64,000 nucleotides of DNA from Deltaproteobacteria bacterium (GTDB taxonomy: Bacteria; Desulfobacterota; Binatia; UBA1149; JAJCZL01), in the NCBI GenBank assembly GCA_029262415.1, contig JAJCZL010000033.1, forward strand, positions 56,471 through 120,470. The letters are read 5' to 3'. Made by a program: the position numbers and the translations under genes. Every line of letters begins with the position of its first letter. Position 1 is the stretch's first letter. Positions 1 to 64,000 of the stretch are shown here, in pieces. Under the pieces are notes generated by a model. That model made no database searches, was not told the origin of the DNA, and saw nothing but the letters and a program-made list of their open reading frames with translations.

Positions 1-27
1 GGGAGCCGATATTCGTAGGGAGAAAGC

Positions 28-1377
28 GTGATCGAACTTCTGAAAGACGGAACCAAGGCGTGCCGAGAGCGTTTGGCTCACCTGGCGCGTCGCGACCAAA
101 GTGGCGGCAACGTGGAGAACACCGTGCGTGCGATTCTTGCCGACGTGCGCCGTCGCGGCGACAAAGCCGTCGCCGCCTATACGAAACGCTTTGACGGTGT
201 GACGATTGCACCGGGCCGCTTTACACTCAGCGAGTCTGCCTGGGACAAAGCATCGGCACGCACAAGCCCTGAAGTTGAACGCGCGCTGAAAAACGCACAC
301 AGCCGGATTATCGCCTTCCACAAGCGACAACGCGAGAAAGGTTTTGAGCGCCGCGAGCCGGGGATCCGCACCGGTATCAGGATTACCCCACTGGCGCGCG
401 TGGGTTTATACGTTCCCGGCGGTTCGGCTGCGTATCCGTCGTCAGTACTGATGAACATCGTGCCCGCCAAAGTTGCGGGTGTCGAGGACATCACCGTCGT
501 CACGCCTCCGTCGGCCGAGGGCGTGCGTCCCGAAGTCTTGACGGCCGCGCGTATAGCGGGTGCTGACCGCGTGGTTACGATTGGCGGCGCACAGGCTGTC
601 GGGGCGCTGGCATACGGTACGCGCTCGATCCAGCGTGTCGATAAGATCGTCGGCCCCGGCAACATCTACGTCGCCACTGCGAAGCGCTTGGTGTTTGGAC
701 AGGTCGGTATCGACATGATTGCAGGTCCCTCCGAGGTTCTCATTATCGCCGATGGTCGGGCGAGTGCCGCAAACGTCGCTGCCGACATGCTCGCGCAGAG
801 CGAACACGACCCTCTTGCGGCAGCGATCTGTTTGACTCCGAGCGCTAAGCTGGCGGCTGCGGTTGCGGCTTCAGTCGCCGAGCAACTCGCAGTGTTGCCG
901 CGCAGACAGATCGCGGGCCGGTCGATCCGGCGCTACGGCACGATTATCGTGACGCCCTCGCTTGCGCGGGCTGCCGAACTCGCCGACGAAATCGGCCCCG
1001 AACACCTGGAGATATTCACGGCCTCACCGCGCAAACTGCTCGGCTCGATCCGCAATGCGGGAGCGATCTTCCTTGGCGAGGCGACCACCGAGCCGGTCGG
1101 GGACTACGCGGCGGGTCCCAATCACGTATTGCCGACCGGCGGCGCAGCACGATTTTCCTCTCCACTCGGCGTATATGATTTCGTCAAGCGAACGAGTATC
1201 ATCGAGGTTGACGAGCGCGGGCTGGCCACGCTCGCGCCGACCATAACGACGCTCGCGCGCGCCGAAGGGTTGGAAGCGCACGCGCGGGCCGTCGATGTGA
1301 GAACGCGAACCAAGTCCAAGTCCAGGTCGACGAAAAGCAAATCAAACCGGACCAACACGAAGAGAGAGTCAAGGTGA
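28..1377 (+). CDS. hisD: histidinol dehydrogenase
   Basis: Catalyses the last two steps of histidine synthesis, oxidising L-histidinol to L-histidine with two NAD+ in the cytosol. The 449-aa product has the family blocks VGLYVPGG (about 125-132), GPGNIYVA (209-216), IAGPSEVLIIAD (231-242) and AQSEHDP (256-262, zinc-ligand His260), plus GPNHVLPT further on. GTG at 28 follows AGGGAGA at a good distance. The last 27 residues form a Lys/Arg/Ser/Thr-rich tail outside the conserved fold. The stop overlaps the next start (GTGA), so hisD and hisB are probably translationally coupled. First gene of hisD-B-H-A-F; hisG and hisC are not in view. Confidence 0.97.
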   Translation: MIELLKDGTKACRERLAHLARRDQSGGNVENTVRAILADVRRRGDKAVAAYTKRFDGVTIAPGRFTLSESAWDKASARTSPEVERALKNAHSRIIAFHKRQREKGFERREPGIRTGIRITPLARVGLYVPGGSAAYPSSVLMNIVPAKVAGVEDITVVTPPSAEGVRPEVLTAARIAGADRVVTIGGAQAVGALAYGTRSIQRVDKIVGPGNIYVATAKRLVFGQVGIDMIAGPSEVLIIADGRASAANVAADMLAQSEHDPLAAAICLTPSAKLAAAVAASVAEQLAVLPRRQIAGRSIRRYGTIIVTPSLARAAELADEIGPEHLEIFTASPRKLLGSIRNAGAIFLGEATTEPVGDYAAGPNHVLPTGGAARFSSPLGVYDFVKRTSIIEVDERGLATLAPTITTLARAEGLEAHARAVDVRTRTKSKSRSTKSKSNRTNTKRESR

Positions 1378-2027
1378 ACAGGCAAGCCAAACGATCGGCC
1401 GCAAAGACGGTCGCTGCAAAATCCGCGGCTGCGCAGCAGCGGCGAGGGTCGGTGAATCGTGAGACCAAGGAGACCGCGATCCGCGTGGATCTCAACCTCG
1501 ACGGTTCCGGTACCTATAAGATTGATACCGGGATTCCGTTTCTCGACCACATGCTCGAATCGTTGTCGCGGCACTCGATGATCGACCTTGAGGTGAACGC
1601 ACGCGGAGATATCCACATCGACGATCACCACACCGTCGAAGACGTCGGCATCGCGATCGGGCAGGCGATGGACGAGGCGCTCGGCGATAAGAAGGGTATC
1701 TTGCGCTTTGGTAGCGCCGAGGTACCCCTGGATGAGGCGCTCGTCGGTGTAACCGTCGATCTGAGCGGTCGTCCGTTCATCGTGTACAACGTCGAAGTCA
1801 AAGCCCAACGGGTTGGTAAGTTCGACTGCGAGTTGATCAACGACTTCATGCAGGCGCTGATGAACGCTGCTGGGATGAACCTGCACATCAACATGCGCTA
1901 CGGCCGCAACGCGCACCACATCATTGAAGCAATGTTCAAAGCGCTCGCGCGGGCGTTATCGCAGGCGTGCACAATCGACGCCCGAATCGCCGATGTGCCG
2001 TCGACCAAGGGCAGCCTGCGCGGCTGA
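1374..2027 (+). CDS. hisB: imidazoleglycerol-phosphate dehydratase
   Basis: Dehydrates imidazoleglycerol phosphate to imidazoleacetol phosphate. This is the monofunctional form; no phosphatase domain is present. The metal-binding His motifs are visible: FLDHM (56-60), HIDDHHTVED (81-90) and NAHHIIEA near 179-186. The first 26 residues are an Ala/Lys/Arg-rich stretch without family similarity. An in-frame GTG at 1452 (VNRETKETAIRV) preceded by GGCGAGGG would give a 191-aa protein of normal length. The 1374 start is kept because it overlaps the hisD stop and has AGAGAG upstream, but the real start may be 1452. Confidence 0.96.
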   Translation: MNRQAKRSAAKTVAAKSAAAQQRRGSVNRETKETAIRVDLNLDGSGTYKIDTGIPFLDHMLESLSRHSMIDLEVNARGDIHIDDHHTVEDVGIAIGQAMDEALGDKKGILRFGSAEVPLDEALVGVTVDLSGRPFIVYNVEVKAQRVGKFDCELINDFMQALMNAAGMNLHINMRYGRNAHHIIEAMFKALARALSQACTIDARIADVPSTKGSLRG

Positions 2028-2035
2028 GAGGTCTA

Positions 2036-2668
2036 GTGATCGCCGTCGTCGACTACGGCATGGGTAACCTCCGCAGCGTCTCCAAGGCGCTCGAGCGGGT
2101 CGGGGCCGATACCGAGGTAACTGCGGATGCACGTACCATCGAGCGTGCCGATGCGGTGGTGTTGCCGGGTGTCGGCGCTTTCGCGCGCTGCATGGAGAAT
2201 CTCAGCCAGAGCGGGCTGGAAGGCCCGGTGCGGGAAGCGGCGGCGACAAAACCTTTTCTCGGGATCTGCGTAGGCATGCAGATCTTGTTCGAGGAGAGTG
2301 AAGAGTTTGGGCGCGTAGCCGGCCTAGGGATCCTACCCGGCCGTGTTCGTCGCTTTGACGGTGCAGGCGGCACTCTTAAGGTTCCACACATGGGCTGGAA
2401 CACCATCGAGAAACGCGGCGAACCGCCATTGCTCGCTGCAGTGGAAGAGGGTGCCCGTGTTTATTTCGTGCACTCATACTATGTCGAAGCGGGCGACCCC
2501 GAAATTGTTGCCGCGACGACCACGTACGGATCGGTGGTTTGTTCCGCGGCTTGGCGGAAAAACCTGTTCGCTGTGCAGTTCCATCCGGAGAAAAGCCAAG
2601 CGGTCGGCTTGGCGATTCTCGCCGACTTTTGCCGTTTGGCGGGTGCAGTGGGCCGTCCTCCGGCTTGA
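2036..2668 (+). CDS. hisH: imidazole glycerol phosphate synthase, glutaminase subunit
   Basis: Class I glutamine amidotransferase subunit that supplies ammonia to HisF. GTG at 2036 gives 210 aa beginning VIAVVDYGMGNLRS, the usual HisH N-terminus; in-frame codons back to 1967 lie inside hisB and do not fit. The triad is complete: Cys78 in GICVGMQ, and His183 and Glu185 in FHPEKS. It lies 8 nt after hisB in the his operon, with hisF 0.85 kb downstream as partner. Confidence 0.97.
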   Translation: MIAVVDYGMGNLRSVSKALERVGADTEVTADARTIERADAVVLPGVGAFARCMENLSQSGLEGPVREAAATKPFLGICVGMQILFEESEEFGRVAGLGILPGRVRRFDGAGGTLKVPHMGWNTIEKRGEPPLLAAVEEGARVYFVHSYYVEAGDPEIVAATTTYGSVVCSAAWRKNLFAVQFHPEKSQAVGLAILADFCRLAGAVGRPPA

Positions 2669-2754
2669 CTTCGCTGCAGGCGAGCGCGTGGAGCCCAACC
2701 CATGAGGCATTGCGGCGTTGGTGGCGGCGTGCGGCTTCGACAATAATCCGGGCG

Positions 2755-3501
2755 GTGTTGATCCTTCCAGCCATCGATGTTCGAGGCGGCCGCTGCGTGC
2801 GGTTGTTCCAAGGTGACTACGACAAAGAGACGATTTTCGGCGAAGACCCGGTTGCGATGGCGGCGAGGTGGATCGGTGAAGGTGCAGCGGGCTTACACAT
2901 CGTTGACCTCGACGGTGCACGCGGCGAGTACACCGCGAACCAGGGTGCGGTCGAAGCGATAGTCCTGGCCGTCAAGGAAAAGAGCGGTGCCCGGCCGGTG
3001 ACGACTCAGGTCGGTGGCGGCATCCGCGCGATGCATTCGATTGAACGCTGGCTGTCGATGGGAATCGACCGCGTGATTATCGGCACTGCCGCGGTCGAGG
3101 AGCCGGAGTTGATCACCCGCGCTGCGGTGAAGTTCCCGGGCCGCGTTTGGGTCGGTATCGATGCTAGAGGCGGCAAGGTCGCCGTCGATGGTTGGACCCG
3201 AACCACCGAGAAGGATGCCGTAGATCTCGCACATGAGGTCCAAGACCGCGGCGCGGGCGGAATCGTCTATACCAATATCGAGCGCGACGGGACCGGCAAG
3301 GGGGTCGATGCCGAGGCGGTAGCCGACCTGGCCGAACAGCTCGACGTTCCGGTCATCGCCTCGGGCGGCGTTCACAACGCCGACGACGTACGGCGATTGC
3401 GGGAGTACGGCACGACCAATATTGTCGGTGTCATCGTTGGTCGCGCGTTGTACGAGAACAGCGTCAGCATGGCCGAACTGCTTGTCGCTGCCGGACAGTG
3501 A
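2755..3501 (+). CDS. hisA: phosphoribosylformimino-AICAR phosphate isomerase
   Basis: TIM-barrel isomerase that opens the ribose ring of ProFAR to give PRFAR, the HisHF substrate. The GTG start at 2755 gives 248 aa, normal for the family, beginning [12 protein letters not shown] with catalytic Asp8. [10 protein letters not shown] and [10 protein letters not shown] follow, the latter carrying the second catalytic Asp, and ASGGVHN lies near the C-terminus. The frame stays open upstream to 2539, but that part overlaps hisH and is not HisA-like. There is an 86-nt gap after hisH and a stop overlap with the hisF frame. Confidence 0.95.
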
Positions 3502-3515
3502 CCCGGCCCTACGCT

Positions 3516-4367
3516 ATGCTGGCCAAACGAATCATTCCATGTCTTGACGTCAAAGGCGGCCGAGTCGTCAAGGGCGTCAATTTCATCGGTCTCCGCGATG
3601 CGGGGGATCCTGTCGAGTGCGCGGCTCGTTACGATGCCGAAGGCGCCGATGAACTGACGTTTCTGGACATCACTGCGAGCCACGAGCAACGCGACATCAT
3701 TTTCGAGATTGTCTCGGCAACTGCGAACCAGGCGTTCATGCCGCTTACGGTAGGCGGCGGTGTGCGCCGCGAAGACGATGTACGCCGCTTGCTCAAGGCA
3801 GGAGCAGACAAGGTCTCGATCAACACCGCTGCGGTTAGCGACCCGGATTTCGTCGGCGCGGCTGCACGTCGGTTCGGTGCACAGTGCATTGTGGTTGCTG
3901 TCGATGCGCGCCGACGCGGAGGAGACTTGGAGCTTGCCACCGACGGTGGGGGCACAGACGGGCGTCCGGCGTGGGCGGGTACCTATCCCGAGTTGCTCGT
4001 CGACGGTGCGTCGGCCGACGGCTGGGAAGTTTATACGCACGGCGGTCGCAGGCCGACGGGGATTGACGTCGTCAAGTGGTGCCGACGCATGGAAGAGCTG
4101 GGTTCCGGCGAGATTCTTCTGACGAGTATGGACAGGGACGGAACCAAGCAGGGCTACGACTGCCACCTAACCGCAGCGGTAAGCGATGCGGTGGGTGTGC
4201 CGGTGATCGCGTCGGGCGGTGTGGGAAATCCCGGGCACATGTTTGAAGGATTCACCAAAGGAAAGGCCGATGCGGTGCTCGCAGCTTCGATTTTTCACTA
4301 TGGCGAGTACACGATCGCCGAATGTAAGGAATACCTCGTAGAGCGCGGAGTGACTGTCAGGGTTTGA
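3516..4367 (+). CDS. hisF: imidazole glycerol phosphate synthase, cyclase subunit
   Basis: Cyclase subunit that makes imidazole glycerol phosphate and AICAR from PRFAR using HisH-derived ammonia. ATG at 3516 gives [15 protein letters not shown], the family N-terminus with catalytic Asp11; a GTG at 3498 overlapping the hisA stop would add six residues. The second catalytic Asp is in [10 protein letters not shown] (Asp130). The protein is 283 aa against about 255 usually: roughly 30 extra residues (about 135-168) are inserted between DARRRG and WEVYTHGG. The 3' end overlaps the convergent DUF374 gene by 11 bp. Confidence 0.96.
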
Positions 4368-5151
4368 CGCCCCCTATTTCGCGCCTTACCAATCTTTCTT
4401 CGGCGGGCAGTCGCGTGAGCCGTGGCCGCGGTGGGATCCCCTGCTTCTCGAACGCGCCGTTGTGCATCGTATGAAGCGTTGTTTCTATCTCCACGCGCAT
4501 CGCTTCCAGCGCATCGCGGTCGGAGGGCGAGACCGGCTTGATCGGGGCGGACAGTTCAACGGTGATCTTGCCGAAGGGGAGCGGCAGCATCGTTTGGTCC
4601 CAGGTGGGCAAGTAGTATGCGCGCGAGGCGTGTACGTCTAAGCAGCAGGCGTCGACTCCGACTTGGCAGGCGAACACGGCGATGCCGCCACGGCAGACTC
4701 CGGCGGGGCCGCGCGAACCGTCGGGGGTGATGATGGTTATGAACCCCTCACCCTTGCGCTTGCGTCCTTCGCGGACCAACGCCTGTAAAACCGGTGAACG
4801 GCGGCTTACGCGCGTGCTCGATCCCCCACGTGTAGCCGTGATGCCGCAGCGGTTAAGGACGGCCATCAGTATTGCGCCGGCATCGCCGACACTGACCAGT
4901 GTGCTTAACTCGCCGAGCGTACGCATCAGAGCCGGCGCGGCGAGCAAGTCTTGGTGGAGCATCGCCACGACGGTGTCTTTGCCCTCGCTGCGCCGCGCAG
5001 CGAGGGCCTCAACGCCGGCGACTACGACGGTGCTTGTCGCGAGCACCAAGCGCATATAGGCGAGGTACAAGCGGCAAGCGATTGCGCCGACGAAAGGGAC
5101 ACACGCCTGCTTGATTCGCCGATGAAGCGGGAGGCGGCCGTGATCGGTCAC
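4357..5151 (-). CDS. DUF374-family lysophospholipid acyltransferase-like protein
   Basis: Resembles the DUF374 branch of the LPLAT acyltransferases, membrane-associated enzymes thought to acylate a lipid precursor. A hydrophobic N-terminal helix is followed by HQDLL (about residue 66) and the hallmark TPDGSRGP (about 142-149); the C-terminus carries basic segments. GTG at 5151 begins right after the trxB stop and gives 264 aa. The frame is open to 5193, but that start would overlap trxB. The proposed start lies within a 12-bp-stem inverted repeat, so the start is uncertain. The substrate cannot be told from sequence. Confidence 0.8.
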
Positions 5152-5159
5152 GGCCGCCT
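5132..5159. repeat. 12-bp inverted repeat with TCGG loop
   Basis: Perfect 12-bp arms (5132-5143 and 5148-5159) around a 4-nt loop, at the 3' end of trxB and the start of the DUF374 gene. It could be a trxB terminator or a structure limiting DUF374 translation. Neither strand shows a U-tract, so termination is unproven. Confidence 0.6.
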
Positions 5160-6097
5160 TAGTGGTTGGCTTCGAGCCACCGTTCCGCGTCAATCGCGGC
5201 CGCGCAGCCGCTGCCCGCGGCGGTTACGGCCTGCCTGTAAACGGAGTCTTGCACGTCTCCGCACGCGAACACCCCTTCTACGCTCGTGTAGGTGCAGTCG
5301 GCTTTGGTCACGATGTATCCGGCCGCGTTCAGTTCGAGTTGTCCGACCAGCAGATCGGTGTTCGGCTTGTGGCCGATCGCCATGAACACGCCGTCGCAGG
5401 CGAACTCGTTTTTCTCGCCGGTTACCGTGTCCTGCAGCGTAACCCCGGTGACACCGCCGCTGTCTGCAGTGCCTTGGATTTCCAAGATGGTCTTGTTGAG
5501 CTGGAATTCGATCTTGTCGTTAGCTTTGGCGCGATCGAGCATGATCGCCGATGCGCGGAACTCTTCGCGCCGGTGGATGATCGAAACGCTGGATGCAAAC
5601 TTGGTCAGGAATGCTGCCTCTTCCATCGCTGAGTCGCCACCGCCGACAACGACGACTTTCTTGCCTTTGAAGAAGAACCCGTCGCAAGTCGCGCAGGCTG
5701 ACACACCGAAGCCCATCAGACGGGTTTCGGATTCGATCCCGAGCAACTTTGCCGACGCACCCGTCGATATTATCAGCGCGTCGCAGGTGTACTCGGTGGT
5801 TGCGGTTTCAAGTCGGAACGGCCGCTTTGAGGTATCGACCGTGGCGACGTCGCCGGTTGCAAACTTAGTGCCGAACTTCTCGGCTTGCTTGCGGAAGTCC
5901 TGCATCATGTCGGGACCCATGATGCCGTCGGGGTATCCGGGATAATTCTCGACCTCGGTCGTGATAGTCAGCTGGCCGCCGGGTTGAGCGCCTTCGATGA
6001 CCAGCGGTTCGAGGTTCGCGCGTGCGTTGTAGAGTGCCGCTGTAAGGCCGGCAGGACCCGAGCCGAGGATTATGACCTTGTGGTGTTGGTGCGCCAT
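5159..6097 (-). CDS. trxB: thioredoxin-disulfide reductase
   Basis: FAD enzyme that reduces thioredoxin with NADPH. The 312-aa product has the N-terminal FAD motif LGSGPAGLTA (11-20), redox pair Cys135/Cys138 in CATCDG, NADPH motif VGGGDSAMEE (151-160) and a C-terminal GVFACGDV FAD block. ATG at 6097 follows AAGGGGA; the frame runs further upstream without TrxB similarity. Divergent from moaC across a 172-nt gap, with the DUF374 gene directly downstream. Confidence 0.96.
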   Translation of the reverse strand: MAHQHHKVIILGSGPAGLTAALYNARANLEPLVIEGAQPGGQLTITTEVENYPGYPDGIMGPDMMQDFRKQAEKFGTKFATGDVATVDTSKRPFRLETATTEYTCDALIISTGASAKLLGIESETRLMGFGVSACATCDGFFFKGKKVVVVGGGDSAMEEAAFLTKFASSVSIIHRREEFRASAIMLDRAKANDKIEFQLNKTILEIQGTADSGGVTGVTLQDTVTGEKNEFACDGVFMAIGHKPNTDLLVGQLELNAAGYIVTKADCTYTSVEGVFACGDVQDSVYRQAVTAAGSGCAAAIDAERWLEANH

Positions 6098-6269
6098 TAT
6101 CTCGTTGTCCCCTTGTGCGGCCGCGACCGTTCGTGGACAATCCCGAAGTCTGGTCGGATCTGTTGCGGGCCGCCAGTCGGAGCCCCAATACGCGCGGCGC
6201 GACTGCGCGGAAGATGGAGGCGGTATACGGACTTCGCACCGAGCTTGCAAGTCAGGGTAGGAGAAGGTG

Positions 6270-6788
6270 ATGGCGGAATTCACGCATTTGGACGAGCAGG
6301 GGCGCGCGAAGATGGTCGACGTGTCGGCAAAACCCGCGACCGAGCGTTTCGCTTGCGCGGGCGCGCGCGTGGTCATGAAGGGCGACACCCTTACGAAGAT
6401 CGTTTCCAGCGGAATGCCCAAGGGTGACGTGCTCGCGGTTGCCCGCACGGCGGGCATCATGGCTGCCAAGCGGACACCGGATCTGATTCCGTTGTGCCAC
6501 CCGATTGCGCTCGCGTCTGTCGAGGTGGAGTTCGACACTGAGTCGGCACCAGCGGATCGGGACTCAGCGAAGGACGTTGCCGTGTTGACCGTCCGCGTGC
6601 GGGTAGCTCTGAACGGGCGAACAGGAGCCGAGATGGAAGCGCTGACCGCAGTCTCCGTCGCTGCGCTTACGATTTACGATATGTGCAAGGCCGTCGATCG
6701 TGGGATGAAGATCACCGATATTCGTCTGCTCGAAAAGGGTGGCGGCAAGAGCGGTCATTTTGTCGCGTCGGAGGACACGGTTTCATGA
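6270..6788 (+). CDS. moaC: cyclic pyranopterin monophosphate synthase
   Basis: Forms cyclic pyranopterin monophosphate in molybdenum cofactor synthesis after the MoaA step. The 172-aa protein contains [25 protein letters not shown] (catalytic region) and the late KSGHF block, all typical of MoaC. ATG at 6270 follows GTAGGAGAAGG; a GTG one codon upstream is also possible. It is 48 nt ahead of radC. No moaA is visible nearby. Confidence 0.96.
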
Positions 6789-6836
6789 CGGATATGGCGT
6801 TGACGGTGCCGGAGCTGTGGTGCTCAGTTCTTTCGC

Positions 6837-7529
6837 ATGATTGTGCCACTTCAACGCCACTCCCGTGCTGACCTGCCGCGTGAACGGCTGAGCAATGTCG
6901 GCTGTGCAGCACTGTCAGACGGCGAGCTTATCGCGCTGGTTCTGGGCACCGGGCGGCCACGCGGCGGCGGTGCCGTTGCGCTGGCGCAGGATTTGCTCAC
7001 TGCCTTCGGTAGTCTGCGCGGATTGGCCACAGCTGAGTGCGGTGAGCTTGCGGCCGTAAATGGTGTTGGCCGTGCGCGTGCGAGCCGACTGATTGCGGCT
7101 GGAGAGATCGCACGCCGTCTTGCGGCTGAGCGTCTCGATGCAGGCACGGCGATCTCGAGTTCCTCGGCGGTTTACGCGCATTTCGGGCCGCTGCTCGCCG
7201 ACGAAAAACGCGAACTGTTCTACGCTCTCATGCTCGACACCAAAAACCGTTTGCTAGCGAAGGTGAGAATTTCCGAGGGCTCGTTGGCCTCGGCGCTGGT
7301 ACACCCGCGCGAGGCTTTCAGGCCGGCGGTGCGCGCGGCTGCGGCGTCTGTGATCTTTCTCCACAACCATCCGAGCGGTGATCCCTCACCCTCGATCGAA
7401 GACAAGCGCATAACGACTCGGCTGCGAGAGGCGGGAACTCTGCTGGGCATTCCGGTTCTCGATCACGTTGTCGCTGGTGCCGGCCGCTACTATTCGTTCG
7501 CGGATAGCGGGTGGCAGGATCTGATCTAA
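6837..7529 (+). CDS. radC: RadC/MPN-domain protein
   Basis: JAB/MPN family protein of unsettled function (historically DNA-repair associated). The 230-aa sequence has an N-terminal helix-hairpin-helix region (ALSDGELIALVLGTG and VNGVGRARASRL) and the C-terminal zinc motif HNHPSGDPSPS. Length and domain order are normal. It follows moaC on the same strand; ssb is convergent downstream. Confidence 0.93.
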   Translation: MIVPLQRHSRADLPRERLSNVGCAALSDGELIALVLGTGRPRGGGAVALAQDLLTAFGSLRGLATAECGELAAVNGVGRARASRLIAAGEIARRLAAERLDAGTAISSSSAVYAHFGPLLADEKRELFYALMLDTKNRLLAKVRISEGSLASALVHPREAFRPAVRAAAASVIFLHNHPSGDPSPSIEDKRITTRLREAGTLLGIPVLDHVVAGAGRYYSFADSGWQDLI

Positions 7530-7606
7530 GCGGGATGAAGAGCGGCCGCGCCGCGCGCTGCTATGAGCAAAGGGTGGCGTGGCCGCATGGGTCCTTCAAC
7601 GGGACG

Positions 7607-8044
7607 TCAGAAGGGGATGTCTTCGTCAGCTGCCGGTTGGGCGAAGTCGTCGTTGCCACCGCCGCTGCTGCGGGCACCGCTGTAGGCCTGCTGGTCGCCG
7701 GTTCCGGCGTCACGCCCACCGCCGATGAACTGGACGCGATCGGCCACGATCTCGGTGGTGTAGCGGTCGTTTCCATCCTTGTCTTGCCACTTACGCGTCT
7801 GCAAACGGCCTTCGACGAAAACCGAGCGCCCTTTGCTTAGGTACTGCGCGCAGTTCTCGGCCTGTCGGCCCCAAACCACGATAGCGTGCCACTCGGTTCG
7901 CTCTTGCTTTTCGCCGCTCTGGTCGACCCAGGACTCGTTCGTCGCTACCCTGAGGGTGGCAACGGCTTTGCCGCCCGGAGTGTGGCGGAGTTCCGGGTCT
8001 TTGCCGAGGTTGCCGAGAATGATTGCCTTGTTTACTGATGCCAT
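7607..8044 (-). CDS. ssb: single-stranded DNA-binding protein
   Basis: OB-fold protein that coats single-stranded DNA in replication and repair. The 145-aa protein begins [20 protein letters not shown], continues through [13 protein letters not shown] and [19 protein letters not shown], then a Gly/Gln/Ser-rich linker, and ends in the acidic DEDIPF tail that recruits partner proteins. ATG at 8044 follows GGGCGGAGAAG; the 27 codons open further upstream are not SSB-like. Confidence 0.97.
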
Positions 8045-8211
8045 CTGCGCTTCTCCGCCCTTTCTGAAGGTCGCTGCGAGTGCTGGCGCGAAGCTAGAAC
8101 CGGCCTCCGGCGTTGTCAATGACAAATGAGTAATCCCGCCCTCAACGTTGCGTTCAGGGGGGCCCAGTCCGGAAAAATCCGTGTCCGTGGGATCTGCCGG
8201 AGCTTGAAGTA

Positions 8212-9876
8212 GTGGCGCCTCAGGTACCGTTGCGTATCGTCCCGCTGGGCGGCCTCGGCGAGTTCGGCTTGAACTGCATGATCATCGAGAGCCCCGACGA
8301 TGCCGTGGTGATCGACTGTGGCTTGATGTTCCCCGAAGACCACATGCTCGGAATCGATCGTGTGATCCCCGACGTGAGCTACCTACACAGCCTTGGCAAA
8401 AAGGTGAAAGGGTTTGTCCTGACCCACGGACACGAAGACCACCTTGGAGCGCTTCCCTACGTCTTGCCGCAGATCGATGCGCCGGTTTGGGCGACTCCGT
8501 TCACCGCAGAATTGCTGCGTCGAAAGCTCGAAGAGTATCCAGCGGCTGCGGCTGCACGGATCGAAGAGTTCGAACCGGGTACGCCGTGGCGTGTTGGCCG
8601 GTTCGATATCGAAGGCATGCACGTGACCCACAGCTTCGTTGATGCGTGCGCGATCGCGATCCGCGCGGGGACGAGCACGGTCGTGCACTCGGGAGATTTC
8701 AAGATCGACAACAACCCGGTCGACGGCCGTCGGACCGATCTCGATCGTTTGCGTGAACTTGGAGACGAAGGCGTTACCCTGTTGATGTCGGATTCGACCA
8801 ATGTCGAGCGCCGTGGCCGGACCAAGTCTGAGTCTGAAGTTCGCGGCTACCTCGAGCCGATCTTCGAGAAGACCGAGGGGCGCTTGATCGTCACGACGTT
8901 CGCTTCACACCTGCATCGAGTGGCGGCGATCATCTCGCTGTGCGAACAGTACGGGCGTCGTATCGCGTTACTCGGACGCAGCATGGAGAATAACGTCTCG
9001 ATCGCGACACGTACGGGGCACATCCGCATCCCCGGTGAGTTGCTGGTCAGCCGCCGCGAAGCAGAGAAGTTGCCGGGACGCGAGGTGTGCATCATTGCGA
9101 CCGGTTGCCAGGGCGAGCCGCGTTCTGCGCTTACCAGAATCGCGACGCTGGAAATGCGCGGCCTTGCGCTCGGGCCCGGCGACGCGGCGGTATTCTCATC
9201 GAACGTCATTCCCGGAAACGAGCGTGCCATCAGCGCAGTGATCTCCCAGCTCTACAAGTCGGGGGCCGAAGTCTACTACCAAGCGATCAGGGACGTGCAT
9301 GTCTCGGGTCACGGTGCGCGCGAGGATCTGCGCGAGATGCTCGAAGCCGTGCGGCCGCGATACTTCGTTCCGTTGCACGGCGAGTACCGCAACCTGACCC
9401 ATCATGCGCGGCTGGCGGTTGAGTGCGGAGTCTCCGAGCAAGACTGTTTTCGACTGGTGGACGGCGACGTTCTCGAGATCGATGCGAGTGGCGCACGGCG
9501 CGCGGGGACGGTGACTGCGGGGCGGATTCTCGTCGACGGGGAAAGCGTAGGTGAGGTCGACGCCACGGTTTTGCGCGACCGCCGCTACATCTCCGAAGAC
9601 GGCGTTGTTTTGGTTATCCTCGCAGTCTCGCAGCAAACCGGCGAGATTCTCTCCGGCCCTGAGCTGGTGACGCGCGGAATCGCGCAGGCCGAGCAAGAGT
9701 GGGGCGAAATGTCCGGTGGTGCGCGCGCGGTCGTCGATCTGGTGGGGGAGATGACTCCGGAAGCAATCGCCGATCTTGCCGAGCTACAAGAAAAGGTCCG
9801 GCTGTGCGTGCGCCGCTATTTTCGCCGCACTTACAACGCACGTCCAGTCGTCGTTCCGTACGTCATGGAGTTATGA
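8212..9876 (+). CDS. rnj: ribonuclease J-family beta-CASP nuclease
   Basis: Metallo-beta-lactamase/beta-CASP RNase with 5' exonuclease and endonuclease activity in RNA decay and maturation. The metal site [10 protein letters not shown] (71-80: His72, His74, Asp76, His77) is intact. The beta-CASP stretch [15 protein letters not shown] and the PLHGEYRNL motif follow, then the dimerisation C-terminal domain. Length of 554 aa is typical. Start is GTG at 8212. RNase J in a Gram-negative with RNase R (46286-48535) is known in deltaproteobacteria-like lineages. Confidence 0.94.
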
Positions 9877-9907
9877 AGAACAGGTCGCTGGATCTTGAGG
9901 AGCGGGG

Positions 9908-10738
9908 TTGTTGGAGTATCTGAAGGCGATTTTCTTGGGCTTGCTGCAGGGACTTACCGAGTTTCTACCGGTCTCGAGTTCCGGACACCTGGCTATCGCG
10001 GAGGAAACACTGCCGGGAACCGTCGCCGGCTCGCTGGCGTTCAACGTTATCCTCCATGCCGGCACGCTGCTCAGTGTTCTCGTTTACTTCCGAACCGATC
10101 TCACGGCGATGGCTGCAGCTGTGTTCGGTATGGCTCGGCCGCGCGGATACCCCGCGGCGGCGATTGCCCGAAAAGCTGAGATCGAGCGCCGGACAGTGGC
10201 GTTGCTGGCGGTCGCAACGGTTCCGATCGTCATCGTCGGCTTTGGTTTCGCCTCAGAGGTCGAGGAGGCGTTCCACTCGCTTGCGGCTGTGGGCTGCGCG
10301 CTGCTGGTAACCGCCGCAGCTCTGTGGTTCGCCTCTACCCGTGACGGCGGCACCCAACAGGCGGCCGGCCTGGGATGGGGCCAGGCCCTGTTGATCGGCT
10401 GTTTCCAGGCTGTAGCGGTGATGCCGGGGGTTTCGCGTTCCGGACTGACACTGGTCGGAGCCCTACTATGTGGCATGGAACGCGGGGACGCGGCGCGGTT
10501 CGCATTCTTAATGGCAATTCCTGCGATTGGCGGGGCGTTCGTGCACAGCGCGGGAGACATCACCGCTCTCGGCAGCGATGAATTGGGACCCGTGCTCGCC
10601 GGTGCGGCTGCCGCAGCATCCACTGGGTTTTTCGCAATCGGCGCGATGATGAGGGTGGTCCGGAGGGGACGTCTGCGTCCGTTTGCGCTATACTGCGTCG
10701 CTGCCGGCGCTGTGGCGTTGGGGTTGAGTAGGCTGTAG
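9908..10738 (+). CDS. uppP: undecaprenyl-diphosphatase (BacA family)
   Basis: Integral membrane phosphatase that recycles undecaprenyl pyrophosphate for cell-wall and polysaccharide synthesis. The 276-aa product starts MLEYLKAIFLGLLQGLTEFL and carries PVSSSGHL (21-28) and PGVSRSG, the two active-site motifs, with about eight hydrophobic segments. TTG at 9908 follows GAGGAGCGGGG. The TAG stop overlaps the GTG start of ftsK by one base. Confidence 0.95.
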   Translation: MLEYLKAIFLGLLQGLTEFLPVSSSGHLAIAEETLPGTVAGSLAFNVILHAGTLLSVLVYFRTDLTAMAAAVFGMARPRGYPAAAIARKAEIERRTVALLAVATVPIVIVGFGFASEVEEAFHSLAAVGCALLVTAAALWFASTRDGGTQQAAGLGWGQALLIGCFQAVAVMPGVSRSGLTLVGALLCGMERGDAARFAFLMAIPAIGGAFVHSAGDITALGSDELGPVLAGAAAAASTGFFAIGAMMRVVRRGRLRPFALYCVAAGAVALGLSRL

Positions 10739-13149
10739 TGGCGCGGAGTCGTAAGCGCAAAGCCGGGGTTTCGTCCTCGCATATCCTCCATGAAGTCGAG
10801 GCAATCGTTTGTCTTATGGTAGGGCTCACTCTCGGCCTGAGCCTGGTTTCTTATCTCCCCGAAAAGCCCGCCGCGAACTACGTCGGCAACGTCGGCTACG
10901 TTGTTTCCGACCTCATGATCAGCGGTTTCGGCCTCGCTTCTTACTGTTTTCCAGCCCTGCTGGTGTTGGCGGCGCTGGCTCTTTTCATACGTGGGGCGAC
11001 GCCTATCACGCCTCTGCGCGTGGTCGGCGGGGTTTTTTCGCTGGCGGTCGCTTCGGTTGCACTTGGATTGGCCCGTTCGGATGCGGAACCCGGCCTGGCT
11101 GGTGGCTGGATCGGCGGCTTTCTCGCGACCCTGATGCACGACGCCTTCGGAGTCGGCGGATCGACGGTGATTCTCGCAGCGATCGGACTGCTGGTATTCA
11201 TCATGCTGACCGGCGTGGCTCCTTCGGTGGTCTTGCGTCAGTTTGCCGCGGCTGTGGCTGAGCGTTTTGGTCGGGTGTGGGCAGCGCTCCGCGAGTACAC
11301 CGCCATGACCATTCGCGGCCTGCGCGAGACGTTCTCCGATATGACTGCCGCGTTCAGGCGCGGCCGCGCCGAGCGCGCATCGGTGGTCACCGCGCCGATA
11401 GACTTCGACCCACCGGTAGTCTTCGGTGGCGATCACGACCCGTCGGTTCTCGAAGTCGAGATCGAGGTTGAAGCTCAGCACGTTGGGCCGATCGTGCAGA
11501 TCACTTCACGTCCTGAGGATCGAAAGTCGCGTAAATCCCGCAAGGATGAGGTTGAGCAAGAGGAGTTCCTCTTCGATATCGACGACAGTGACTACCGGCT
11601 GCCGCCCGTGCGTCTGCTCGGTAAGTCCGATGAACGCCAGGAATTCGGCAACGAAAAACAGCTCATCTCACAATCGAAGATTCTCGAGCAGAAGCTGGCG
11701 ACCTTTAGCGTAAGTGGCAGGGTGACCGCGGTTCGTCCGGGGCCGGTCATCACCACCTACGAATTCGAGCCGGACGCCGGAATCAAGGTCAGCCGCGTCG
11801 TCAACCTCTGCGACGATTTGACCATGGCGATGCGCGCACACGGCGTGCGGATCGTCGCCCCCATCCCTGGCAAGAATGTTGTGGGCATCGAGGTTTCCAA
11901 CCGCTCGCGTGCGTTGGTCGGGTTGCGCGACATGGTTGCGAACGAGGAGTTCCAAGAAAAGGAAAGCAAGCTTTGGCTTGCACTTGGGCGCGATACCACA
12001 GGGCACGCAGTCTACGCCGACCTCGCAAGAATGCCCCATTTGCTGATGGCGGGAGCCACCGGCGCGGGTAAATCGGTGGCGCTCAACACGATGATCCTGA
12101 GCATCCTCTATAAGGCCACCCCTCGCGATGTGCGCTTCATCATGATCGACCCGAAGATGCTCGAACTCGCGCTCTACGAGGGCATTCCGCATCTGCTGGT
12201 CCCAGTCGTCACCGATGTGAAGAAAGCCTCCTCGGCTCTCATCAATGTAATGCGTGAAATGGACCGCCGCTTCGAGGCCATGAAGGACCTTCGTGTCCGC
12301 AACCTCGATGACTACAACATGCGCGTCGCCGAGCTCGAAGAAGAAGAGGAGGGGGAAGAGGAAGAGTACGAGGTAGAGGAGTACGAGGAAGGCGAGGAAG
12401 ACGACGGGGAGTACGAGGAGGGCGACGAAGACGAGGAACAGGAGGACGACGAGTACGTTGTCGAGGGCGAGGAGGAAGAAGGCTTTGTCCACGAGCATCT
12501 GCCGCGCATCGTTCTCATCATCGATGAGCTTGCCGACCTAATGATGACCGTGGGCCGTGAGATCGAAGAATCGATTACGCGTCTCGCCCAGAAGGCGCGT
12601 GCCGCAGGCATCCACCTTATCGTCGCGACCCAACGGCCGTCGGTCGACGTGATCACCGGTCTGATCAAAGCGAACTTCCCCTCGCGTGTCTCTTTCCAGG
12701 TTACCTCGCGCCCAGACTCACGAACCATCCTCGACTCGATCGGTGCCGAGCGGCTGCTCGGCATGGGCGATATGCTGTTTATGGCACCCACCACCTCTTT
12801 CCTCCAGCGCCTCCACGGCCCTTACATTTCGGACCGCGAGATTGCCGAGGTCGTCGAGTTCGTCAAGAAGCAGGGCGACCCCGACTATCACATGGAACTG
12901 CTCGAGGCTCCCGGTGGCGAGGACTCTGACAGCGACGAAGGCGACGAATTCTTCGACGAACTCTATGACCGCTGCGTTGATTTGATCACCGAGCACGGGC
13001 AGGGTTCCACCTCGTGGCTGCAGAGAAAACTATCGATCGGTTACAACCGCGCTGCGCGGATCATGGAGCACATGGAGCGCGAGGGCGTCGTAGGTCCGGC
13101 CGAGGGTTCGCGCCCGCGCAAGGTCATCGCCCAGGCAATGCAGCGGTGA
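10738..13149 (+). CDS. ftsK: DNA translocase FtsK/SpoIIIE
   Basis: ATP-driven translocase that segregates chromosome termini at the division septum. The 803-aa protein has four N-terminal membrane helices (about 20-170), a linker, the RecA-like motor with Walker A GATGAGKS (near 439-446) and Walker B IVLIIDELADL (near 590-600), and a C-terminal winged-helix gamma domain (GSTSWLQRKLSIGYNRAARI). Between the Walker motifs, about residues 532-583 are almost entirely Glu/Asp/Tyr/Gly, an expansion of a normally short loop. GTG start at 10738 touches uppP; the stop overlaps lolA. Confidence 0.96.
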   Translation: MARSRKRKAGVSSSHILHEVEAIVCLMVGLTLGLSLVSYLPEKPAANYVGNVGYVVSDLMISGFGLASYCFPALLVLAALALFIRGATPITPLRVVGGVFSLAVASVALGLARSDAEPGLAGGWIGGFLATLMHDAFGVGGSTVILAAIGLLVFIMLTGVAPSVVLRQFAAAVAERFGRVWAALREYTAMTIRGLRETFSDMTAAFRRGRAERASVVTAPIDFDPPVVFGGDHDPSVLEVEIEVEAQHVGPIVQITSRPEDRKSRKSRKDEVEQEEFLFDIDDSDYRLPPVRLLGKSDERQEFGNEKQLISQSKILEQKLATFSVSGRVTAVRPGPVITTYEFEPDAGIKVSRVVNLCDDLTMAMRAHGVRIVAPIPGKNVVGIEVSNRSRALVGLRDMVANEEFQEKESKLWLALGRDTTGHAVYADLARMPHLLMAGATGAGKSVALNTMILSILYKATPRDVRFIMIDPKMLELALYEGIPHLLVPVVTDVKKASSALINVMREMDRRFEAMKDLRVRNLDDYNMRVAELEEEEEGEEEEYEVEEYEEGEEDDGEYEEGDEDEEQEDDEYVVEGEEEEGFVHEHLPRIVLIIDELADLMMTVGREIEESITRLAQKARAAGIHLIVATQRPSVDVITGLIKANFPSRVSFQVTSRPDSRTILDSIGAERLLGMGDMLFMAPTTSFLQRLHGPYISDREIAEVVEFVKKQGDPDYHMELLEAPGGEDSDSDEGDEFFDELYDRCVDLITEHGQGSTSWLQRKLSIGYNRAARIMEHMEREGVVGPAEGSRPRKVIAQAMQR

Positions 13150-13853
13150 GCCGGACCAGCCGGCTATTGCGGTTGACCCGACTGGGATTCCTCGCCGCTG
13201 TCGTCCTGCTCAGCACGGCAGCGGGCTTCGGCTCGGCGGTATCGCGCGCTGGAGCATCGCCGCTCAGCGTTGCGGGAACCGTCGAACACGTCTGGGCCGA
13301 GTATCAACGGCATTGGGCTGCCGTAGACAGTTTCGAGGCCGCATTCACCCAACGAATCGAGGTTTCGGGGATCGGCGGTGAGGTTAAGAGTGCCGGTAGC
13401 CTGTACTTCCAGAAACCAGACAAGCTACGTTGGAACTACGAAGAGGGCCCCCCACAGAGTGTCGTCGGCGACGGCCATTGGTTGTGGATCTACCAGCCTG
13501 ACCTCGATCAGGTATATAAAGTCGAGTACAGCACTGCGTTTGGTCAAGGGGGCCTGGTTGGCCTGTTGGCCGGGCGCGAAGGCCTCTCGAACCGCTATAC
13601 GTTCTCGTTGCTTGACCCTGAGCCGGGGACTGTACACCTCAAGCTCGAGCCCTCTTCGGGCGCTGGGGAGATACTCGATCTCATCTTATCAGTAGAGACT
13701 TTTGAGCTTCGCCGGGTCATCGTACGCGACCCCGCAGGCTCGGTGACCTATCTGGATTTCGAGCACGTCGTGACTAACGTTGCGCTCGAGCCTTCTTTGT
13801 TCCATTTTACCGCGCCGGAAGGCGTAGATATCATCACCGGCTCAGGCCGCTAG
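13146..13853 (+). CDS. lolA: outer-membrane lipoprotein carrier protein
   Basis: Periplasmic chaperone that carries lipoproteins from the inner to the outer membrane. The 235-aa product has a signal peptide (Arg-rich start, hydrophobic core, cleavage near residue 35) and the LolA fold markers FEAAFTQRIEV, GSLYFQKPDKLRWNYEEGPP and LWIYQPDLDQVYKVEY. GTG at 13146 overlaps the ftsK stop, so the two are probably coupled. Presence implies an outer membrane with lipoproteins. Confidence 0.92.
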   Translation: MSRTSRLLRLTRLGFLAAVVLLSTAAGFGSAVSRAGASPLSVAGTVEHVWAEYQRHWAAVDSFEAAFTQRIEVSGIGGEVKSAGSLYFQKPDKLRWNYEEGPPQSVVGDGHWLWIYQPDLDQVYKVEYSTAFGQGGLVGLLAGREGLSNRYTFSLLDPEPGTVHLKLEPSSGAGEILDLILSVETFELRRVIVRDPAGSVTYLDFEHVVTNVALEPSLFHFTAPEGVDIITGSGR

Positions 13854-13939
13854 CATGGGTCGCTTGCGTGCGCGCGCAGCGTACGGCCCGCGCGGTACGC
13901 CTCAGTGGGCAGCGAGGCGGATCTAAGGAGGTAGCGACG

Positions 13940-14425
13940 ATGCCATCGTTCGACGTCGTATCAAAAGTAGACTGGCACGAGGTCGACAACGCCTTGAACC
14001 AGGCGGTGAAGGAACTCATACAGCGTTTCGACTTCAAGGGGACCAACACCACCATCGAGTTGAAGGAAGAAGCCTTCAACATCGAATCGGCCGATGACTA
14101 CAAAGTAAGTGCCGCGCGTGAGGTGCTCGAAGGAAAACTCGCCAAGCGCGGTGTTCCATTGGGCTCACTTAAGATTGGTGAGGTCGAGCCGGCGGGCGGC
14201 GGCCGCGCCCGTCAGTCGATCAAGATCCGCTCAGGCTTGGAGCAGGAGACCGGCAAGAAACTCGTCAAGTCGATCAAGGACGCCAAGCTGAAAGTCCAAG
14301 CAGCGATCCAGGGCGAGAGCGTGCGCATCACTGGGAAGAAACGTGACGATCTACAGACGGCGATCGGGTTATTGAAGGATCAGGACTTCGGCCAGCCTCT
14401 TCAGTACGAGAACTTCCGGGATTGA
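13940..14425 (+). CDS. yajQ: YajQ-family nucleotide-binding protein
   Basis: Small two-domain protein; some homologues bind cyclic di-GMP and act in regulation, but the role here is unknown. The 161-aa product begins MPSFDVVSKVDWHEVDNALN and contains RFDFKGTNTTIEL and KIRSGLEQETGKKLVK, all family hallmarks. ATG at 13940 follows a perfect AAGGAGG Shine-Dalgarno at 13925. The stop overlaps the TTG start of rimO. Confidence 0.95.
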   Translation: MPSFDVVSKVDWHEVDNALNQAVKELIQRFDFKGTNTTIELKEEAFNIESADDYKVSAAREVLEGKLAKRGVPLGSLKIGEVEPAGGGRARQSIKIRSGLEQETGKKLVKSIKDAKLKVQAAIQGESVRITGKKRDDLQTAIGLLKDQDFGQPLQYENFRD

Positions 14426-15753
14426 AAAAGCGGATTTATCTCTCCGGTCTGGGTTGCGCCAAGAATCAGATTGACGCTGAGTTGATGCTCGGCCGCGCTA
14501 CGGCGGACGGTCACGAAATCGTGACAGAGGAGAACCACGCCGACATACTCGTGGTCAACACCTGCGCTTTCATTGACCAAGCCCGCGAGACCTCGATCGA
14601 CGAGATTCTCCGCCTCGCGAAGATCAAAGCCCGAGCCGAAGGGCGGCGCTTGGTGGTCACCGGATGCTTGGCGCAGCGTTATTCGGCCGAGCTCGCCGAG
14701 TCGATTCCGGAGATCGACGCGATGGTCGGGACCGGCGCTCTAGACAGGTTCGCGGACGCGCTCTGCGCGGGTGGCGGCAAAGCCTTCATCAGCGAGAAGC
14801 ATTACTTGCCGTCTGCCGACATGGAACGTGTCGTTCTCGATACCGACGGTTCCGCCTACGTAAAGGTCTCAGAGGGCTGTGACCATGAATGCTCGTTTTG
14901 CATAATTCCGGCGATTCGCGGCAAGCACCGCAGCCGTCCGATCGAGGATGTCGGGCGCGAGGCCGAACTGCTCGCCGCGCGCGGAGTCGTCGAGCTGAAC
15001 TTGATCGCACAGGACCTGAGCGCGTACGGACGCGATCTTGGTGAGCACGACGGTTTGGCTGCGCTCTTGTACCGGCTCGCGCGCGTTAGCGGGATCGTGC
15101 GCGTGCGCTGTCACTATCTTTACCCAAACACGCTCGCCGACAGTGCTCTGCAGGCGATGAGTGATGCGGGCAATGTCTGTAACTACATCGACATGCCGCT
15201 TCAGCACGCCGACGCATCGGTGTTGCAGCGAATGCTTCGTGGCAAGGACGCCGATTACCTCAGGCGCGTTCTCGACCGTATCCGCACGAAACTCGGCGAC
15301 CCAGTAATCCGGACCACATTCATCGTCGGCTTTCCGGGCGAGACAGAAGCGGCTTTCGAGAATCTTCTCGGGTTCGTCGAGGAGCAGGCTTTCGATCGGG
15401 TGGGGGTCTTTCGCTACTCGATCGAAGACGGCAGCGCTGCGGCGCTCCTTGACGGGCGCGTGCCCGAGCCGCTCGCTGAACGCCGGCGTGACCAGCTCAT
15501 GGCTGCGCAGGAGGATATCTCTGCCCGCAGGCAGGCGCGCCACGTCGGGGGCGAGCAAAGAGTGCTGGTTTGCGGCCGGGAAGAGGATGGGACGTACTTT
15601 GGCCGTACCGACGGCCAGGCCCCCGAGGTTGACGGCGTCACTCATATGGGTGGCGACCAAAGTCTGGGTGTGTTGCAGGGCAAGATGGTGCGGGCGCGAG
15701 TAACCGGAGCAGATATTCACGATTTATACGCCGAAATGCTCTCCCCCTATTGA
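14422..15753 (+). CDS. rimO: ribosomal protein uS12 methylthiotransferase
   Basis: Radical SAM enzyme that adds a methylthio group to an Asp of ribosomal protein S12. The 443-aa protein has an N-terminal UPF0004 domain (GLGCAKNQIDAE; Cys in NTCAF and TGCLAQRY), the radical SAM cluster Cys153-x3-Cys157-x2-Cys160 in EGCDHECSFC, and a C-terminal TRAM domain. TTG at 14422 overlaps the yajQ stop, indicating coupling. Confidence 0.95.
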   Translation: MKKRIYLSGLGCAKNQIDAELMLGRATADGHEIVTEENHADILVVNTCAFIDQARETSIDEILRLAKIKARAEGRRLVVTGCLAQRYSAELAESIPEIDAMVGTGALDRFADALCAGGGKAFISEKHYLPSADMERVVLDTDGSAYVKVSEGCDHECSFCIIPAIRGKHRSRPIEDVGREAELLAARGVVELNLIAQDLSAYGRDLGEHDGLAALLYRLARVSGIVRVRCHYLYPNTLADSALQAMSDAGNVCNYIDMPLQHADASVLQRMLRGKDADYLRRVLDRIRTKLGDPVIRTTFIVGFPGETEAAFENLLGFVEEQAFDRVGVFRYSIEDGSAAALLDGRVPEPLAERRRDQLMAAQEDISARRQARHVGGEQRVLVCGREEDGTYFGRTDGQAPEVDGVTHMGGDQSLGVLQGKMVRARVTGADIHDLYAEMLSPY

Positions 15754-15795
15754 CGCGGGCGCAAGGCGCCATTACTTTACCGGCCCGCGGCGTGA

Positions 15796-16242
15796 GTGCG
15801 TCGGGGCAAAAACACCATGAGAAAGCGAGAGCGCGAGAAGTTTACGACCAAGCTGCTGGGGATGCGCAAGGAAATCCTTCGCGAGATCCAGCAGGATGTT
15901 AAGGCGGAACGCGAGGGCGAGGCCGGCGACGGTCGCGACACCTACGATATTGCCAGCGACGAGCGTGATCGTGAGATCAATTTGCTGCTCGGCGACCGCG
16001 ACCGCCGCAAGCTGCAGTCGATCGACGCCGCGCTCGGTCGGCTCGAAGCCGGCGATTACGGTGAGTGCGACGAATGCGGTGGCGAGATCGCGTCGGGTCG
16101 GCTCGAAGCGATGCCGTTCAGCAGGCTGTGCGTGACTTGCCAAGACGAGTACGAGCAGGCTGCGCGAACAATGCAGACGGATTCGCACACGATGGTTACT
16201 CCGCGTCTGAACACCCCAGAGACCGACGACGACGCCTCCTGA
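15796..16242 (+). CDS. DksA/TraR-type zinc-finger protein
   Basis: Transcription factor of the DksA family, which acts in the RNA polymerase secondary channel with ppGpp. The 148-aa product has an N-terminal coiled coil (about 8-60) with acidic TYDIASDERDREI and a C-terminal CDEC...CVTC four-Cys zinc finger. GTG at 15796 is used; ATG at 15817 (MRKREREKF) is an equally plausible start. Which DksA subfamily it belongs to is not settled. Confidence 0.9.
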   Translation: MRRGKNTMRKREREKFTTKLLGMRKEILREIQQDVKAEREGEAGDGRDTYDIASDERDREINLLLGDRDRRKLQSIDAALGRLEAGDYGECDECGGEIASGRLEAMPFSRLCVTCQDEYEQAARTMQTDSHTMVTPRLNTPETDDDAS

Positions 16243-16273
16243 TCGTCTGCTTGGGGCGCTCACGCTCCGTGAG

Positions 16274-17437
16274 TTGCGCTCCGATGCGCTGCAGGCATGG
16301 CGGGCGGGGTTGGCCGCGGTTGATCCCGAGCGCGCGGTAGCCGAGGCGCTTGCTTTGGACCCCTCAATTGATCCCTCCGACCCTCGCACCCTGGTAGTCG
16401 CTACAGGAAAGGCTGCGGCAGGCATGGCGCGCGCGACCGGAGTCCAGGCCCGCGGATACGTTCTACTACCGCATGGAGTCGCCGCCGAAGGGCTAGCCGC
16501 GGGTCTGCGCGTATTGAGCGGCGCTCACCCGGTTCCCGACACACAGGGACTTGCCGCTTCCGCGGAGATATTTCAGGCCGTGGAAAACCTCGGCGAGGGT
16601 CAACACCTGCTGTTTCTGCTTTCAGGCGGAACCTCATCGTTATTCGAAGTGCCGCGCGAAGGCGTCAGCGAGCAGCACTTGATTGAGACCTACCGCCGAC
16701 TGTTGCTCGGCGGCGAGCCCATCGAAGCGGTCAACCGCGGCCGCAGTCAGCTCTCGGCGGTGAAGAGTGGCGGCTTGGCGCGCGCCGCGACACCGGCGGT
16801 TATTACCACGCTGGCTGTATCCGACGTTGCCGGAGACGACCCGGCCGTAATTGGGTCGGGGCCGAGTTACCAGCGCGGTGCTGTCGGTGCACGTGAGCGT
16901 TTCAGAGTCGTCGCGAGTGGCCGGCATGCCGCTGCTGCTGCGCGCGAACACCTTGCCGAGCGCGGCTATGAAATTGCTGACGTGCCCGAAGAGCTTCTGT
17001 ATGGCGACGTTGCTGATGCGGCTGCACGCATCTCTGAAATGATCGAAAAGATGCTCGGTTCGTCGCGTGCGGTGGCAGCGGTTGCGGCCGGCGAGACTAC
17101 GGTGCGGGTTAGCGGCACGCCGGGCGCGGGGGGTCGCTGTACCCACCTGGCGCTGCGTCTCGCGCAAGTGCTCGAAGGAGCCGGATCATTCGCCTGTGTG
17201 GTTGCGGGCACCGATGGCCGCGACGGTAGCTGTGACGCCGCAGGTGCCTTGATCGACCAGACGACCGCGCAGCGGGTCCGCCGTGCCGGTGCGGACGCGA
17301 CAGCCGCGCTAACGGCCTTTGACAGTTTGTCCGCGCTTCGCGCCTGCGGCGACGACTTGGTCACCGGCGACACGGGAACCAATGTCGGCGACCTCTTGGT
17401 TGTAACTATTGGCGATTCGCCCCACACCCAAGTCTAG
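16274..17437 (+). CDS. glycerate 2-kinase (DUF4147/MOFRL)
   Basis: Phosphorylates glycerate to 2-phosphoglycerate, feeding C3 acids into central metabolism. The 387-aa product has the N-terminal DUF4147 domain (VVATGKAAAGMA, GAHPVPDTQGL, LFLLSGGTSSL, VNRGRSQLSAVKSGGLA) and the C-terminal MOFRL domain (FACVVAGTDGRDGSCDAAGA). TTG at 16274 is the first usable start found and lacks a strong Shine-Dalgarno, so the N-terminus is uncertain. Together with glpD downstream and the aminotransferase-serA pair at 23372-26113 it fits C3 metabolism. Confidence 0.9.
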   Translation: MRSDALQAWRAGLAAVDPERAVAEALALDPSIDPSDPRTLVVATGKAAAGMARATGVQARGYVLLPHGVAAEGLAAGLRVLSGAHPVPDTQGLAASAEIFQAVENLGEGQHLLFLLSGGTSSLFEVPREGVSEQHLIETYRRLLLGGEPIEAVNRGRSQLSAVKSGGLARAATPAVITTLAVSDVAGDDPAVIGSGPSYQRGAVGARERFRVVASGRHAAAAAREHLAERGYEIADVPEELLYGDVADAAARISEMIEKMLGSSRAVAAVAAGETTVRVSGTPGAGGRCTHLALRLAQVLEGAGSFACVVAGTDGRDGSCDAAGALIDQTTAQRVRRAGADATAALTAFDSLSALRACGDDLVTGDTGTNVGDLLVVTIGDSPHTQV

Positions 17438-17463
17438 CCTGCGGGCCTTGCCAAAACGCATCT

Positions 17464-17492
17464 GTGACTTCATGGCCTATCCGGGCTAGCCT
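17464..17492 (+). promoter_or_regulatory. candidate leaderless promoter of queE
   Basis: GTGACT at 17464-17469, a 17-nt spacer and TAGCCT at 17487-17492, seven bases before the GTG at 17500. No Shine-Dalgarno lies before that GTG, so transcription would start on or next to the start codon. Confidence 0.5.
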
Positions 17493-17499
17493 GCGCGCG

Positions 17500-18285
17500 G
17501 TGAGTTCGTTTACCAATGGCCGCACGAGCACGCTCGTCACGCGGGCCTACCTCAGCGAGATCTTCGTATCCGCCCAGGGGGAGGGGCCCCGCACCGGCGA
17601 ACGGCACCTATTTGTCCGCTTTGCGGGATGCAACCTGCGTTGCACGTACTGCGATACGCCCGAGTCGCTTACCAAGATCCCTGCGTGCAGTGTCGATTTC
17701 CCTGACGGTGAGCGTCGCGTGCTCGACAACCCTATCGACGTGAACGATTTGTCCGATATCGTCGAAGATGTCTGCATACGCGATCCATCGGTGCGTATGA
17801 TCGCGATTACCGGTGGCGAACCGATGGTGCAGCACGGCTTTATTATCCACTGGCTTGAGAGTTCGCCGCCCCCGGTGCCTTGCCTACTCGAAACCAATGC
17901 TGTTGTTATCGCCGGTCTCGAGCGTGTCCTGCAGGGCGTGTTCATGGTTTCGGCCGATATAAAACTTCCTTCGAACAGCGGCGAAGGCCCGCAGTGGGAG
18001 CGCCACGAAGAGTTCCTGGCCGGCTGCGCGCGGACCGGCACGGAGACGTACGTCAAGATGCCGATCGATCAGGCCACCAGTGAAGAAGAAGTGCGCCGCG
18101 GTGCCCGACTTGTTTCGCGTCTTTTGCCCGGGGCGTATCTGTTTCTCCAGCCGCTGCAAGCGCCTGGTGGGCCACTGCCCACTCTCAATGATCCGGCGTA
18201 TGCGCCGTTTTTTAAAGTGGCGTCTGCAGAACACGGCCCGGTTCGTTTGCAGCCGCAGATGCACAAGGTGCTCGGGATTCGATGA
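17500..18285 (+). CDS. queE: 7-carboxy-7-deazaguanine synthase-like radical SAM protein
   Basis: Radical SAM enzyme that contracts the pterin ring of 6-carboxytetrahydropterin to 7-carboxy-7-deazaguanine for queuosine. From GTG 17500 (261 aa) the cluster Cys44-x3-Cys48-x2-Cys51 lies in GCNLRCTYCDTPES, preceded by SAQGEGPRTGE; ITGGEPMVQ follows. The segment between CDTPES and the GGEP motif is longer than in minimal QueE proteins. An upstream in-frame GTG at 17464 would add 12 residues. The stop overlaps glpD (ATGA). Other queuosine genes are not adjacent; the PTPS-family gene at 36921 may act in folate instead. Confidence 0.88.
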   Translation: MSSFTNGRTSTLVTRAYLSEIFVSAQGEGPRTGERHLFVRFAGCNLRCTYCDTPESLTKIPACSVDFPDGERRVLDNPIDVNDLSDIVEDVCIRDPSVRMIAITGGEPMVQHGFIIHWLESSPPPVPCLLETNAVVIAGLERVLQGVFMVSADIKLPSNSGEGPQWERHEEFLAGCARTGTETYVKMPIDQATSEEEVRRGARLVSRLLPGAYLFLQPLQAPGGPLPTLNDPAYAPFFKVASAEHGPVRLQPQMHKVLGIR

Positions 18286-19904
18286 ATTCACTGGTACTCC
18301 GGCAGGCGGCCTGGAAACAACTCGGTGAAGAGGTGCTCGACATCTTCGTGATCGGCGGTGGCATCAACGGTGCCGCCGTGGCACGCGACGCGATCCTGCG
18401 CGGCCTTTCTGTCGCGCTGGTCGAACAAAACGACTTCGCTTCCGGGACCAGCAGCCGCTCTTCGAAGTTGATCCACGGTGGAGTCAGGTACCTTGAGCAG
18501 GGTGACGTCGGGCTGGTGTTGGAGGCATGCAGGGAGCGTGACTTGTTGCGAACCCGCTTGGCTCCTCATCTGGTACGCGCACAGCCATTCGTGTTCCCCA
18601 TCTACGAAGACGACGACTTGCCGTTGTGGCAACTACGCGCGGGACTGTTTCTGTATGACGTGCTCGCGACGTTTCGCAACGTTCGCAACCACGAGGGACT
18701 GTCGCGCGAGCGTGTTTGCGAAGTTGAGCCGGCGTTGCTCCATGACAAGCTCAGGGGTGGCGCACTTTATTATGACTGTTGGACCGACGACGCGCGGCTG
18801 ACGCTCGAGACGGTGCTGGCCGCACGCACGTCCGGAGCGGCGGTTCTCAACCACTGCCAGGTTACGGCACTCGAGAAAGACAGCGGCGGTCGTATCGCCG
18901 CGGCTGTGGTGCGCGACCGGTTGAGCGGAGAGACGAAGACGGTCCACGCGCGCTGCTTCGTCAACGTTGCGGGACCGTGGCTCGACCGTGTTCGTCAGCT
19001 CGACGATCCCGGTGCTGCTCCGCGGCTACGTGCTACCAAGGGCGTGCACGCGGTTTTTGAGCGCTCGAAGATCCGTAACCGCAACGCCGTGGTGATACGC
19101 GGGGTGGGTGACGACCGCGTGATGTTCGCGATCCCGTGGCAAAGCCAGACGCTGATCGGGACGACCGATACTTACTACGAGGGCGATCCTGCCGAGGTTG
19201 CTGCCGACCGCGATGACATCGACTACCTCGTGGCCACGACCAACCGTGCGTTCCCAGATGCAAACGTGACGGTACGTGACGTCATCAGTACCTACGCCGG
19301 GCTGCGGCCACTCGTCGCTCCGGAGGACGAACTCGACGAGAGCGCCGTTAGCCGCGACGATCAAATCTTCGAGAGCCCCTCCGGCATGATCTCGCTCGGC
19401 GGCGGTAAGTTGACCACGCACCGCCATGTTGCCGAACAAATCGTAGATCGCGCGGCACGTTCGATTGGCCGTTCGATCGGCCGATCACGCACGCGCCACG
19501 TTGCGCTCCCTGGTGCAGCCGGTGTGGCTCCCGGCCATGTGCGCGACGGCGAGCCACTTTCGGTGCAAGAACACATCCGTGCTCGTTACGGTGCGTTCGG
19601 TCCGCAGGTCTCGGCGCTGGTCGGTGCCGATGATGCGCTGGCCGCGCGGTTGAGCCAGGACAGGCCGGAGATTAAGGCCGAAGTTCTGTGGGCGGTTGAT
19701 CACGAGATGGCGATGACCGTCGAGGACGTCCTTTCCCGCAGGTTACAGATCGCTTTGCGCAGCCGCTCGCATGGCCGCGATGTGGCCGACCAAACGGCGA
19801 CGCTGATGGCTGAATACCTCGGTTGGGATGAGCAGCGGTTGCGCGACGAAGTCGAGAAATACACGGCAAGTGCAGCTCCACTGGCGGACCAAGGTCAAGG
19901 GTAA
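18282..19904 (+). CDS. glpD: aerobic glycerol-3-phosphate dehydrogenase
   Basis: FAD-dependent, membrane-associated enzyme oxidising glycerol 3-phosphate to DHAP and reducing quinone. The 540-aa protein has the dinucleotide motif FVIGGGINGAAVARDA (22-37), the following SGTSSRSSKLIHGGVRYLEQ block, a substrate-domain segment IPWQSQTLIGTTDTYY and a C-terminal helical DAO_C domain. ATG at 18282 overlaps the queE stop. Confidence 0.95.
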   Translation: MNSLVLRQAAWKQLGEEVLDIFVIGGGINGAAVARDAILRGLSVALVEQNDFASGTSSRSSKLIHGGVRYLEQGDVGLVLEACRERDLLRTRLAPHLVRAQPFVFPIYEDDDLPLWQLRAGLFLYDVLATFRNVRNHEGLSRERVCEVEPALLHDKLRGGALYYDCWTDDARLTLETVLAARTSGAAVLNHCQVTALEKDSGGRIAAAVVRDRLSGETKTVHARCFVNVAGPWLDRVRQLDDPGAAPRLRATKGVHAVFERSKIRNRNAVVIRGVGDDRVMFAIPWQSQTLIGTTDTYYEGDPAEVAADRDDIDYLVATTNRAFPDANVTVRDVISTYAGLRPLVAPEDELDESAVSRDDQIFESPSGMISLGGGKLTTHRHVAEQIVDRAARSIGRSIGRSRTRHVALPGAAGVAPGHVRDGEPLSVQEHIRARYGAFGPQVSALVGADDALAARLSQDRPEIKAEVLWAVDHEMAMTVEDVLSRRLQIALRSRSHGRDVADQTATLMAEYLGWDEQRLRDEVEKYTASAAPLADQGQG

Positions 19905-19908
19905 AACG

Positions 19909-19936
19909 TTGACTTTGCCATGTTCTAGGTTAATTA
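19909..19936 (+). promoter_or_regulatory. candidate sigma70-type promoter
   Basis: TTGACT at 19909-19914, a 16-nt spacer and the AT-rich hexamer TAATTA at 19931-19936, in the 78-nt gap before the gene at 19983. An AT-rich island in otherwise GC-rich DNA supports the call; the -10 match is weak. Confidence 0.35.
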
Positions 19937-19982
19937 GACGCTCGGCCGGGGTTCGCAGTCTTCCGGTCACCCGCTTAGAAGC

Positions 19983-21029
19983 ATGGCAGACCTTCCGTTG
20001 TTGCTGGAGAAAGGCGACCTATCAGCACTAGCCACTGAATACGGTCTGCCTAAGCTTGTGGCCGGGAGTGGCCCGCTGCACGGCTGGGGCAATAAACGCT
20101 ACCGGCTTGAAACCTCCAAAGGGTCTTTCGAACTTCGCGTTCGCACCCAAGACCAAGAGAGCGATCTTCGGCGCGAACTCGACTTCCTCGCGTTTCTTCA
20201 AAAGCACGAATTCCCGAGCCCGCGTCTGGTATCGGATCGCCGCGGCCGGCAAATCATTGACTACGCCGGCCACTTCTTGGTGCTCTTCAAGATCCCGGTG
20301 GGGGAGACCCCGACCAACGAAGGACTCACGCTCCGCCAGATCAACAACCTCGGTCACGCGCTCGGCCAGCTCCACATGCTGGGACGCGGCTACAAGAAAA
20401 CTATCGAGAACCGTTTTGGGTTCGAACGTATTTTTGAGTGCTACGCCGACGTGCGGCGACGGATGCCGATCTACTTCAAGAAAATCGTGCGTACACTCGA
20501 CGAAGAGACCGAATACCTGGGCAACTATCTTGAAACCAAGCTGCCGAAAGGCATCGTCCACGGTACGCTGTACCGGGGAAACATGGCGTTCAAAGGTGAA
20601 GAAGTCACATGCATCTCCGACTTCGACGCTGCGTGCCGCGGCAAGTACATCTACGACCTTGCCACGACAGTGAATGCGCTCTGCTTTAACGACGGGTCGT
20701 ACCATCTCGATCGCTTCGAGGCGTTGATGGCGGGCTATGAATCGCTGCGAACGCTTTCGCTGGCCGAATGGGATTCGTTCCCCAACGAGCTTCGCTTCGC
20801 GGCGCTACGTTTTTCAGTCGGCCGTTTGCACGAATTCTTCGATTCGGTGGGCGACGAAGCCCACCGGATAAACGACGAATTCCGCGAATACCTGGCCCGT
20901 CTTCGTGTGCTTAGGCGCGAGCGCGAGGGTGGTATGGAGGGCCTGCTCATGGCGATGGCCACGGGTTACGACTACCGCAAGTACCAGCGCGTGAAACCGG
21001 GCGAAGAAGGCGGCGAAGAAGAGGATTAG
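19983..21029 (+). CDS. APH/homoserine-kinase-fold protein with altered catalytic loop
   Basis: 348-aa protein of the aminoglycoside phosphotransferase fold, closest in pattern to ThrB-type homoserine kinases: IVHGTLYRGNMAF (about 191-203), ISDFDAAC with Asp213, and YDLATTVNALCF. The catalytic-loop Asp of HGDL/HADL is Thr195 here (codon ACG), whereas the metal-binding Asp213 is kept. The N-lobe FELRVRTQDQESDLRRELDFL looks normal. The C-terminus is charged (GEEGGEEED). It is probably co-transcribed with folE 6 nt downstream. It may be a pseudokinase or use different chemistry; the substrate is unknown. Confidence 0.82.
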   Translation: MADLPLLLEKGDLSALATEYGLPKLVAGSGPLHGWGNKRYRLETSKGSFELRVRTQDQESDLRRELDFLAFLQKHEFPSPRLVSDRRGRQIIDYAGHFLVLFKIPVGETPTNEGLTLRQINNLGHALGQLHMLGRGYKKTIENRFGFERIFECYADVRRRMPIYFKKIVRTLDEETEYLGNYLETKLPKGIVHGTLYRGNMAFKGEEVTCISDFDAACRGKYIYDLATTVNALCFNDGSYHLDRFEALMAGYESLRTLSLAEWDSFPNELRFAALRFSVGRLHEFFDSVGDEAHRINDEFREYLARLRVLRREREGGMEGLLMAMATGYDYRKYQRVKPGEEGGEEED

Positions 21030-21035
21030 CCCGGC

Positions 21036-21587
21036 ATGAATAAAGCGATCCGCGACAGTATCCAGGTCGTCCTCGGCGAGCTACTGGGCGAGGATTCGAA
21101 AGACGAAGGTGTGTCAAAAACACCTGAGCGCGTGGCCAAGAGTCTTGAATTCCTGACCCGAGGATATAAGACCGATCCCCGCGCCGTTCTCGGCGATGCT
21201 TTGTTCGTCGAAGAATACTCGGAAATGATCATCGTCCGCGACATCGACTTTTTCTCGATGTGCGAACACCACATGCTGCCGTTCTACGGCCGCGCCCACG
21301 TGGCCTACATTCCGAATAAGCACATCGTCGGAATCAGTAAGATTGCGCGTGTAGTCGAGTGTTTCGCACGCCGCCTCCAGGTTCAGGAGCGGATGACTCA
21401 GCAGGTCGCAGACACGATTCAGGAACTGCTTGACCCCTTGGGTGTGGGCGTCGTCGCACGCGCCGAGCACATGTGTATGCGCATGCGTGGCGTGCAAAAA
21501 CCAAACACCTCGGTGGTGACCAGCGCTCTTCTAGGGGTGTTCCAGGAACGTGACACCCGCCAAGAGTTCATGACGCTGATCGGCTAG
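21036..21587 (+). CDS. folE: GTP cyclohydrolase I
   Basis: Opens GTP to 7,8-dihydroneopterin triphosphate, the first step of folate and deazapurine synthesis. The 183-aa product has zinc ligands in [10 protein letters not shown] (Cys76, His79) and the second Cys in [11 protein letters not shown], plus the QERMTQQVA block. It directly follows the kinase-fold gene. It supplies substrate for both the QueE pathway and the PTPS-family enzyme at 36921. Confidence 0.97.
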
Positions 21588-21590
21588 AGA

Positions 21591-23240
21591 CTAGAAGCGC
21601 GACCACCATGGACCGGGGCCCGTTGCCTGGGCGGCGGGTGGCTCGATTCCGTACTCGGTCAGCAGCAGTCCTTCTGCGCGCAGCAGCTGTGAGAGCGCTT
21701 TGGCGTGGTCGGTTACCGCACGGACTTCGGCTGCCGCAGCGCGAGTCAGCCGGTCTTGGAAATCGAGCACGTCGGTGGTCGTCACTGCTCCGAGTTCGAA
21801 GCGTCTGCGTTGTTCGCTCAGATTGGTTTCGGCGAGTTCGCGCGCGAGCTTCGCGGCGGCGACGCGTTTGAAGGCCGATTCTACGTTTCCGACCCATTCC
21901 TCGACGTCCAAGGCGATGCTGGTCGCAGCTTGTTGCAGCTGGTGAATTGCACGCCTCCTTTCCGCCTCGCGGCGTCCCAGTTTTGCCTCGGCGGCGGCGT
22001 TCGAGAACGGGACTTCGAGACGAAGGCCGATGATGTAGGTGTAGAAATCGCCCGAGTTCATGACGTCGAGCGCGTCGCCGTAGGAGCCTCCGAAGATGCT
22101 GAGGGTCGGCGGATTGTCTGGATCGGTCGGATCGCCCAGTGGCTGCGCTTCACCACCTAGGCCCAACAACGTGTAGCTGCCGACGAGGTCTAGAGCCGGT
22201 AGCTTCTGGTTACGGGCGTTGCGTTCTTGGCGAAGACTGGATTCGAGGTCGAGGCGTGCACGGCGAAGCTCCGCACGGTTTTGCAGGGCGCGTGCCAGGC
22301 TGATCCTGCGGTCGAGCCGGGTTTCTTGCACGACGTGTTTGTCGATCGGCACGACGACAGCCGTGCGCCGCCCGCTCGGGCTCTGTGGTTGCACGAGAAA
22401 CTGCAGGCGACGTTGTGCCAGTGCGAGCGCGTTCTCAGCGCTCAGGAATTCCTCCTCACGGATGCTGGCTTCGGCGAGCGCCTCTTTAGCGGCGATCGGA
22501 GCTTGGCTACCGACTTGAACCATCGCAGCCGCTTTGCGCGCGAGTTCTCGCGCTAAGGCAAGCGACCGGTGCCGGACCTCTAGATCGGCTTCTGCGAGGG
22601 TTGCGTTCCAGTAAGCCGCGGTAACCTCGGCGACGAACTCGGAGAGTTCGACCTCGAAGTCCGCATCGGCGCTCCTCGCGTCGTTGCGTGCCACCGATAC
22701 CGCGGTGTCTTGCACGGAACCGAGGAAGTTGCGTAGCAACGGCTGTTCGAAATTCAACCCGAGGGTGGGGATGTACTGCGGAACCAAGCCTTGGAACTGA
22801 GAGTTCGTAAACGTCCGTACGTGCGTCGACTCGAGTGTCAGCTCCGCGCCGGTTTGCAGAAGCTTGCGCAGCGCGAGATCAGCGTCACGTTCGTCTTCTT
22901 CCAAAACCGCGCTGCCACGCAGCGCATTGCCGGTCGGTATCTTTGATTCACGCAGGTTCAGCTGCGCAGAAAAACTCGGCTCGTATACAGCAAGAGCGTC
23001 GCGCACGTCGTGGGCTGCCGCGAGCGGTTCCTGGGCGCGCGCGAGGATTGAAGGGTTGTTATGGACCGCGCCGGCGACAGCTTCTGCGAGTGTCAGTTCA
23101 ACCGACATTTCTTCGCCGGCCTCGATCAGACCCGCTAGCCACGGGGCGGGATCGTACCCGGCTGCGGCTGCGGGAGCAGAAATGATTGCGCACGCGAGTA
23201 GTGCCGCGGTGGTTGTGCGGAGCGATCGAGGTGTTGTCAT
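21591..23240 (-). CDS. TolC-family outer-membrane efflux/export protein
   Basis: Trimeric outer-membrane channel protein for efflux or type I secretion. From ATG 23240 (549 aa) it has a signal peptide ending near AAAAG, then alpha-helical outer-membrane-efflux repeats, for example NNPSILARAQEPLAAAHDVR and DLESSLRQERNARNQKLPAL. The C-terminal part ends GIEPPAAQATGP. No inner-membrane pump or adaptor gene is adjacent. The frame extends to 23306, but the signal peptide marks 23240. No clear Shine-Dalgarno. Confidence 0.88.
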   Translation of the reverse strand: MTTPRSLRTTTAALLACAIISAPAAAAGYDPAPWLAGLIEAGEEMSVELTLAEAVAGAVHNNPSILARAQEPLAAAHDVRDALAVYEPSFSAQLNLRESKIPTGNALRGSAVLEEDERDADLALRKLLQTGAELTLESTHVRTFTNSQFQGLVPQYIPTLGLNFEQPLLRNFLGSVQDTAVSVARNDARSADADFEVELSEFVAEVTAAYWNATLAEADLEVRHRSLALARELARKAAAMVQVGSQAPIAAKEALAEASIREEEFLSAENALALAQRRLQFLVQPQSPSGRRTAVVVPIDKHVVQETRLDRRISLARALQNRAELRRARLDLESSLRQERNARNQKLPALDLVGSYTLLGLGGEAQPLGDPTDPDNPPTLSIFGGSYGDALDVMNSGDFYTYIIGLRLEVPFSNAAAEAKLGRREAERRRAIHQLQQAATSIALDVEEWVGNVESAFKRVAAAKLARELAETNLSEQRRRFELGAVTTTDVLDFQDRLTRAAAAEVRAVTDHAKALSQLLRAEGLLLTEYGIEPPAAQATGPGPWWSRF

Positions 23241-23258
23241 TGGTAAGAACACGGCTTC

Positions 23259-23287
23259 TTGACATCCCGAATGGGTGGGAATAACAA
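23259..23287 (+). promoter_or_regulatory. candidate promoter for aminotransferase-serA
   Basis: TTGACA at 23259-23264 with a 17-nt spacer to TAACAA at 23282-23287, in the 131-nt gap between the divergent TolC-family gene and the aminotransferase. The -35 is perfect and the -10 partial. Confidence 0.45.
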
Positions 23288-23371
23288 CCGCAGTTGGCCT
23301 CAACAAAATGGGGGGCTTACGCGCTCAAGTGTCATTCGCCCTTAGATTATAACCGGAAAATACCGGCCACG

Positions 23372-24526
23372 ATGTTAAAGAGATACCTTCTGGCTCCGGG
23401 CCCGACCCCGGTTCCCCCCGAGGCGCTGCTGGCGATGGCGGCGCCGATTATCCACCACCGCACCCCCGAGTTCAGTGCGATCTTCCGTAGGGTGGCAGAC
23501 CGCTCGCGTGTGCTTTTCGGAACTGAACAGCCGGTTATGATGCTGGCGTCGACCGGCACCGGCGGGATGGAAGCGGCGGTCACTAACACGTTGTGCAAAG
23601 GCGATCGCGTGATCGTGGTTGAAGGCGGTAAGTTCGGCGAGCGCTGGAGCGAGATCTGTGAGGTCTACGGTCTCCAAGTTACCCGTATCGAGGTCGAGTG
23701 GGGGACAGCGGTCGATCCTGCAGCGGTTGCCTCAGCCCTCGAACAGCACGCCGACGCGCGCGCGATTCTGATGCAAGGGAGCGAGACCTCGACCACAGTG
23801 CTGCACCCGGTCGCCGAGATCGGCAGGTTGATCAAGGACAGCGATTGTCTTCTGATCGTCGATGGCATCACCTCGGTCGGCGTCGTCGATATGCCCATGG
23901 ATCGTTCCTGCATCGACGTTCTCGTCACCGGTTCACAAAAGGCGATCATGTTGCCGCCCGGTCTCGCGTTGGTCTCGCTCAGCGAGAAAGCGTGGAAGGC
24001 CAACGAGCGCTCCGATCTGCCGCGCTACTACTTTGACCTCGCCAAAGAGCGCAAGAACCTCGAGAAGGACACTTCGGCGTATACGCCTGCGGTCTCGTTG
24101 ATCACCGGGTTGGATGCCGTCTATGACGTTATCGAGAAGTCCGGTGGTCTGCCGGAAGTCTATCGCCGCCACCTCATCTTGGCCGAAGCCGCCCGGACCG
24201 GCGCGCTTGCGATCGGTCTGCGGCTGCTCGCTCCCGACTCACCAAGCCCAGCAGCGACCGGCGTGTGGCTCCCCGAAGGGATTGACGGTGGTGCCTTCAC
24301 CAAGCTGGTTCGCAACACCTTCGGCGTGGAACTCGCGGGTGGCCAGGGCCATCTGAAAGGTAAAATCGTGCGTATTGGTCACATCGGTTACGCCGATACG
24401 TTTGATGTTGTGGTTGCGCTGACCGTGATCGAGATGGCTCTGACGAAGATGGGCCACAGGGTTACGCCGGGTGCCGGCGCAGGAGCGGCGCAGGAAGTTC
24501 TTCTGCGGCTGTACGACGGTTCTTAG
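23372..24526 (+). CDS. class V aminotransferase (serine/alanine-glyoxylate type)
   Basis: PLP enzyme interconverting serine, alanine or phosphoserine with their keto acids. The 384-aa protein begins MLKRYLLAPGPTPVPPEALL, a family signature; it has STGTGGMEAAV for phosphate binding, VDGITSVG for the pyridine Asp, and PLP Lys190 in TGSQKAIMLPPGLA. The SerC/Agxt assignment cannot be separated by eye, but its stop abuts serA (start at 24527), which favours a role in serine synthesis. An in-frame start at 23294 exists but lacks family similarity. Confidence 0.92.
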   Translation: MLKRYLLAPGPTPVPPEALLAMAAPIIHHRTPEFSAIFRRVADRSRVLFGTEQPVMMLASTGTGGMEAAVTNTLCKGDRVIVVEGGKFGERWSEICEVYGLQVTRIEVEWGTAVDPAAVASALEQHADARAILMQGSETSTTVLHPVAEIGRLIKDSDCLLIVDGITSVGVVDMPMDRSCIDVLVTGSQKAIMLPPGLALVSLSEKAWKANERSDLPRYYFDLAKERKNLEKDTSAYTPAVSLITGLDAVYDVIEKSGGLPEVYRRHLILAEAARTGALAIGLRLLAPDSPSPAATGVWLPEGIDGGAFTKLVRNTFGVELAGGQGHLKGKIVRIGHIGYADTFDVVVALTVIEMALTKMGHRVTPGAGAGAAQEVLLRLYDGS

Positions 24527-26113
24527 ATGACGCTCAAAGTCTTACTCTCCGACAAGCTCGCCCCCGAGGGCATCGAGATCCTTTCACGCGTTGCAGGCCT
24601 CGAGGTCGACTCGCGACCGGGACTCGCGCCTGATGAGCTTAAAGCGATCATCGGCGACTATGACGCGCTGATCATTCGCAGCGGCACAACTGTGACCGCC
24701 GACTTGATTGGAGCCGCGGACAAGCTGAAGGCGATCGGCCGTGCAGGCATCGGCGTGGACAACATCGACGTTCCTACGGCGAGCAAGCGCGGTATTGTGG
24801 TGATGAACACGCCGGGCGGCAACACCGTCACTACAGCCGAACATACGATCTCGTTAATGCTGTCGATGGCGCGGCATATCCCGCAGGCGAACGCGTCGTT
24901 ACGAGCGGGTGAATGGAAACGCGGCGAGTTCGTTGGCACCGAAGTGGCCAACAAGACGCTCGGCATCGTCGGTACCGGCAACATCGGCTCTATCGTCGCT
25001 TCGTTGGCCAAGGGGCTCAAAATGAAGGTCGTCGCACACGACCCTTTCATAACTGCGGAGGCCGCCGCGCGGCTCGGCGTTGAGCTGGTATCGCTCGATG
25101 ATCTCTACGCCCGCGCGGACTTCATCAGCGTGCATACCCCGCTGACCCCGGACACGCGCAATCTGATCAGTACCGGAGCGTTCGCCAAAATGAAGACCGG
25201 CGTGCGTGTGATGAACTGCGCGCGCGGAGGTATCGTTGACGAGGAAGCGTTGTTGCACGCTCTCGACTCCGGCAAGGTTGCCGGCGCTGCACTCGACGTG
25301 TTCGGCGAGGAGCCGCCCGCTGCCGGACATCCGTTGGTAGCGCATCCGCGCGTCGTTGCGACTCCGCATCTCGGTGCCGCTACCGGCGAAGCGCAGTTGA
25401 ACGTCGCGATTGCGGTGGCGGAACAGGTCCGCGACTTTCTTGTCGACGGCGTGATCGGCAACGCGGTCAACGTTGCGTCGGTCAGTGCAGAGGCTGCGGG
25501 CGTGCTGGCACCCTACGTTACGCTTGGCGAAAAGATCGGCCGCATGTGCGGCCAGCTCGCCAAGTCGGCGATGCGCGAGGTCAAGATTGACTACCGCGGC
25601 GAAGTTGCTGACGCTGATTGCCGCCCGGTTACCGCGGCGGTTCTGGCCGGCGTACTGGCACCGATCATGGAGACGCCGGTCAACAGGGTTAATGCCCCGT
25701 TCATCGCAAAAGACCGCGGTATTCGTGTGATCGAGCAGCGTGAGCGTCAGACCGTCGCCTATGCAAACTCAATTCTTGTCACCTTCAGCAGCGACGACGG
25801 CCCGACCGTGGTCGAAGGCGCGGTATTTGGAAGTAACGTGATCCGCCTCGTCCGCTTTGACGATTTTCACCTTGAAGCCAACCCCGACGGACACATTATA
25901 GTGATCCGCAACCGCGACGTTCCCGGCGTTGTCGGCCGTGTCGGGACGCTGCTGGGAGAACAAGGCATCAACATTGCCGGCCTCGAACTCGGACGCGTCG
26001 GTGGCGATGCGATCTCGATGTTCCACGTCGATTCTGCGCTCGACGCGGCCCAACTCGGTGCGTTGCGTAAGCTCGACGGCATCACACGCGCTGACATGGT
26101 GGATCTCGGCTAA
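24527..26113 (+). CDS. serA: D-3-phosphoglycerate dehydrogenase
   Basis: NAD-dependent first step of serine synthesis. The 528-aa long form has the substrate domain, the NAD motif GIVGTGNIGSIVASLAKGLK, catalytic ARGGIVDEEAL and the HLGAATGEAQ His region. An intervening domain and a C-terminal ACT domain (IVIRNRDVPGVVGRVGTLLG), which usually senses serine, follow. ATG immediately follows the aminotransferase stop, suggesting coupled expression. Confidence 0.97.
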   Translation: MTLKVLLSDKLAPEGIEILSRVAGLEVDSRPGLAPDELKAIIGDYDALIIRSGTTVTADLIGAADKLKAIGRAGIGVDNIDVPTASKRGIVVMNTPGGNTVTTAEHTISLMLSMARHIPQANASLRAGEWKRGEFVGTEVANKTLGIVGTGNIGSIVASLAKGLKMKVVAHDPFITAEAAARLGVELVSLDDLYARADFISVHTPLTPDTRNLISTGAFAKMKTGVRVMNCARGGIVDEEALLHALDSGKVAGAALDVFGEEPPAAGHPLVAHPRVVATPHLGAATGEAQLNVAIAVAEQVRDFLVDGVIGNAVNVASVSAEAAGVLAPYVTLGEKIGRMCGQLAKSAMREVKIDYRGEVADADCRPVTAAVLAGVLAPIMETPVNRVNAPFIAKDRGIRVIEQRERQTVAYANSILVTFSSDDGPTVVEGAVFGSNVIRLVRFDDFHLEANPDGHIIVIRNRDVPGVVGRVGTLLGEQGINIAGLELGRVGGDAISMFHVDSALDAAQLGALRKLDGITRADMVDLG

Positions 26114-26116
26114 GTC

Positions 26117-27418
26117 GTGGCACCGGCCGCGAACAGCCAGGTGGTCATCGGGCTCCAGTGGGGCGACGAGGGCAAGGGTAAGATCGTCGATCTGCTGTCC
26201 GCGAACGCGGATGTCGTGGTGCGGTTTCAGGGCGGCAACAATGCCGGCCACACGCTGGTAGTTGGGGGCGAGCAGACGGTTCTCCACCTGGTTCCCTCCG
26301 GTGCGCTTCACCCGGGTACAGTATGTGCTATCGGCAACGGCGTAGTCATTGACCCCGTTGTCCTCGTCGGCGAACTCGACGAACTTGCCGCCCAGGGGCT
26401 TGTGCTCGGCGCTGAGCGCTTGCTCATCAGCCGCGAAGCCCACCTCATCTTGCCGTACCACAAGGCGATAGACCTTGCGCGTGAACGGCTGCGCGGAAAA
26501 GGCAAGATCGGTACCACCGGCCGCGGCATAGGTCCCGCACACGAAGACAAGGTCGGGCGTACAGGGCTGCGGATGATCGACCTGTGCGACGAGAACGGCT
26601 TTCGCCAACGTCTACATCAGAGCTTTACCGAGAAGAACCGGTATCTACGCGCGGTTCTCGGCGAGGGGTCTGATGACTTCGAGCCGCTGATCGAGGAGCT
26701 TCTCGCGTGCGGTCGCAGACTCGCGCCGCATGTCTGCGATGTGTCCACGTATCTTCACGACACATTGACTGCAGGCCGCCGTGTTCTGTTCGAAGGCGCG
26801 CAGGGTGTGATGCTTGACGTCGATTTCGGGATCTACCCGTTCGTTACATCATCAAACACCGGCACCGGAGCGGCGGCGACCGGGGCGGGCGTCGCCCCGA
26901 AGCTGCTCAACACGGTGATCGGTATCTCCAAGGCCTATACCACGCGAGTAGGCAGCGGGCCCTTTCCGACTGAGCTACACGACGAGATGGGTGACCGGTT
27001 GCGCACCGACGGTGCTGAGTTTGGTGCCACCACTGGTCGTCCGCGCCGTTGCGGTTGGTTTGATGCGCAGGTGGTTCGTAAGTCGGTGCGTCTGTGCGGC
27101 GTAGATTTCCTGGCATTGACCAAGCTCGACGTGCTGTCGGGGTTGGAACGGATTCCAGTCTGCGTCGGCTATCGTATCGACGGTCGTGAAGTCGAAGGCA
27201 TGCCCGTCACAGTTGGCGAGTTCGACCGCGTAGAACCTATTCTTGAAGAGTGCGAAGGCTGGAGCGAAGACATCACCGGTGCGCGCCGGCTGGAGGATCT
27301 GCCGCCACAGGCACGCGCCTACATTACGCGCATCGAAGAGTTGGTCGGGGTCCCCGTTGGTATTGTCTCTGTCGGCCCAGGTCGCGACCAGACGATCTTT
27401 CTTCACGACTTCAGCTAG
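26117..27418 (+). CDS. purA: adenylosuccinate synthetase
   Basis: Joins IMP and aspartate with GTP to make adenylosuccinate, the first committed AMP step. The 433-aa protein has IGLQWGDEGKGKIVD (11-25, catalytic Asp17), NNAGHT, GTTGRGIGPAHEDKVGRTG and TKLDVLSGLE. GTG at 26117 lies 3 nt after the serA stop and gives a normal N-terminus. Convergent with ggt 18 bp away. Confidence 0.97.
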   Translation: MAPAANSQVVIGLQWGDEGKGKIVDLLSANADVVVRFQGGNNAGHTLVVGGEQTVLHLVPSGALHPGTVCAIGNGVVIDPVVLVGELDELAAQGLVLGAERLLISREAHLILPYHKAIDLARERLRGKGKIGTTGRGIGPAHEDKVGRTGLRMIDLCDENGFRQRLHQSFTEKNRYLRAVLGEGSDDFEPLIEELLACGRRLAPHVCDVSTYLHDTLTAGRRVLFEGAQGVMLDVDFGIYPFVTSSNTGTGAAATGAGVAPKLLNTVIGISKAYTTRVGSGPFPTELHDEMGDRLRTDGAEFGATTGRPRRCGWFDAQVVRKSVRLCGVDFLALTKLDVLSGLERIPVCVGYRIDGREVEGMPVTVGEFDRVEPILEECEGWSEDITGARRLEDLPPQARAYITRIEELVGVPVGIVSVGPGRDQTIFLHDFS

Positions 27419-27436
27419 CTGCGGTGCAGCGCAGTC

Positions 27437-29128
27437 TTATTCGGCTGCCGGCTGTCCGCCTTTACGGTCATCCGATGCCGCGCGCACGCGTCGCTTGCCG
27501 CCGACCGTTATGACCTCTACCGCCTGGCAAGAGCCAATCCCCTGGAACTCGCGCAGTGCGTGTCCGCGCCGCTCGAGGCCGGCGCGAACCGCCGGATCAA
27601 GAGAAGGTTCGACGCCGACGATCTCCGGCATCCATTGCTGGTGAATTCGTGTCGTTGCCACCGCGCTACCAATGTCTTTACCGAAAGCGATGGTTGCCAA
27701 TACGGTCTGCAGCGTAGAACTGATGATCATCGGCCCACCCGAAGCTCCTGCGACCAGGCGTAGCCCCTGTTTCCCGACCACCAGAGTGGGCGACATGCTC
27801 GAGAGCGGGCGCTTGTTCGCTGCTACAGCATTGGCTTCGTTACCGATCAGACCGAACGCGTTCGGTACCCCGGGCTGAATGCTGAAGTCGTCCATGGTGT
27901 TGTTCAGCACTATGCCGCGTCGGGGCACTGCGACCATGCTGCCGAACGAGGTGTTAACGCTGGTGGTCAACGCAGCGCCGTTTCCCCAGCGGTCGATGAC
28001 TGAGATGTGTGTCGTGCCTGCGTCGTGGGGTGCGGCGGTGTTCCCGTATGCCGACGATGGTCTTGCGCGCACTGCGCTCAACTCAGACCGCAATTTTTCG
28101 GCATGCTCCGGCGATGTGAGGCGCGCGAGTGGGACATCGACGAAATCGGAGTCGCCGTAGTAGTGGGCGCGATCGGCGAAAGCGGCTTTGAGCGCTTCTG
28201 CGAGCAAATGTAGGTAGGTGACGGAACCCGACCCGAGGTCGCGAAGACGGTAGGGGGCCAGGATGGAAAGCACTTCGGCGATCGTTCCACCCCCCGAACT
28301 TGGCGGTGGCATCGCCACCAGAGTCCAACCGTTAAAGCTGATCGTCACCGGTTGTCGCTCGACGGTCGCGTAGGTGGCGAGGTCGTCGGCGCCGATGATC
28401 CCGCCTTCGTTACGCGCCGCTGCTACGATTTCGTCGGCCAGGGGCCCGCGATAAAACGCCTCGGCTCCTTCGCGTGCCAGCAGCGAAAGCGTGGAGGCGA
28501 GTCCGGGTCGTTTCAGCACCTCGCCGGCTTTGTAGGGTGTCCCGTTCTCGCGGAGAAAAATCTCAGCGATCGCCGGGTGGCTCCTCATCTCATCCGCAGC
28601 GCGTTCGATTTGCTTAGCAAGGTGTTCTTGAACGACGAAGCCCTCAGTGGCCAGCCCGATAGCAGGTGCCGCGACCTCGGCGAACGATTTCGTCCCGAAT
28701 CGTTTCAGGGCAGTCGCGAAACCGGCGACTTCGCCGGGAACTCCGACCGCGAGGCCGCCGATCTTACTGGCGCGAGTGTCCGCTTTTCCGTCTCTAGCGT
28801 AGAGGTTGCGGTGCGCAGCCGCGGGAGCCCGCTCGCGAAAATCCAGCGCGTGTACGCGTCCCTCGTCGGCCGTGTAGAGGACCAGAAACCCTCCCCCTCC
28901 GAGCCCCGACGAAGACGGGTTGACGACGCCTGTGGCCAGCGCGGCCGCCACTGCTGCGTCAACCGCGTTGCCGCCCGCGCGTAGGATCTCCACGCCAGCC
29001 TGCGAGGCAAGGCTGTGCTCGGCGGCGACGGCGCCCAGTTCGCCCTCTACAGTAGCCGCACCCGCTGGGGCGGTCGCCCAGGGGGCGGCGAGCAGCAGCG
29101 TGCCTAAAAGAATGACGACGCAGCTCAT
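27437..29128 (-). CDS. ggt: gamma-glutamyltransferase
   Basis: Periplasmic Ntn-hydrolase that transfers or hydrolyses the gamma-glutamyl group of glutathione. The 563-aa precursor has a signal peptide (cleavage near AGAA), the NAVDAAVAAALATGVVNPSSSG block, autoprocessing Thr372 in GTTHISVIDRWGN and the small-subunit substrate loop NNTMDDFS. ATG at 29128. Divergent from the ArgA-like gene; TAGAAC lies five bases before its start. Confidence 0.95.
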   Translation of the reverse strand: MSCVVILLGTLLLAAPWATAPAGAATVEGELGAVAAEHSLASQAGVEILRAGGNAVDAAVAAALATGVVNPSSSGLGGGGFLVLYTADEGRVHALDFRERAPAAAHRNLYARDGKADTRASKIGGLAVGVPGEVAGFATALKRFGTKSFAEVAAPAIGLATEGFVVQEHLAKQIERAADEMRSHPAIAEIFLRENGTPYKAGEVLKRPGLASTLSLLAREGAEAFYRGPLADEIVAAARNEGGIIGADDLATYATVERQPVTISFNGWTLVAMPPPSSGGGTIAEVLSILAPYRLRDLGSGSVTYLHLLAEALKAAFADRAHYYGDSDFVDVPLARLTSPEHAEKLRSELSAVRARPSSAYGNTAAPHDAGTTHISVIDRWGNGAALTTSVNTSFGSMVAVPRRGIVLNNTMDDFSIQPGVPNAFGLIGNEANAVAANKRPLSSMSPTLVVGKQGLRLVAGASGGPMIISSTLQTVLATIAFGKDIGSAVATTRIHQQWMPEIVGVEPSLDPAVRAGLERRGHALREFQGIGSCQAVEVITVGGKRRVRAASDDRKGGQPAAE

Positions 29129-29192
29129 GGCGCGTTCTAGGTTCCAGGCTGCGGATTTGCAACATGGACAGGCGGCGACTAGACCTCGCGGC

Positions 29193-30260
29193 GTGGCGGT
29201 ACCGGCAGCAGAGAAGGAGTTTTACCTCCGCTCGTTTAGGAATCGAGCGATCATGCTCTCGCTCCCCGATGACGATGCGGTAGTGAACTCGCTCGCGGTG
29301 ATCGCGGATCTGGTCGCGAATCCGACACTGGTACTGGTTGTCGCCCCACGCTTTCCCAAGCGTATCAAACCGGTCTATCTCGCAGCCGCCGACCTGGCGC
29401 GTAGCTCTAGTGCGTTCGCCGATGTCGGCGCCAAGCTGATATCGAGCGGAGTTGCCTGGGTCCGTTGTCCGCGGGATCTGCAACGTTCGAGCAGTCTCGC
29501 CTACAGTAGGCGGCTTGCCGAACGGCTACGCTTCGACAAGCTCGTCGTCTGCGATGCGCGCGGAGGGATCGAAATCGGCGGCCGCAAGCGGTCATTCATA
29601 AACGCACGCAGTCTCGAGCGACTGATAAGTGGTCATTCGCGGTCGTTGGGTACGTGGAGGCGCGCCGAGCTGCGCGAGTTGGTCGGTGCCGCGGTCGGTG
29701 GTGACGGCCCCAGCGTTAACCTCACCACCGTGGAGGGCTTGGAAGAAGAGCTCTTCACCTACGAAGGTTCGGGTACCCTAATAACCCTCGGCGAGTACTG
29801 TGAGGTTGATAAACTCGGTGCCGGCGACTTTGTTGACGCTTTGGGGCTTTTGCGACGCGGCGAACGCGAGGGGTTTCTTCTCGCACGAAGCGAGCAACAG
29901 AGGATCCGACTGTTGCTGACTGGATACGGTGCGTGGTTCGAAAACGATCGCCTCGCCGGTGTCGCATCGCTAGAGACGGATCAGTACCTGCGCACTAAGC
30001 TTGGCGAAATCAGAGGTCTATACGCGATTACCCGTTTTGCGGGCGAAGGTGTCGGCAAGCGAATCGTCGCACACCTGGTGGCAGAGGGGCGCAGGTTGGG
30101 GCTGAAGGCGCTGTTCGCGTGCACAGCAAACGCGCGCGCCGCGTCATTCTTTGAGCGGGGCGGCTTCGAGCAGGTGCCTGAGTCCAAGTTGCCCCGTCGC
30201 AAGTGGCGCGAGGGACCCAAGCGGAAGAAGAAGCCTCTGGTGTTTTGGCTGGACCTGTAA
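29193..30260 (+). CDS. N-acetylglutamate synthase (ArgA)-like GNAT protein
   Basis: The C-terminal third is a GNAT acetyltransferase (GLYAITRFAGEGVGKRIVAH, ACTANARAASFFERGGFEQV). The region before it resembles ArgA, with EEELFTYEGSGTLI matching the ArgA junction. The ending VPESKLPRRKW and KPLVFWLDL parallels the ArgA C-terminus. The N-terminal part looks like a shortened, degenerate amino-acid-kinase domain (FRNRAIMLSLPDDDAVVNSL). At 355 aa it is about 90 shorter than E. coli ArgA. If active, it makes N-acetylglutamate for arginine synthesis. Start GTG 29193 has TAGACC seven bases upstream; ATG at 29127 is an alternative. Confidence 0.75.
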   Translation: MAVPAAEKEFYLRSFRNRAIMLSLPDDDAVVNSLAVIADLVANPTLVLVVAPRFPKRIKPVYLAAADLARSSSAFADVGAKLISSGVAWVRCPRDLQRSSSLAYSRRLAERLRFDKLVVCDARGGIEIGGRKRSFINARSLERLISGHSRSLGTWRRAELRELVGAAVGGDGPSVNLTTVEGLEEELFTYEGSGTLITLGEYCEVDKLGAGDFVDALGLLRRGEREGFLLARSEQQRIRLLLTGYGAWFENDRLAGVASLETDQYLRTKLGEIRGLYAITRFAGEGVGKRIVAHLVAEGRRLGLKALFACTANARAASFFERGGFEQVPESKLPRRKWREGPKRKKKPLVFWLDL

Positions 30261-30275
30261 AAGAGGAGAATTCCT

Positions 30276-30554
30276 ATGGCCGCGTATCTGAAGTTGCTTG
30301 GTGCTTTGTTTATCGCAGCCGGCATCTTGGGGTCGATTTACTGCTGGCAAGGAGTCGGCTCGGACGAAGCCTACTTCAAAGCCCGGCGTGGGTTGGAGAA
30401 ATACCCGGGGAATGTCTTGTTTGTCACCGAATTTCGCATGGCCGAGCCACGCCACATGCTCTTGGTCTCCGGGACTTTTTCTGCAGCGCCGATCGGGGTG
30501 GTTCTCGGCAGCTTGTGTATCGGAGTCGGATTGCTGCTCGGCAAGTCTAGGTAA
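30276..30554 (+). CDS. small two-helix membrane protein, function unknown
   Basis: 92-aa protein preceded by AAGAGGAG, 15 nt after the ArgA-like gene. Hydrophobic segments at about 5-25 (LKLLGALFIAAGILGSIYCW) and 64-88 flank a soluble loop with EAYFKARRGLEKYPGN. No family recognised. The good Shine-Dalgarno and bounded hydrophobic pattern make it a likely real gene. Confidence 0.65.
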   Translation: MAAYLKLLGALFIAAGILGSIYCWQGVGSDEAYFKARRGLEKYPGNVLFVTEFRMAEPRHMLLVSGTFSAAPIGVVLGSLCIGVGLLLGKSR

Positions 30555-31050
30555 CCACCTAGAATTGCTCAGCAAGTTAGGAATACAGGGGTGATTGCTT
30601 GACAAGTCGTGCGAAATTACGCAGTGAGTCACCGAAGACTGTGAGTTTCGCTATGGCGTCAGACTTGACATCCGCTCTGAGGGTGGGCACCGTGTGGTCA
30701 TGTCCTTGGTTTCCTTGGGCAGGGGGGCGTTCCCGCGCTGGGCAGGGTAGGACCCCCACCCGGCAGAGGAGACCGGCCCCGGACAGCTTCGGTTCGCGGC
30801 AGCTGCGATCGGAGCAGACGGTAGTGGAGGTGCTCTCGGAAGAGGGTTGTGGTGTGGAGGGAGCGACGTATCGTCTCGAACAAGCAACCTTCAGTGCACC
30901 CGCTCCAGTTTGTGTCGCGCCATGGGGTGCAGCACTTTTGGGCCCGGTTAGGGAAAAGGCCCGAATAGGATCAGGGACGGTAGGTGAATCGCGGATCCGA
31001 TCGAAGATCGAAGCCGCATTTGTAGCGTAGAGCTTAAGGAGGAAAGGTAA
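30555..31050 (+). other. 496-bp interval without a convincing gene
   Basis: No protein-like frame: the longest open frame, 30599-31030, is rich in Arg, Gly and Pro without family similarity or a Shine-Dalgarno. Contents seen: TTGACA at 30599-30604 and at 30665-30670, a paired element at 30671-30783 (next entry), a short GGGCC/GGCCC pair near 30941-30963, and AAGGAGG at about 31036 serving the next gene. No tRNA, tmRNA or RNase P motif recognised. Confidence 0.6.
30671..30783 (+). ncRNA. candidate structured RNA element
   Basis: Nested complementary segments form a possible rod: TCCG 671-674 with CGGA 780-783, CTCTG 675-679 with CAGAG 764-768, GGGTGGG 681-687 with CCCACCC 755-761, and GTCCT 702-706 with AGGAC 749-753 (all +30000). 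A 14-nt bulge lies on the 5' side only and a GCG-TTCC-CGC hairpin at the tip. The layout recalls 6S RNA or a long 5' leader, but no conserved sequence of a known RNA was recognised. Could be chance pairing in GC-rich DNA. Confidence 0.3.
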
Positions 31051-32190
31051 ATGAGAGGACTAGTTGTTTTGGCAACAGTCGGCGTGTTCGTTGCCGGTTG
31101 CGCTGGTACGGCGTTGGCCGGAGAGCCCAGCGGCGGACCAGAAGTCGGCATCGCAGCATCCACTTCGTGGGTGAAAGATTTGAACAGCCCGGGTTTGGGC
31201 TCGGCCACGACCACTGGCGGGCTCAACTCGGCGTCGTACCCTTCGCTTGGCGATGGTGCGGTCGATGAGTCGTTCAACCTCGACCTTGTCGAGTTGAGCG
31301 CGACAGGTCGTGCGAGCGAGAACGTCAGCTACGAAGCGTCGCTGTTCTTTGGCGACATCGCTGGCGGATCCGGCGAGACCGACAGCAACGGAGATAGCCC
31401 CGATGTCGGTTTGCACACCGCAAGCGTGACATTCCCGATCGGCGTCATTCAGACCACAGTTGGTCGTCGCGCGACCGACATCGGTTACGAGGTGATTCAG
31501 CCCTGGGGCAACGCACACATCAGCCGTTCGTTCGCCTGGCTTGCGCAGCCGATTAACCACGACGGTGTCAAGTTCGGCTACGACGGTGGTTCGTGGTCGG
31601 CCGGCGTCGGTATGGCCAACGAGTACTCGGTCGCTGAGGGCGGCGGTTCCAACAACGACGTCGACAAAAACAAGGCGGCAACGGCCGATGTACAGTTCGG
31701 CGTCGGAGGCTGGGGCTTCAAGGTTGCCGGGATCACCACCGAGGATGCGGGCGCGGATCTAACCGACGTCAACGTGGTTATTCAGGGTGACATCGGCGTT
31801 TTGCAGACGGCCTTCGAGTACAACTTCTTTGACCTCGACGGCGGCGGTTCACTGGGTGGTCTTGGCGGCCTCGGTTCGGCGGTTAGTGCCGAATCCGACA
31901 CGTTCGCCTTGTACCTCGGTCAGGACGCCGATTGTTGGGGCTGGGATGCCCGGCTCGAATACGTCGATCTCGACTTCAAGGGCCCCGGCGCTCCGGCCAG
32001 TGGAGAAGTCTATGGGATCACGCTGACCGGGTCGTGGCACATCACCGAGGGCGTCGATTTGCGTCTCGAGTACCGCCACAACGAGGCTTCCGATCTGGAC
32101 ATCGGCGGTGGGCCCGACAACGTTTTCCTCGACGACACGTCGCTCGACGACAGTCAGGACACCGTGGCCCTCCAAGTGGTCATGTGGTAG
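31051..32190 (+). CDS. outer-membrane beta-barrel (porin-like) protein
   Basis: 379-aa exported protein: hydrophobic signal with probable cleavage after ALA near residue 23 (a VAGC motif inside the signal could be read as a lipobox, but a barrel is more likely). Amphipathic strands alternate with Gly/Asp/Ser-rich turns, for example NVSYEASLFFGDIAG, WGWDARLEYVDLDF and VDLRLEYRHNEASD. It ends in an aromatic residue (VALQVVMW), the usual barrel-insertion signal. ATG 31051 follows TTAAGGAGGAAAGG, a strong site. A strong terminator follows. Substrate unknown. Confidence 0.82.
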   Translation: MRGLVVLATVGVFVAGCAGTALAGEPSGGPEVGIAASTSWVKDLNSPGLGSATTTGGLNSASYPSLGDGAVDESFNLDLVELSATGRASENVSYEASLFFGDIAGGSGETDSNGDSPDVGLHTASVTFPIGVIQTTVGRRATDIGYEVIQPWGNAHISRSFAWLAQPINHDGVKFGYDGGSWSAGVGMANEYSVAEGGGSNNDVDKNKAATADVQFGVGGWGFKVAGITTEDAGADLTDVNVVIQGDIGVLQTAFEYNFFDLDGGGSLGGLGGLGSAVSAESDTFALYLGQDADCWGWDARLEYVDLDFKGPGAPASGEVYGITLTGSWHITEGVDLRLEYRHNEASDLDIGGGPDNVFLDDTSLDDSQDTVALQVVMW

Positions 32191-32234
32191 GTCCAACCGT
32201 CTAGAACGGTCGGTTTCAACAGAAACTATGAATG

Positions 32235-32265
32235 GGGCCCCTGCGCAAGCAGGGGCCCTTTTTTT
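32235..32265 (+). terminator. rho-independent terminator
   Basis: Perfect 10-bp GC stem (32235-32244 with 32249-32258), GCAA tetraloop and a run of seven T. It lies 45 nt after the barrel-protein stop. Confidence 0.95.
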
Positions 32266-32322
32266 CGGCCCCTATGTGTGGGGGGAGGGGGGGTGCGGCG
32301 CGACGCGCTTGTGGCGCTCCGC

Positions 32323-32550
32323 CTAGCGTTCGATCGCGATGCGGGTTGTGCGGCCGACACGCCGGACGTCAATTACGGCGTGGCCGCTGGCCTCTGCTGC
32401 AGCCGGAATGTCGCGTTCGGCTCGCGGGTCATCAACTGTCACCTCGAGCATCTGGCCGACCCGCATTTCTTCGAGTACGACTTTAGTCCTAGCCCAGTTG
32501 AGTGGGCACGCGACGCCTACCAGGTTGAGCTTGCGGGTGGGCGGCTTCAC
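32323..32550 (-). CDS. TusA-family sulfurtransferase-like protein
   Basis: 75-aa protein with the TusA/YeeD/YedF signature: GVACPLNWARTKVVLEEM (Cys15-Pro16, the sulfur-carrying Cys), then EVTVDDPRAERDIPAAAEASGHAV. These proteins relay persulfide sulfur. GTG start at 32550. It is isolated between two plus-strand genes; no tusBCD or sulfur operon nearby, so the partner is unknown. Confidence 0.85.
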   Translation of the reverse strand: MKPPTRKLNLVGVACPLNWARTKVVLEEMRVGQMLEVTVDDPRAERDIPAAAEASGHAVIDVRRVGRTTRIAIER

Positions 32551-32720
32551 AGCCGGCAGGCAAACTCTGTGCTTTGTGCTCTTGCCAAACTTTCGAGCAT
32601 AGGACTACCCTATAGAAGGGCGCGGTCTTTACCAGTGCCCGGACGGTCGCGCCGCCGCGCTGTTATGGGAACGGCGCGGCGAGCGCTAGCGGGCGAAGGT
32701 CAGTCTTCAGGAGGAGATCC

Positions 32721-35306
32721 ATGAGGTTAAGCAGTGTTGCCGCAGCCGCGGCTGTGATCATTATCGCGTCGGGGGCCGGTTCTCCTGCTCACGCGGCCTT
32801 CAATCCCGCGCAGCAAAAATGCCGCGATACCGTCGCAAAGAACGCCGCCAAGCTCGCCAAGGTGATCAACAAGACACTGGTAGCCTGCCATAAAGGTCGG
32901 AGTTCGCAAGGATCGCCGATCGACTGCAACTTCATCTCCAACGATTCCGATCCCAAAGATAAGACTACCAAAGCCGAGAATAAGCTGCGTGCGCTCGTCG
33001 GTGGAGCAAGCGATAAGTGCGCACCGGCCGGCTCGCCGGCCGACGTCGGCTACTCCTCCTGCCCGGCGCCATGCGCCGGGGCGGTACCGAGCATCACGAC
33101 CTTCGCTGATGTCGCCGAGTGCGTTATTTGCCTGACCCGTTCATCGGCTCAGAGCCTACGCCTGGATGGGCAAGGTTCGCCGATCGTTCCGTTGAACCCG
33201 GCGGAGGCGACCTGCCACAACGAACTTGGGCGCAACCAAACAAAACTTTACGACAAGGTGCTGAAAGAGCGCATCAAGTGTCAGAAGAAAGCCGATAAGA
33301 ACGGAGAGCTGGACACCACGAGCTGCGAGGGCATCGATCCCAAGAGCAAGATTGCCAAGACCCGTGGTAAGGCTGAAGGCAAAGTTCTCTCACGGTGTTC
33401 CTCACCGGTGGATCTTCTTGAACTCGATTCCTGCTCCGACGCTAGTCTGAGCATCCTGAACCAGTGCCTGTTCAACGACGCAGAGACGCGCGGCGAAGAT
33501 CTGTTCAAGCAGCTCTACTCGTTGGTAAGCGGCGTAACCACGACAACCTCGACGACGTCGACCTCGACGACCACCACCACGACAGGAGGTCCGACCACGA
33601 CTACGACGACGCTGTCGGGTTCGCAGGACGCGCAGTGCCCCGACTTCAGTACTGTGCGTTTGTTCGCGGCGGTTACTGCGGATGCCTGCGCGACCAACGC
33701 CGACTGTACTGCGGCGAGCAATCCGGGGAACTGCGATACCGGTCTCGGGCTGTGCGTGACCAATTCGCAGTTGGATACCGGCTGGACCGGCAAAGCACAC
33801 AACGCCGACGTCCTGCAAGACTCGTTCATCGCGGCAGACCTGTTCTGTCCGGGACCCTCGCCGACGTGTGGCGAGTGCGACGTAGTGGGCGTCAGCGCCG
33901 AGACCGGTAACTGCCGTTGTTCGAACGACGTTCGTACCAAGTGTAGCGACCCGATCGGCTTTGACGGCGCGAGTTGCGGCTCCGGTTTAGCCTGTTCGGT
34001 CGACGCGGACTGCAAGCGTTGCACCGGCGACACCGGTGTCATCTGTACGAACGACGCCGGTTGCGCGGGTGTGGGTGGGGTGTGTCTCGGCGGGTCTCCG
34101 ACGCTGCCGTGTAACACCAGCACAGGAATGTGCGAGGGAACCTGCAATTGCTACCTGGGTTCACTGCTGCCTCTCTCGTCGGCGAACGTGCCGGCGTGCA
34201 TCCTCAACAAACTAGCCCAAGACATCTCGGGTACCGTGAATGTAGACACAGGAGCAAGCGATCTGACCGTGCGTCTGCGCTCGGTCGTGTACTTGGGCAC
34301 CGAGCGTTACAAAGCGTTGGGGCCGTGTCCCATCTGCGGCGGTACGTGTACCGCCGGTCTGAGCACCAACTGCGTCAGAGACGAAGACTGTGACACGACT
34401 TCGGGCGCCGGCGACGGTGTCTGCGGCAACTTCGACCCGGTCGCGGGTGACGGATTGCGGGGCGGCACCTGTGCCGAAGGGCCGAGCGACGGCTTATCGT
34501 GCGATATCGATGGGCTCAGCACGTCATTCCCTGCCTTCCCAACCGCCAATGGTGGGGGAGTCAGCTTGGACTGTCTGCCCGAGAACGGAAAGAACATCTC
34601 GGGCCAAGGTTTGCTGATTGACCTCAATCCGACCACCGGGAGCAGGTCTCTGACTGCGAATGTGGACTGCGGACTTCCTGCCTCGTTCCCGCCGTTCACT
34701 CCGCTCGTTAATTGCACTTGTCGGGTGTGTAGCGGGACTGCGAATGGTAGCAAGATCGCCTGCAACACCCATGCTGACTGTTCGGCGGTTGGTGCCGGGA
34801 CCTGCAGTTCCAACGACAGCGCTGGAGAGCCTCCGTTCCCGAACCAGTGCGATCCGGGTGTCGGCAATGGTGGCGACGGTTTCATCGGCCTGTGCGTTGA
34901 CAAGGATCCGGGTGGACCCAACCCGGGCATTGAAGGCGAGTGCTTCAGCTCCGCCGACGATGACAACTTCTGCGACGGGGTGCTGCGTGGCAATGGTGAG
35001 CCGTTCCTTTTCTGCGATACGAACGCCGATTGCGTAATACAAAACGTAGATGTCGATGTCGGTAACTGTTCGCTCACGCGGCGTCGTGCCTGCTTCTTGG
35101 ACACGATTACAGCCGTTGGAGTGCCGGGTCCGACTACCTCGACCCAGGCGGCGCTGTTCTGTATCCCGCCGACCATCAACACCGGTATTAACGGCGTCGC
35201 AGGCCTGCCGGGACCCGGCCGTGCCCTGCTGCAGGGAACCAGCGAACACCGTTGTAGCGGTGACCCGGGGACGATTTACACTCCGGGCGTTGGAGGTTGC
35301 CCCTGA
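32721..35306 (+). CDS. large secreted Cys-rich protein with Thr-rich linker
   Basis: 861 aa, exported (signal ending AHA near residue 28). The N-terminal part (about 29-268) holds two related helical Cys-containing blocks, one starting CRDTVAKNAAKLAKVINKTL and the other CHNELGRNQTKLYDKVLKER. A Ser/Thr linker (about 270-297) of almost pure Thr follows. The rest has repeated short units of the type C-x2-D-x-DC...C (CATNADC, CSVDADC, CVRDEDC, CNTHADC, CDTNADC), each predicted to form disulfides. No catalytic motif seen. Good Shine-Dalgarno GGAGGAG. Likely cell-surface; function unknown. Confidence 0.85.
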   Translation: MRLSSVAAAAAVIIIASGAGSPAHAAFNPAQQKCRDTVAKNAAKLAKVINKTLVACHKGRSSQGSPIDCNFISNDSDPKDKTTKAENKLRALVGGASDKCAPAGSPADVGYSSCPAPCAGAVPSITTFADVAECVICLTRSSAQSLRLDGQGSPIVPLNPAEATCHNELGRNQTKLYDKVLKERIKCQKKADKNGELDTTSCEGIDPKSKIAKTRGKAEGKVLSRCSSPVDLLELDSCSDASLSILNQCLFNDAETRGEDLFKQLYSLVSGVTTTTSTTSTSTTTTTTGGPTTTTTTLSGSQDAQCPDFSTVRLFAAVTADACATNADCTAASNPGNCDTGLGLCVTNSQLDTGWTGKAHNADVLQDSFIAADLFCPGPSPTCGECDVVGVSAETGNCRCSNDVRTKCSDPIGFDGASCGSGLACSVDADCKRCTGDTGVICTNDAGCAGVGGVCLGGSPTLPCNTSTGMCEGTCNCYLGSLLPLSSANVPACILNKLAQDISGTVNVDTGASDLTVRLRSVVYLGTERYKALGPCPICGGTCTAGLSTNCVRDEDCDTTSGAGDGVCGNFDPVAGDGLRGGTCAEGPSDGLSCDIDGLSTSFPAFPTANGGGVSLDCLPENGKNISGQGLLIDLNPTTGSRSLTANVDCGLPASFPPFTPLVNCTCRVCSGTANGSKIACNTHADCSAVGAGTCSSNDSAGEPPFPNQCDPGVGNGGDGFIGLCVDKDPGGPNPGIEGECFSSADDDNFCDGVLRGNGEPFLFCDTNADCVIQNVDVDVGNCSLTRRRACFLDTITAVGVPGPTTSTQAALFCIPPTINTGINGVAGLPGPGRALLQGTSEHRCSGDPGTIYTPGVGGCP

Positions 35307-35337
35307 GAGTAGCTCACCGCTACTAGATGAGGTAAAA

Positions 35338-35373
35338 GTCGAGGGCGCCGCGCAGCTGCGCGGCGCCCTCGAC
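35338..35373. repeat. perfect 36-bp palindrome
   Basis: Two 18-bp arms meet with no loop, 31 bp after the Cys-rich protein stop. As RNA it would form a long hairpin; no U-tract follows, so it may be a terminator or mRNA-stability structure rather than an operator. The rest of the 263-bp gap to the Xre gene shows nothing clear. Confidence 0.85.
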
Positions 35374-35569
35374 CGTTTCGAGCACCGGGTACCCATCCGC
35401 GGGCCTGTTGATTGCCCACCGGGCCTGCACTTCTCCCGTATCCCTCGTCTTCATATCGCGACGCGAAGCTGGAACCGCGCTGATTCGCGAGTGTATCCGT
35501 GTGTGTCATTGCCGCAGGTGTTCACGGGCGGCTATGTGGCTACACATACCGTGAGACAGGAGCGAGGGG

Positions 35570-35830
35570 ATGAAGACGAAGCTTTCGAAGATCTTGTACG
35601 ACAAGGGTTGGACTGAGATGGACTTGTCGCGCGAGACCGGGCTTGCGCAGAGCTATATCAACCGGGTGAAGAACGCGCGCATTACACCTACCGTTCATAC
35701 CGCAATGAGGATCTGTAACGCACTTGGGGTTCGTGTCGAGGAGGCGTTCGTATACGAGGAGAAACCGTACGGGCTGACCAAAAAACCGTACTTTCCCGGC
35801 AAGAAGCGCTTCGACGATATCGTCACCTAA
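35570..35830 (+). CDS. Xre-family helix-turn-helix regulator
   Basis: 86-aa DNA-binding protein: helix-turn-helix at about 6-55 (LSRETGLAQSYINRVKNARI then TPTVHTAMRICNALGVRVEE). A basic tail ends KKPYFPGKKRFDDIVT. Shine-Dalgarno CAGGAGCGAGGGG precedes ATG 35570. It is a stand-alone gene with no toxin or phage gene beside it; the target is unknown. Confidence 0.88.
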   Translation: MKTKLSKILYDKGWTEMDLSRETGLAQSYINRVKNARITPTVHTAMRICNALGVRVEEAFVYEEKPYGLTKKPYFPGKKRFDDIVT

Positions 35831-35840
35831 GGAACGGGCC

Positions 35841-35875
35841 GGCTCTGCTCACCGACGGGGCTTGCAGGCAGAGCC
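35841..35875 (+). terminator. possible hairpin after the Xre gene
   Basis: GGCTCTGC (35841-35848) and GCAGAGCC (35868-35875) can pair around 19 nt. No U-tract, and it overlaps the proposed dusB -35 element, so it could instead influence dusB transcription. Confidence 0.3.
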
Positions 35876-35890
35876 GCAAACCCCTAACCT
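35862..35890 (+). promoter_or_regulatory. candidate leaderless promoter of dusB
   Basis: TTGCAG at 35862-35867, 17-nt spacer, TAACCT at 35885-35890, six bases before ATG 35897, which has no Shine-Dalgarno. Confidence 0.45.
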
Positions 35891-35896
35891 TTGCCG

Positions 35897-36913
35897 ATGT
35901 CTGCGCTCGAACCGCTGCAGATCGGGTCCATCCGCACGACGACCAACCTGGTTTTGTCGCCGATGTCGGGCGTCACCGATACTGCATTCCGCCGCCTCGT
36001 CCAGGCGTGCAGCGGTGATGCCGTAGGGTTACTGGTTAGCGAGTTCATAGCGGCCGAGGGCCTTAGCAGGGACGATGCAAAGACGTTACGGATGCTGCGG
36101 TTCCACGAAAGCGAGCGTCCGATTGCGATGCAAATATTCGGGGCCGATGTCGATCGAATGGTGCGTGCCGCCATGATGGTCGAAGAGGCCGGTGCCGAGA
36201 TCGTCGATATCAACTGCGGCTGTCCGGCGCCCAAGGTCGTCAAACGCGGCGGCGGCGCCGGACTCATGAAACAGCCCGACCGGCTGCGCGAGATTTTGCG
36301 CGCCGTGCGTGCGGCGGTATCGATTCCGCTCACATTGAAGATCCGTTCGGGATGGGATGACGAACACCTCAACGCGCTCGAATGCGCGAAGATTGCCGAA
36401 GGCGAGGGCGCAGCGATGCTCGCTGTCCACGGTCGTACCCGGCTACAACTCTACCGAGGCTCGGCCGACTGGGATGTTGTACGAATGTTGCACGGTGCAG
36501 TTTCGATCCCCGTCCTCGGCAGCGGAGACATCGTAACGCCCGCCGACCTCGCCCGGCGTATCGATGGCCGCTGCGCCGACGGCTATATGATCGGCCGCGG
36601 CGCCCTTGGAAATCCGTGGGTGTTCCGACAAGCGCGCGACTACCTCGAAGGCCGACCGGTCGCTCAACCAGACAGCGCCGGCCGGGTTGCTGCCATGCAA
36701 TTGTTCCGCGATTTTCTACGCGAAGACCTGCCCGAGAGGGCTTTTCTCGGCCGCTACCGAGGATTGGGCTGTCGGTTGGTCAAGTTCCTTCCCGGCGCCG
36801 CGCTTGCGCGGCAGGCGATCGGTGTTGCCGGGACCGCCGCAGCGATCGATCGCGTGGTCGAAGACTTCCTTCTCGGTGGCAGCAGCCCCGCGACCACGTC
36901 GGTGGCTGCATAA
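35897..36913 (+). CDS. dusB: tRNA-dihydrouridine synthase
   Basis: FMN enzyme that reduces uridine in tRNA D-loops. The 338-aa protein has the N-terminal barrel start LSPMSGVTDTAFRRL, catalytic Cys109 in NCGCPAPKVVKRGGG, VHGRTRLQLYRGSADW, and GSGDI and GRGALGNPWVF for FMN phosphate. The Dus subfamily (B) is by pattern. ATG 35897 is chosen; two upstream in-frame codons fall in the promoter spacer. Confidence 0.94.
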   Translation: MSALEPLQIGSIRTTTNLVLSPMSGVTDTAFRRLVQACSGDAVGLLVSEFIAAEGLSRDDAKTLRMLRFHESERPIAMQIFGADVDRMVRAAMMVEEAGAEIVDINCGCPAPKVVKRGGGAGLMKQPDRLREILRAVRAAVSIPLTLKIRSGWDDEHLNALECAKIAEGEGAAMLAVHGRTRLQLYRGSADWDVVRMLHGAVSIPVLGSGDIVTPADLARRIDGRCADGYMIGRGALGNPWVFRQARDYLEGRPVAQPDSAGRVAAMQLFRDFLREDLPERAFLGRYRGLGCRLVKFLPGAALARQAIGVAGTAAAIDRVVEDFLLGGSSPATTSVAA

Positions 36914-36914
36914 T
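36909..36914 (+). promoter_or_regulatory. -10-like hexamer before PTPS-family gene
   Basis: CATAAT lies six bases before ATG 36921; no Shine-Dalgarno separates them. No -35 match is evident upstream, inside the end of dusB. Confidence 0.3.
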
Positions 36915-36920
36915 AAACCG

Positions 36921-37424
36921 ATGGAAAGGACTACCTCGAGTTATGAAGTGTTCGTCAGCAAGGACGACTTCAAGTTCAATGCCGCGCACTTTATGGCGTA
37001 TCCGGGTTTTCGAGAGCGGCTCCACGGCCACAACTACCGTGTCTCAGTGCGGGTTCGCGGTGCCCTCGGCGAAGATGGTTATGTTGTCGACTTCGGTGAC
37101 ATCAAGAAGGCCACCAGAAGTATCTGTAGTGAGTTGAACGAACGAACGATCATTCCGATGAAGAGCGATTGCGTCGAAGTCAAAAGACGCGATGGTCAGA
37201 TCGGAATGCTCTGCGAGGACGGTTCGCGTTTCTCCGTGCCCGAATCCGACTGTGCGCTACTTCCGATCGTCCACTCATCGGCGGAGGAGATGGCAGCGTA
37301 TATATGCGCGCGGATTCTCGACTCGCTCGACGCTGTTCACCGAAGAAAGGTCGCGTTCATCGAAGTAGCGGTCGCCGAGGCACCATATCAAGAAGCACGG
37401 TACTCTACGGAGCTCGGCCGCTGA
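36921..37424 (+). CDS. 6-pyruvoyltetrahydropterin synthase-family protein (PTPS-III-like)
   Basis: 167-aa tunnel-fold enzyme acting on dihydroneopterin triphosphate. Zinc ligands are His23 in FNAAHF and His35, His37 in ERLHGHNY. The QueD-type Cys (C-x3-HGH) is absent; Glu32 three residues before HGH matches the E-x2-HGH pattern I recall for PTPS-III, which makes 6-hydroxymethyldihydropterin in folate synthesis. A long central loop (DCVEVKRRDGQIGMLCEDG) also differs from small QueD. The gene starts 7 bp after dusB. QueD remains the alternative. Confidence 0.8.
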   Translation: MERTTSSYEVFVSKDDFKFNAAHFMAYPGFRERLHGHNYRVSVRVRGALGEDGYVVDFGDIKKATRSICSELNERTIIPMKSDCVEVKRRDGQIGMLCEDGSRFSVPESDCALLPIVHSSAEEMAAYICARILDSLDAVHRRKVAFIEVAVAEAPYQEARYSTELGR

Positions 37425-37465
37425 GTAAGCGTATTCCCGGTGGAACCGATGCCCGCGGCGTGTGG

Positions 37466-37795
37466 ATGAAGCGCATCATGACGATAGTTGTCGGTTTCGC
37501 GCTGTTTACGGTCGGCGCTTGCTCTAAGCCGTTGCCTGAGCCGGAGAGTGTGGATGCGCAGCTTTACGCGTTGCGCTGCAACGGCTGCCACCCTGCATAC
37601 CAGCCATCGTTGATGACCGCAGCGATGTGGGGGGCGACGATCGACCGAATGGTCCAGCGCCAACTCCCGGCAGCCGGGACCAGGCTGGGTGTGCGCGAGC
37701 GAGAGATGATTGAAGCCTACCTTGCGCGCCACGCGCGCGGCTCCGTGCGCGCGGCAGAACCAGATACATTGGGTTTAGAAGGCGCGGGCCCGTAG
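37466..37795 (+). CDS. small c-type cytochrome lipoprotein
   Basis: 109 aa: signal peptide with a lipobox-like VGAC (Cys19), then a single haem motif CNGCH near residues 38-42, Met residues downstream as possible sixth ligand, and a helical ending. Probably a membrane-anchored periplasmic electron carrier. ATG 37466 is chosen because the signal peptide begins there. The 3' end overlaps the convergent aminopeptidase gene by 21 bp. Confidence 0.78.
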   Translation: MKRIMTIVVGFALFTVGACSKPLPEPESVDAQLYALRCNGCHPAYQPSLMTAAMWGATIDRMVQRQLPAAGTRLGVREREMIEAYLARHARGSVRAAEPDTLGLEGAGP

Positions 37796-39100
37796 GCTCT
37801 CGATCTCGCGTCGTTCTTTGATCGCGTCTGACGACAAGACGACGTGACCGTTGCCGCTGACGGCCACGTCGTCTTCGATGCGGATGCCGATGCCTCGGTA
37901 GTGTTCGGGCACATCGGCGTCTGCGCGAAAATACAGTCCCGGTTCGACCGTCAGCACCATGCCGGGAACCAGCGAGATCGGCCCGCCGCTGTCGTTGCGG
38001 TAACGGCCGACGTCGTGGACATCCATGCCGAGCCAGTGGCTGGTGCGGTGCATGTAGTAAGGCTTGTAGGCTTCGCTCTCGATACACGTGTCGGCGTCAC
38101 CGCTGAGGATGCCGAGTGAGATCAGCCCTTGGGTCAAGACTTTCAGCGCGGCGCGGTGGGGTGCATCAAACGGAGTGCCGGGTGCGACGGTGTCGATCGC
38201 TGCGTGTTGCGCTGCCAGTACGAGGTCGTAGAGATCCGCTTGGGCCGGGGTATAGGCCTTGCCTACAGGAAACGTCCTGGTGATATCGGCGCAATAGCCC
38301 CCGTATTCTCCACCGGCATCAACGAGTAGTAGTTCGCCGTCGCGCAGCGCGAACTCGTTACGCGTGTAGTGAAGCACTGTTGCGCGATCACCGCCGGCGG
38401 CAATGGTGCCGTAGGCGGGTCCCAGGCACCCGGATGCGCGAAAACGATACTCGACGATGGCTTGAACTTCGTACTCGTTCATCCCCGGGTGTGCACGTGC
38501 GAGCAACTCGTTGTGCCCCTGCGCACTAATTTCGGCGGCCTTGCGCATGAGTGCGAGTTCGGCTTCGCACTTGATCTGCCGCCATTCCGCCAACAGTGGC
38601 GCGGCATCGGCGAGCACCAAGGGCGCTCCTCCCTCGCGTGGCCGTTCTGCGTTTGCCTGGTGGACCATCTCGGCGACCTCTCGGTTGAGATTGTGGTCAC
38701 GCGAAAATCCGTAGTGAAGAGTGCGCGCGTGTTTCAGCGTCCGGCGTAGGGTCTCGAGCGCCACGTCGCCGGGGTAAGAGTGATCGGCACCGAAGGTATT
38801 CTTTGCGCCGTCGACGCCTACCCGCTTGCCGGTCCAGGTTTCGCTTTGCTCGCTACGCGGGCGGACGAACAGTGAAAATCCGTCGCAGTCGCTTCCACAC
38901 CGGCTGAGCATCAGCGACGCCGGCTCTTCGATGCCGCAGAGGTACCTGGTGTTGGTGTCGGGCCTGAACGCGTAGTGGACGTCGTTGGCGAACACCGCTT
39001 CCTCTGTAACGGGAATAAAGAGTACTGCCGAATCCAGCGCGTCGAGCACGCGTTGGCGGCGGGCCGCGAAAGTTGCAGGCGAGGGGCCGTTTAACGTCAT
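37775..39100 (-). CDS. pepP: Xaa-Pro aminopeptidase (aminopeptidase P)
   Basis: Dimetal peptidase releasing N-terminal residues before proline. The 441-aa protein has the N-terminal creatinase-like domain (RRQRVLDALDSAVLFIP) and the pita-bread domain with ligands in VDAGGEYGGYCADITRTFP, the HRTSHWLGMDVHDVG His, EPGLYF and GIRIEDD. ATG 39100; the in-frame extension to 39142 is not conserved in type. TAGCTT lies eight bases before the start. Confidence 0.95.
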   Translation of the reverse strand: MTLNGPSPATFAARRQRVLDALDSAVLFIPVTEEAVFANDVHYAFRPDTNTRYLCGIEEPASLMLSRCGSDCDGFSLFVRPRSEQSETWTGKRVGVDGAKNTFGADHSYPGDVALETLRRTLKHARTLHYGFSRDHNLNREVAEMVHQANAERPREGGAPLVLADAAPLLAEWRQIKCEAELALMRKAAEISAQGHNELLARAHPGMNEYEVQAIVEYRFRASGCLGPAYGTIAAGGDRATVLHYTRNEFALRDGELLLVDAGGEYGGYCADITRTFPVGKAYTPAQADLYDLVLAAQHAAIDTVAPGTPFDAPHRAALKVLTQGLISLGILSGDADTCIESEAYKPYYMHRTSHWLGMDVHDVGRYRNDSGGPISLVPGMVLTVEPGLYFRADADVPEHYRGIGIRIEDDVAVSGNGHVVLSSDAIKERREIESLRARAF

Positions 39101-39108
39101 GAAGTGTG

Positions 39109-39114
39109 AAGCTA
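39109..39114 (-). promoter_or_regulatory. -10-like hexamer before pepP
   Basis: TAGCTT on the minus strand, eight bases before ATG 39100, with no Shine-Dalgarno between. No convincing -35. Confidence 0.3.
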
Positions 39115-39168
39115 GCATACCCGGTGGGGGTTGCGCGAGCATCGTTTCCGGCGGACAGTAGCCTTCCG

Positions 39169-39531
39169 GTGAGCGACAAGGAAACCAGGCAGTGGGCGAT
39201 CGAGGGCTTTGTGGGGCGCCTCGACGAACTCAAGACCGTGCTTGGCGTGCGGGTCGGGCCGCGTGTGGAACGGGCGAAGTCTCAACTGATCGCAGCGCTT
39301 GCCGAACGCGACAAGGGCAACCGCGAAGCAGCGGTCCTCGGTGTCGCGCGTGCGATGGGCGAACTCGCGACGATGGGCGACGAGTTGGGTGCAGAAGAAG
39401 GCGCGCTCATGAGGATGGTCACCGCTGAGTTCGTCAAAGGGCTCGGGCGCGGTGACCAGGCGGCGGTGGAGGAGAACCTAAACCGAATTCAGAGCCGGGC
39501 TGGAACCCCGGAGAAAAGGGGGAACCGATGA
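39169..39531 (+). CDS. conserved-looking helical hypothetical protein
   Basis: 120 aa from GTG 39169 (VSDKETRQWAIEGFVGRLDE). It looks fully alpha-helical with charged residues, no signal or membrane segment. The stop overlaps the ArsC-like ATG (ATGA), which supports it being real. No family recognised. TAGCCT four bases upstream of the GTG is a weak promoter sign; in-frame codons back to 39106 exist. Confidence 0.65.
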   Translation: MSDKETRQWAIEGFVGRLDELKTVLGVRVGPRVERAKSQLIAALAERDKGNREAAVLGVARAMGELATMGDELGAEEGALMRMVTAEFVKGLGRGDQAAVEENLNRIQSRAGTPEKRGNR

Positions 39532-39875
39532 AACTCTACGGCAAGTCTACCTGCACCACATGCCGTGATGCCAAAGCGTACCTGAATAGCCTGGGGGCCG
39601 ACGTCGAGTGGCGCGACTACGGCAAGAAACCGCTCAGCGAAGTCGAACTCAAGAAGCTTGTCGGTCGCCGAGGGGTTGTTGAGTTCGTCAACCCGCGCAG
39701 CACGCCGTACCGCAATCTTGAACTCGACAGCAGCAAACTCCGCAAGCAAGAGACATTCGATCTGTTGCTCGAAGAAGTCAACTTGATGAAGCGTCCGATT
39801 CTCGTTGTCGGCAATGAAGTCGTTATCGGCTTCGACCGTGAGGCTTACAAAAGGCTCGCTTGCGGGCCGAAATAG
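39528..39875 (+). CDS. ArsC/Spx-family thioredoxin-fold protein
   Basis: 115-aa protein of the ArsC/Spx/YffB group. Redox motif Cys9-Thr-Thr-Cys12 in STCTTCRDAKAYL, then DYGKKPLSEVELKKLV, FVNPRSTPYRNL (Arg position typical of ArsC) and MKRPILVVGNEVVIGFD. Arsenate reduction cannot be concluded, since many relatives are redox or regulatory proteins. Coupled to the hypothetical gene before it. Confidence 0.87.
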   Translation: MKLYGKSTCTTCRDAKAYLNSLGADVEWRDYGKKPLSEVELKKLVGRRGVVEFVNPRSTPYRNLELDSSKLRKQETFDLLLEEVNLMKRPILVVGNEVVIGFDREAYKRLACGPK

Positions 39876-39887
39876 CGTGCTTAGAAT
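39860..39887 (+). promoter_or_regulatory. candidate leaderless promoter of htpX
   Basis: TTGCGG at 39860-39865, 16-nt spacer, TAGAAT at 39882-39887 and eight bases to ATG 39896. The -35 lies in the end of the ArsC-like gene. Confidence 0.45.
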
Positions 39888-39895
39888 GTCCGCTT

Positions 39896-40732
39896 ATGGG
39901 TAGCACGATGAAAACCGTGTTCCTGCTCGCGACGATGAGCGGGATCCTCTTAGCGTTGGGAGAACTGGCCGGTGGCCGCTCCGGTTTGATTGTCGCTTTT
40001 GTGTTTGCGCTGGTGATGAACGCGGGCTCTTACTGGTTCTCCGACAAGCTGGTTCTCAAGATGTACAGCGCTCGGGAGGTTGAGCCGGATCACCGCCTTT
40101 ACGGCATCGTGCAAAGTCTCGCGCAACGCGCCGCGCTTCCGATGCCGCGGGTCTATGAGTTGCCGAGCGAGTCCCCTAACGCGTTCGCGACCGGCCGCAA
40201 TCCCGAGCACGCCGCGGTCGCTGCGACCCAAGGGATAATGCGCCTTCTTGACGACCACGAACTCGAGGGCGTGATGGCACACGAACTCGCGCACGTACAG
40301 AATCGCGACATCCTCATCCAGTCAATCGCCGCGACGATTGGCGCCGCGATCATGATGATTGCGCGTATGGCGCAGTGGGGCGCCATGTTCGGCTACGGGC
40401 GTTCCGGCGACCGCCAGGGCGGCAATCCGATCGCGATAATCGCTATGGCACTTCTTGCGCCGATGGCTGCAATGGTTGTGCAGGCCGCGATTTCACGAGC
40501 ACGCGAGTTCGCCGCGGATGAAGGGGGCGCGCGCATTGCGGGTGATCCCTCGGGGCTCGCGCATGCGCTGCAGAAGATTTCGGGCGGGATTGAGCGTACC
40601 CCGATGGATGCAAACCCTGCCACCGCCCACCTCTTCATCGTGGCGCCGTTCTCAGGGCGCGGCATGATGTCTTTGTTCAGTACGCACCCATCCACAGAGG
40701 AACGGATCAGGCGGTTGATGTCGATCGGCTGA
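39896..40732 (+). CDS. htpX: membrane zinc metalloprotease HtpX
   Basis: Inner-membrane M48 protease for quality control of membrane proteins. Two N-terminal hydrophobic helices (about 6-50), zinc motif HELAHVQNRD, two further helices, and AREFAADEGGARIAG with the third zinc ligand. 278 aa from ATG 39896; ATG 39908 (MKTVFLLATMSG) is an alternative and closer to usual HtpX starts. Convergent with sppA. Confidence 0.95.
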   Translation: MGSTMKTVFLLATMSGILLALGELAGGRSGLIVAFVFALVMNAGSYWFSDKLVLKMYSAREVEPDHRLYGIVQSLAQRAALPMPRVYELPSESPNAFATGRNPEHAAVAATQGIMRLLDDHELEGVMAHELAHVQNRDILIQSIAATIGAAIMMIARMAQWGAMFGYGRSGDRQGGNPIAIIAMALLAPMAAMVVQAAISRAREFAADEGGARIAGDPSGLAHALQKISGGIERTPMDANPATAHLFIVAPFSGRGMMSLFSTHPSTEERIRRLMSIG

Positions 40733-40749
40733 GTGTTTGCGGACCCGCC

Positions 40750-42501
40750 TCAGCGAATAACCGGGCTCGGCGCGACCAGCGTGTAAACGCCCGGTTGGAG
40801 TTCTAGGAACGGCGCCGCTTCGATGATGCTTTGCCAGGCCTTCGGAACGATGGCTTGCGCTTTCACTGCACCGGCGTCCATCAGTTGGTCGGTCAGACCG
40901 CCGGGTTTGGGGAAGTAGACGGTCTCGACGCGATCCAGGTCCGCCACCCCGGCTTTGGACGCAGCGCGACGAACGGCGGCGCGAAGACCGCCGGTCTGGT
41001 CGGCGAGTCCGTTCTCGACCGCTTGGGTACCGGTCCAAACCCGGCCCTTTCCGAGTGAGTCGACGGCTTGGGTCTCCATGTTGCGGCCCTCCGAGACCCG
41101 CTGTGTAAACAACCGATAAATCGCTTCCATCTGGTCGCTGAGCAGGGCGGTCTCGGCGCGGTTCAAGCCTTTGGTGATGTCCATGAGCCGTGAGAACTTT
41201 CCACGGCTCAGCGACTCGTTGCCGATCCCGAGACGCCCAAGCAGCCCCGCGATGTTGGGCTTGTACATGACCACGCCGATCGAACCTGTCAGCGTCATAG
41301 GGTCGACCATGATCTCGTCGGCGGCGGCGGCGATGTAATAGCCGCCCGAAGCCGCGACGTTACCCATAGAGGCTATCACCGGCTTGTCGGTGCGCGTACG
41401 GCGCACGGCGTACCAAACTTCGTCGGCTGCGTGTGGTGATCCTCCCGGGCTGTCGATGCGCAACACAATTGCCTTGACCGAGGTATCCTGTGCCGCAGCT
41501 TGCAAAGCTTCAGACAGGGTGTGCGAACCTACGGTCTCACCCATGCCGGAGCTACGGCGGCTTTTGCCTGTCACCAAAACGCCTGCGGCATGGATGATGG
41601 CGACCTTGTCTCCGCCTCCGAGACCCAGCGATTCGCGCGGGATCCGCTGGTACTCTCGCTCGGTTACGAAGACAGCTGGTTTGTCGGCGCCGAGATCGTC
41701 GCGCAGCTGATCAAGAAACTTGACGCCGTCGGCGAGCCCCGCCTCGACGAAGGCCTCAGGCGAGAAGGGCCCCGACTCGATAATTTCTTCGAGTTCAGGG
41801 ATCGTCAACCCGCGTGTTTGCGCGAGCGTCGAAAGGAACTCGAGATTGACGTCGTCGAGCAGCGAGTTGGCCATGTCGTGATGCGCTTTCGACATCTGTC
41901 GCCGCGAAATCATGTCGCCGAAAGTTTTGTACTCGCCGATCTGTTGTACTTCCATCGCGATGTCTACTTTTTCCCAGAAGCCGCCGAGGAAGAGGTAGTG
42001 CGCGGAAAGGCCGTTCAAGAGGGAAGACGCGGCCGGGGGCATGTAGATCTCGTCGGCAGCCGAAGCCAGGTAATACTCTTGGTTGCCCCCGAAACTCTCG
42101 CCGTTGAGGAACGCAATGACTTTCTTGTCGGCGGCTCTAACCTCTGCGAGCGCGTCGCGTATCTCGCTTGCCTGACCCCAACCGGTAGCCAGCGCGCCGA
42201 TCTTGACGACGACACCGTCAATGCGCTTGTCGCGGGCTGCTTTTTCGAGATTGCTGAGTAGGTCCTCGAATCGCTTACGGTCCTCCAGTAGCCGCGTAAG
42301 GAGCCCCGGCGGGCCGCCCTCGGCGTAGGCGCCGCGTACGTCGACCAACAGGTAGCTGTTGTCGGCGATTGAGGGAGGTTTCCCGAGTGAGCGGATAAAG
42401 ACGAATACCAGCAGTGCAACAGCCGGCAGTAAGATCCAACGTTTTTTTATTCGCAAGCCTGCGCCTCCATCGGTTCCCGGGTTCGAGAGCACAGCCGCCA
42501 T
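40750..42501 (-). CDS. sppA: signal peptide peptidase SppA, 67-kDa type
   Basis: Inner-membrane serine-lysine protease that digests cleaved signal peptides. 583 aa with one N-terminal anchor (about 20-37) and two S49 domains. The general base Lys192 is in IGEYKTF of the first domain and nucleophile Ser385 in NVAASGGYY of the second; the spacing of 193 compares with 200 in E. coli. Divergent from the lipoate-ligase-fold gene. Confidence 0.95.
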   Translation of the reverse strand: MAAVLSNPGTDGGAGLRIKKRWILLPAVALLVFVFIRSLGKPPSIADNSYLLVDVRGAYAEGGPPGLLTRLLEDRKRFEDLLSNLEKAARDKRIDGVVVKIGALATGWGQASEIRDALAEVRAADKKVIAFLNGESFGGNQEYYLASAADEIYMPPAASSLLNGLSAHYLFLGGFWEKVDIAMEVQQIGEYKTFGDMISRRQMSKAHHDMANSLLDDVNLEFLSTLAQTRGLTIPELEEIIESGPFSPEAFVEAGLADGVKFLDQLRDDLGADKPAVFVTEREYQRIPRESLGLGGGDKVAIIHAAGVLVTGKSRRSSGMGETVGSHTLSEALQAAAQDTSVKAIVLRIDSPGGSPHAADEVWYAVRRTRTDKPVIASMGNVAASGGYYIAAAADEIMVDPMTLTGSIGVVMYKPNIAGLLGRLGIGNESLSRGKFSRLMDITKGLNRAETALLSDQMEAIYRLFTQRVSEGRNMETQAVDSLGKGRVWTGTQAVENGLADQTGGLRAAVRRAASKAGVADLDRVETVYFPKPGGLTDQLMDAGAVKAQAIVPKAWQSIIEAAPFLELQPGVYTLVAPSPVIR

Positions 42502-42550
42502 GGTATCACGCTCCGGCTCGCCGGGGCACGCGAGTGTTGCGCGTGCGTGC

Positions 42551-42556
42551 TAGGCT
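42551..42556 (+). promoter_or_regulatory. -10-like hexamer before lipoate-ligase-fold gene
   Basis: TAGGCT, seven bases before ATG 42564, no Shine-Dalgarno between and no -35 match 17 bp upstream. Confidence 0.35.
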
Positions 42557-42563
42557 GCCGGTC

Positions 42564-43604
42564 ATGCGCGATCTTCTCGTTTGCGTCGATGCTGAGGTAG
42601 ACGCCGAGCGGGCTTTCACCCGCGACCAGGCAGCAGTCGCGAGGACCGTCGAGGACGGCAGCGCACGCCTGAGGATTTGCACGCGGTCTGCTCCCGCCAT
42701 CGCGTTCGGCAGATTCCATCGGATGCCGGCCCCGGTGCTCGGTAGCGCGAGCGGCTGCGAGCGACGTCTGACCGGTGGAAGGGCGGTGGCGGTCGGCCCC
42801 GGTGTCCTTGGCCTGACACTGATCACTCCGACGGTAGACTGGCTGGATCCGGCTTGCGCCCCTCTGCGACCCGATCAAGTTCTCAACAGAGCGCTACGGC
42901 CGGTGCTTTCGCTTTGCAGACGTACCGGGATCGACGCATTTTATCCCGGCCGCGATTTGGTCACCGCCAACGGTCGTCCTCTCGCTCACGCGTCGTTCAC
43001 CGTGACTGCCGACGGCGTCGCAGTGGTCGAAGCCCACCTAGCCCTTGACGATACCTTTGCACGCTTCGAATCGTTGTTGGGCGCTGCGGATCCCGATGGG
43101 GTCGCCGCCGTAGCACGCGCGCAATACGCCGGTGCAGTTTCGTTCGAAGAGGCAGGAGCTAGTGTTTCTTTTCCTGGACTACAGGCCTGGGCTGATGCGC
43201 TCTCACCGTACTTCGAAGCCCACTTTGGATGCGTGGTGCGACCGCTGCACGATGAGACGGTGGAGATCGATGCGGCCAAAGTGGGCGGGGCGTCTGCGCA
43301 TTGCGCGTTCCTAGCGGAACGGGGTGCGGTTAGGTCGGGTGATTCGTGTGCCGTAGCCGAGTCGATGCTCGGGGCCGTAGAAGTCAGCGCACGGATCGAA
43401 AACGGCTGTATGTACGATCTAGTTGTCGCGGGCGATCTGATCGCTCCGTTCCACACTCTCGATGCGATCTCAGAGTGCTGCCAGGGGCAGCCCTTGCGTG
43501 CGCCGGCGGTTCGTAGAGCGCTGGTGCGCGCGTTTACCCGTAGCCGCAGCTTTGTGCTGGGCTACAACGACTTCGACGGGCTGATCATGCGGCTGTGTGC
43601 TTAG
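42564..43604 (+). CDS. lipoate-protein ligase-fold protein lacking the usual catalytic Lys
   Basis: 346-aa protein of the biotin/lipoate ligase superfamily: RRLTGGRAVAVGPGVLGLTL (67-86) corresponds to the RR-x2-GGGAV lipoate site, and GRDLVTANGRPLAHASF (129-145) to the DLVVNGRKI-GSA loop. There the catalytic Lys is Pro139, and the third Gly of the first motif is Arg. The C-terminal accessory domain (ESMLGAVEVSARIENGCMYDLV) is present. Possibly a scavenging, transferase or inactive relative. Alone on its strand beside a HIT gene. Confidence 0.75.
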   Translation: MRDLLVCVDAEVDAERAFTRDQAAVARTVEDGSARLRICTRSAPAIAFGRFHRMPAPVLGSASGCERRLTGGRAVAVGPGVLGLTLITPTVDWLDPACAPLRPDQVLNRALRPVLSLCRRTGIDAFYPGRDLVTANGRPLAHASFTVTADGVAVVEAHLALDDTFARFESLLGAADPDGVAAVARAQYAGAVSFEEAGASVSFPGLQAWADALSPYFEAHFGCVVRPLHDETVEIDAAKVGGASAHCAFLAERGAVRSGDSCAVAESMLGAVEVSARIENGCMYDLVVAGDLIAPFHTLDAISECCQGQPLRAPAVRRALVRAFTRSRSFVLGYNDFDGLIMRLCA

Positions 43605-43646
43605 GAATTTTGCGTGGGCGGGCGGGGCGTGGCATCAACGGGCTCT

Positions 43647-43997
43647 ATGAGCGCCCAGGATTGCCTATTCTGTAAGATGACCAAGGGCGAGATTCCAGCC
43701 GAAGTCGTCCACGACGACGGTGAGGTATTCGCGTTCAAGGATATCCACCCAGCAGCACCGACCCACCTGTTGGTGATTCCCTACAAGCACGTCGAGACTC
43801 TTCTCGAGTTTGAACGGGACGACGAGGCGCTGATCGGCCGCATGGTTACCGTGGCGACCAAGCTCGCGCGTGAGGCAGGCATTGGGGAGTCGGGCTACCG
43901 ACTGGTCGCCAACTGTAACCGTGACGGCGGACAGAGTGTTTACCACGTTCATTTTCACGTCCTTGGCGGTCGCCGATTCGGATGGCCTCCGGACTGA
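43647..43997 (+). CDS. HIT-family nucleotide hydrolase
   Basis: 116-aa HINT-type protein hydrolysing nucleoside phosphoramidates. Zinc-type Cys6-x2-Cys9 (DCLFC), HLLVIPYKHVETL and the histidine triad HVHFHVLGG with nucleophile His102. ATG 43647 is chosen over GTG 43614 because it gives the usual start. It lies 42 nt after the lipoate-ligase-fold gene. Confidence 0.93.
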   Translation: MSAQDCLFCKMTKGEIPAEVVHDDGEVFAFKDIHPAAPTHLLVIPYKHVETLLEFERDDEALIGRMVTVATKLAREAGIGESGYRLVANCNRDGGQSVYHVHFHVLGGRRFGWPPD

Positions 43998-44063
43998 ACC
44001 CCATGCCTCGTGCCCTACAACGATGAGATTGTCCCGGACGGAGACGGAGACTAGACCGAGACT

Positions 44064-44306
44064 ATGAGAGACCCCGACGACGTAAGCGCATACCTGCTCT
44101 CACAGATCGATGACGGGCATATCCGTCTGGTCGCGCTCCTGAGCGAACGGCTTCGCGAAGCCGATGACGATTCACTTGAAAAATACTTGGCTATACTGGG
44201 TAAGTTGCTCGGCAAACTCGATCAACGCGACAAAAAGCTCAAGCGCATCGGTAAAGAAATGATGGCCGAAACCGCGGCGTTGATCTTGGCCGAGTTGGCC
44301 GACTGA
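44064..44306 (+). CDS. small helical protein, function unknown
   Basis: 80 aa (MRDPDDVSAYLLSQIDDGHI...), predicted two long amphipathic helices rich in Leu, Lys, Asp; no signal, no Cys. ATG 44064 has TAGACC six bases upstream and no Shine-Dalgarno. A GC hairpin follows the stop, supporting a transcription unit. No family recognised. Confidence 0.6.
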   Translation: MRDPDDVSAYLLSQIDDGHIRLVALLSERLREADDDSLEKYLAILGKLLGKLDQRDKKLKRIGKEMMAETAALILAELAD

Positions 44307-44311
44307 TCGCG

Positions 44312-44336
44312 GCCCGCCGGGGCCGACCCGGCGGGC
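44312..44336. terminator. GC-rich hairpin between convergent genes
   Basis: 10-bp perfect stem (44312-44321 with 44327-44336) and GCCGA loop, between the small protein stop and the hsp20 stop. No long U-tract, but the position suits a shared terminator. Confidence 0.55.
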
Positions 44337-44372
44337 GCTTCGACATCGAACCGAGCGCTCGGGGGAGAGAAC

Positions 44373-44816
44373 TCAGCCGATGTCTATCTTACGGGGCTTG
44401 GCGGCTTCTTGCTTCGCCACGCGGAGTACCAGGACGCCGTCCCGGTAGTTCGCATTCACCGACTCGGCATCCGCGTCTGCCGGAAGTTTGAACGACCTTG
44501 TGAAGCGACCGTACATCCGCTCACTGCGGTGTAAGCTGGTTCCCTCGCCTGTGGTTTCCTCGGAGATCCGTTCGCCGGTTACGGTCAGGACGTGGTCCTC
44601 GAGGCTGACCTGTATGGCGTTTTTAGAGACTCCAGGCACGTCGAACGTGAACGTGTATCCGTTCGCGTCCGAGCTTACGTCGGTTGCGGGAAGCCAGTCG
44701 CTTTCGCGCTCGAAAGCCTCGAAGCCGGCTGCCGCGGGCCGCCCAAACAAACCGCTGACAAGACTGAGAAGAGGGTCGTTGTTACGCTGAACGTTTTGCG
44801 TAGAAAGTTGAGTCAT
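44373..44816 (-). CDS. Hsp20/alpha-crystallin small heat-shock protein
   Basis: 147-aa ATP-independent chaperone. N-terminal arm with PLLSLVSGLFGRP, alpha-crystallin core from DWLPATDVSSDANGY to the GVLVLRVAK motif (the G-x-L pattern for assembly), short C-terminal tail. Excellent Shine-Dalgarno AGGAGGTGA before ATG 44816 and its own candidate promoter. Confidence 0.94.
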   Translation of the reverse strand: MTQLSTQNVQRNNDPLLSLVSGLFGRPAAAGFEAFERESDWLPATDVSSDANGYTFTFDVPGVSKNAIQVSLEDHVLTVTGERISEETTGEGTSLHRSERMYGRFTRSFKLPADADAESVNANYRDGVLVLRVAKQEAAKPRKIDIG

Positions 44817-44854
44817 TGAGAGTCACCTCCTGTGGTGTTTAAGCCTCGCCCTGA

Positions 44855-44882
44855 AACCTAAGCAGCGACGCTGGACTGTCAA
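44855..44882 (-). promoter_or_regulatory. candidate promoter of hsp20
   Basis: On the minus strand, TTGACA (44882-44877), 16-nt spacer and TAGGTT (44860-44855), 39 nt before the start. Sits in the 93-nt gap behind htrA. No CIRCE element or heat-shock sigma pattern recognised. Confidence 0.4.
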
Positions 44883-44909
44883 GGAGCATCACCTGAGAAG
44901 GGATGCCTG

Positions 44910-46289
44910 CTAGCCGAGGCGGTCGAGCGGGATGGTGACACGGTAGAGTCGGCGTCCACGGACAACAGAAAGCAGCATATTGTTGCTGTGGCGGTACGAA
45001 TGTATGGCCCTGCGGAATCCGTCCAGGTCGCTGACCTCGCGGCCACCAAGCGCCGCGATCACGTCGCCGCGCTCAAGTCCGATGCGGTTGGCGGGGCTGC
45101 CCGCGCGTACGCGCTCGACGACGACACCGCCTTGGCGTGGGCTGGCGACAGCGACGCCGACCATGCGCCAGGCCAGTGTATCCATGCGTTCGAGCGGGAC
45201 CGTCGCAACTTTGACCTCGCTACTAATCCGTTCACCCTCGCGCAGCAACGTCAGTTCGACGCGGTCGCCGGCGGTAACACCGCGCAAACTACGATCGAAC
45301 TCGATTGACGCACGGACGCGGTTGCCGTCCACGTGCGTGATGATGTCACCCGGTTGGATAGCTGCTTGGTGCGCCGGGCCGTCCTCGTCGGTCGAAGCTA
45401 CCAACACCCCCGCCGATTCGTTCACGCCAAAGTGATAGGCGAGTTCTGATGAGAGGTCTTGCGTGGTTATGCCGATCCACGACGGCTGCACACCGCCGTG
45501 GTCGAGGATCTGGTTGACGATCGAGCGTACCCGACGGTTCGGGATCGCGAAACCGATTCCCTCGCCTTCACGATGGATCGCGGTATTGATACCGAGCAAT
45601 CGCCCCTCTACGTCGAGCAGCGGACCTCCTGAGTTACCCGGGTTGATCGACGCATCGGTCTGGATGAAGTCATGGTAGACCATCTCGCCTGCACGCAGCG
45701 TGCGTCCGGTCGCGCTGACAACACCGGTGGTTACCGTGTGCGAGAGCCCGTAGGGGTTGCCGATGGCGATCACGGTTTCACCGATCATGATGTCGTCGTC
45801 TTCAGCCAGCTGCACGTAGGGCAGCGGTTGCGGATTCTCACCCATGGTAAGTTTGAGCACAGCTATGTCGAAGTCAGAGTCGGCGCCGATCAGTTCCGCA
45901 GCGAACTCGCGTTTGTCGGCCAGCAGCACACGGATGCCGGAGGCTTGCACGATGACGTGCTCGTTGGTGACGAGCGTACCGTCTGATCGGATGATGAGCC
46001 CGGATCCCAGTGAGCTACGCCGTGTTTCACGCGGCCGTTGCGTCGGTGGGTTGCCTCTGAAGAACTGTGAGAACAAGTCGCCGCGCCAAGGGGTGCTTCC
46101 GAAGGGGTTGCCCGCGAAAGGCTCGACGACGGTTTCGGTATAGATGTTGGCGACCGCGGGCCCGGCCTTTTCAACAGCCCTCACCACCGGGGTGCGCCGC
46201 AGCGAAGACTTTGCCGCGGCGAGGGCGGGTGCCGCTAAGTGGATCGAGATGGAGAAGATCAGGCCGAGGAGTGTGGCGGCTCGGATCAT
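44910..46289 (-). CDS. periplasmic serine protease HtrA/DegP-like
   Basis: 459-aa exported chymotrypsin-fold protease for envelope quality control. Signal peptide to about 26, catalytic His111 (TNEHV), Asp141 (DSDFDIAVL) and Ser220 (NPGNSGGP), then two PDZ domains (from about 275 and 370). ATG 46289 overlaps the RNase R stop (ATGA), so the pair are probably coupled. Confidence 0.95.
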   Translation of the reverse strand: MIRAATLLGLIFSISIHLAAPALAAAKSSLRRTPVVRAVEKAGPAVANIYTETVVEPFAGNPFGSTPWRGDLFSQFFRGNPPTQRPRETRRSSLGSGLIIRSDGTLVTNEHVIVQASGIRVLLADKREFAAELIGADSDFDIAVLKLTMGENPQPLPYVQLAEDDDIMIGETVIAIGNPYGLSHTVTTGVVSATGRTLRAGEMVYHDFIQTDASINPGNSGGPLLDVEGRLLGINTAIHREGEGIGFAIPNRRVRSIVNQILDHGGVQPSWIGITTQDLSSELAYHFGVNESAGVLVASTDEDGPAHQAAIQPGDIITHVDGNRVRASIEFDRSLRGVTAGDRVELTLLREGERISSEVKVATVPLERMDTLAWRMVGVAVASPRQGGVVVERVRAGSPANRIGLERGDVIAALGGREVSDLDGFRRAIHSYRHSNNMLLSVVRGRRLYRVTIPLDRLG

Positions 46290-48535
46290 TTGCGTTTGTG
46301 GCGGCTGCTACCTTTCTTGCCGCTCTTCCCAAGATACGATTTTGCCGCGCGCTTGCCACCTCGCGCCTTGGGCGCCGTGTGACCCGGTGTCGGGCGCGCG
46401 GTCTTGCGTGGGCGCGAACCCGGGGGGTGGTCAGAGACCGGCAAGAAATCGAGCATCCTCGCCGATAACTCGGCCGCCGCCACACGCACGCGCACTTTGT
46501 CGCCGATCTTGATGATTTCTCCGGTGGTACGATCCTCGAGTTTCATTTGATCCTGGTCGTACTCGTAGTATCCGGTCAGACGGGCCAGCGGGACCATTCC
46601 TTCAACGTAAGGGTCGTCGAGCTGGACAAAATATCCGAAACGTTCGGCGCCGCTGACGGTTCCATCGTACACGTCGCCGATTTTGTCCTGCATGTAGATG
46701 ATCGCAGCCGCTCTGTCGATGTCGCGCTCGGCTTCGGTTGAGCGGCGTTCCATCGAAGAGCAGTGCTCGGCGACGGTTTCCAGGCGGCCGGCCGGGGGAA
46801 GTGCCGCTTTTTCTCCGGCCAGCGCCGCGGTCAATGCACGGTGGACGACGAGGTCGGGGTAGCGGCGGATCGGCGAGGTGAAGTGGCAGTAGGCGGCGCT
46901 TGCCAATCCGAAATGGATTTCCTTGTAAGGTGAGTAGCGCGCACGCGCGAGCGAGCGCAGGATCAGTATGTTTACCTGCTGTGGGGCCTTCTCGGTAGCG
47001 GGATCCTCCAACAGTGCTTGGATCCCCCGCGGCTCCAGCGACTCGCCCTCGCGGTCGAGCCGGATCCCCAGCGCGCGCAGGCGCGGGACGAGCGCATCGA
47101 GCGCTTCCTCATCCGGGCGCTCGTGAATGCGATAGAGAAATGCGACGTTTTCATGTTCCAGGTGCCGCGCCACGGCTTCGTTCGCCGCTACCATGAACTC
47201 TTCGATCAGACGGTGAGAGGCAAGGCGTGTCCGGCGTAAGATCCGCTCCGGCTGCCCTTCGTTGTCGAGTACAACCTGGGCCTCGCCGACGTCGAGATCG
47301 AGCGAGCCACGTGCATGGCGCCGCTCACCGATATGTCCTGCGCAGACATTCATTTCTTGTAAAGCTGTGAGGATCTCCGGGGTGACTCCGGGAACCGAAT
47401 TGCCGCCGAGCGCGGATTCGACCTGTTCGTAGGTCAAACGGGCGTTGCTTCGGATTAGTGAATGCGTAAACGCAGTGGCGATTACGTTACCTTTCTTGTC
47501 GACGTCAAGGATAGCCGAGACCGCGAGTCGATTTACACCGGGGCGCAGGCTCGCGAGCCCGTTCGAGAGAACCTCGGGCAGCATCGGCACCGCCCGGCCG
47601 GGAAAATACGTGCTCGTTGCGCGTTCGAATGCCGCGTCGTCGAGCGGCCCGCCCTGTTGTACGTAGTGCGATACATCTGCGATCGATATCGTTAGTCGCC
47701 AGCCACCGCCTGCTCGGGTGGCGATCGACACGGCGTCGTCGAAGTCTTTGGCGTCCGAGCCATCAATCGTAAATGTGAGTTCGTCGCGCAGATCGCGGCG
47801 TCCTTCGGTGAGCCGGTCACCGGGCTCCTCGAAAGCGGCGGCCTCTTGCTCCGCCTCGCTCGGAAAGGTTTCGGGAATACCCAACGAAGCACAGACCGCG
47901 CGAATTTCGGTCACCAGTAGGCCGGCGCGGCCGAGCGACTCTTCGATAGCTACGACGAGATCGCCGCGGTTGCTCGGGTACTCGAGAATGCGCGCCGAAA
48001 CCGTCTCGCCTACGCGCGCCGAGGCGGGCGGATCGTGGACGACGATGACGTAGCCGGTGCGGTCGTCGACGGGTACCAGGTGAGGGCCGCCGGTCTTGCC
48101 GTAGACGCCTACGATGGTCTTGCTGCCGCGTTCAAGCACCGATTTGATCCGGCCGGGCCGCAACCCGCGCGCGCCGCGCCGAAACGGCTCGACCTCGACG
48201 AGTACGCGATCCCGGTGCATGGCGGGCCGTACCCGCGCCGCTGAGATGGCGATCGGTGCGTCGGCGATGTCGGGTATGACGACCACGCGACCGCCACGAC
48301 CTACGTTCACGCGCCCGGTGATCAGCCCGAGACGGGAGGCAAGCGCGATGCGGTCTTTGGAGGCGCGAATAACTTCGCCCTCGCGCTCCAGTGCGTCCAG
48401 CGCGTTCGCGAGTTTCTTCTCTTCGGTGTTCAGTGAGTCCGCGAGCTTGGACGTCTGCGTGTAGTTTCGCTTCGACTTGCTGAGGTGGTCGAGAATACGC
48501 TCAGCGAGTCCGCTCCCGCGGCGCTTATGCGTCAA
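46286..48535 (-). CDS. rnr: ribonuclease R
   Basis: Processive 3'-to-5' exoribonuclease for structured RNA. N-terminal winged-helix (KRNYTQTSKLADSLN), cold-shock domains, RNB catalytic domain with IDGSDAKDFDDAVSI, C-terminal S1 domain and a Lys/Arg-rich tail (SGKKGSSRHKRK). The start is unclear: TTG 48535, overlapping the pdaD stop, gives 749 aa; the frame continues to 48601 inside pdaD. The stop overlaps htrA. Confidence 0.93.
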   Translation of the reverse strand: MTHKRRGSGLAERILDHLSKSKRNYTQTSKLADSLNTEEKKLANALDALEREGEVIRASKDRIALASRLGLITGRVNVGRGGRVVVIPDIADAPIAISAARVRPAMHRDRVLVEVEPFRRGARGLRPGRIKSVLERGSKTIVGVYGKTGGPHLVPVDDRTGYVIVVHDPPASARVGETVSARILEYPSNRGDLVVAIEESLGRAGLLVTEIRAVCASLGIPETFPSEAEQEAAAFEEPGDRLTEGRRDLRDELTFTIDGSDAKDFDDAVSIATRAGGGWRLTISIADVSHYVQQGGPLDDAAFERATSTYFPGRAVPMLPEVLSNGLASLRPGVNRLAVSAILDVDKKGNVIATAFTHSLIRSNARLTYEQVESALGGNSVPGVTPEILTALQEMNVCAGHIGERRHARGSLDLDVGEAQVVLDNEGQPERILRRTRLASHRLIEEFMVAANEAVARHLEHENVAFLYRIHERPDEEALDALVPRLRALGIRLDREGESLEPRGIQALLEDPATEKAPQQVNILILRSLARARYSPYKEIHFGLASAAYCHFTSPIRRYPDLVVHRALTAALAGEKAALPPAGRLETVAEHCSSMERRSTEAERDIDRAAAIIYMQDKIGDVYDGTVSGAERFGYFVQLDDPYVEGMVPLARLTGYYEYDQDQMKLEDRTTGEIIKIGDKVRVRVAAAELSARMLDFLPVSDHPPGSRPRKTARPTPGHTAPKARGGKRAAKSYLGKSGKKGSSRHKRK

Positions 48536-49076
48536 CCAACACGCACGCCGCGATGACCGACGTCCATAGCCCGTTTCTGTCGCCACGGGCCGACTGGGCA
48601 ATATGCTGTGTCTTGACGATCTGGTCGCTTAGCTTCCAGACGTCGCGCCGTTTGTCGTAACTTGTGTCGGGGTCGAAGTCGACGTTGATGATAGTTGCAA
48701 GCATCTGCGCCGCGAGATCTTCCGCGTATTCGCCTGCTTGCTCGTCTGTTTCACCGAAGGAGTGGTGTTCGCTCAGATAGCCGTACAACTCGCGGTCTTT
48801 CGGGATCGCTACACCGACGGATGCCGCCAGGTGACGGTAGGGTTCGTTGGACTCGGTACGCGCAAGCACCACGTGAAGGATTTGCCCGGCTGTCAATTCC
48901 TTGAGCCCGTCGGTCTTTTTCACAATCCTGCAGTGTGCAGGGAAAATGCTGGAAACGGTAACGATGTTGAACTGTGCGATACCTGCGTCGCGAAGCGCCA
49001 GTTCGAACGCAGCCAGATGCTCTTTGTGACGGCCGACCCCCTTGGTCAGAAATGCTTTTGTTGCTGCTGTTGCCAC
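48525..49076 (-). CDS. pdaD: pyruvoyl-dependent arginine decarboxylase
   Basis: Makes agmatine from arginine using a pyruvoyl group formed by self-cleavage at Ser-Ser. In the 183-aa proenzyme Ser42-Ser43 lies in TVSSIFPAHCR, the known cleavage context; ILHVVLARTESNEPYRHLAA and YDKRRDVWKLSDQIVKTQHI follow. GTG 49076 has AAAGGAG upstream. It sits between the mutase and RNase R. Agmatine would feed polyamine synthesis. Confidence 0.92.
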   Translation of the reverse strand: MATAATKAFLTKGVGRHKEHLAAFELALRDAGIAQFNIVTVSSIFPAHCRIVKKTDGLKELTAGQILHVVLARTESNEPYRHLAASVGVAIPKDRELYGYLSEHHSFGETDEQAGEYAEDLAAQMLATIINVDFDPDTSYDKRRDVWKLSDQIVKTQHIAQSARGDRNGLWTSVIAACVLVDA

Positions 49077-49150
49077 TCACTACTCCTTTCTCTCCGCTCC
49101 CGCCCCGTGGCATGGAGTCCGTATGTGTCAGGGCCCGAAGGCAGGGGGAT

Positions 49151-50803
49151 TTAAATGAACACCGGTGCGTCGAACTCACCGAACACTCCGCGCATCGCGT
49201 CTGAGATCTCGCCGAGAGTCGCAGAGGCACGGACCGCATCGATGATAACCGGCATCAGGTTGCCGGTGCCACGCGCTGTTTCGGTCACTGCGGCCAAGGC
49301 CTTACTCCACGCTTGGTCGTCGCGGGTAGAGCGGAGTGTGGCCAGTCCTGCGCGTTGCTTGTTCTCGATGCTCGCGTCGATACGCAGAACGTCTGTCGGG
49401 GTTTCGGTCTCGGCGGTAAAACGATTTACTCCGACGACAATCTGATCCTTGGATTCAACCGCGCGTTGGTAGTTGTAGGCGGCCTGCTGAATCTCTTGCT
49501 GCTGGAACCCATGTTCAATCGCGGCGACTGCACCGCCGAGTTTATCGATGGTATCGATGTACTCCACGGCCCGCCGTTCGATCTCGTCGGTCAGATTCTC
49601 GATGTAGTAAGAGCCGGCCATCGGATCGATCGAATCCGCTGCGCCCGATTCATACGCGATGACCTGCTGTGTGCGCAGCGCGACGCCGACCGCGTCTTGT
49701 GTCGGCAAGCCGAGGGCTTCGTCGTAGCTGTTGGTATGCAGTGACTGGGTTCCGCCACATACCGCCGCGAGTGCCTGCAGCGCGACGCGTACCACGTTGT
49801 TGATCGGTTGCTGGGCGGTGAGCGAGGAACCGGCGGTTTGGCTGTGAAAGCGCATCATCATCGAACGTTCGGACTTTGCACCGAAGCGCTCTTTCATAAT
49901 CTTTGCCCAGAGGCGGCGTGCCGCGCGGTACTTAGCGATTTCTTCGAAGAAGTTATTGTGGACGTTGAAAAAGAACGAAAGGCGTCCGGCGAAGTCGTCT
50001 ACGTCGAGGCCCGCGTCGATCGCGCCTTGCACATACGCGATGCCGTCGGCCAGCGTGAAAGCAACTTCTTGCACCGCCGTCGAGCCGGCCTCGCGGATGT
50101 GGTAGCCCGAAATCGAAATGGTGTTCCAACGCGGTACTTGCTCGGCGCAAAACGCGAAGATGTCCGTGGCTATGCGCATCGAGGCGGTCGGCGGGTATAC
50201 GTAGGTGCCGCGCGCGATGTACTCCTTGAGCACGTCGTTTTGGATGGTTCCGCCCACCTTGTCCCAAGGCACGCCGTGACGTTCGGCGACGACGAGATAG
50301 AAGGCAAGCATGATCGAAGCCGTCGCATTGATCGTCATCGAGGTCGTGACTTTGTCGAGCGGGATATCCTTGAGCAGAATTTCCATGTCCTCGATCGAGT
50401 CGATCGCAACCCCGACTTTGCCGACTTCACCGTGCGCGAGCTCATGGTCCGAGTCTCGGCCCATCTGAGTGGGCAGGTCGAATGCGACACTCAGTCCGGT
50501 GGTGCCTTGCTCGAGAAGATAGCGGTAGCGCTCGTTGGACTCCTCGGCAGTACCGAAACCGGCGTACTGGCGCATGGTCCAGAACCGGCCACGGTACATC
50601 GTTGGCTGGATGCCGCGTGTGAAAGGGTAGTCGCCGGGTAAACCCAGGTTTTCGGGGTACTCGCCTCGAGCTGGCCCGTAGATACGGTCCATCGGGATTC
50701 CCGAGGTGCTCTCGAAGCGCTCGCGCCGCTCACCGTTCTTCTCCAGTGCCTCGGCAAGGGTGCCCTGGCTCCACTGCTGGAACTTCTCGTCGAAGGTCGC
50801 CAT
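49151..50803 (-). CDS. methylmalonyl-CoA mutase large subunit (no B12 domain)
   Basis: Adenosylcobalamin-dependent mutase barrel interconverting succinyl-CoA and methylmalonyl-CoA. 550 aa, ending after the barrel ([12 protein letters not shown]), so the cobalamin-binding subunit must be encoded elsewhere. [20 protein letters not shown] has Tyr at the position that is Tyr in methylmalonyl-CoA mutases and Phe in isobutyryl-CoA mutases, as I recall. ATG 50803 rather than 50812, because TAGATT ends eight bases before it. Adjacent decarboxylase genes fit. Confidence 0.9.
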
Positions 50804-50811
50804 AGCGGGCA

Positions 50812-50840
50812 AATCTAGCCGAAAACGTTGACTATCCCAA
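50812..50840 (-). promoter_or_regulatory. candidate leaderless promoter of the mutase gene
   Basis: On the minus strand, TTGGGA (50840-50835), 17-nt spacer, TAGATT (50817-50812), eight bases before ATG 50803. The 99-nt gap from mmdB and lack of Shine-Dalgarno support independent initiation. Confidence 0.5.
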
Positions 50841-50902
50841 GACGCGGGTCGGGCTGATCGGGACCCCGCGAAGGGGGGCTTCGTCGATGCGCGAAATCGG
50901 CG

Positions 50903-52033
50903 CTAGCCGAGCAGGCTGAGCAGTACACCGGCGGCGACCGCGGAGCCGATTACGCCGGCAACGTTGGGAGCCATCGCGTGCATGACGAGGAAGTTGGTCG
51001 GATCGTCTTTTTGCGCCGTGACCATCGCCACGCGTGCGGCCATCGGCACTGCGGAGACGCCCGCAGCACCGATAATCGGGTTAATCGGATTCTTGGAGAA
51101 CTTGTTCATGGCCTTGGCGAAGATCACGCCCGAGGCGGTGGCAACCGAGAACGCGACCATCCCGAGGCAGAAGATTTTGAGTGCTTCCGGGGTGATGAAA
51201 CGGTCGGCTGTGGCTGCTGCGCCAACGCTGACGCCGAGCAGGATGGTGACGATATCAATGAACGCCGATTTCGCGGTGTTGGCCAGACGGTCGGTAACGC
51301 CGGATTCCTTGAGGAGGTTTCCAAAAAACAACATGCCGAGCAGCGTAGTGGCTGCCGGTGCGATCAGAGTACAGATCAAAAAGGCGATGATGGGAAAACT
51401 GATTTTTTCAGTCTTTGAGACTGCGCGCGGCGTCGGCATTTTGATCAGCCGCTCCTTTTTCGTGGTCAGCGCGCGTACGATCGGCGGCTGAATGATCGGC
51501 ACCAGCGCCATATATCCGTAAGCCGCGACTGCGACGGCAGAGAGCAGGTGAGGTGCAAGTCTCGCCGTGATGAAAATGGTGGTCGGGCCGTCGGCTCCGC
51601 CGATGATGCCGATCGCGCCGGCTTCTTGCGCGGTGAAGCCTAACTGCAGCGCGCCCCAATAGGTCGCGAAGATACCGACCTGCGCTGCAGCGCCCAGTAG
51701 GATCAGACGCGGCTGGCTGAGCATCGCCGAGAAGTCGGTCATCGCGCCGACCCCCAAGAAGATCAGCGGCGGGTAAACTTCGTGCTTTACGCCGTAATAC
51801 AACAACTCCATCGTCCCTTCGACAAAAGGCGAGGCGCCACCGCCGGGAATGTTGCCCATCACCATGCCGAATCCGATCGGCACGAGCAGCAGCGGTTCGT
51901 AGTTCTTGCGCACGGCAAGGATGATGAGGGTGATGCCGACACCGATCATCGCCAGGTTCCACAACGTGTCGACGTTCGAGAGGTACAGACCGAAACCGGT
52001 CGACCAAAAGAAGTTCTCGATTGCTGCAAACAT
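50903..52033 (-). CDS. mmdB: Na+-transporting decarboxylase beta subunit
   Basis: Membrane subunit that decarboxylates carboxybiotin and exports Na+. 376 aa with about nine to eleven hydrophobic helices; the ion site GIIGGADGPTTIF and NKFSKNPINPIIGAAGVSAVPMAAR are the family hallmarks. It lies 18 nt after the biotin-carrier gene. The match is to the OadB/MmdB/GcdB family; neighbours favour methylmalonyl-CoA as substrate. Confidence 0.93.
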   Translation of the reverse strand: MFAAIENFFWSTGFGLYLSNVDTLWNLAMIGVGITLIILAVRKNYEPLLLVPIGFGMVMGNIPGGGASPFVEGTMELLYYGVKHEVYPPLIFLGVGAMTDFSAMLSQPRLILLGAAAQVGIFATYWGALQLGFTAQEAGAIGIIGGADGPTTIFITARLAPHLLSAVAVAAYGYMALVPIIQPPIVRALTTKKERLIKMPTPRAVSKTEKISFPIIAFLICTLIAPAATTLLGMLFFGNLLKESGVTDRLANTAKSAFIDIVTILLGVSVGAAATADRFITPEALKIFCLGMVAFSVATASGVIFAKAMNKFSKNPINPIIGAAGVSAVPMAARVAMVTAQKDDPTNFLVMHAMAPNVAGVIGSAVAAGVLLSLLG

Positions 52034-52051
52034 CGGTGTGACTCGCGCCGT

Positions 52052-52501
52052 TTAGGCGATGACCACCAGGAGTTGTCCGTCGCTCACCTGTGCGCCCGCG
52101 CTGACGGCGATCTCCTTGACGGTGCCGGCAATGGGCGTGGCGATGTCGTTTTCCATCTTCATTGCCTCGAGCTTGAGAACGGTTTGTCCGGCAGTGACGG
52201 TGTCGCCGACTTTGACCAGAAGCGAAGTGACGACGCCGGGGATTGGAGCCGTGATTGCGCCCGGGCCTGAGGCCGAGGCACTCGTTGTAGGCGCTGAGCT
52301 TGCAGCGACAGGAGCCGCCGGGGCTGACGCCGGGGCTGACGCCGGAGCCGATGCCGACGTGGCTACGCGGGCGGGTCCGCCTCCGACCTGCTCGACCTGA
52401 AAGGTTTCGCCGTCAACCGTGACTTCGGCGCCGCCACGGCCGTCGTCTTGGACACTTACGTCGAACTCTTTGTCCCCGGATTTTAGCTTGTAGGTTGCCA
52501 T
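52052..52501 (-). CDS. mmdC: biotin carboxyl-carrier subunit
   Basis: 149-aa biotinyl protein carrying CO2 from the transferase to the beta subunit. N-terminal small beta domain, Ala/Pro/Ser-rich flexible linker (about 48-80), biotinyl domain with Lys115 in EAMKMEN. ATG 52501. The linker DNA holds a short repeated Ser-Ala-Pro-Ala unit. Confidence 0.92.
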   Translation of the reverse strand: MATYKLKSGDKEFDVSVQDDGRGGAEVTVDGETFQVEQVGGGPARVATSASAPASAPASAPAAPVAASSAPTTSASASGPGAITAPIPGVVTSLLVKVGDTVTAGQTVLKLEAMKMENDIATPIAGTVKEIAVSAGAQVSDGQLLVVIA

Positions 52502-52527
52502 TGGGTACTCCGAAATTTCTCGCCGGC

Positions 52528-52923
52528 TCAGCGCAACTGGTGAAGTCGTGCGCCTGTGCCCCATGCGCTTACCGGCTCAGGTGTCCGCACGCGCACGGAA
52601 CGCTCGCGATGCACGGCGAACGCGGCGAGTGCCACGCGCAGGTGCCGCTCGTGCCTGTCATCGGACCGCGCCGCCTGGGTCTCGGCCCGGTCCGGTGACG
52701 CCGCGCCCGTTGCCGCTGCACCGGCAGTCGCCGTACCCGCGGTCGCGGCGATGTTTCCGCTGCCCGACGCCGCAGCGGCAGAGCGCGAAGTCTCGCGGAA
52801 CTCGCGATTCAGCAAACCCGAGACGACGTTGATGACGGCGACCAGTAGCGCAAGCGCGAAGAACACCGAGCCGACGCCGATGGTGGTCATGACCGCACCG
52901 TTTTGTGTGGCTACCGTTTCCAT
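52528..52923 (-). CDS. mmdD: decarboxylase gamma/delta (OadG-type) subunit
   Basis: 131-aa assembly subunit: one membrane helix near the N-terminus (IGVGSVFFALALLVAVINVV), Ala/Gly/Ser-rich linker and a C-terminal segment with the SAW-x-GAR pattern. It is 5 nt after mmdA. Typically links the transferase to the membrane subunits. Confidence 0.82.
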   Translation of the reverse strand: METVATQNGAVMTTIGVGSVFFALALLVAVINVVSGLLNREFRETSRSAAAASGSGNIAATAGTATAGAAATGAASPDRAETQAARSDDRHERHLRVALAAFAVHRERSVRVRTPEPVSAWGTGARLHQLR

Positions 52924-52928
52924 TGCGA

Positions 52929-54479
52929 CTAAAGAGGGATGTTGCCGTGTTTCTTCGGCGGGTTGGTGTCACGCTTGTTGGCGAGCATCGCAAGGGCTTG
53001 CCCGATGCGGATGCGAGTCTCGGCCGGAGCGATCACGCCGTCGATGTAGCCGAGTTCGGCTGCCTGCAGCGGCGTCGCGAACTGGCTGCGATAGTCGTCG
53101 ACGAGTTCTTTGCGGCGGGCGTCGGGGTCCGAGGCCTCGTTGATCTCTTTGCGGAAGATGATGTTGACCGCGCCGTCGGCACCCATGACCGCGATTTCCG
53201 CCGAGGGATAAGCGAGGTTGATGTCGGTGCGGCAGTGCTTGGCGCCCATTACGCAGTACGCGCCGCCGTAGGCCTTGCGGGTGATAACTGTGATCTTCGG
53301 CACCGTGGCCTCGGCGTATGCGTAAACAATCTTCGCGCCGTGGCGAATAATTCCCGCGTACTCCTGCTGGGTGCCCGGCAGGAATCCCGGTACGTCTTCG
53401 AAGGTGACGATCGGGATGTTGAAGCAGTCACAGAAGCGCACGAAGCGCGCGATCTTGTCCGAACAATTAATGTCGAGGCAGCCGGCCAGAACCTTGGGCT
53501 GGTTGGCGACGATCCCGACTGAGCGTCCGCCGATACGCGCAAAACCTACCACCGCATTTTGCGCGAAGCTTGCGTGTACTTCGAAAAAGCTACCGGTATC
53601 GACGGTCGGCTCGATGATCGACTTGATGTCGTAGGGTTTATTCGGGTCATCGGGGATGATGTCGTTCAATTCGGGCGTCAGCCGTTCCAAAGGGTCACCG
53701 ATGTCGATAATCGGCGCGGCGTCTACGTTGTTGGACGGCAGGTAAGAAAGTAGCCGGCGCACCTGATCAATACAGGCAGCGTCGTCGGGCGCCATGAAGT
53801 GCGCGACACCGGTCTTCGCGTTGTGCGTCGCAGCGCCGCCGAGCGCTTCTTGCGTGACCTCTTCGCGTGTCACCGACTTGATCACCTCGGGCCCGGTGAT
53901 GAACATGTAACTGCGTTGCTCGACCATGAAGATGAAGTCGGTCAGGGCAGGGGAGTACACAGCTCCGCCGGCGCACGGACCCATGATCGCGGAGAGCTGC
54001 GGAATCACGCCCGATGCCAGTGTGTTCAGGCAGAAGATATCGGAGTAGCCGCCGAGGCTCTCGACGCCCTCTTGTATGCGCGCGCCGCCCGAGTCGTTCA
54101 GGCCCACGCACGGTGCGCCGGCTTTCATGGCCATGTTCATGACCTTGCAGATCTTCTCGGCAAGGGTGTGAGAGAGCGATCCGCCGAAGACCGTGAAGTC
54201 TTGGGCGAAGGCGAACACTGTGCGCCCATCGACCTCGCCGTAGCCGGTGACGATCGCATCGCCCGCGACTTTCTGTTTCTCCATGCCGAAATTGGTGCAG
54301 CGGTGGACCCGGAACTTGTCGATCTCGACGAAGGTTCCCTGGTCGAACAGCCGCGCGATGCGCTCTCGGGCGGTCATCAGGCCGCGCTCATGGCGCTTGT
54401 CGATTTTGGCCTGGCCGCCGCCGGCTTCGGCTTCGGAGTGACGGCGTTTGATCTCTTCGAGAACTTGGTTGACCGGCAT
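52929..54479 (-). CDS. mmdA: methylmalonyl-CoA decarboxylase / acyl-CoA carboxyltransferase alpha subunit
   Basis: 516-aa biotin-dependent carboxyltransferase moving CO2 from methylmalonyl-CoA to biotin. Crotonase-fold halves with [54 protein letters not shown] and the second-half [24 protein letters not shown]. PccB-type carboxylases look alike; the adjoining mmdDCB genes decide the call. ATG 54479 with GAGAAGCG upstream. First gene of the block; a perfect palindrome lies 72 bp before its start. Confidence 0.92.
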
Positions 54480-54550
54480 ATTCGTTCGCTTCTCGGGCTC
54501 TGAGGACGCTTTCGGGCTGTTTCCCTGCTTTCTTTCGGACCCTAATGGGC

Positions 54551-54576
54551 CCGTATCGAGGCCGGCCTCGATACGG
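54551..54576. repeat. perfect 26-bp palindrome between divergent operons
   Basis: Two 13-bp arms, no loop, in the 255-bp gap between mmdA (-) and the amine dehydrogenase heavy chain (+). Placement suits an operator; as RNA from the minus strand it would be a leader hairpin. The rest of the gap has no clear promoter. Confidence 0.85.
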
Positions 54577-54734
54577 ATCGAATCGCGTTCAACTATTAGA
54601 AAGGGGGGCAAAAGACAACTCGGTGGGTTCTTGCACTAGTCGCTGCTGTCGGATCAGATCCAGCGAGACTGCATCGGCGCTGTTTCCTGCTTGGGTAGGG
54701 GGGCGCAGAGCGGGACCTGTGCGGATCTGCCTTC

Positions 54735-56051
54735 GTGATGAATTTTCGACTAGCCGGTTTGCCCGCGAACGTGTCCCCTGCGACGCTCCTCGCGATCACC
54801 GTTGCGGCTCTGATCGTCGCGCCGATGCGTGGGGCGGCCCCGGCAATCGCAGCAAGCGCGGCGGTCGAAATTGAAGAAACCGACAGGTCTCTGGTCTTGC
54901 CCTCCACGCCCGGTGCGCACTGGGTCTGGGCAAGCGACTCGGTGATGGGCCGCACCGTTCTGTTCGACGGCGACGACGCGCGGATGCTCGGCATGATCGA
55001 CGGTGGGCGCGAGCTGCGTCCGCTGATGCCCTATCGGAACACCGACCGCGGCGAGATCTACATCGTCGAAACCATCTACTCGCGTGGAAACCGCGGAAAG
55101 CGTCAGGATCTGGTTTCGATTTATGACGCCGCAACTTTGCGCGTTGTCGGTGATGTCGAGATACCGGCAAAAACCGCGGATGGTAACGTTGGTCCGCACT
55201 TTGCTGCTCTCCTCGACGACGGGCGTTTCTTTATCGCCCTCAACCAAGACCCCGGCACGTCGGTTTCCGTTGTCGATCTTGGAACCCGCAAGTTTGCCGG
55301 CGAAATACCGACGCCCGGCTGCTCGCTCGTGTACCCGGCAGGGCCGCGCCGCTTTATGATGCTGTGCGGAGATGGCCGCGCGGTGCTGGTAACGCTCGAC
55401 GAAAGCGGCGCGGAGGCGGCGCGCACGCTGAGCCCGACGTTCTTTGACGCGGTCGACAACCCGGTTAGCGATCGTGCTGCGCGAGACGGTGATAGCTGGC
55501 TGTTTACGACCTACGACGGTGTGCTACACGCGATCGATACCTCGGGCGATCAGCCGCGACCGGGTGAGCCCTGGTCGCTGTTTACCGCTGCAGACCGTAA
55601 GCAGCGACGCAGGCCCGGCGGTCAGCAACCGCTTGCTGTTCACGTGGCCTCGCGTCGGCTTTACGTCCTCACGCACGTGGGCGGAGCCGGCAGCCACAAG
55701 AACTCGGGCGACGAGGTTTGGGTTTACGACCTTACGGAGAAAAAACATATTGAGACTCTCTCGGTGAACCACTTTTTGCTTTCCTACCTAGCCACCCAGG
55801 CCCAGTACGCGACGTCGGTTGGCGATGAAGGCGAAGGGTCGTTATTCAAACGAATCGCGGCCAAGGTCGCGGGCTGGATCGTGGCGAATCCGGGCGCTGA
55901 CAGTATCGCGGTAACCCAGGATGAGCGGCCGCTGTTGTTCTTGGGCAATTCAGAGGTCGGCGCGCTTGGGGTTATTGATGCGCTGACCGGCCGACACTTG
56001 CGTGACATCGCACCGACCGGTGCGGTCGGTGGTGCGGTGGTGGTGCCGTGA
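54735..56051 (+). CDS. aauB: amine dehydrogenase heavy chain (aromatic-amine type)
   Basis: Large subunit of a periplasmic tryptophan-tryptophylquinone amine dehydrogenase. 438 aa with signal peptide (hydrophobic core about 17-38) and a seven-bladed propeller, seen as repeated segments such as YIVETIYSRGNRGKRQDLVSI, HFAALLDDGRFFIALNQDPG and RRLYVLTHVGGAGSHKNSGD. GTG 54735 is followed by ATG 54738; either may start. Overlaps the E gene by 4 bp. Methylamine versus aromatic type is judged from the light chain. Confidence 0.9.
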   Translation: MMNFRLAGLPANVSPATLLAITVAALIVAPMRGAAPAIAASAAVEIEETDRSLVLPSTPGAHWVWASDSVMGRTVLFDGDDARMLGMIDGGRELRPLMPYRNTDRGEIYIVETIYSRGNRGKRQDLVSIYDAATLRVVGDVEIPAKTADGNVGPHFAALLDDGRFFIALNQDPGTSVSVVDLGTRKFAGEIPTPGCSLVYPAGPRRFMMLCGDGRAVLVTLDESGAEAARTLSPTFFDAVDNPVSDRAARDGDSWLFTTYDGVLHAIDTSGDQPRPGEPWSLFTAADRKQRRRPGGQQPLAVHVASRRLYVLTHVGGAGSHKNSGDEVWVYDLTEKKHIETLSVNHFLLSYLATQAQYATSVGDEGEGSLFKRIAAKVAGWIVANPGADSIAVTQDERPLLFLGNSEVGALGVIDALTGRHLRDIAPTGAVGGAVVVP

Positions 56052-56599
56052 GCGCGTTGCAAATCGATCCGGCCATCGACGTTGCGATACGTGGTGGCCT
56101 CGCGCTGCTGTTCGCCGCCGCAGCTCTCCACAAACTGCGCGACCTTACACGTTTCCGTGCGATCGTCGTGGCGTATGAGGTGCTTCCCTCTACGCTGGTA
56201 TCCGCAGCCGCCCCGCTGGTAGCTGCGTGCGAAGCAGCGCTGGCGGTGGGACTGCTGTTTCCGGCCGATACGAGCCGTACTGTGTGGGCTCTTGCTGCGG
56301 CTGCGATGTTCGCTCTGTACGCAGTTGCGATCGCCGTGAACCTTTACCGAGGCCGACGCGACATCGACTGCGGGTGCGGGTTCGGCACGGCATCCGAAAA
56401 AATAGGCCCGGCTTTGTTGGTCCGCAACGCGTTTCTAGTCACGGTCGCGCTGTGGGCCTCGGCACCTCGCGCTGCACGTAGCCTTGTTGCGCTCGATGCG
56501 TTCACGGTATTCGCCGCGCTAGCCGGTTCGGCGTTGCTTTACGCGGCGAGCGAAAAATTACGCGGACTTCCAAGCTCAGGTCGCGGAGAAACACCATGA
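56048..56599 (+). CDS. aauE: MauE/AauE-family membrane maturation protein
   Basis: 183-aa inner-membrane protein of the MauE (DoxX-like) family, needed for export or disulfide formation of the light chain. Four hydrophobic helices (about 12-30, 45-70, 78-97, 120-140) and the CGCGFG motif in RDIDCGCGFGTASEKIG, plausibly redox-active. GTG start overlaps the heavy-chain stop; the stop overlaps the D gene. Confidence 0.88.
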   Translation: MSALQIDPAIDVAIRGGLALLFAAAALHKLRDLTRFRAIVVAYEVLPSTLVSAAAPLVAACEAALAVGLLFPADTSRTVWALAAAAMFALYAVAIAVNLYRGRRDIDCGCGFGTASEKIGPALLVRNAFLVTVALWASAPRAARSLVALDAFTVFAALAGSALLYAASEKLRGLPSSGRGETP

Positions 56600-57228
56600 T
56601 CGAAGCCCTGGTCGTTTCCAGTCTGGTGCTTTGGGTCGCGGTGGTCGCGCTGACTTTCATGGTCTACGCGCTGGTTCGCCAGGTCGGTGTGTTGCACGAA
56701 CGTCTCGCGCCGGCGGGTGCGCTAGCTGCTGCCACTGGGCCGGCCGTGGGCGAGACATCGCCTGAGATCACCGTGCCCGCGCTCGCCGGTGGTACCGTGA
56801 CCGTCGGCGGCCTGGCGGCTGAGGGGCTGAGCACGCTGCTGTTTTTTCTCTCGCCGACATGTCCGGTCTGCGAAACGTTGCTGCCCACTGTGTTACGTAT
56901 CGCAGGTGAAGAGGGGCTTCGCCTGGTTCTCGCGAGCGATGGACCGGCGGCGGAGCACCAGGCGTTCGTTACTGCGAACGATCTCTCGCGTTATCCCTAC
57001 GTGCTTTCACGCGATCTCGGTCTGGCCTTCGAGGTTGCAAAGCTTCCTTATGCGGTGCTGATCGACGCTGCAGGCGTGGTGTGCGCGAAAGGACTCGTCA
57101 ACACTCGCGAGCACGTGGAGAGCCTATTTACCGCACGCGAGTACGGTGTGGCTTCGATCCAAGAGTATATTCGCAAACAAGGCAGCGCCCGTAGCGCAGA
57201 CCGGCATCGATCGGGAGCTTTGCGGTGA
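56596..57228 (+). CDS. aauD: MauD/AauD-family thiol-disulfide protein
   Basis: 210-aa membrane-anchored thioredoxin-fold protein. N-terminal helix (about 5-27) and active site CPVC (Cys89, Cys92) in FFLSPTCPVCETLLPTV. Expected to form or isomerise the many disulfides of the light chain. Overlaps both neighbours by 4 bp, showing tight coupling B-E-D-A. Confidence 0.92.
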   Translation: MIEALVVSSLVLWVAVVALTFMVYALVRQVGVLHERLAPAGALAAATGPAVGETSPEITVPALAGGTVTVGGLAAEGLSTLLFFLSPTCPVCETLLPTVLRIAGEEGLRLVLASDGPAAEHQAFVTANDLSRYPYVLSRDLGLAFEVAKLPYAVLIDAAGVVCAKGLVNTREHVESLFTAREYGVASIQEYIRKQGSARSADRHRSGALR

Positions 57229-57800
57229 GCCGACTCGACCGCTGGACGGAACGTGCCGCTCGTGGTGTCGCGCGGCGCACATCGCGCAGGAGTTTTCTTG
57301 CACGATTCGGCATGGTTCTAGCCGGCGGTGCGGCGCTGCCGCTGCTGCCCGTCGCGCGCGGCGCGGCGTCGGGCGATGCAACCGGTATGACGGCTGCCGA
57401 TGCACGCGCCGCTGCACCCAAAGAGCTGATCGATGGACCGCAGGGCGACCCGACCAGTTGTGAGTACTGGCGGCACTGCGCGATCGACGGCTTCTTGTGC
57501 AGCTGTTGCGGGGGGACGCAGACCGCGTGTCCGCCAGGCACAGAAATGTCGCCGGTTACTTGGATCGGTACCTGTCGCAATCCGGGTGACGGTAGAGATT
57601 ACGTGGTTTCTTACAACGATTGTTGCGGCAAGAGTCTATGTGGCCGCTGTTTCTGCAACCGCAACGAAGGCGAGCGGCCGATGTATTACCCGTTTCGCAA
57701 CAACGACATCAACTGGTGCATGGGGTCGGAGAGCCAAATCTACAACTGTTCGACCGCGATTGTTATCGGTGTTGCCCTAGAGGAGCAGCCCGAGAAATGA
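57225..57800 (+). CDS. aauA: amine dehydrogenase light chain with TTQ cofactor (aromatic-amine type)
   Basis: 191-aa catalytic subunit. Twin-Arg signal SRRSFLARFG (20-29). Trp113 (TWIGTC) and Trp164 (INWCM), 51 apart, match the TTQ Trp57/Trp108 spacing of methylamine dehydrogenase; Asp132 in NDCCG matches the catalytic Asp. The mature chain has 14 Cys and the segments FLCSCCGG, WIGTC, CGRCFCN, NWCM. As I recall, these agree with Alcaligenes faecalis aromatic amine dehydrogenase rather than 12-Cys methylamine dehydrogenase. Oxidises primary amines to aldehyde and ammonia. Confidence 0.95.
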   Translation: MSRLDRWTERAARGVARRTSRRSFLARFGMVLAGGAALPLLPVARGAASGDATGMTAADARAAAPKELIDGPQGDPTSCEYWRHCAIDGFLCSCCGGTQTACPPGTEMSPVTWIGTCRNPGDGRDYVVSYNDCCGKSLCGRCFCNRNEGERPMYYPFRNNDINWCMGSESQIYNCSTAIVIGVALEEQPEK

Positions 57801-58249
57801 CGCGCGCGGTGACATTCGCGGCGGCGGCCTCGACCTGCTGGATCGCCGCCGCGCTTGCTTACGCGGGGGACGCCATGGTTCCTCCGGCGCAGGACTACAT
57901 GCTCAACTGCAGGGGCTGTCACGGTGCGGATGCGCGCGGAGCGCCGGGCCATGTCCCGTCGCTGGTCGGGCTCGACCGTTTCCTGGCGACACCGCAGGGA
58001 CGGGCGTACGTCGTACAGGTTCCCGGTGTCGCCCATGTCGGCATCTCCGACGCGCGTGTCGCGGCCCTGCTAAACTGGACGCTTGAGAGCTTCGGCAACT
58101 GTCGATTCGAGGCCTACACCGAAGAAGAAGTTGCAGGGTTGCGCAGAGGCCCGTCTGTCAGCGACGATAGCGTTGCCGCGCGGCTGGTGCGGCCGGTTGT
58201 GGCGAACAGTTCGTGTTCTACGGCCGAAGCGGTTGGCGCTCCGCATTAG
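57797..58249 (+). CDS. monohaem c-type cytochrome of the amine dehydrogenase cluster
   Basis: 150-aa exported protein: signal peptide to about residue 23, one haem motif CRGCH (38-42) in DYMLNCRGCHGADARG, later Met-poor helices and a Cys pair near the C-terminus. ATG overlaps the light-chain stop. Its position matches the small monohaem cytochrome (orf-2) after aauBEDA. It may accept electrons from the TTQ enzyme or serve in its maturation. Confidence 0.85.
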   Translation: MTRAVTFAAAASTCWIAAALAYAGDAMVPPAQDYMLNCRGCHGADARGAPGHVPSLVGLDRFLATPQGRAYVVQVPGVAHVGISDARVAALLNWTLESFGNCRFEAYTEEEVAGLRRGPSVSDDSVAARLVRPVVANSSCSTAEAVGAPH

Positions 58250-58282
58250 CCACACAGGCCGTGCAACGCATGGGACTTGAAA

Positions 58283-58774
58283 TTAGGACGAGGCCGGTAG
58301 GGGATACGGTAGTTGGATGTGTTGGCCCGTTTTGATGTCTTTCTTCGCGCAGTAGCCGCCGGGGACTTCCAGCACGTACATAGACGGCCCGTCCGAAGCG
58401 ATCGTCTTCTCTGAGTACGGCATTGTGCTCTCGGCGATCGAAACGATTCTTCGGTCGGCTCCGATGTAAATGATGTCGAGCGGGAGCGGTGTGTTCTTCA
58501 TCCAAAATGAGCGCTGTTGCTCGTTCGGAAACAAGAACAGCATTCCGGTTCCCTCGGGCAGGTTCGACTCGAACATCAGCCCGCGCTGACGGGTTGCCGG
58601 TGTCGCGGCGAGCCGCACCCTGATCGAAACCCCACCGCCGTCGGTCTCAATGGTTACCGTCGGTCCGGAGGATCCTCTACAGGCAGCGCTGGATAAGCCC
58701 AAGGCCAAAGACGCCGCAAGCAGCGACGCGGCGGCGATCCGAGATAGTTCCGGGATGGCGGTATCCTGCGTCAT
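58283..58774 (-). CDS. DUF192-family exported protein
   Basis: 163 aa; signal peptide with Cys at about 32 (SSAAC, a poor lipobox), then the DUF192 core: TRQRGLMFESNLPEGTGMLF, RSFWMKNTPLPLDIIYIG and YVLEVPGGYCAKKDIKTGQ. Function of the family is unknown. Convergent with the amine dehydrogenase cluster. Confidence 0.9.
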   Translation of the reverse strand: MTQDTAIPELSRIAAASLLAASLALGLSSAACRGSSGPTVTIETDGGGVSIRVRLAATPATRQRGLMFESNLPEGTGMLFLFPNEQQRSFWMKNTPLPLDIIYIGADRRIVSIAESTMPYSEKTIASDGPSMYVLEVPGGYCAKKDIKTGQHIQLPYPLPASS

Positions 58775-58912
58775 AGCAGAGCTGTTCCTATCACGCGCTC
58801 ATCATGCCGAAAACCTGCAAGCGCCGCCTGATATAGACCTCAGGGCTCGGTGGGTCCCGGGCTCCGGGCGCGACGTTGCAAGGCATCCCTTAACAATATT
58901 AAATCCGGGACC

Positions 58913-60949
58913 ATGACCACGACTACGATCGTTTGGACACTGGCCTTTCTCGCCGCGATGGGCGTGTTTTCCTTCCAGGTCTACAACCGCGCCAAGTACC
59001 TGCTGCGTGCCCGGCCTACGAACCGACTCGACAACATTCCCGAACGTATCCGCCGTACGCTGGTGTACGGGATAGGGCAGTTCAAGTTCTTGACGCGCAA
59101 GGGCGAGCGGCTCGCCGGTGTCGTCCACGCGTTGGTATTCTGGGGTTTCCTGGTGCTCGGCGGTCAGGTGGTGACGATGTTCGCGCGTGGATGGTTCCCC
59201 GACTTTCACGCCCCGCTGATCAGCGCGGGAGGCATTCTTGCCCCGGGGTTCCTGGTTACCAAGGATGTCTTGGAGTTGGTCGTTTTCGTTTGTGTCTTCA
59301 TTTTGATCAGCCGCTGGGTGATCACCCACCCCAAGCGCCTGATGGGGTTCGAACCTGCCGAGGCCAAGCAGGCCGCGCATCCGCATTGGGAGGCGGTGCT
59401 GATTCTGCTCTTCATCGCGGGCATCACTGCGAGTGGTCTGTTCTATGATGCCGCGCGCTTGGTCTTGCTGGCGGGAGAACATGCCACCGAAGCCGACCGT
59501 CCCTACGAGCCGATCGCGGGGCTGATCTCGGCTGCGTTCTTCGCGGGTAAGCCCGAGTTGGCGCAGAGTGCGAGCGATGTCGCATGGTGGGTGCACAACC
59601 TCATCATCCTGGTGTTTTTGAACTTCCTACCGCTCGCGAAGCATTTCCACGTTATCACCGCGCTGCCCAATGTTTTCTTCGATAAGGTCGAGCCCTACGG
59701 ACGACTCTCCAAGCAGGATCTCGAGACTGCCGAAATCTTTGGTACCTCGCAGATGGAGCACTTCGACTGGAAGCAGATCCTCGACATGTACACCTGCACC
59801 GAGTGCGGGCGCTGCTCGTCGCAGTGTCCGGCAACGGCTACCGGTAAAGATCTCGCGCCGCGGCAAATGCTGCTCGACCTGCGCAACTATCTCTACGAGA
59901 ACGGCGACAAGGTGTGGAACACCGCGGGCGAGGACGGCAGCGGGCCGACCATCGTTGGTGAGCACACCGGCGTGACCGAGAGTGTGATCTGGGCGTGCAA
60001 CACCTGCCGCGCGTGTGAGGATGCCTGCCCGGTACACATCGAGTATGTAGATAAGATCGTCGACATTCGCCGCCACTTGGTTCAAGAGCTGGCCGCTTTC
60101 CCGAGCGAGGTTACCCGCGTGTTCAAGGGTATGGAGACGCAGGGCAACCCCTGGGGAATCGGCGCAGACAAGCGCGCCGACTGGGCCGAGGGCCTGAACA
60201 TTCCGACCATTGCCGAGCAGCCCGATGCCGAGTACCTGTTCTTCGTCGGTTGCGCGGGCTCGTTTGACGACCGCGCGAAAAAGATCACCCAGGCGCTCGC
60301 GAAGATCCTGAAGGAAGCCGGCATCAGCTACGCGATTCTTGGTCGCGACGAGCCGTGCAACGGCGATACCGCGCGGCGTCTTGGCAACGAGTATCTCTAT
60401 CAATCGATGGCGCAGATGGCAGTCGAGGTGTTCGCGGGTGCGAATGTCAAGAAGGTGATCACCAATTGTCCGCACTGCTTCAACACGATCAAGAACGAGT
60501 TTCCGCAGTTCGGCGGCGAATACGAGACCGTGCACGCAAGCGAACTGGTATCTCAGCTCATCAAAGACGGCCGCCTCAAGCCGACTAAACAGGGCGCACG
60601 GGAGGTCGTCTTTCACGACTCCTGCTACCTCGGCCGTTACAACGAGGTCTACGATGCACCGCGCGAGATCCTCAAGTCGATTCCGGGTACCAACGTTATC
60701 GAGGCCGAGCGCAGCCGTAACCAAGGTATGTGTTGCGGCGCGGGCGGCGGCCGTATGTGGATAGAAGAGGAGCCCGACCAGCGCGTGAACAGTCTTCGCG
60801 TTGGGCAACTCTTGGACACCAACGCGACGACCATTGCCTCGGGCTGCCCCTATTGCATGACGATGCTTTCTGACGGGGTCAAGGAGAAAGGCAGGGAAGA
60901 AGAGATCCAAACCAAGGACGTTATGGAAATCCTCGCCGATTCACTCTAG
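58913..60949 (+). CDS. membrane Fe-S oxidoreductase, ETF:quinone-reductase-like (EtfD/HdrDE type)
   Basis: 678 aa. N-terminal membrane part with about five or six helices and His ligands for b-type haems, then a ferredoxin-like domain with Cys295-x2-Cys298-x2-Cys301-x3-Cys305 (CTECGRCSSQC) and CNTCRACEDACP. Two C-terminal CCG-type domains follow (FHDSCYLGRYNE with GMCCGAGGG). This layout is typical of EMR/EtfD, passing electrons from acyl-CoA dehydrogenases via ETF to menaquinone. No etfAB adjacent. Start ATG 58913; the frame runs back to 58850. Confidence 0.88.
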   Translation: MTTTTIVWTLAFLAAMGVFSFQVYNRAKYLLRARPTNRLDNIPERIRRTLVYGIGQFKFLTRKGERLAGVVHALVFWGFLVLGGQVVTMFARGWFPDFHAPLISAGGILAPGFLVTKDVLELVVFVCVFILISRWVITHPKRLMGFEPAEAKQAAHPHWEAVLILLFIAGITASGLFYDAARLVLLAGEHATEADRPYEPIAGLISAAFFAGKPELAQSASDVAWWVHNLIILVFLNFLPLAKHFHVITALPNVFFDKVEPYGRLSKQDLETAEIFGTSQMEHFDWKQILDMYTCTECGRCSSQCPATATGKDLAPRQMLLDLRNYLYENGDKVWNTAGEDGSGPTIVGEHTGVTESVIWACNTCRACEDACPVHIEYVDKIVDIRRHLVQELAAFPSEVTRVFKGMETQGNPWGIGADKRADWAEGLNIPTIAEQPDAEYLFFVGCAGSFDDRAKKITQALAKILKEAGISYAILGRDEPCNGDTARRLGNEYLYQSMAQMAVEVFAGANVKKVITNCPHCFNTIKNEFPQFGGEYETVHASELVSQLIKDGRLKPTKQGAREVVFHDSCYLGRYNEVYDAPREILKSIPGTNVIEAERSRNQGMCCGAGGGRMWIEEEPDQRVNSLRVGQLLDTNATTIASGCPYCMTMLSDGVKEKGREEEIQTKDVMEILADSL

Positions 60950-60995
60950 GAAAAGGTTACTGATCGCTTCCCTCGCCGGCTGGTACACGCTCGGC

Positions 60996-61001
60996 TATAC
61001 T
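60996..61001 (+). promoter_or_regulatory. -10 hexamer of the multicopper oxidase gene
   Basis: TATACT (5 of 6 to consensus) seven bases before GTG 61009, with no Shine-Dalgarno and no good -35. Supports a leaderless start. Confidence 0.5.
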
Positions 61002-61008
61002 CCCTGCC

Positions 61009-63633
61009 GTGCGTAACGTTCTCCGCCGCCGTTTGTCTGTGTTCGCCGTTGGCGCGGTATTTCTCGCGTTTGCCGGGCACGCTGTAGCCGGCACTGTCTC
61101 TATCGCACCGGTCAAGGACAACACGCTCTTCAGCGAAGACGGCGCGCTCAGTAACGGTGCCGGGATGTACTTGTTCGCGGGCGTTACCAACTTCGGTGGG
61201 CTCCGCCGTGCGCTTTTGCAGTTTGATATTGCTGCAGCGATTCCTGCCGGAGCGACGATAAACGGTGCAACGCTGACGCTGTCGCTGTCGAAATCTAACT
61301 CGGGACCGAGGACGGTTGTGCTTAGGCGCGTGATCGCGGCTTGGGGCGAGGCCGGGTCGGACGCCGGTGGTGAGGAGGGACAGGGGGGCGCGGCCGCGCC
61401 CGGCGATGCCACCTGGACGCACGCTTTCTTCGATACGGATCTATGGATCTCGCCGGGTGGTGACTTGGCAGCGGGCAACGTCGCAACCAGCGTGGTGGGC
61501 TCGATTTCGCAGGATTACGTGTGGTCGGGCGCAGGGCTTACGGCTCTCGTGCAGAACTGGCTCGACAACCCGCAAGTCAACCTTGGGCTGGCTGTCATCG
61601 GTGATGAGGCCGGCACAGGCAGCACCAAGCGATTCGACAGCATGCAGAATCCGACAGTGTCGGTGCGGCCACAACTCGACGTTGACTTCTCGGCGCTGGG
61701 CGCAACCGGCGCGTGCTGCGCGGGTGATGGAACCTGTACCTCGGTCTCCGACCCGGGCAGCGCTTGCGATGGTAGCTATCAGGGCTCCGGATCGACTTGT
61801 GGGTCCAACCCGTGCACCGGTGCAACCGGCGCGTGTTGTACAGCTGACGAAACGGCTGCATGCGGCGAACTCACCCAGTCGGCCTGCGCAAGCCAAGGCG
61901 GGGTGTTTCAGGGTGCCGGTGGCAGCTGCGCCGCGAGCGAGTGTCCGGTTGTGCTGACGCCGTATGTGGATCCGTTGCCGATACCAAGCATCGCTCAACC
62001 GGTGAGCGGTATCGGCGGCGGGGTCGCCACCTACGACATTGCGGCCCGGCAAATCACCGCCCAGGTTCACCGCGATCTTCCGCCGACGCTGCTGTGGGGC
62101 TACGGCGACGGGGCGAGTGGGGCGACCACGCCGGGGCCGGTCATTGAGGCGTCGGTCGGTGAGCAGGTGACGGTAAATTGGATCAACGATCTGCGCGATT
62201 CGGGCGGACAGGCGTTGACCAAGCACCACCTAGACGTCGATCTGTGTCCGCACGGTGCCTCCCTTGGCGAAACGCGCACGGTCGTGCATCTTCACGGGGC
62301 GCACACCGCTGCGGAATTCGACGGGTACCCCGAGTCGACGACGGTTCCCGGGCAGAGTTCGACCTACGAATACCCGAACAACCAGTTGCCGGCGCTTCTG
62401 TGGTACCACGACCACGCGCTCGGGATCACCAGGCTGAACCTCTACATGGGCCTGGCCGGTTTCTACATCATCCGCGACGATGTCGAGGGCGCACTCGGCC
62501 TGCCCGCGGGGGAGTTTGAGGTGCCGCTCATGATCCTCGACCGCAGGTTGCGTGCCGACGGTACGCTCGAGTACCCGAGTGCGTGGCAGGAGCACTTTCA
62601 CGGCGATAAGATTTTGGTCAACGGCAAGGTGTGGCCGTTCATGGAGGTCAAGCCCGGCAAGTACCGGTTCCGCGTCGTCAACGCATCGGGTTCGCGAACG
62701 TTGACGCTTTCGTTGTCCGACGGCGCGAGCTTTCAGATGATCGGCAGCGATGGCGGCCTGCTTACCGCGCCGCTTACGCTCAGCGAGATTACGCTGGGGC
62801 CGGCCGAACGCGCCGACCTGGTGATGGATTTCGAGGCCTACGCACCGGGGACTGAGGTCATTCTGAGCAACTCCGCGCCGGCTCCGTTCCCCGGAACCCC
62901 CGGTGTCGGCGTGCTGCCCGACGTGATGAAGTTCGTCGCCGTTGCGGGTACCGGGTTTACCGGTGCCGTCGCGGCGTCGCTACGTCCGTTCACCGCTTTT
63001 GACGAAGCAGACACCGTTGTCGAGCGCGACTTCGAGCTGGCCAAGGTCGCCGACGTATGTACCGGCAGCGCGTGGGCGATCAATGGGCTTGGATGGGACG
63101 ATCTCAGCGAGTTCCCATTGCTCGGCACCACCGAGGTTTGGCGCTTCATCAACCGCAGCGGAATCATGCACCCGATGCACGTTCATCTCGACAGCTTCCA
63201 GATCATTGATCGACAGGACTTCACTGTGGTCAACGATGAGATCGTCCCGTCCGGATCACCGCTCGGGCCTGCGCCGGCAGAAGCGGGTTGGAAAGACACC
63301 GTGCAGGTCTATCCGAATGAAATCGTTCGCGTGATTACGCGGTTCGAAGACTTCAAGGGAAGGTTCGCCTACCACTGTCACATCGCCGAACACGAAGACC
63401 AAGAAATGATGCGCCAGTTCGAGACCGTGGTTTGCGGTGATACCGGCGGCGCTGATGGAGTCTCGGCTACCGATGCACTGATCGCGCTTGCCAACGCGGT
63501 TGGCGCGGGGCCTTGCATGACGTGTCTCTGCGATGTCGACGGTGGCGGGACGGTTACTGCTACCGATGCGCTACTGATCCTGCAGTCCGGCGTCGGCCAG
63601 CCGGTGACGCTCGGTTGCAACGCCTGTTTGTAG
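61009..63633 (+). CDS. modular multicopper oxidase with DNRLRE-like and dockerin-like domains
   Basis: 874-aa exported protein. Signal peptide to about 27; N-terminal DNRLRE-like beta domain (about 30-215); two Cys-rich TGACC units (about 231-316); CotA/bilirubin-oxidase-type multicopper oxidase (about 335-810); dockerin-like Ca-binding repeats (ATDALIALAN, ATDALLILQS) at 811-874. All copper ligands are present: His427/429, His467/469, His721/724/726, His789, Cys790, His791, His795 and axial Met800. Likely anchored outside the cell, oxidising metal ions or phenolics. GTG 61009, no Shine-Dalgarno. Confidence 0.92.
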   Translation: MRNVLRRRLSVFAVGAVFLAFAGHAVAGTVSIAPVKDNTLFSEDGALSNGAGMYLFAGVTNFGGLRRALLQFDIAAAIPAGATINGATLTLSLSKSNSGPRTVVLRRVIAAWGEAGSDAGGEEGQGGAAAPGDATWTHAFFDTDLWISPGGDLAAGNVATSVVGSISQDYVWSGAGLTALVQNWLDNPQVNLGLAVIGDEAGTGSTKRFDSMQNPTVSVRPQLDVDFSALGATGACCAGDGTCTSVSDPGSACDGSYQGSGSTCGSNPCTGATGACCTADETAACGELTQSACASQGGVFQGAGGSCAASECPVVLTPYVDPLPIPSIAQPVSGIGGGVATYDIAARQITAQVHRDLPPTLLWGYGDGASGATTPGPVIEASVGEQVTVNWINDLRDSGGQALTKHHLDVDLCPHGASLGETRTVVHLHGAHTAAEFDGYPESTTVPGQSSTYEYPNNQLPALLWYHDHALGITRLNLYMGLAGFYIIRDDVEGALGLPAGEFEVPLMILDRRLRADGTLEYPSAWQEHFHGDKILVNGKVWPFMEVKPGKYRFRVVNASGSRTLTLSLSDGASFQMIGSDGGLLTAPLTLSEITLGPAERADLVMDFEAYAPGTEVILSNSAPAPFPGTPGVGVLPDVMKFVAVAGTGFTGAVAASLRPFTAFDEADTVVERDFELAKVADVCTGSAWAINGLGWDDLSEFPLLGTTEVWRFINRSGIMHPMHVHLDSFQIIDRQDFTVVNDEIVPSGSPLGPAPAEAGWKDTVQVYPNEIVRVITRFEDFKGRFAYHCHIAEHEDQEMMRQFETVVCGDTGGADGVSATDALIALANAVGAGPCMTCLCDVDGGGTVTATDALLILQSGVGQPVTLGCNACL

Positions 63634-63744
63634 GGTTGGGCGGCTAGGGAAGCTTGTGGCTAGGGAAGCTCGGCACAAGTCTTTCAAAATAGGATAAGCA
63701 CGTAAGCCAAGCGACTCGTGAGGAGGTTGGGCGATGGGTGAGCG

Positions 63745-63816
63745 ATGAAGGGCAAAGCCTGGTATTTCGGCATGAAGCTGCACGTGGGGACGGACTGCAA
63801 GACAGGCCGGGTAGCG
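63745..63816 (+). pseudogene. IS5-family transposase fragment
   Basis: ATG-started short frame reading MKGKAWYFGMKLHVGTDCKT, matching the G-x-WYFGMK-H-G-D segment of IS5 DDE transposases. An in-frame TGA lies two codons upstream, and similarity is lost where the 14-bp repeats begin, so both ends are missing. Confidence 0.8.
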
Positions 63817-63861
63817 CCAGCCGGGTAGCGCCGGCCGGGTCGCGCCGACCGGGTAGCGCCG
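63806..63861 (+). repeat. 14-bp tandem repeat, four copies
   Basis: Four head-to-tail units of GCCGGGTAGCGCCG with single-base changes, then a partial unit to about 63870. They replace the transposase frame inside the IS remnant. Confidence 0.9.
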
Positions 63862-64000
63862 GCGGGCTACCTTTCGCGAGCTGAAACCGCGCTACATTCC
63901 GCGCGGAATGTGGATAACTCGGCGCAAAGTACACCGGCGGCACGATGATCGGTCCGCTCAGTCACTTGTGCAGAGCTTCCCTAGCCCCACAGCTCTTTCA

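Follow-up and report, generated by a model that had tools for sequence, protein, structure and literature searches.

In the methylamine dehydrogenase (MADH) systems, MauG works with two haems, and MauE and MauD assist the formation of light-chain disulfides. The aau cluster of Alcaligenes faecalis, which encodes aromatic amine dehydrogenase (AADH), reportedly has the gene order B-E-D-A, lacks mauF, mauG, mauL, mauM and mauN, and carries the gene of a monohaem cytochrome downstream. Active recombinant AADH is said to have been obtained from aauBEDA together with orf-2 in Paracoccus denitrificans, a host with a mauG of its own. To our knowledge, the route of TTQ assembly in AADH has been unsolved since the aau cluster was found without mauG, and a search of the open-licence literature found no paper that names an AADH maturase. 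Nor do we know of any precedent for a TTQ maturase with a single haem.

Results

The window is the whole stretch of DNA analysed here, 64,000 bases corresponding to positions 56471-120470 of contig C33 (120470 bases). Five genes lie on its plus strand in the order B-E-D-A-C, and their earlier description as B-E-D-A plus a monohaem cytochrome gene, joined by four 4-bp overlaps, is borne out with exact coordinates. Gene B (54735-56051, GTG start) encodes an amine dehydrogenase heavy chain, an aauB/mauB-like beta-propeller (Pfam PF06433, E 3.8e-40) whose best solved relatives are those of A. faecalis AADH. It is followed by E (56048-56599), for a MauE/DoxX-type membrane protein (PF07291, E 1.1e-25); D (56596-57228), for a MauD thioredoxin-like accessory protein (NCBIfam TIGR02661, 203.4 bits with a cut-off of 188.6); A (57225-57800), for a TTQ light chain of the AADH type, 191 residues long (PF02975, E 6.6e-52; best PDB relative A. 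faecalis AADH, 2agl_D); and C (57797-58249), for a monohaem class I c-type cytochrome that is devoid of the Met ligand segment and is the predicted TTQ maturase. The successive overlaps read GTGA, ATGA, GTGA and ATGA. Since the identical gene order recurs in dozens of relatives, the cluster is not a product of chance. The contig stops at the end of the window, about 5.7 kb past the cluster, and the genes in between are unrelated (a DUF192 gene, an Fe-S oxidoreductase recognized by eye and a multicopper oxidase).

The light chain has Trp residues at positions 7, 82, 113 and 164 and 14 Cys residues, all in the mature part, spread over positions 79-175. Trp113 (codon 57561-57563) and Trp164 (codon 57714-57716) align with the TTQ tryptophans of both AADH and MADH and are conserved in 101/101 and 100/101 aligned light chains, respectively, the single exception being a truncated row. 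A therefore bears the marks expected of a TTQ enzyme: W113, W164 and the 14-Cys framework. Together with a Tat-like twin-arginine signal motif, SRRSFL, found by eye at residues 20-25 (57282-57299), these features confirm the earlier reading of this protein from sequence and alignment. The count of 14 Cys was also considered as a defining mark of AADH and rejected: among 96 AADH-type rows, 85 carry 14, with 12 in seven and 10 in four, and a single one of the five MADH light chains, L125, likewise reaches 14, so the count is typical rather than diagnostic.

The placement of the enzyme was examined in a light-chain tree of 101 rows and 114 columns, which has many open forks and from which a motif filter removed four sequences whose core motif is altered (L081, L168, L169 and L174). 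A branch with 100/100 support and a length of 2.44 changes per column separates 96 rows, among them those of the window and of A. faecalis AADH, from five MADH rows. Within the larger group, the window's light chain and A. faecalis AADH fall together into a 20-row set (98/89); the grouping with MauA that would have spoken for MADH was not seen. The NCBIfam MADH equivalog profiles agree, as both window subunits score below the cut-offs (heavy chain 144.1, cut-off 454.45; light chain 186, cut-off 196.85) and those of P. denitrificans reach 678.4 and 399. MADH membership was rejected on the tree and the cut-offs. By its sequence, the window's cluster is an operon of the order B-E-D-A-C whose enzyme falls on the AADH side of the TTQ family, with aromatic or larger amines as predicted substrates. 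The earlier note had called the cluster aau-like, which holds for the position of the light chain, for the BEDA order with a monohaem cytochrome, and for a locus free of mauF, mauC and mauG. Its occurrence outside the beta-proteobacteria, also pointed out there, is true but commonplace, with relatives in Myxococcota, Candidatus Binatota and the alpha- and gammaproteobacteria; homologous light chains numbered 5473 in our count.

We then compared the distribution of C with that of A. Within the family of Sphingopyxis witflariensis (397 genomes, a sample centred on a genome picked for having the cluster), A occurs in 39 genomes; C, at a threshold of E 1e-15, turns up in exactly these and in 0/358 others. 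In the window's phylum (395 genomes), A and C occur in the same five, where C scores at least 120 bits and the next best match in the phylum 43.5; at E 0.001 a match is seen in 47/395 genomes, of which 42 score no more than 43.5 bits, the kind of score that other cytochromes should give. C is thus kept in all 44 A-bearing genomes across two evenly drawn samples. The corresponding p-values, 6e-55 and 1e-11, take no account of kinship or linkage. For C, the best 9 or 10 first-look candidates per genome were scored, with a profile (A2) that contains the C sequences of the window and of two or more of the 39 sphingomonad-family genomes. Co-occurrence of operon neighbours such as A and C is partly linkage.

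The same partnership was evident at the level of individual loci. C lies inside the locus in 70/80 genome loci and 9/9 plasmid loci, as detected by a profile to which most of the genome loci, themselves first found with the window's C alone, had contributed; the nine plasmid loci are independent of it. Nine of the ten genome loci without C are in genomes that carry it elsewhere; in the tenth (L078) the sequence runs out 176 bases past A. Seven loci combine two light chains with one C, an arrangement that fits an accessory factor acting in trans. C is a constant, near-universal partner of the AADH-type light chain.

What distinguishes C from an ordinary cytochrome is its haem site. The protein has about 127 mature residues, a likely signal peptide and a sole CXXCH, the haem motif CRGCH at residues 38-42 (57908-57922); the motif is kept in 71/71 aligned C proteins, an alignment from which L046, whose frame runs off its contig, was omitted. 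C resembles cytochrome c552 with a segment of about 20 residues, the one holding the Met ligand, missing: Thermus c552 aligns to C on either side of a skipped stretch, and at the VPG tripeptide of C (residues 75-77, 58019-58027) both Thermus c552 and the Met-type paralogues carry an 18-20-residue Met-bearing segment. Met occupies the ligand column in 18/18 neighbouring Met-type paralogues versus 0/71 aligned C proteins, in 0/30 sphingomonad C proteins (a set that shares at least three members with the 71), and in 1/68 database matches to C, that one being the weakest. As a single protein query C gave five matches, and the C profile search scored 7997 candidates. Of the features of a class I cytochrome c, then, C has the CXXCH motif and the fold, and the distal Met ligand is found in none of the 71. 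A Foldseek search with C gave no match at E < 0.001 (best 1.9e-3). C lacks a PF03150 match and has one CXXCH, as opposed to two in the MauG family, and so falls outside that family. The haem of C is predicted to be five-coordinate with an open distal site. Trp94 is present in 65/71 C proteins versus 0/18 Met-type paralogues.

No alternative Met, His or Lys is shared by more than 29/71 aligned C proteins. Another residue could ligate the haem, and the sequence is compatible with a haem that is not five-coordinate.

C, a probably exported cytochrome whose gene overlaps that of the light chain, might simply be the dedicated electron acceptor of the enzyme, a counterpart of amicyanin, in which the loss of Met tunes the potential or reflects another ligand and TTQ is made otherwise. 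The C profile detects no second, Met-type cytochrome in 60/80 genome loci, as this explanation would have it. However, in 20/80 genome loci and 8/9 plasmid loci a Met-type cytochrome stands directly after A and C is kept regardless, the ligand and its segment are gone from all 71 aligned proteins, and azurin is listed as acceptor for aralkylamine dehydrogenase (EC 1.4.9.2) with reference to the Alcaligenes xylosoxidans enzyme (PMC9547800). We regard an acceptor role as rather unlikely.

A second possibility is that TTQ of AADH-type enzymes forms by itself or arises through generic oxidants, C then having a structural or regulatory part in the enzyme as one of its subunits. In MADH, the initial hydroxylation of the precursor Trp is thought to be autocatalytic (PMC7876137). 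The remaining multi-electron chemistry would be demanding for one haem. Left unexplained would be the invariance of the haem motif and the retention of C in every A-bearing genome of the two samples, and we consider self-formation distinctly unlikely.

The distribution of MauG was examined as well. Profiles for MauG, MauF and amicyanin gave 0 matches in 90 fetched AADH-type loci, the window's included, where absence refers to the stretch fetched, from short pieces to 20 kb. Among MADH loci, MauG and MauF were found in 5/5, amicyanin in 4/5 and C in 0/5; these profiles were partly built from the MADH loci they then found, the independent cases being L172 and L173 for MauG and MauF and L173 for amicyanin. 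With MauG in 5/5 and C in 0/5 MADH loci, and MauG in 0/90 AADH-type loci, the two proteins appear as mirror images. For the Binatota, mauAB has been reported with amicyanin as probable acceptor (PMC8262859); the one Candidatus Binatia locus that we examined (L079) is of the AADH type, with C and without an amicyanin match.

The view that the cluster is without a visible maturase stood for the locus, as no MauG is encoded in the window, and failed for the genome. A whole-genome search, as the earlier note had recommended, returned one strong CCP_MauG match (185 bits) on contig C57, the other four matches scoring 15 bits or less, and the idea of a genome without MauG is therefore false. The C57 protein (L002:1333-2382) has the properties of a MauG-family member: PF03150, CXXCH motifs at 82 and 228, and Tyr301 at the position of the cytochrome c peroxidase Met ligand. 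MauG has Tyr-His haem ligation (PMC6405878).

An unlinked dihaem protein of the MauG family, here that on C57, could mature TTQ, with another peroxidase used in genomes lacking one. Besides having the MauG-like Tyr301, the C57 protein matches TIGR03791 at 262 bits, and a CCP_MauG match is present in 79/115 enzyme-bearing genomes, the window's own included. Against this, the score lies under the 443.85-bit equivalog cut-off (P. denitrificans MauG itself reaches only 94.6), the frames around the C57 gene contain no amine genes, and 36/115 enzyme-bearing genomes have no PF03150 match. These 36 come from three sets (9/50, 10/30 and 21/39), the 115 being what is left after removal of visible duplicates and including incomplete MAGs; as a control, PF03150 detects P. 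denitrificans MauG at 153.5 bits. For five genomes counted among the 79 the matches are no more than weak or partial (G407, G439, G449, G464 and G243), and in G243, from the window's own order, the partial matches fall within a 1755-residue frame. TIGR03791 recovers the MauG of two mau plasmids and nothing in 22/24 AADH-type genomes. Maturation by such an unlinked protein seems to us very unlikely. Three isolates carry the cluster and are MauG-family-free by PF03150: Sphingopyxis witflariensis DSM 14551, Sphingopyxis sp. JAI128 and Sphingosinicella microcystinivorans DSM 19791. Only genomes other than the window's own suggest that MauG is dispensable for the AADH-type enzyme.

Discussion

C accompanies the AADH-type light chain in almost every genome examined, many of them without MauG, which makes it a likely candidate for the missing TTQ builder. 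That TTQ is built perhaps by the cytochrome had been raised in the earlier note; supported by co-occurrence and the Met-less haem site, this unproven idea is now the leading explanation. On sequence evidence, we give close to an even chance to the proposal that C builds TTQ in place of MauG. In the mechanism that we propose, MauE and MauD would assist disulfide formation in the exported light chain. C, with peroxide or O2 at its open haem, would withdraw electrons from Trp113 and Trp164, possibly via its family-typical Trp94, and this oxidation would form the Trp-Trp bond and the quinone. The mature enzyme would then oxidize a primary amine and pass the electrons to azurin or another carrier, which may be the separate Met-type cytochrome where one is encoded.

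A broader reading, which we hold tentatively and put somewhat below even, is that a whole branch of the TTQ enzymes has a single-haem maturase, a c552-type carrier in which loss of the Met loop would have exposed the haem and which would have taken over the job of MauG. If true, remote tryptophan oxidation would have been invented independently a second time, haem maturases of a new kind would exist, and five genes would suffice as a minimal kit for making TTQ enzymes. The data single out one small protein as constant partner, and MauG-family genes were not found in three named isolates with the cluster. They also suggest that the name 'methylamine dehydrogenase light chain' has been given to many genes of the AADH branch, whose enzymes may not oxidize methylamine.

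The closest described system is the aau cluster of A. faecalis, which reportedly shares the B-E-D-A order and the downstream monohaem cytochrome and whose light chain falls in the same 98/89 set, although the window's organism is not a beta-proteobacterium. The mau clusters of P. denitrificans and Methylobacterium have the B-E-D-A core, homologous subunits and MauE/MauD in common with the window; in contrast, they carry MauF and MauG (5/5) and amicyanin (4/5) and no C, and the 100/100 branch splits the light chains. Compared with cytochrome c552 of Thermus thermophilus (1c52), C has no counterpart of residues about 50-70, a stretch that includes Met69, the haem ligand of c552. MauG, BthA and MbnH, finally, are enzymes of two haems and about 350 residues, whereas C has one haem in its short mature chain and no match to PF03150; the proposed task, oxidation of Trp, and the use of an open haem as oxidant would be alike.

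The AADH-type cluster and its surroundings

The compact five-gene cluster described in the earlier note lies exactly where it was placed (window 54735..58249, +), with its four 4-base overlaps. By Pfam and NCBIfam, B is an amine dehydrogenase heavy chain, E is MauE, D is MauD and A is a light chain; the fifth gene product, the monohaem cytochrome C, matches cytochrome c only weakly. The nearest solved structures to A and B are the chains of the Alcaligenes faecalis aromatic amine dehydrogenase (AADH). The light chain carries, as had been noted, 14 Cys and the Trp113/Trp164 pair of the tryptophan-derived cofactor TTQ; its Cys95 and Cys139 are common to AADH, and the methylamine dehydrogenase (MADH) sequence in the same alignment has Ser there. 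B (window 54735-56051) differs from Paracoccus denitrificans MauB by an insertion of ~40 residues (about 349-388) towards the propeller's C-terminal end.

In a maximum likelihood tree of 101 light-chain cores, a 100/100 branch of 2.44 changes per column parts five MADH sequences (Paracoccus, Methylobacterium and Indioceanicola plasmids) from the other 96, which include both the window's and A. faecalis AADH; the window and A. faecalis fall within one 98/89 set of 20 rows. The window subunits score under the NCBIfam MADH equivalog cut-offs, which P. denitrificans easily exceeds. Tree placement and sub-cut-off scores together indicate that the window enzyme is AADH-type by descent. Clusters of this kind, already known from A. 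faecalis, are widespread and their genes common: homologous light chains number 5473 at E 1e-10 or better, the genome collection holds at least 583 confirmed light-chain stretches, and the hosts include Myxococcota, Candidatus Binatota, and alpha- and gammaproteobacteria.

Propionate-type genes, assigned by eye, adjoin the cluster on the opposite strand (window 49151-54611, -): methylmalonyl-CoA mutase, a membrane protein resembling a decarboxylase beta subunit, a biotin carrier and a carboxylase subunit. At 2.8 kb past the cluster (window 61009-63633, +) lies the gene of a long multicopper oxidase that carries a DNRLRE domain at its N terminus; its best NCBIfam relative is O-aminophenol oxidase PhsA, with a score under the cut-off. 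On a Chimaeribacter plasmid, too, a multicopper oxidase directly follows the amine cluster (L170:9421-10944).

C as a constant partner of the enzyme

Profiles for MauG, MauF and amicyanin gave zero matches in 80 genome loci and 9 plasmid loci of AADH type and the window; the C profile matched 70 of the 80, all 9 and the window. At five MADH loci, from which the first three profiles were partly built, MauG and MauF were found in 5/5, amicyanin in 4/5 and C in 0/5. Eight of the ten genome loci lacking C are B-A pairs with no E or D found by search, one of which (L078) stops 176 bases past A; of the other two, L018 ends within an apparent C, and at L055 E and D lie ~2 kb further on and C is absent. 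A strong C occurs elsewhere in the genome for nine of the ten, L078 being the exception. A and C also occur in identical sets of genomes, 39 of 397 in the Sphingopyxis witflariensis family and 5 of 395 in a second evenly drawn sample. By this distribution, and by the loci with two light chains described below, C behaves like an accessory factor of equal standing with E and D. Neighbouring genes travel together, and co-occurrence alone is therefore no proof that C is needed; better evidence comes from those B-A pairs that have no C nearby. The strongest rival to a role of C in TTQ maturation is that it serves as the electron acceptor of the dehydrogenase.

Seven loci have two light chains and a single C: two light and two heavy chains stand with one E-D-C set, in tandem (L023, L025, L028, L034, L039, L057) or on opposite strands (L027), the second dehydrogenase being without accessory genes of its own. 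In public records C is poorly annotated (L171:9278-9658, L167:8522-9007, L170:8932-9393), either as 'hypothetical protein' or with a start codon set downstream of the haem motif. Divergent sphingomonad C proteins (L260-L265) carry LPN at the VPG position, preceded by one more conserved Cys (FLC or FMC), and they too lack the Met ligand.

A Sphaerotilus plasmid carries an unannotated light chain with both cytochromes (L127:7878-9052). The adjacent annotation lists neither a heavy chain nor E or D, and the cluster appears to have decayed or been truncated. Distant light-chain-like frames on a Thermomicrobium roseum plasmid (L126, about 2714-3232 and 8061-8282; 26-50 bits) adjoin a MauE-like gene, with no match at that locus to the C or MauG profiles; they may represent a third kind of TTQ-like system.

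MauG in genomes with a light chain

That no TTQ maturase is visible holds for the locus, which has no MauG, but not for the genome. Contig C57 encodes an unlinked, MauG-like dihaem protein of 349 aa (L002:1333-2382; PF03150 185 bits, TIGR03791 262 bits) with two CXXCH motifs and Tyr301 at the position of the peroxidase Met ligand, where MauG likewise has Tyr; frames within about 1.5 kb of it include no amine genes. The absence of a maturase therefore cannot be inferred from the window's genome alone.

We searched PF03150 (CCP_MauG) in whole genomes carrying a light chain. No match was obtained for 9 of 50 entries in a first set and 10 of 30 in a second, or 19 of 79 distinct genomes, two entries with identical coordinates being one genome. 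Of 397 genomes drawn separately from the S. witflariensis family, 39 had a light chain and 21 of these gave no match. Overall, with four double-counted genomes removed and the window's own added, a match was missing in 36 of 115 genomes and present in 79, five of them weakly or partially. Of 24 AADH-type genomes searched with TIGR03791, 22 gave no match and the remaining two gave no more than partial hits, located in very long frames. The negative result is credible because both profiles detect true MauG: P. denitrificans MauG scores 153.5 bits against PF03150, and TIGR03791 recovers the MauG of two mau plasmids. Three MauG-negative genomes are named isolates (loci L041, L043 and L064, from among Sphingopyxis witflariensis DSM 14551, Sphingopyxis sp. 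JAI128 and Sphingosinicella microcystinivorans DSM 19791), and many of the others are MAGs and possibly incomplete.

A possible route to TTQ and comparison with MADH

Gene order, branch, distribution and the absence from C of the segment bearing the haem methionine ligand are established. For C as a maturation factor, its haem would be five-coordinate; exported and loaded with haem, C would activate peroxide or O2 and oxidise the Trp pair of a light chain already folded and disulfide-bonded, with Trp94 of C as a possible relay. In the open literature covered, we found no report of the linked cytochrome as a distinct Met-less family that accompanies the enzyme also in genomes lacking a MauG match; this association makes a long-standing question directly testable in a culturable host. 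In MADH the first hydroxylation is considered autocatalytic, with MauG acting remotely on Trp that is already mono-hydroxylated (PMC7876137), so that remote action by a small haem protein is chemically conceivable.
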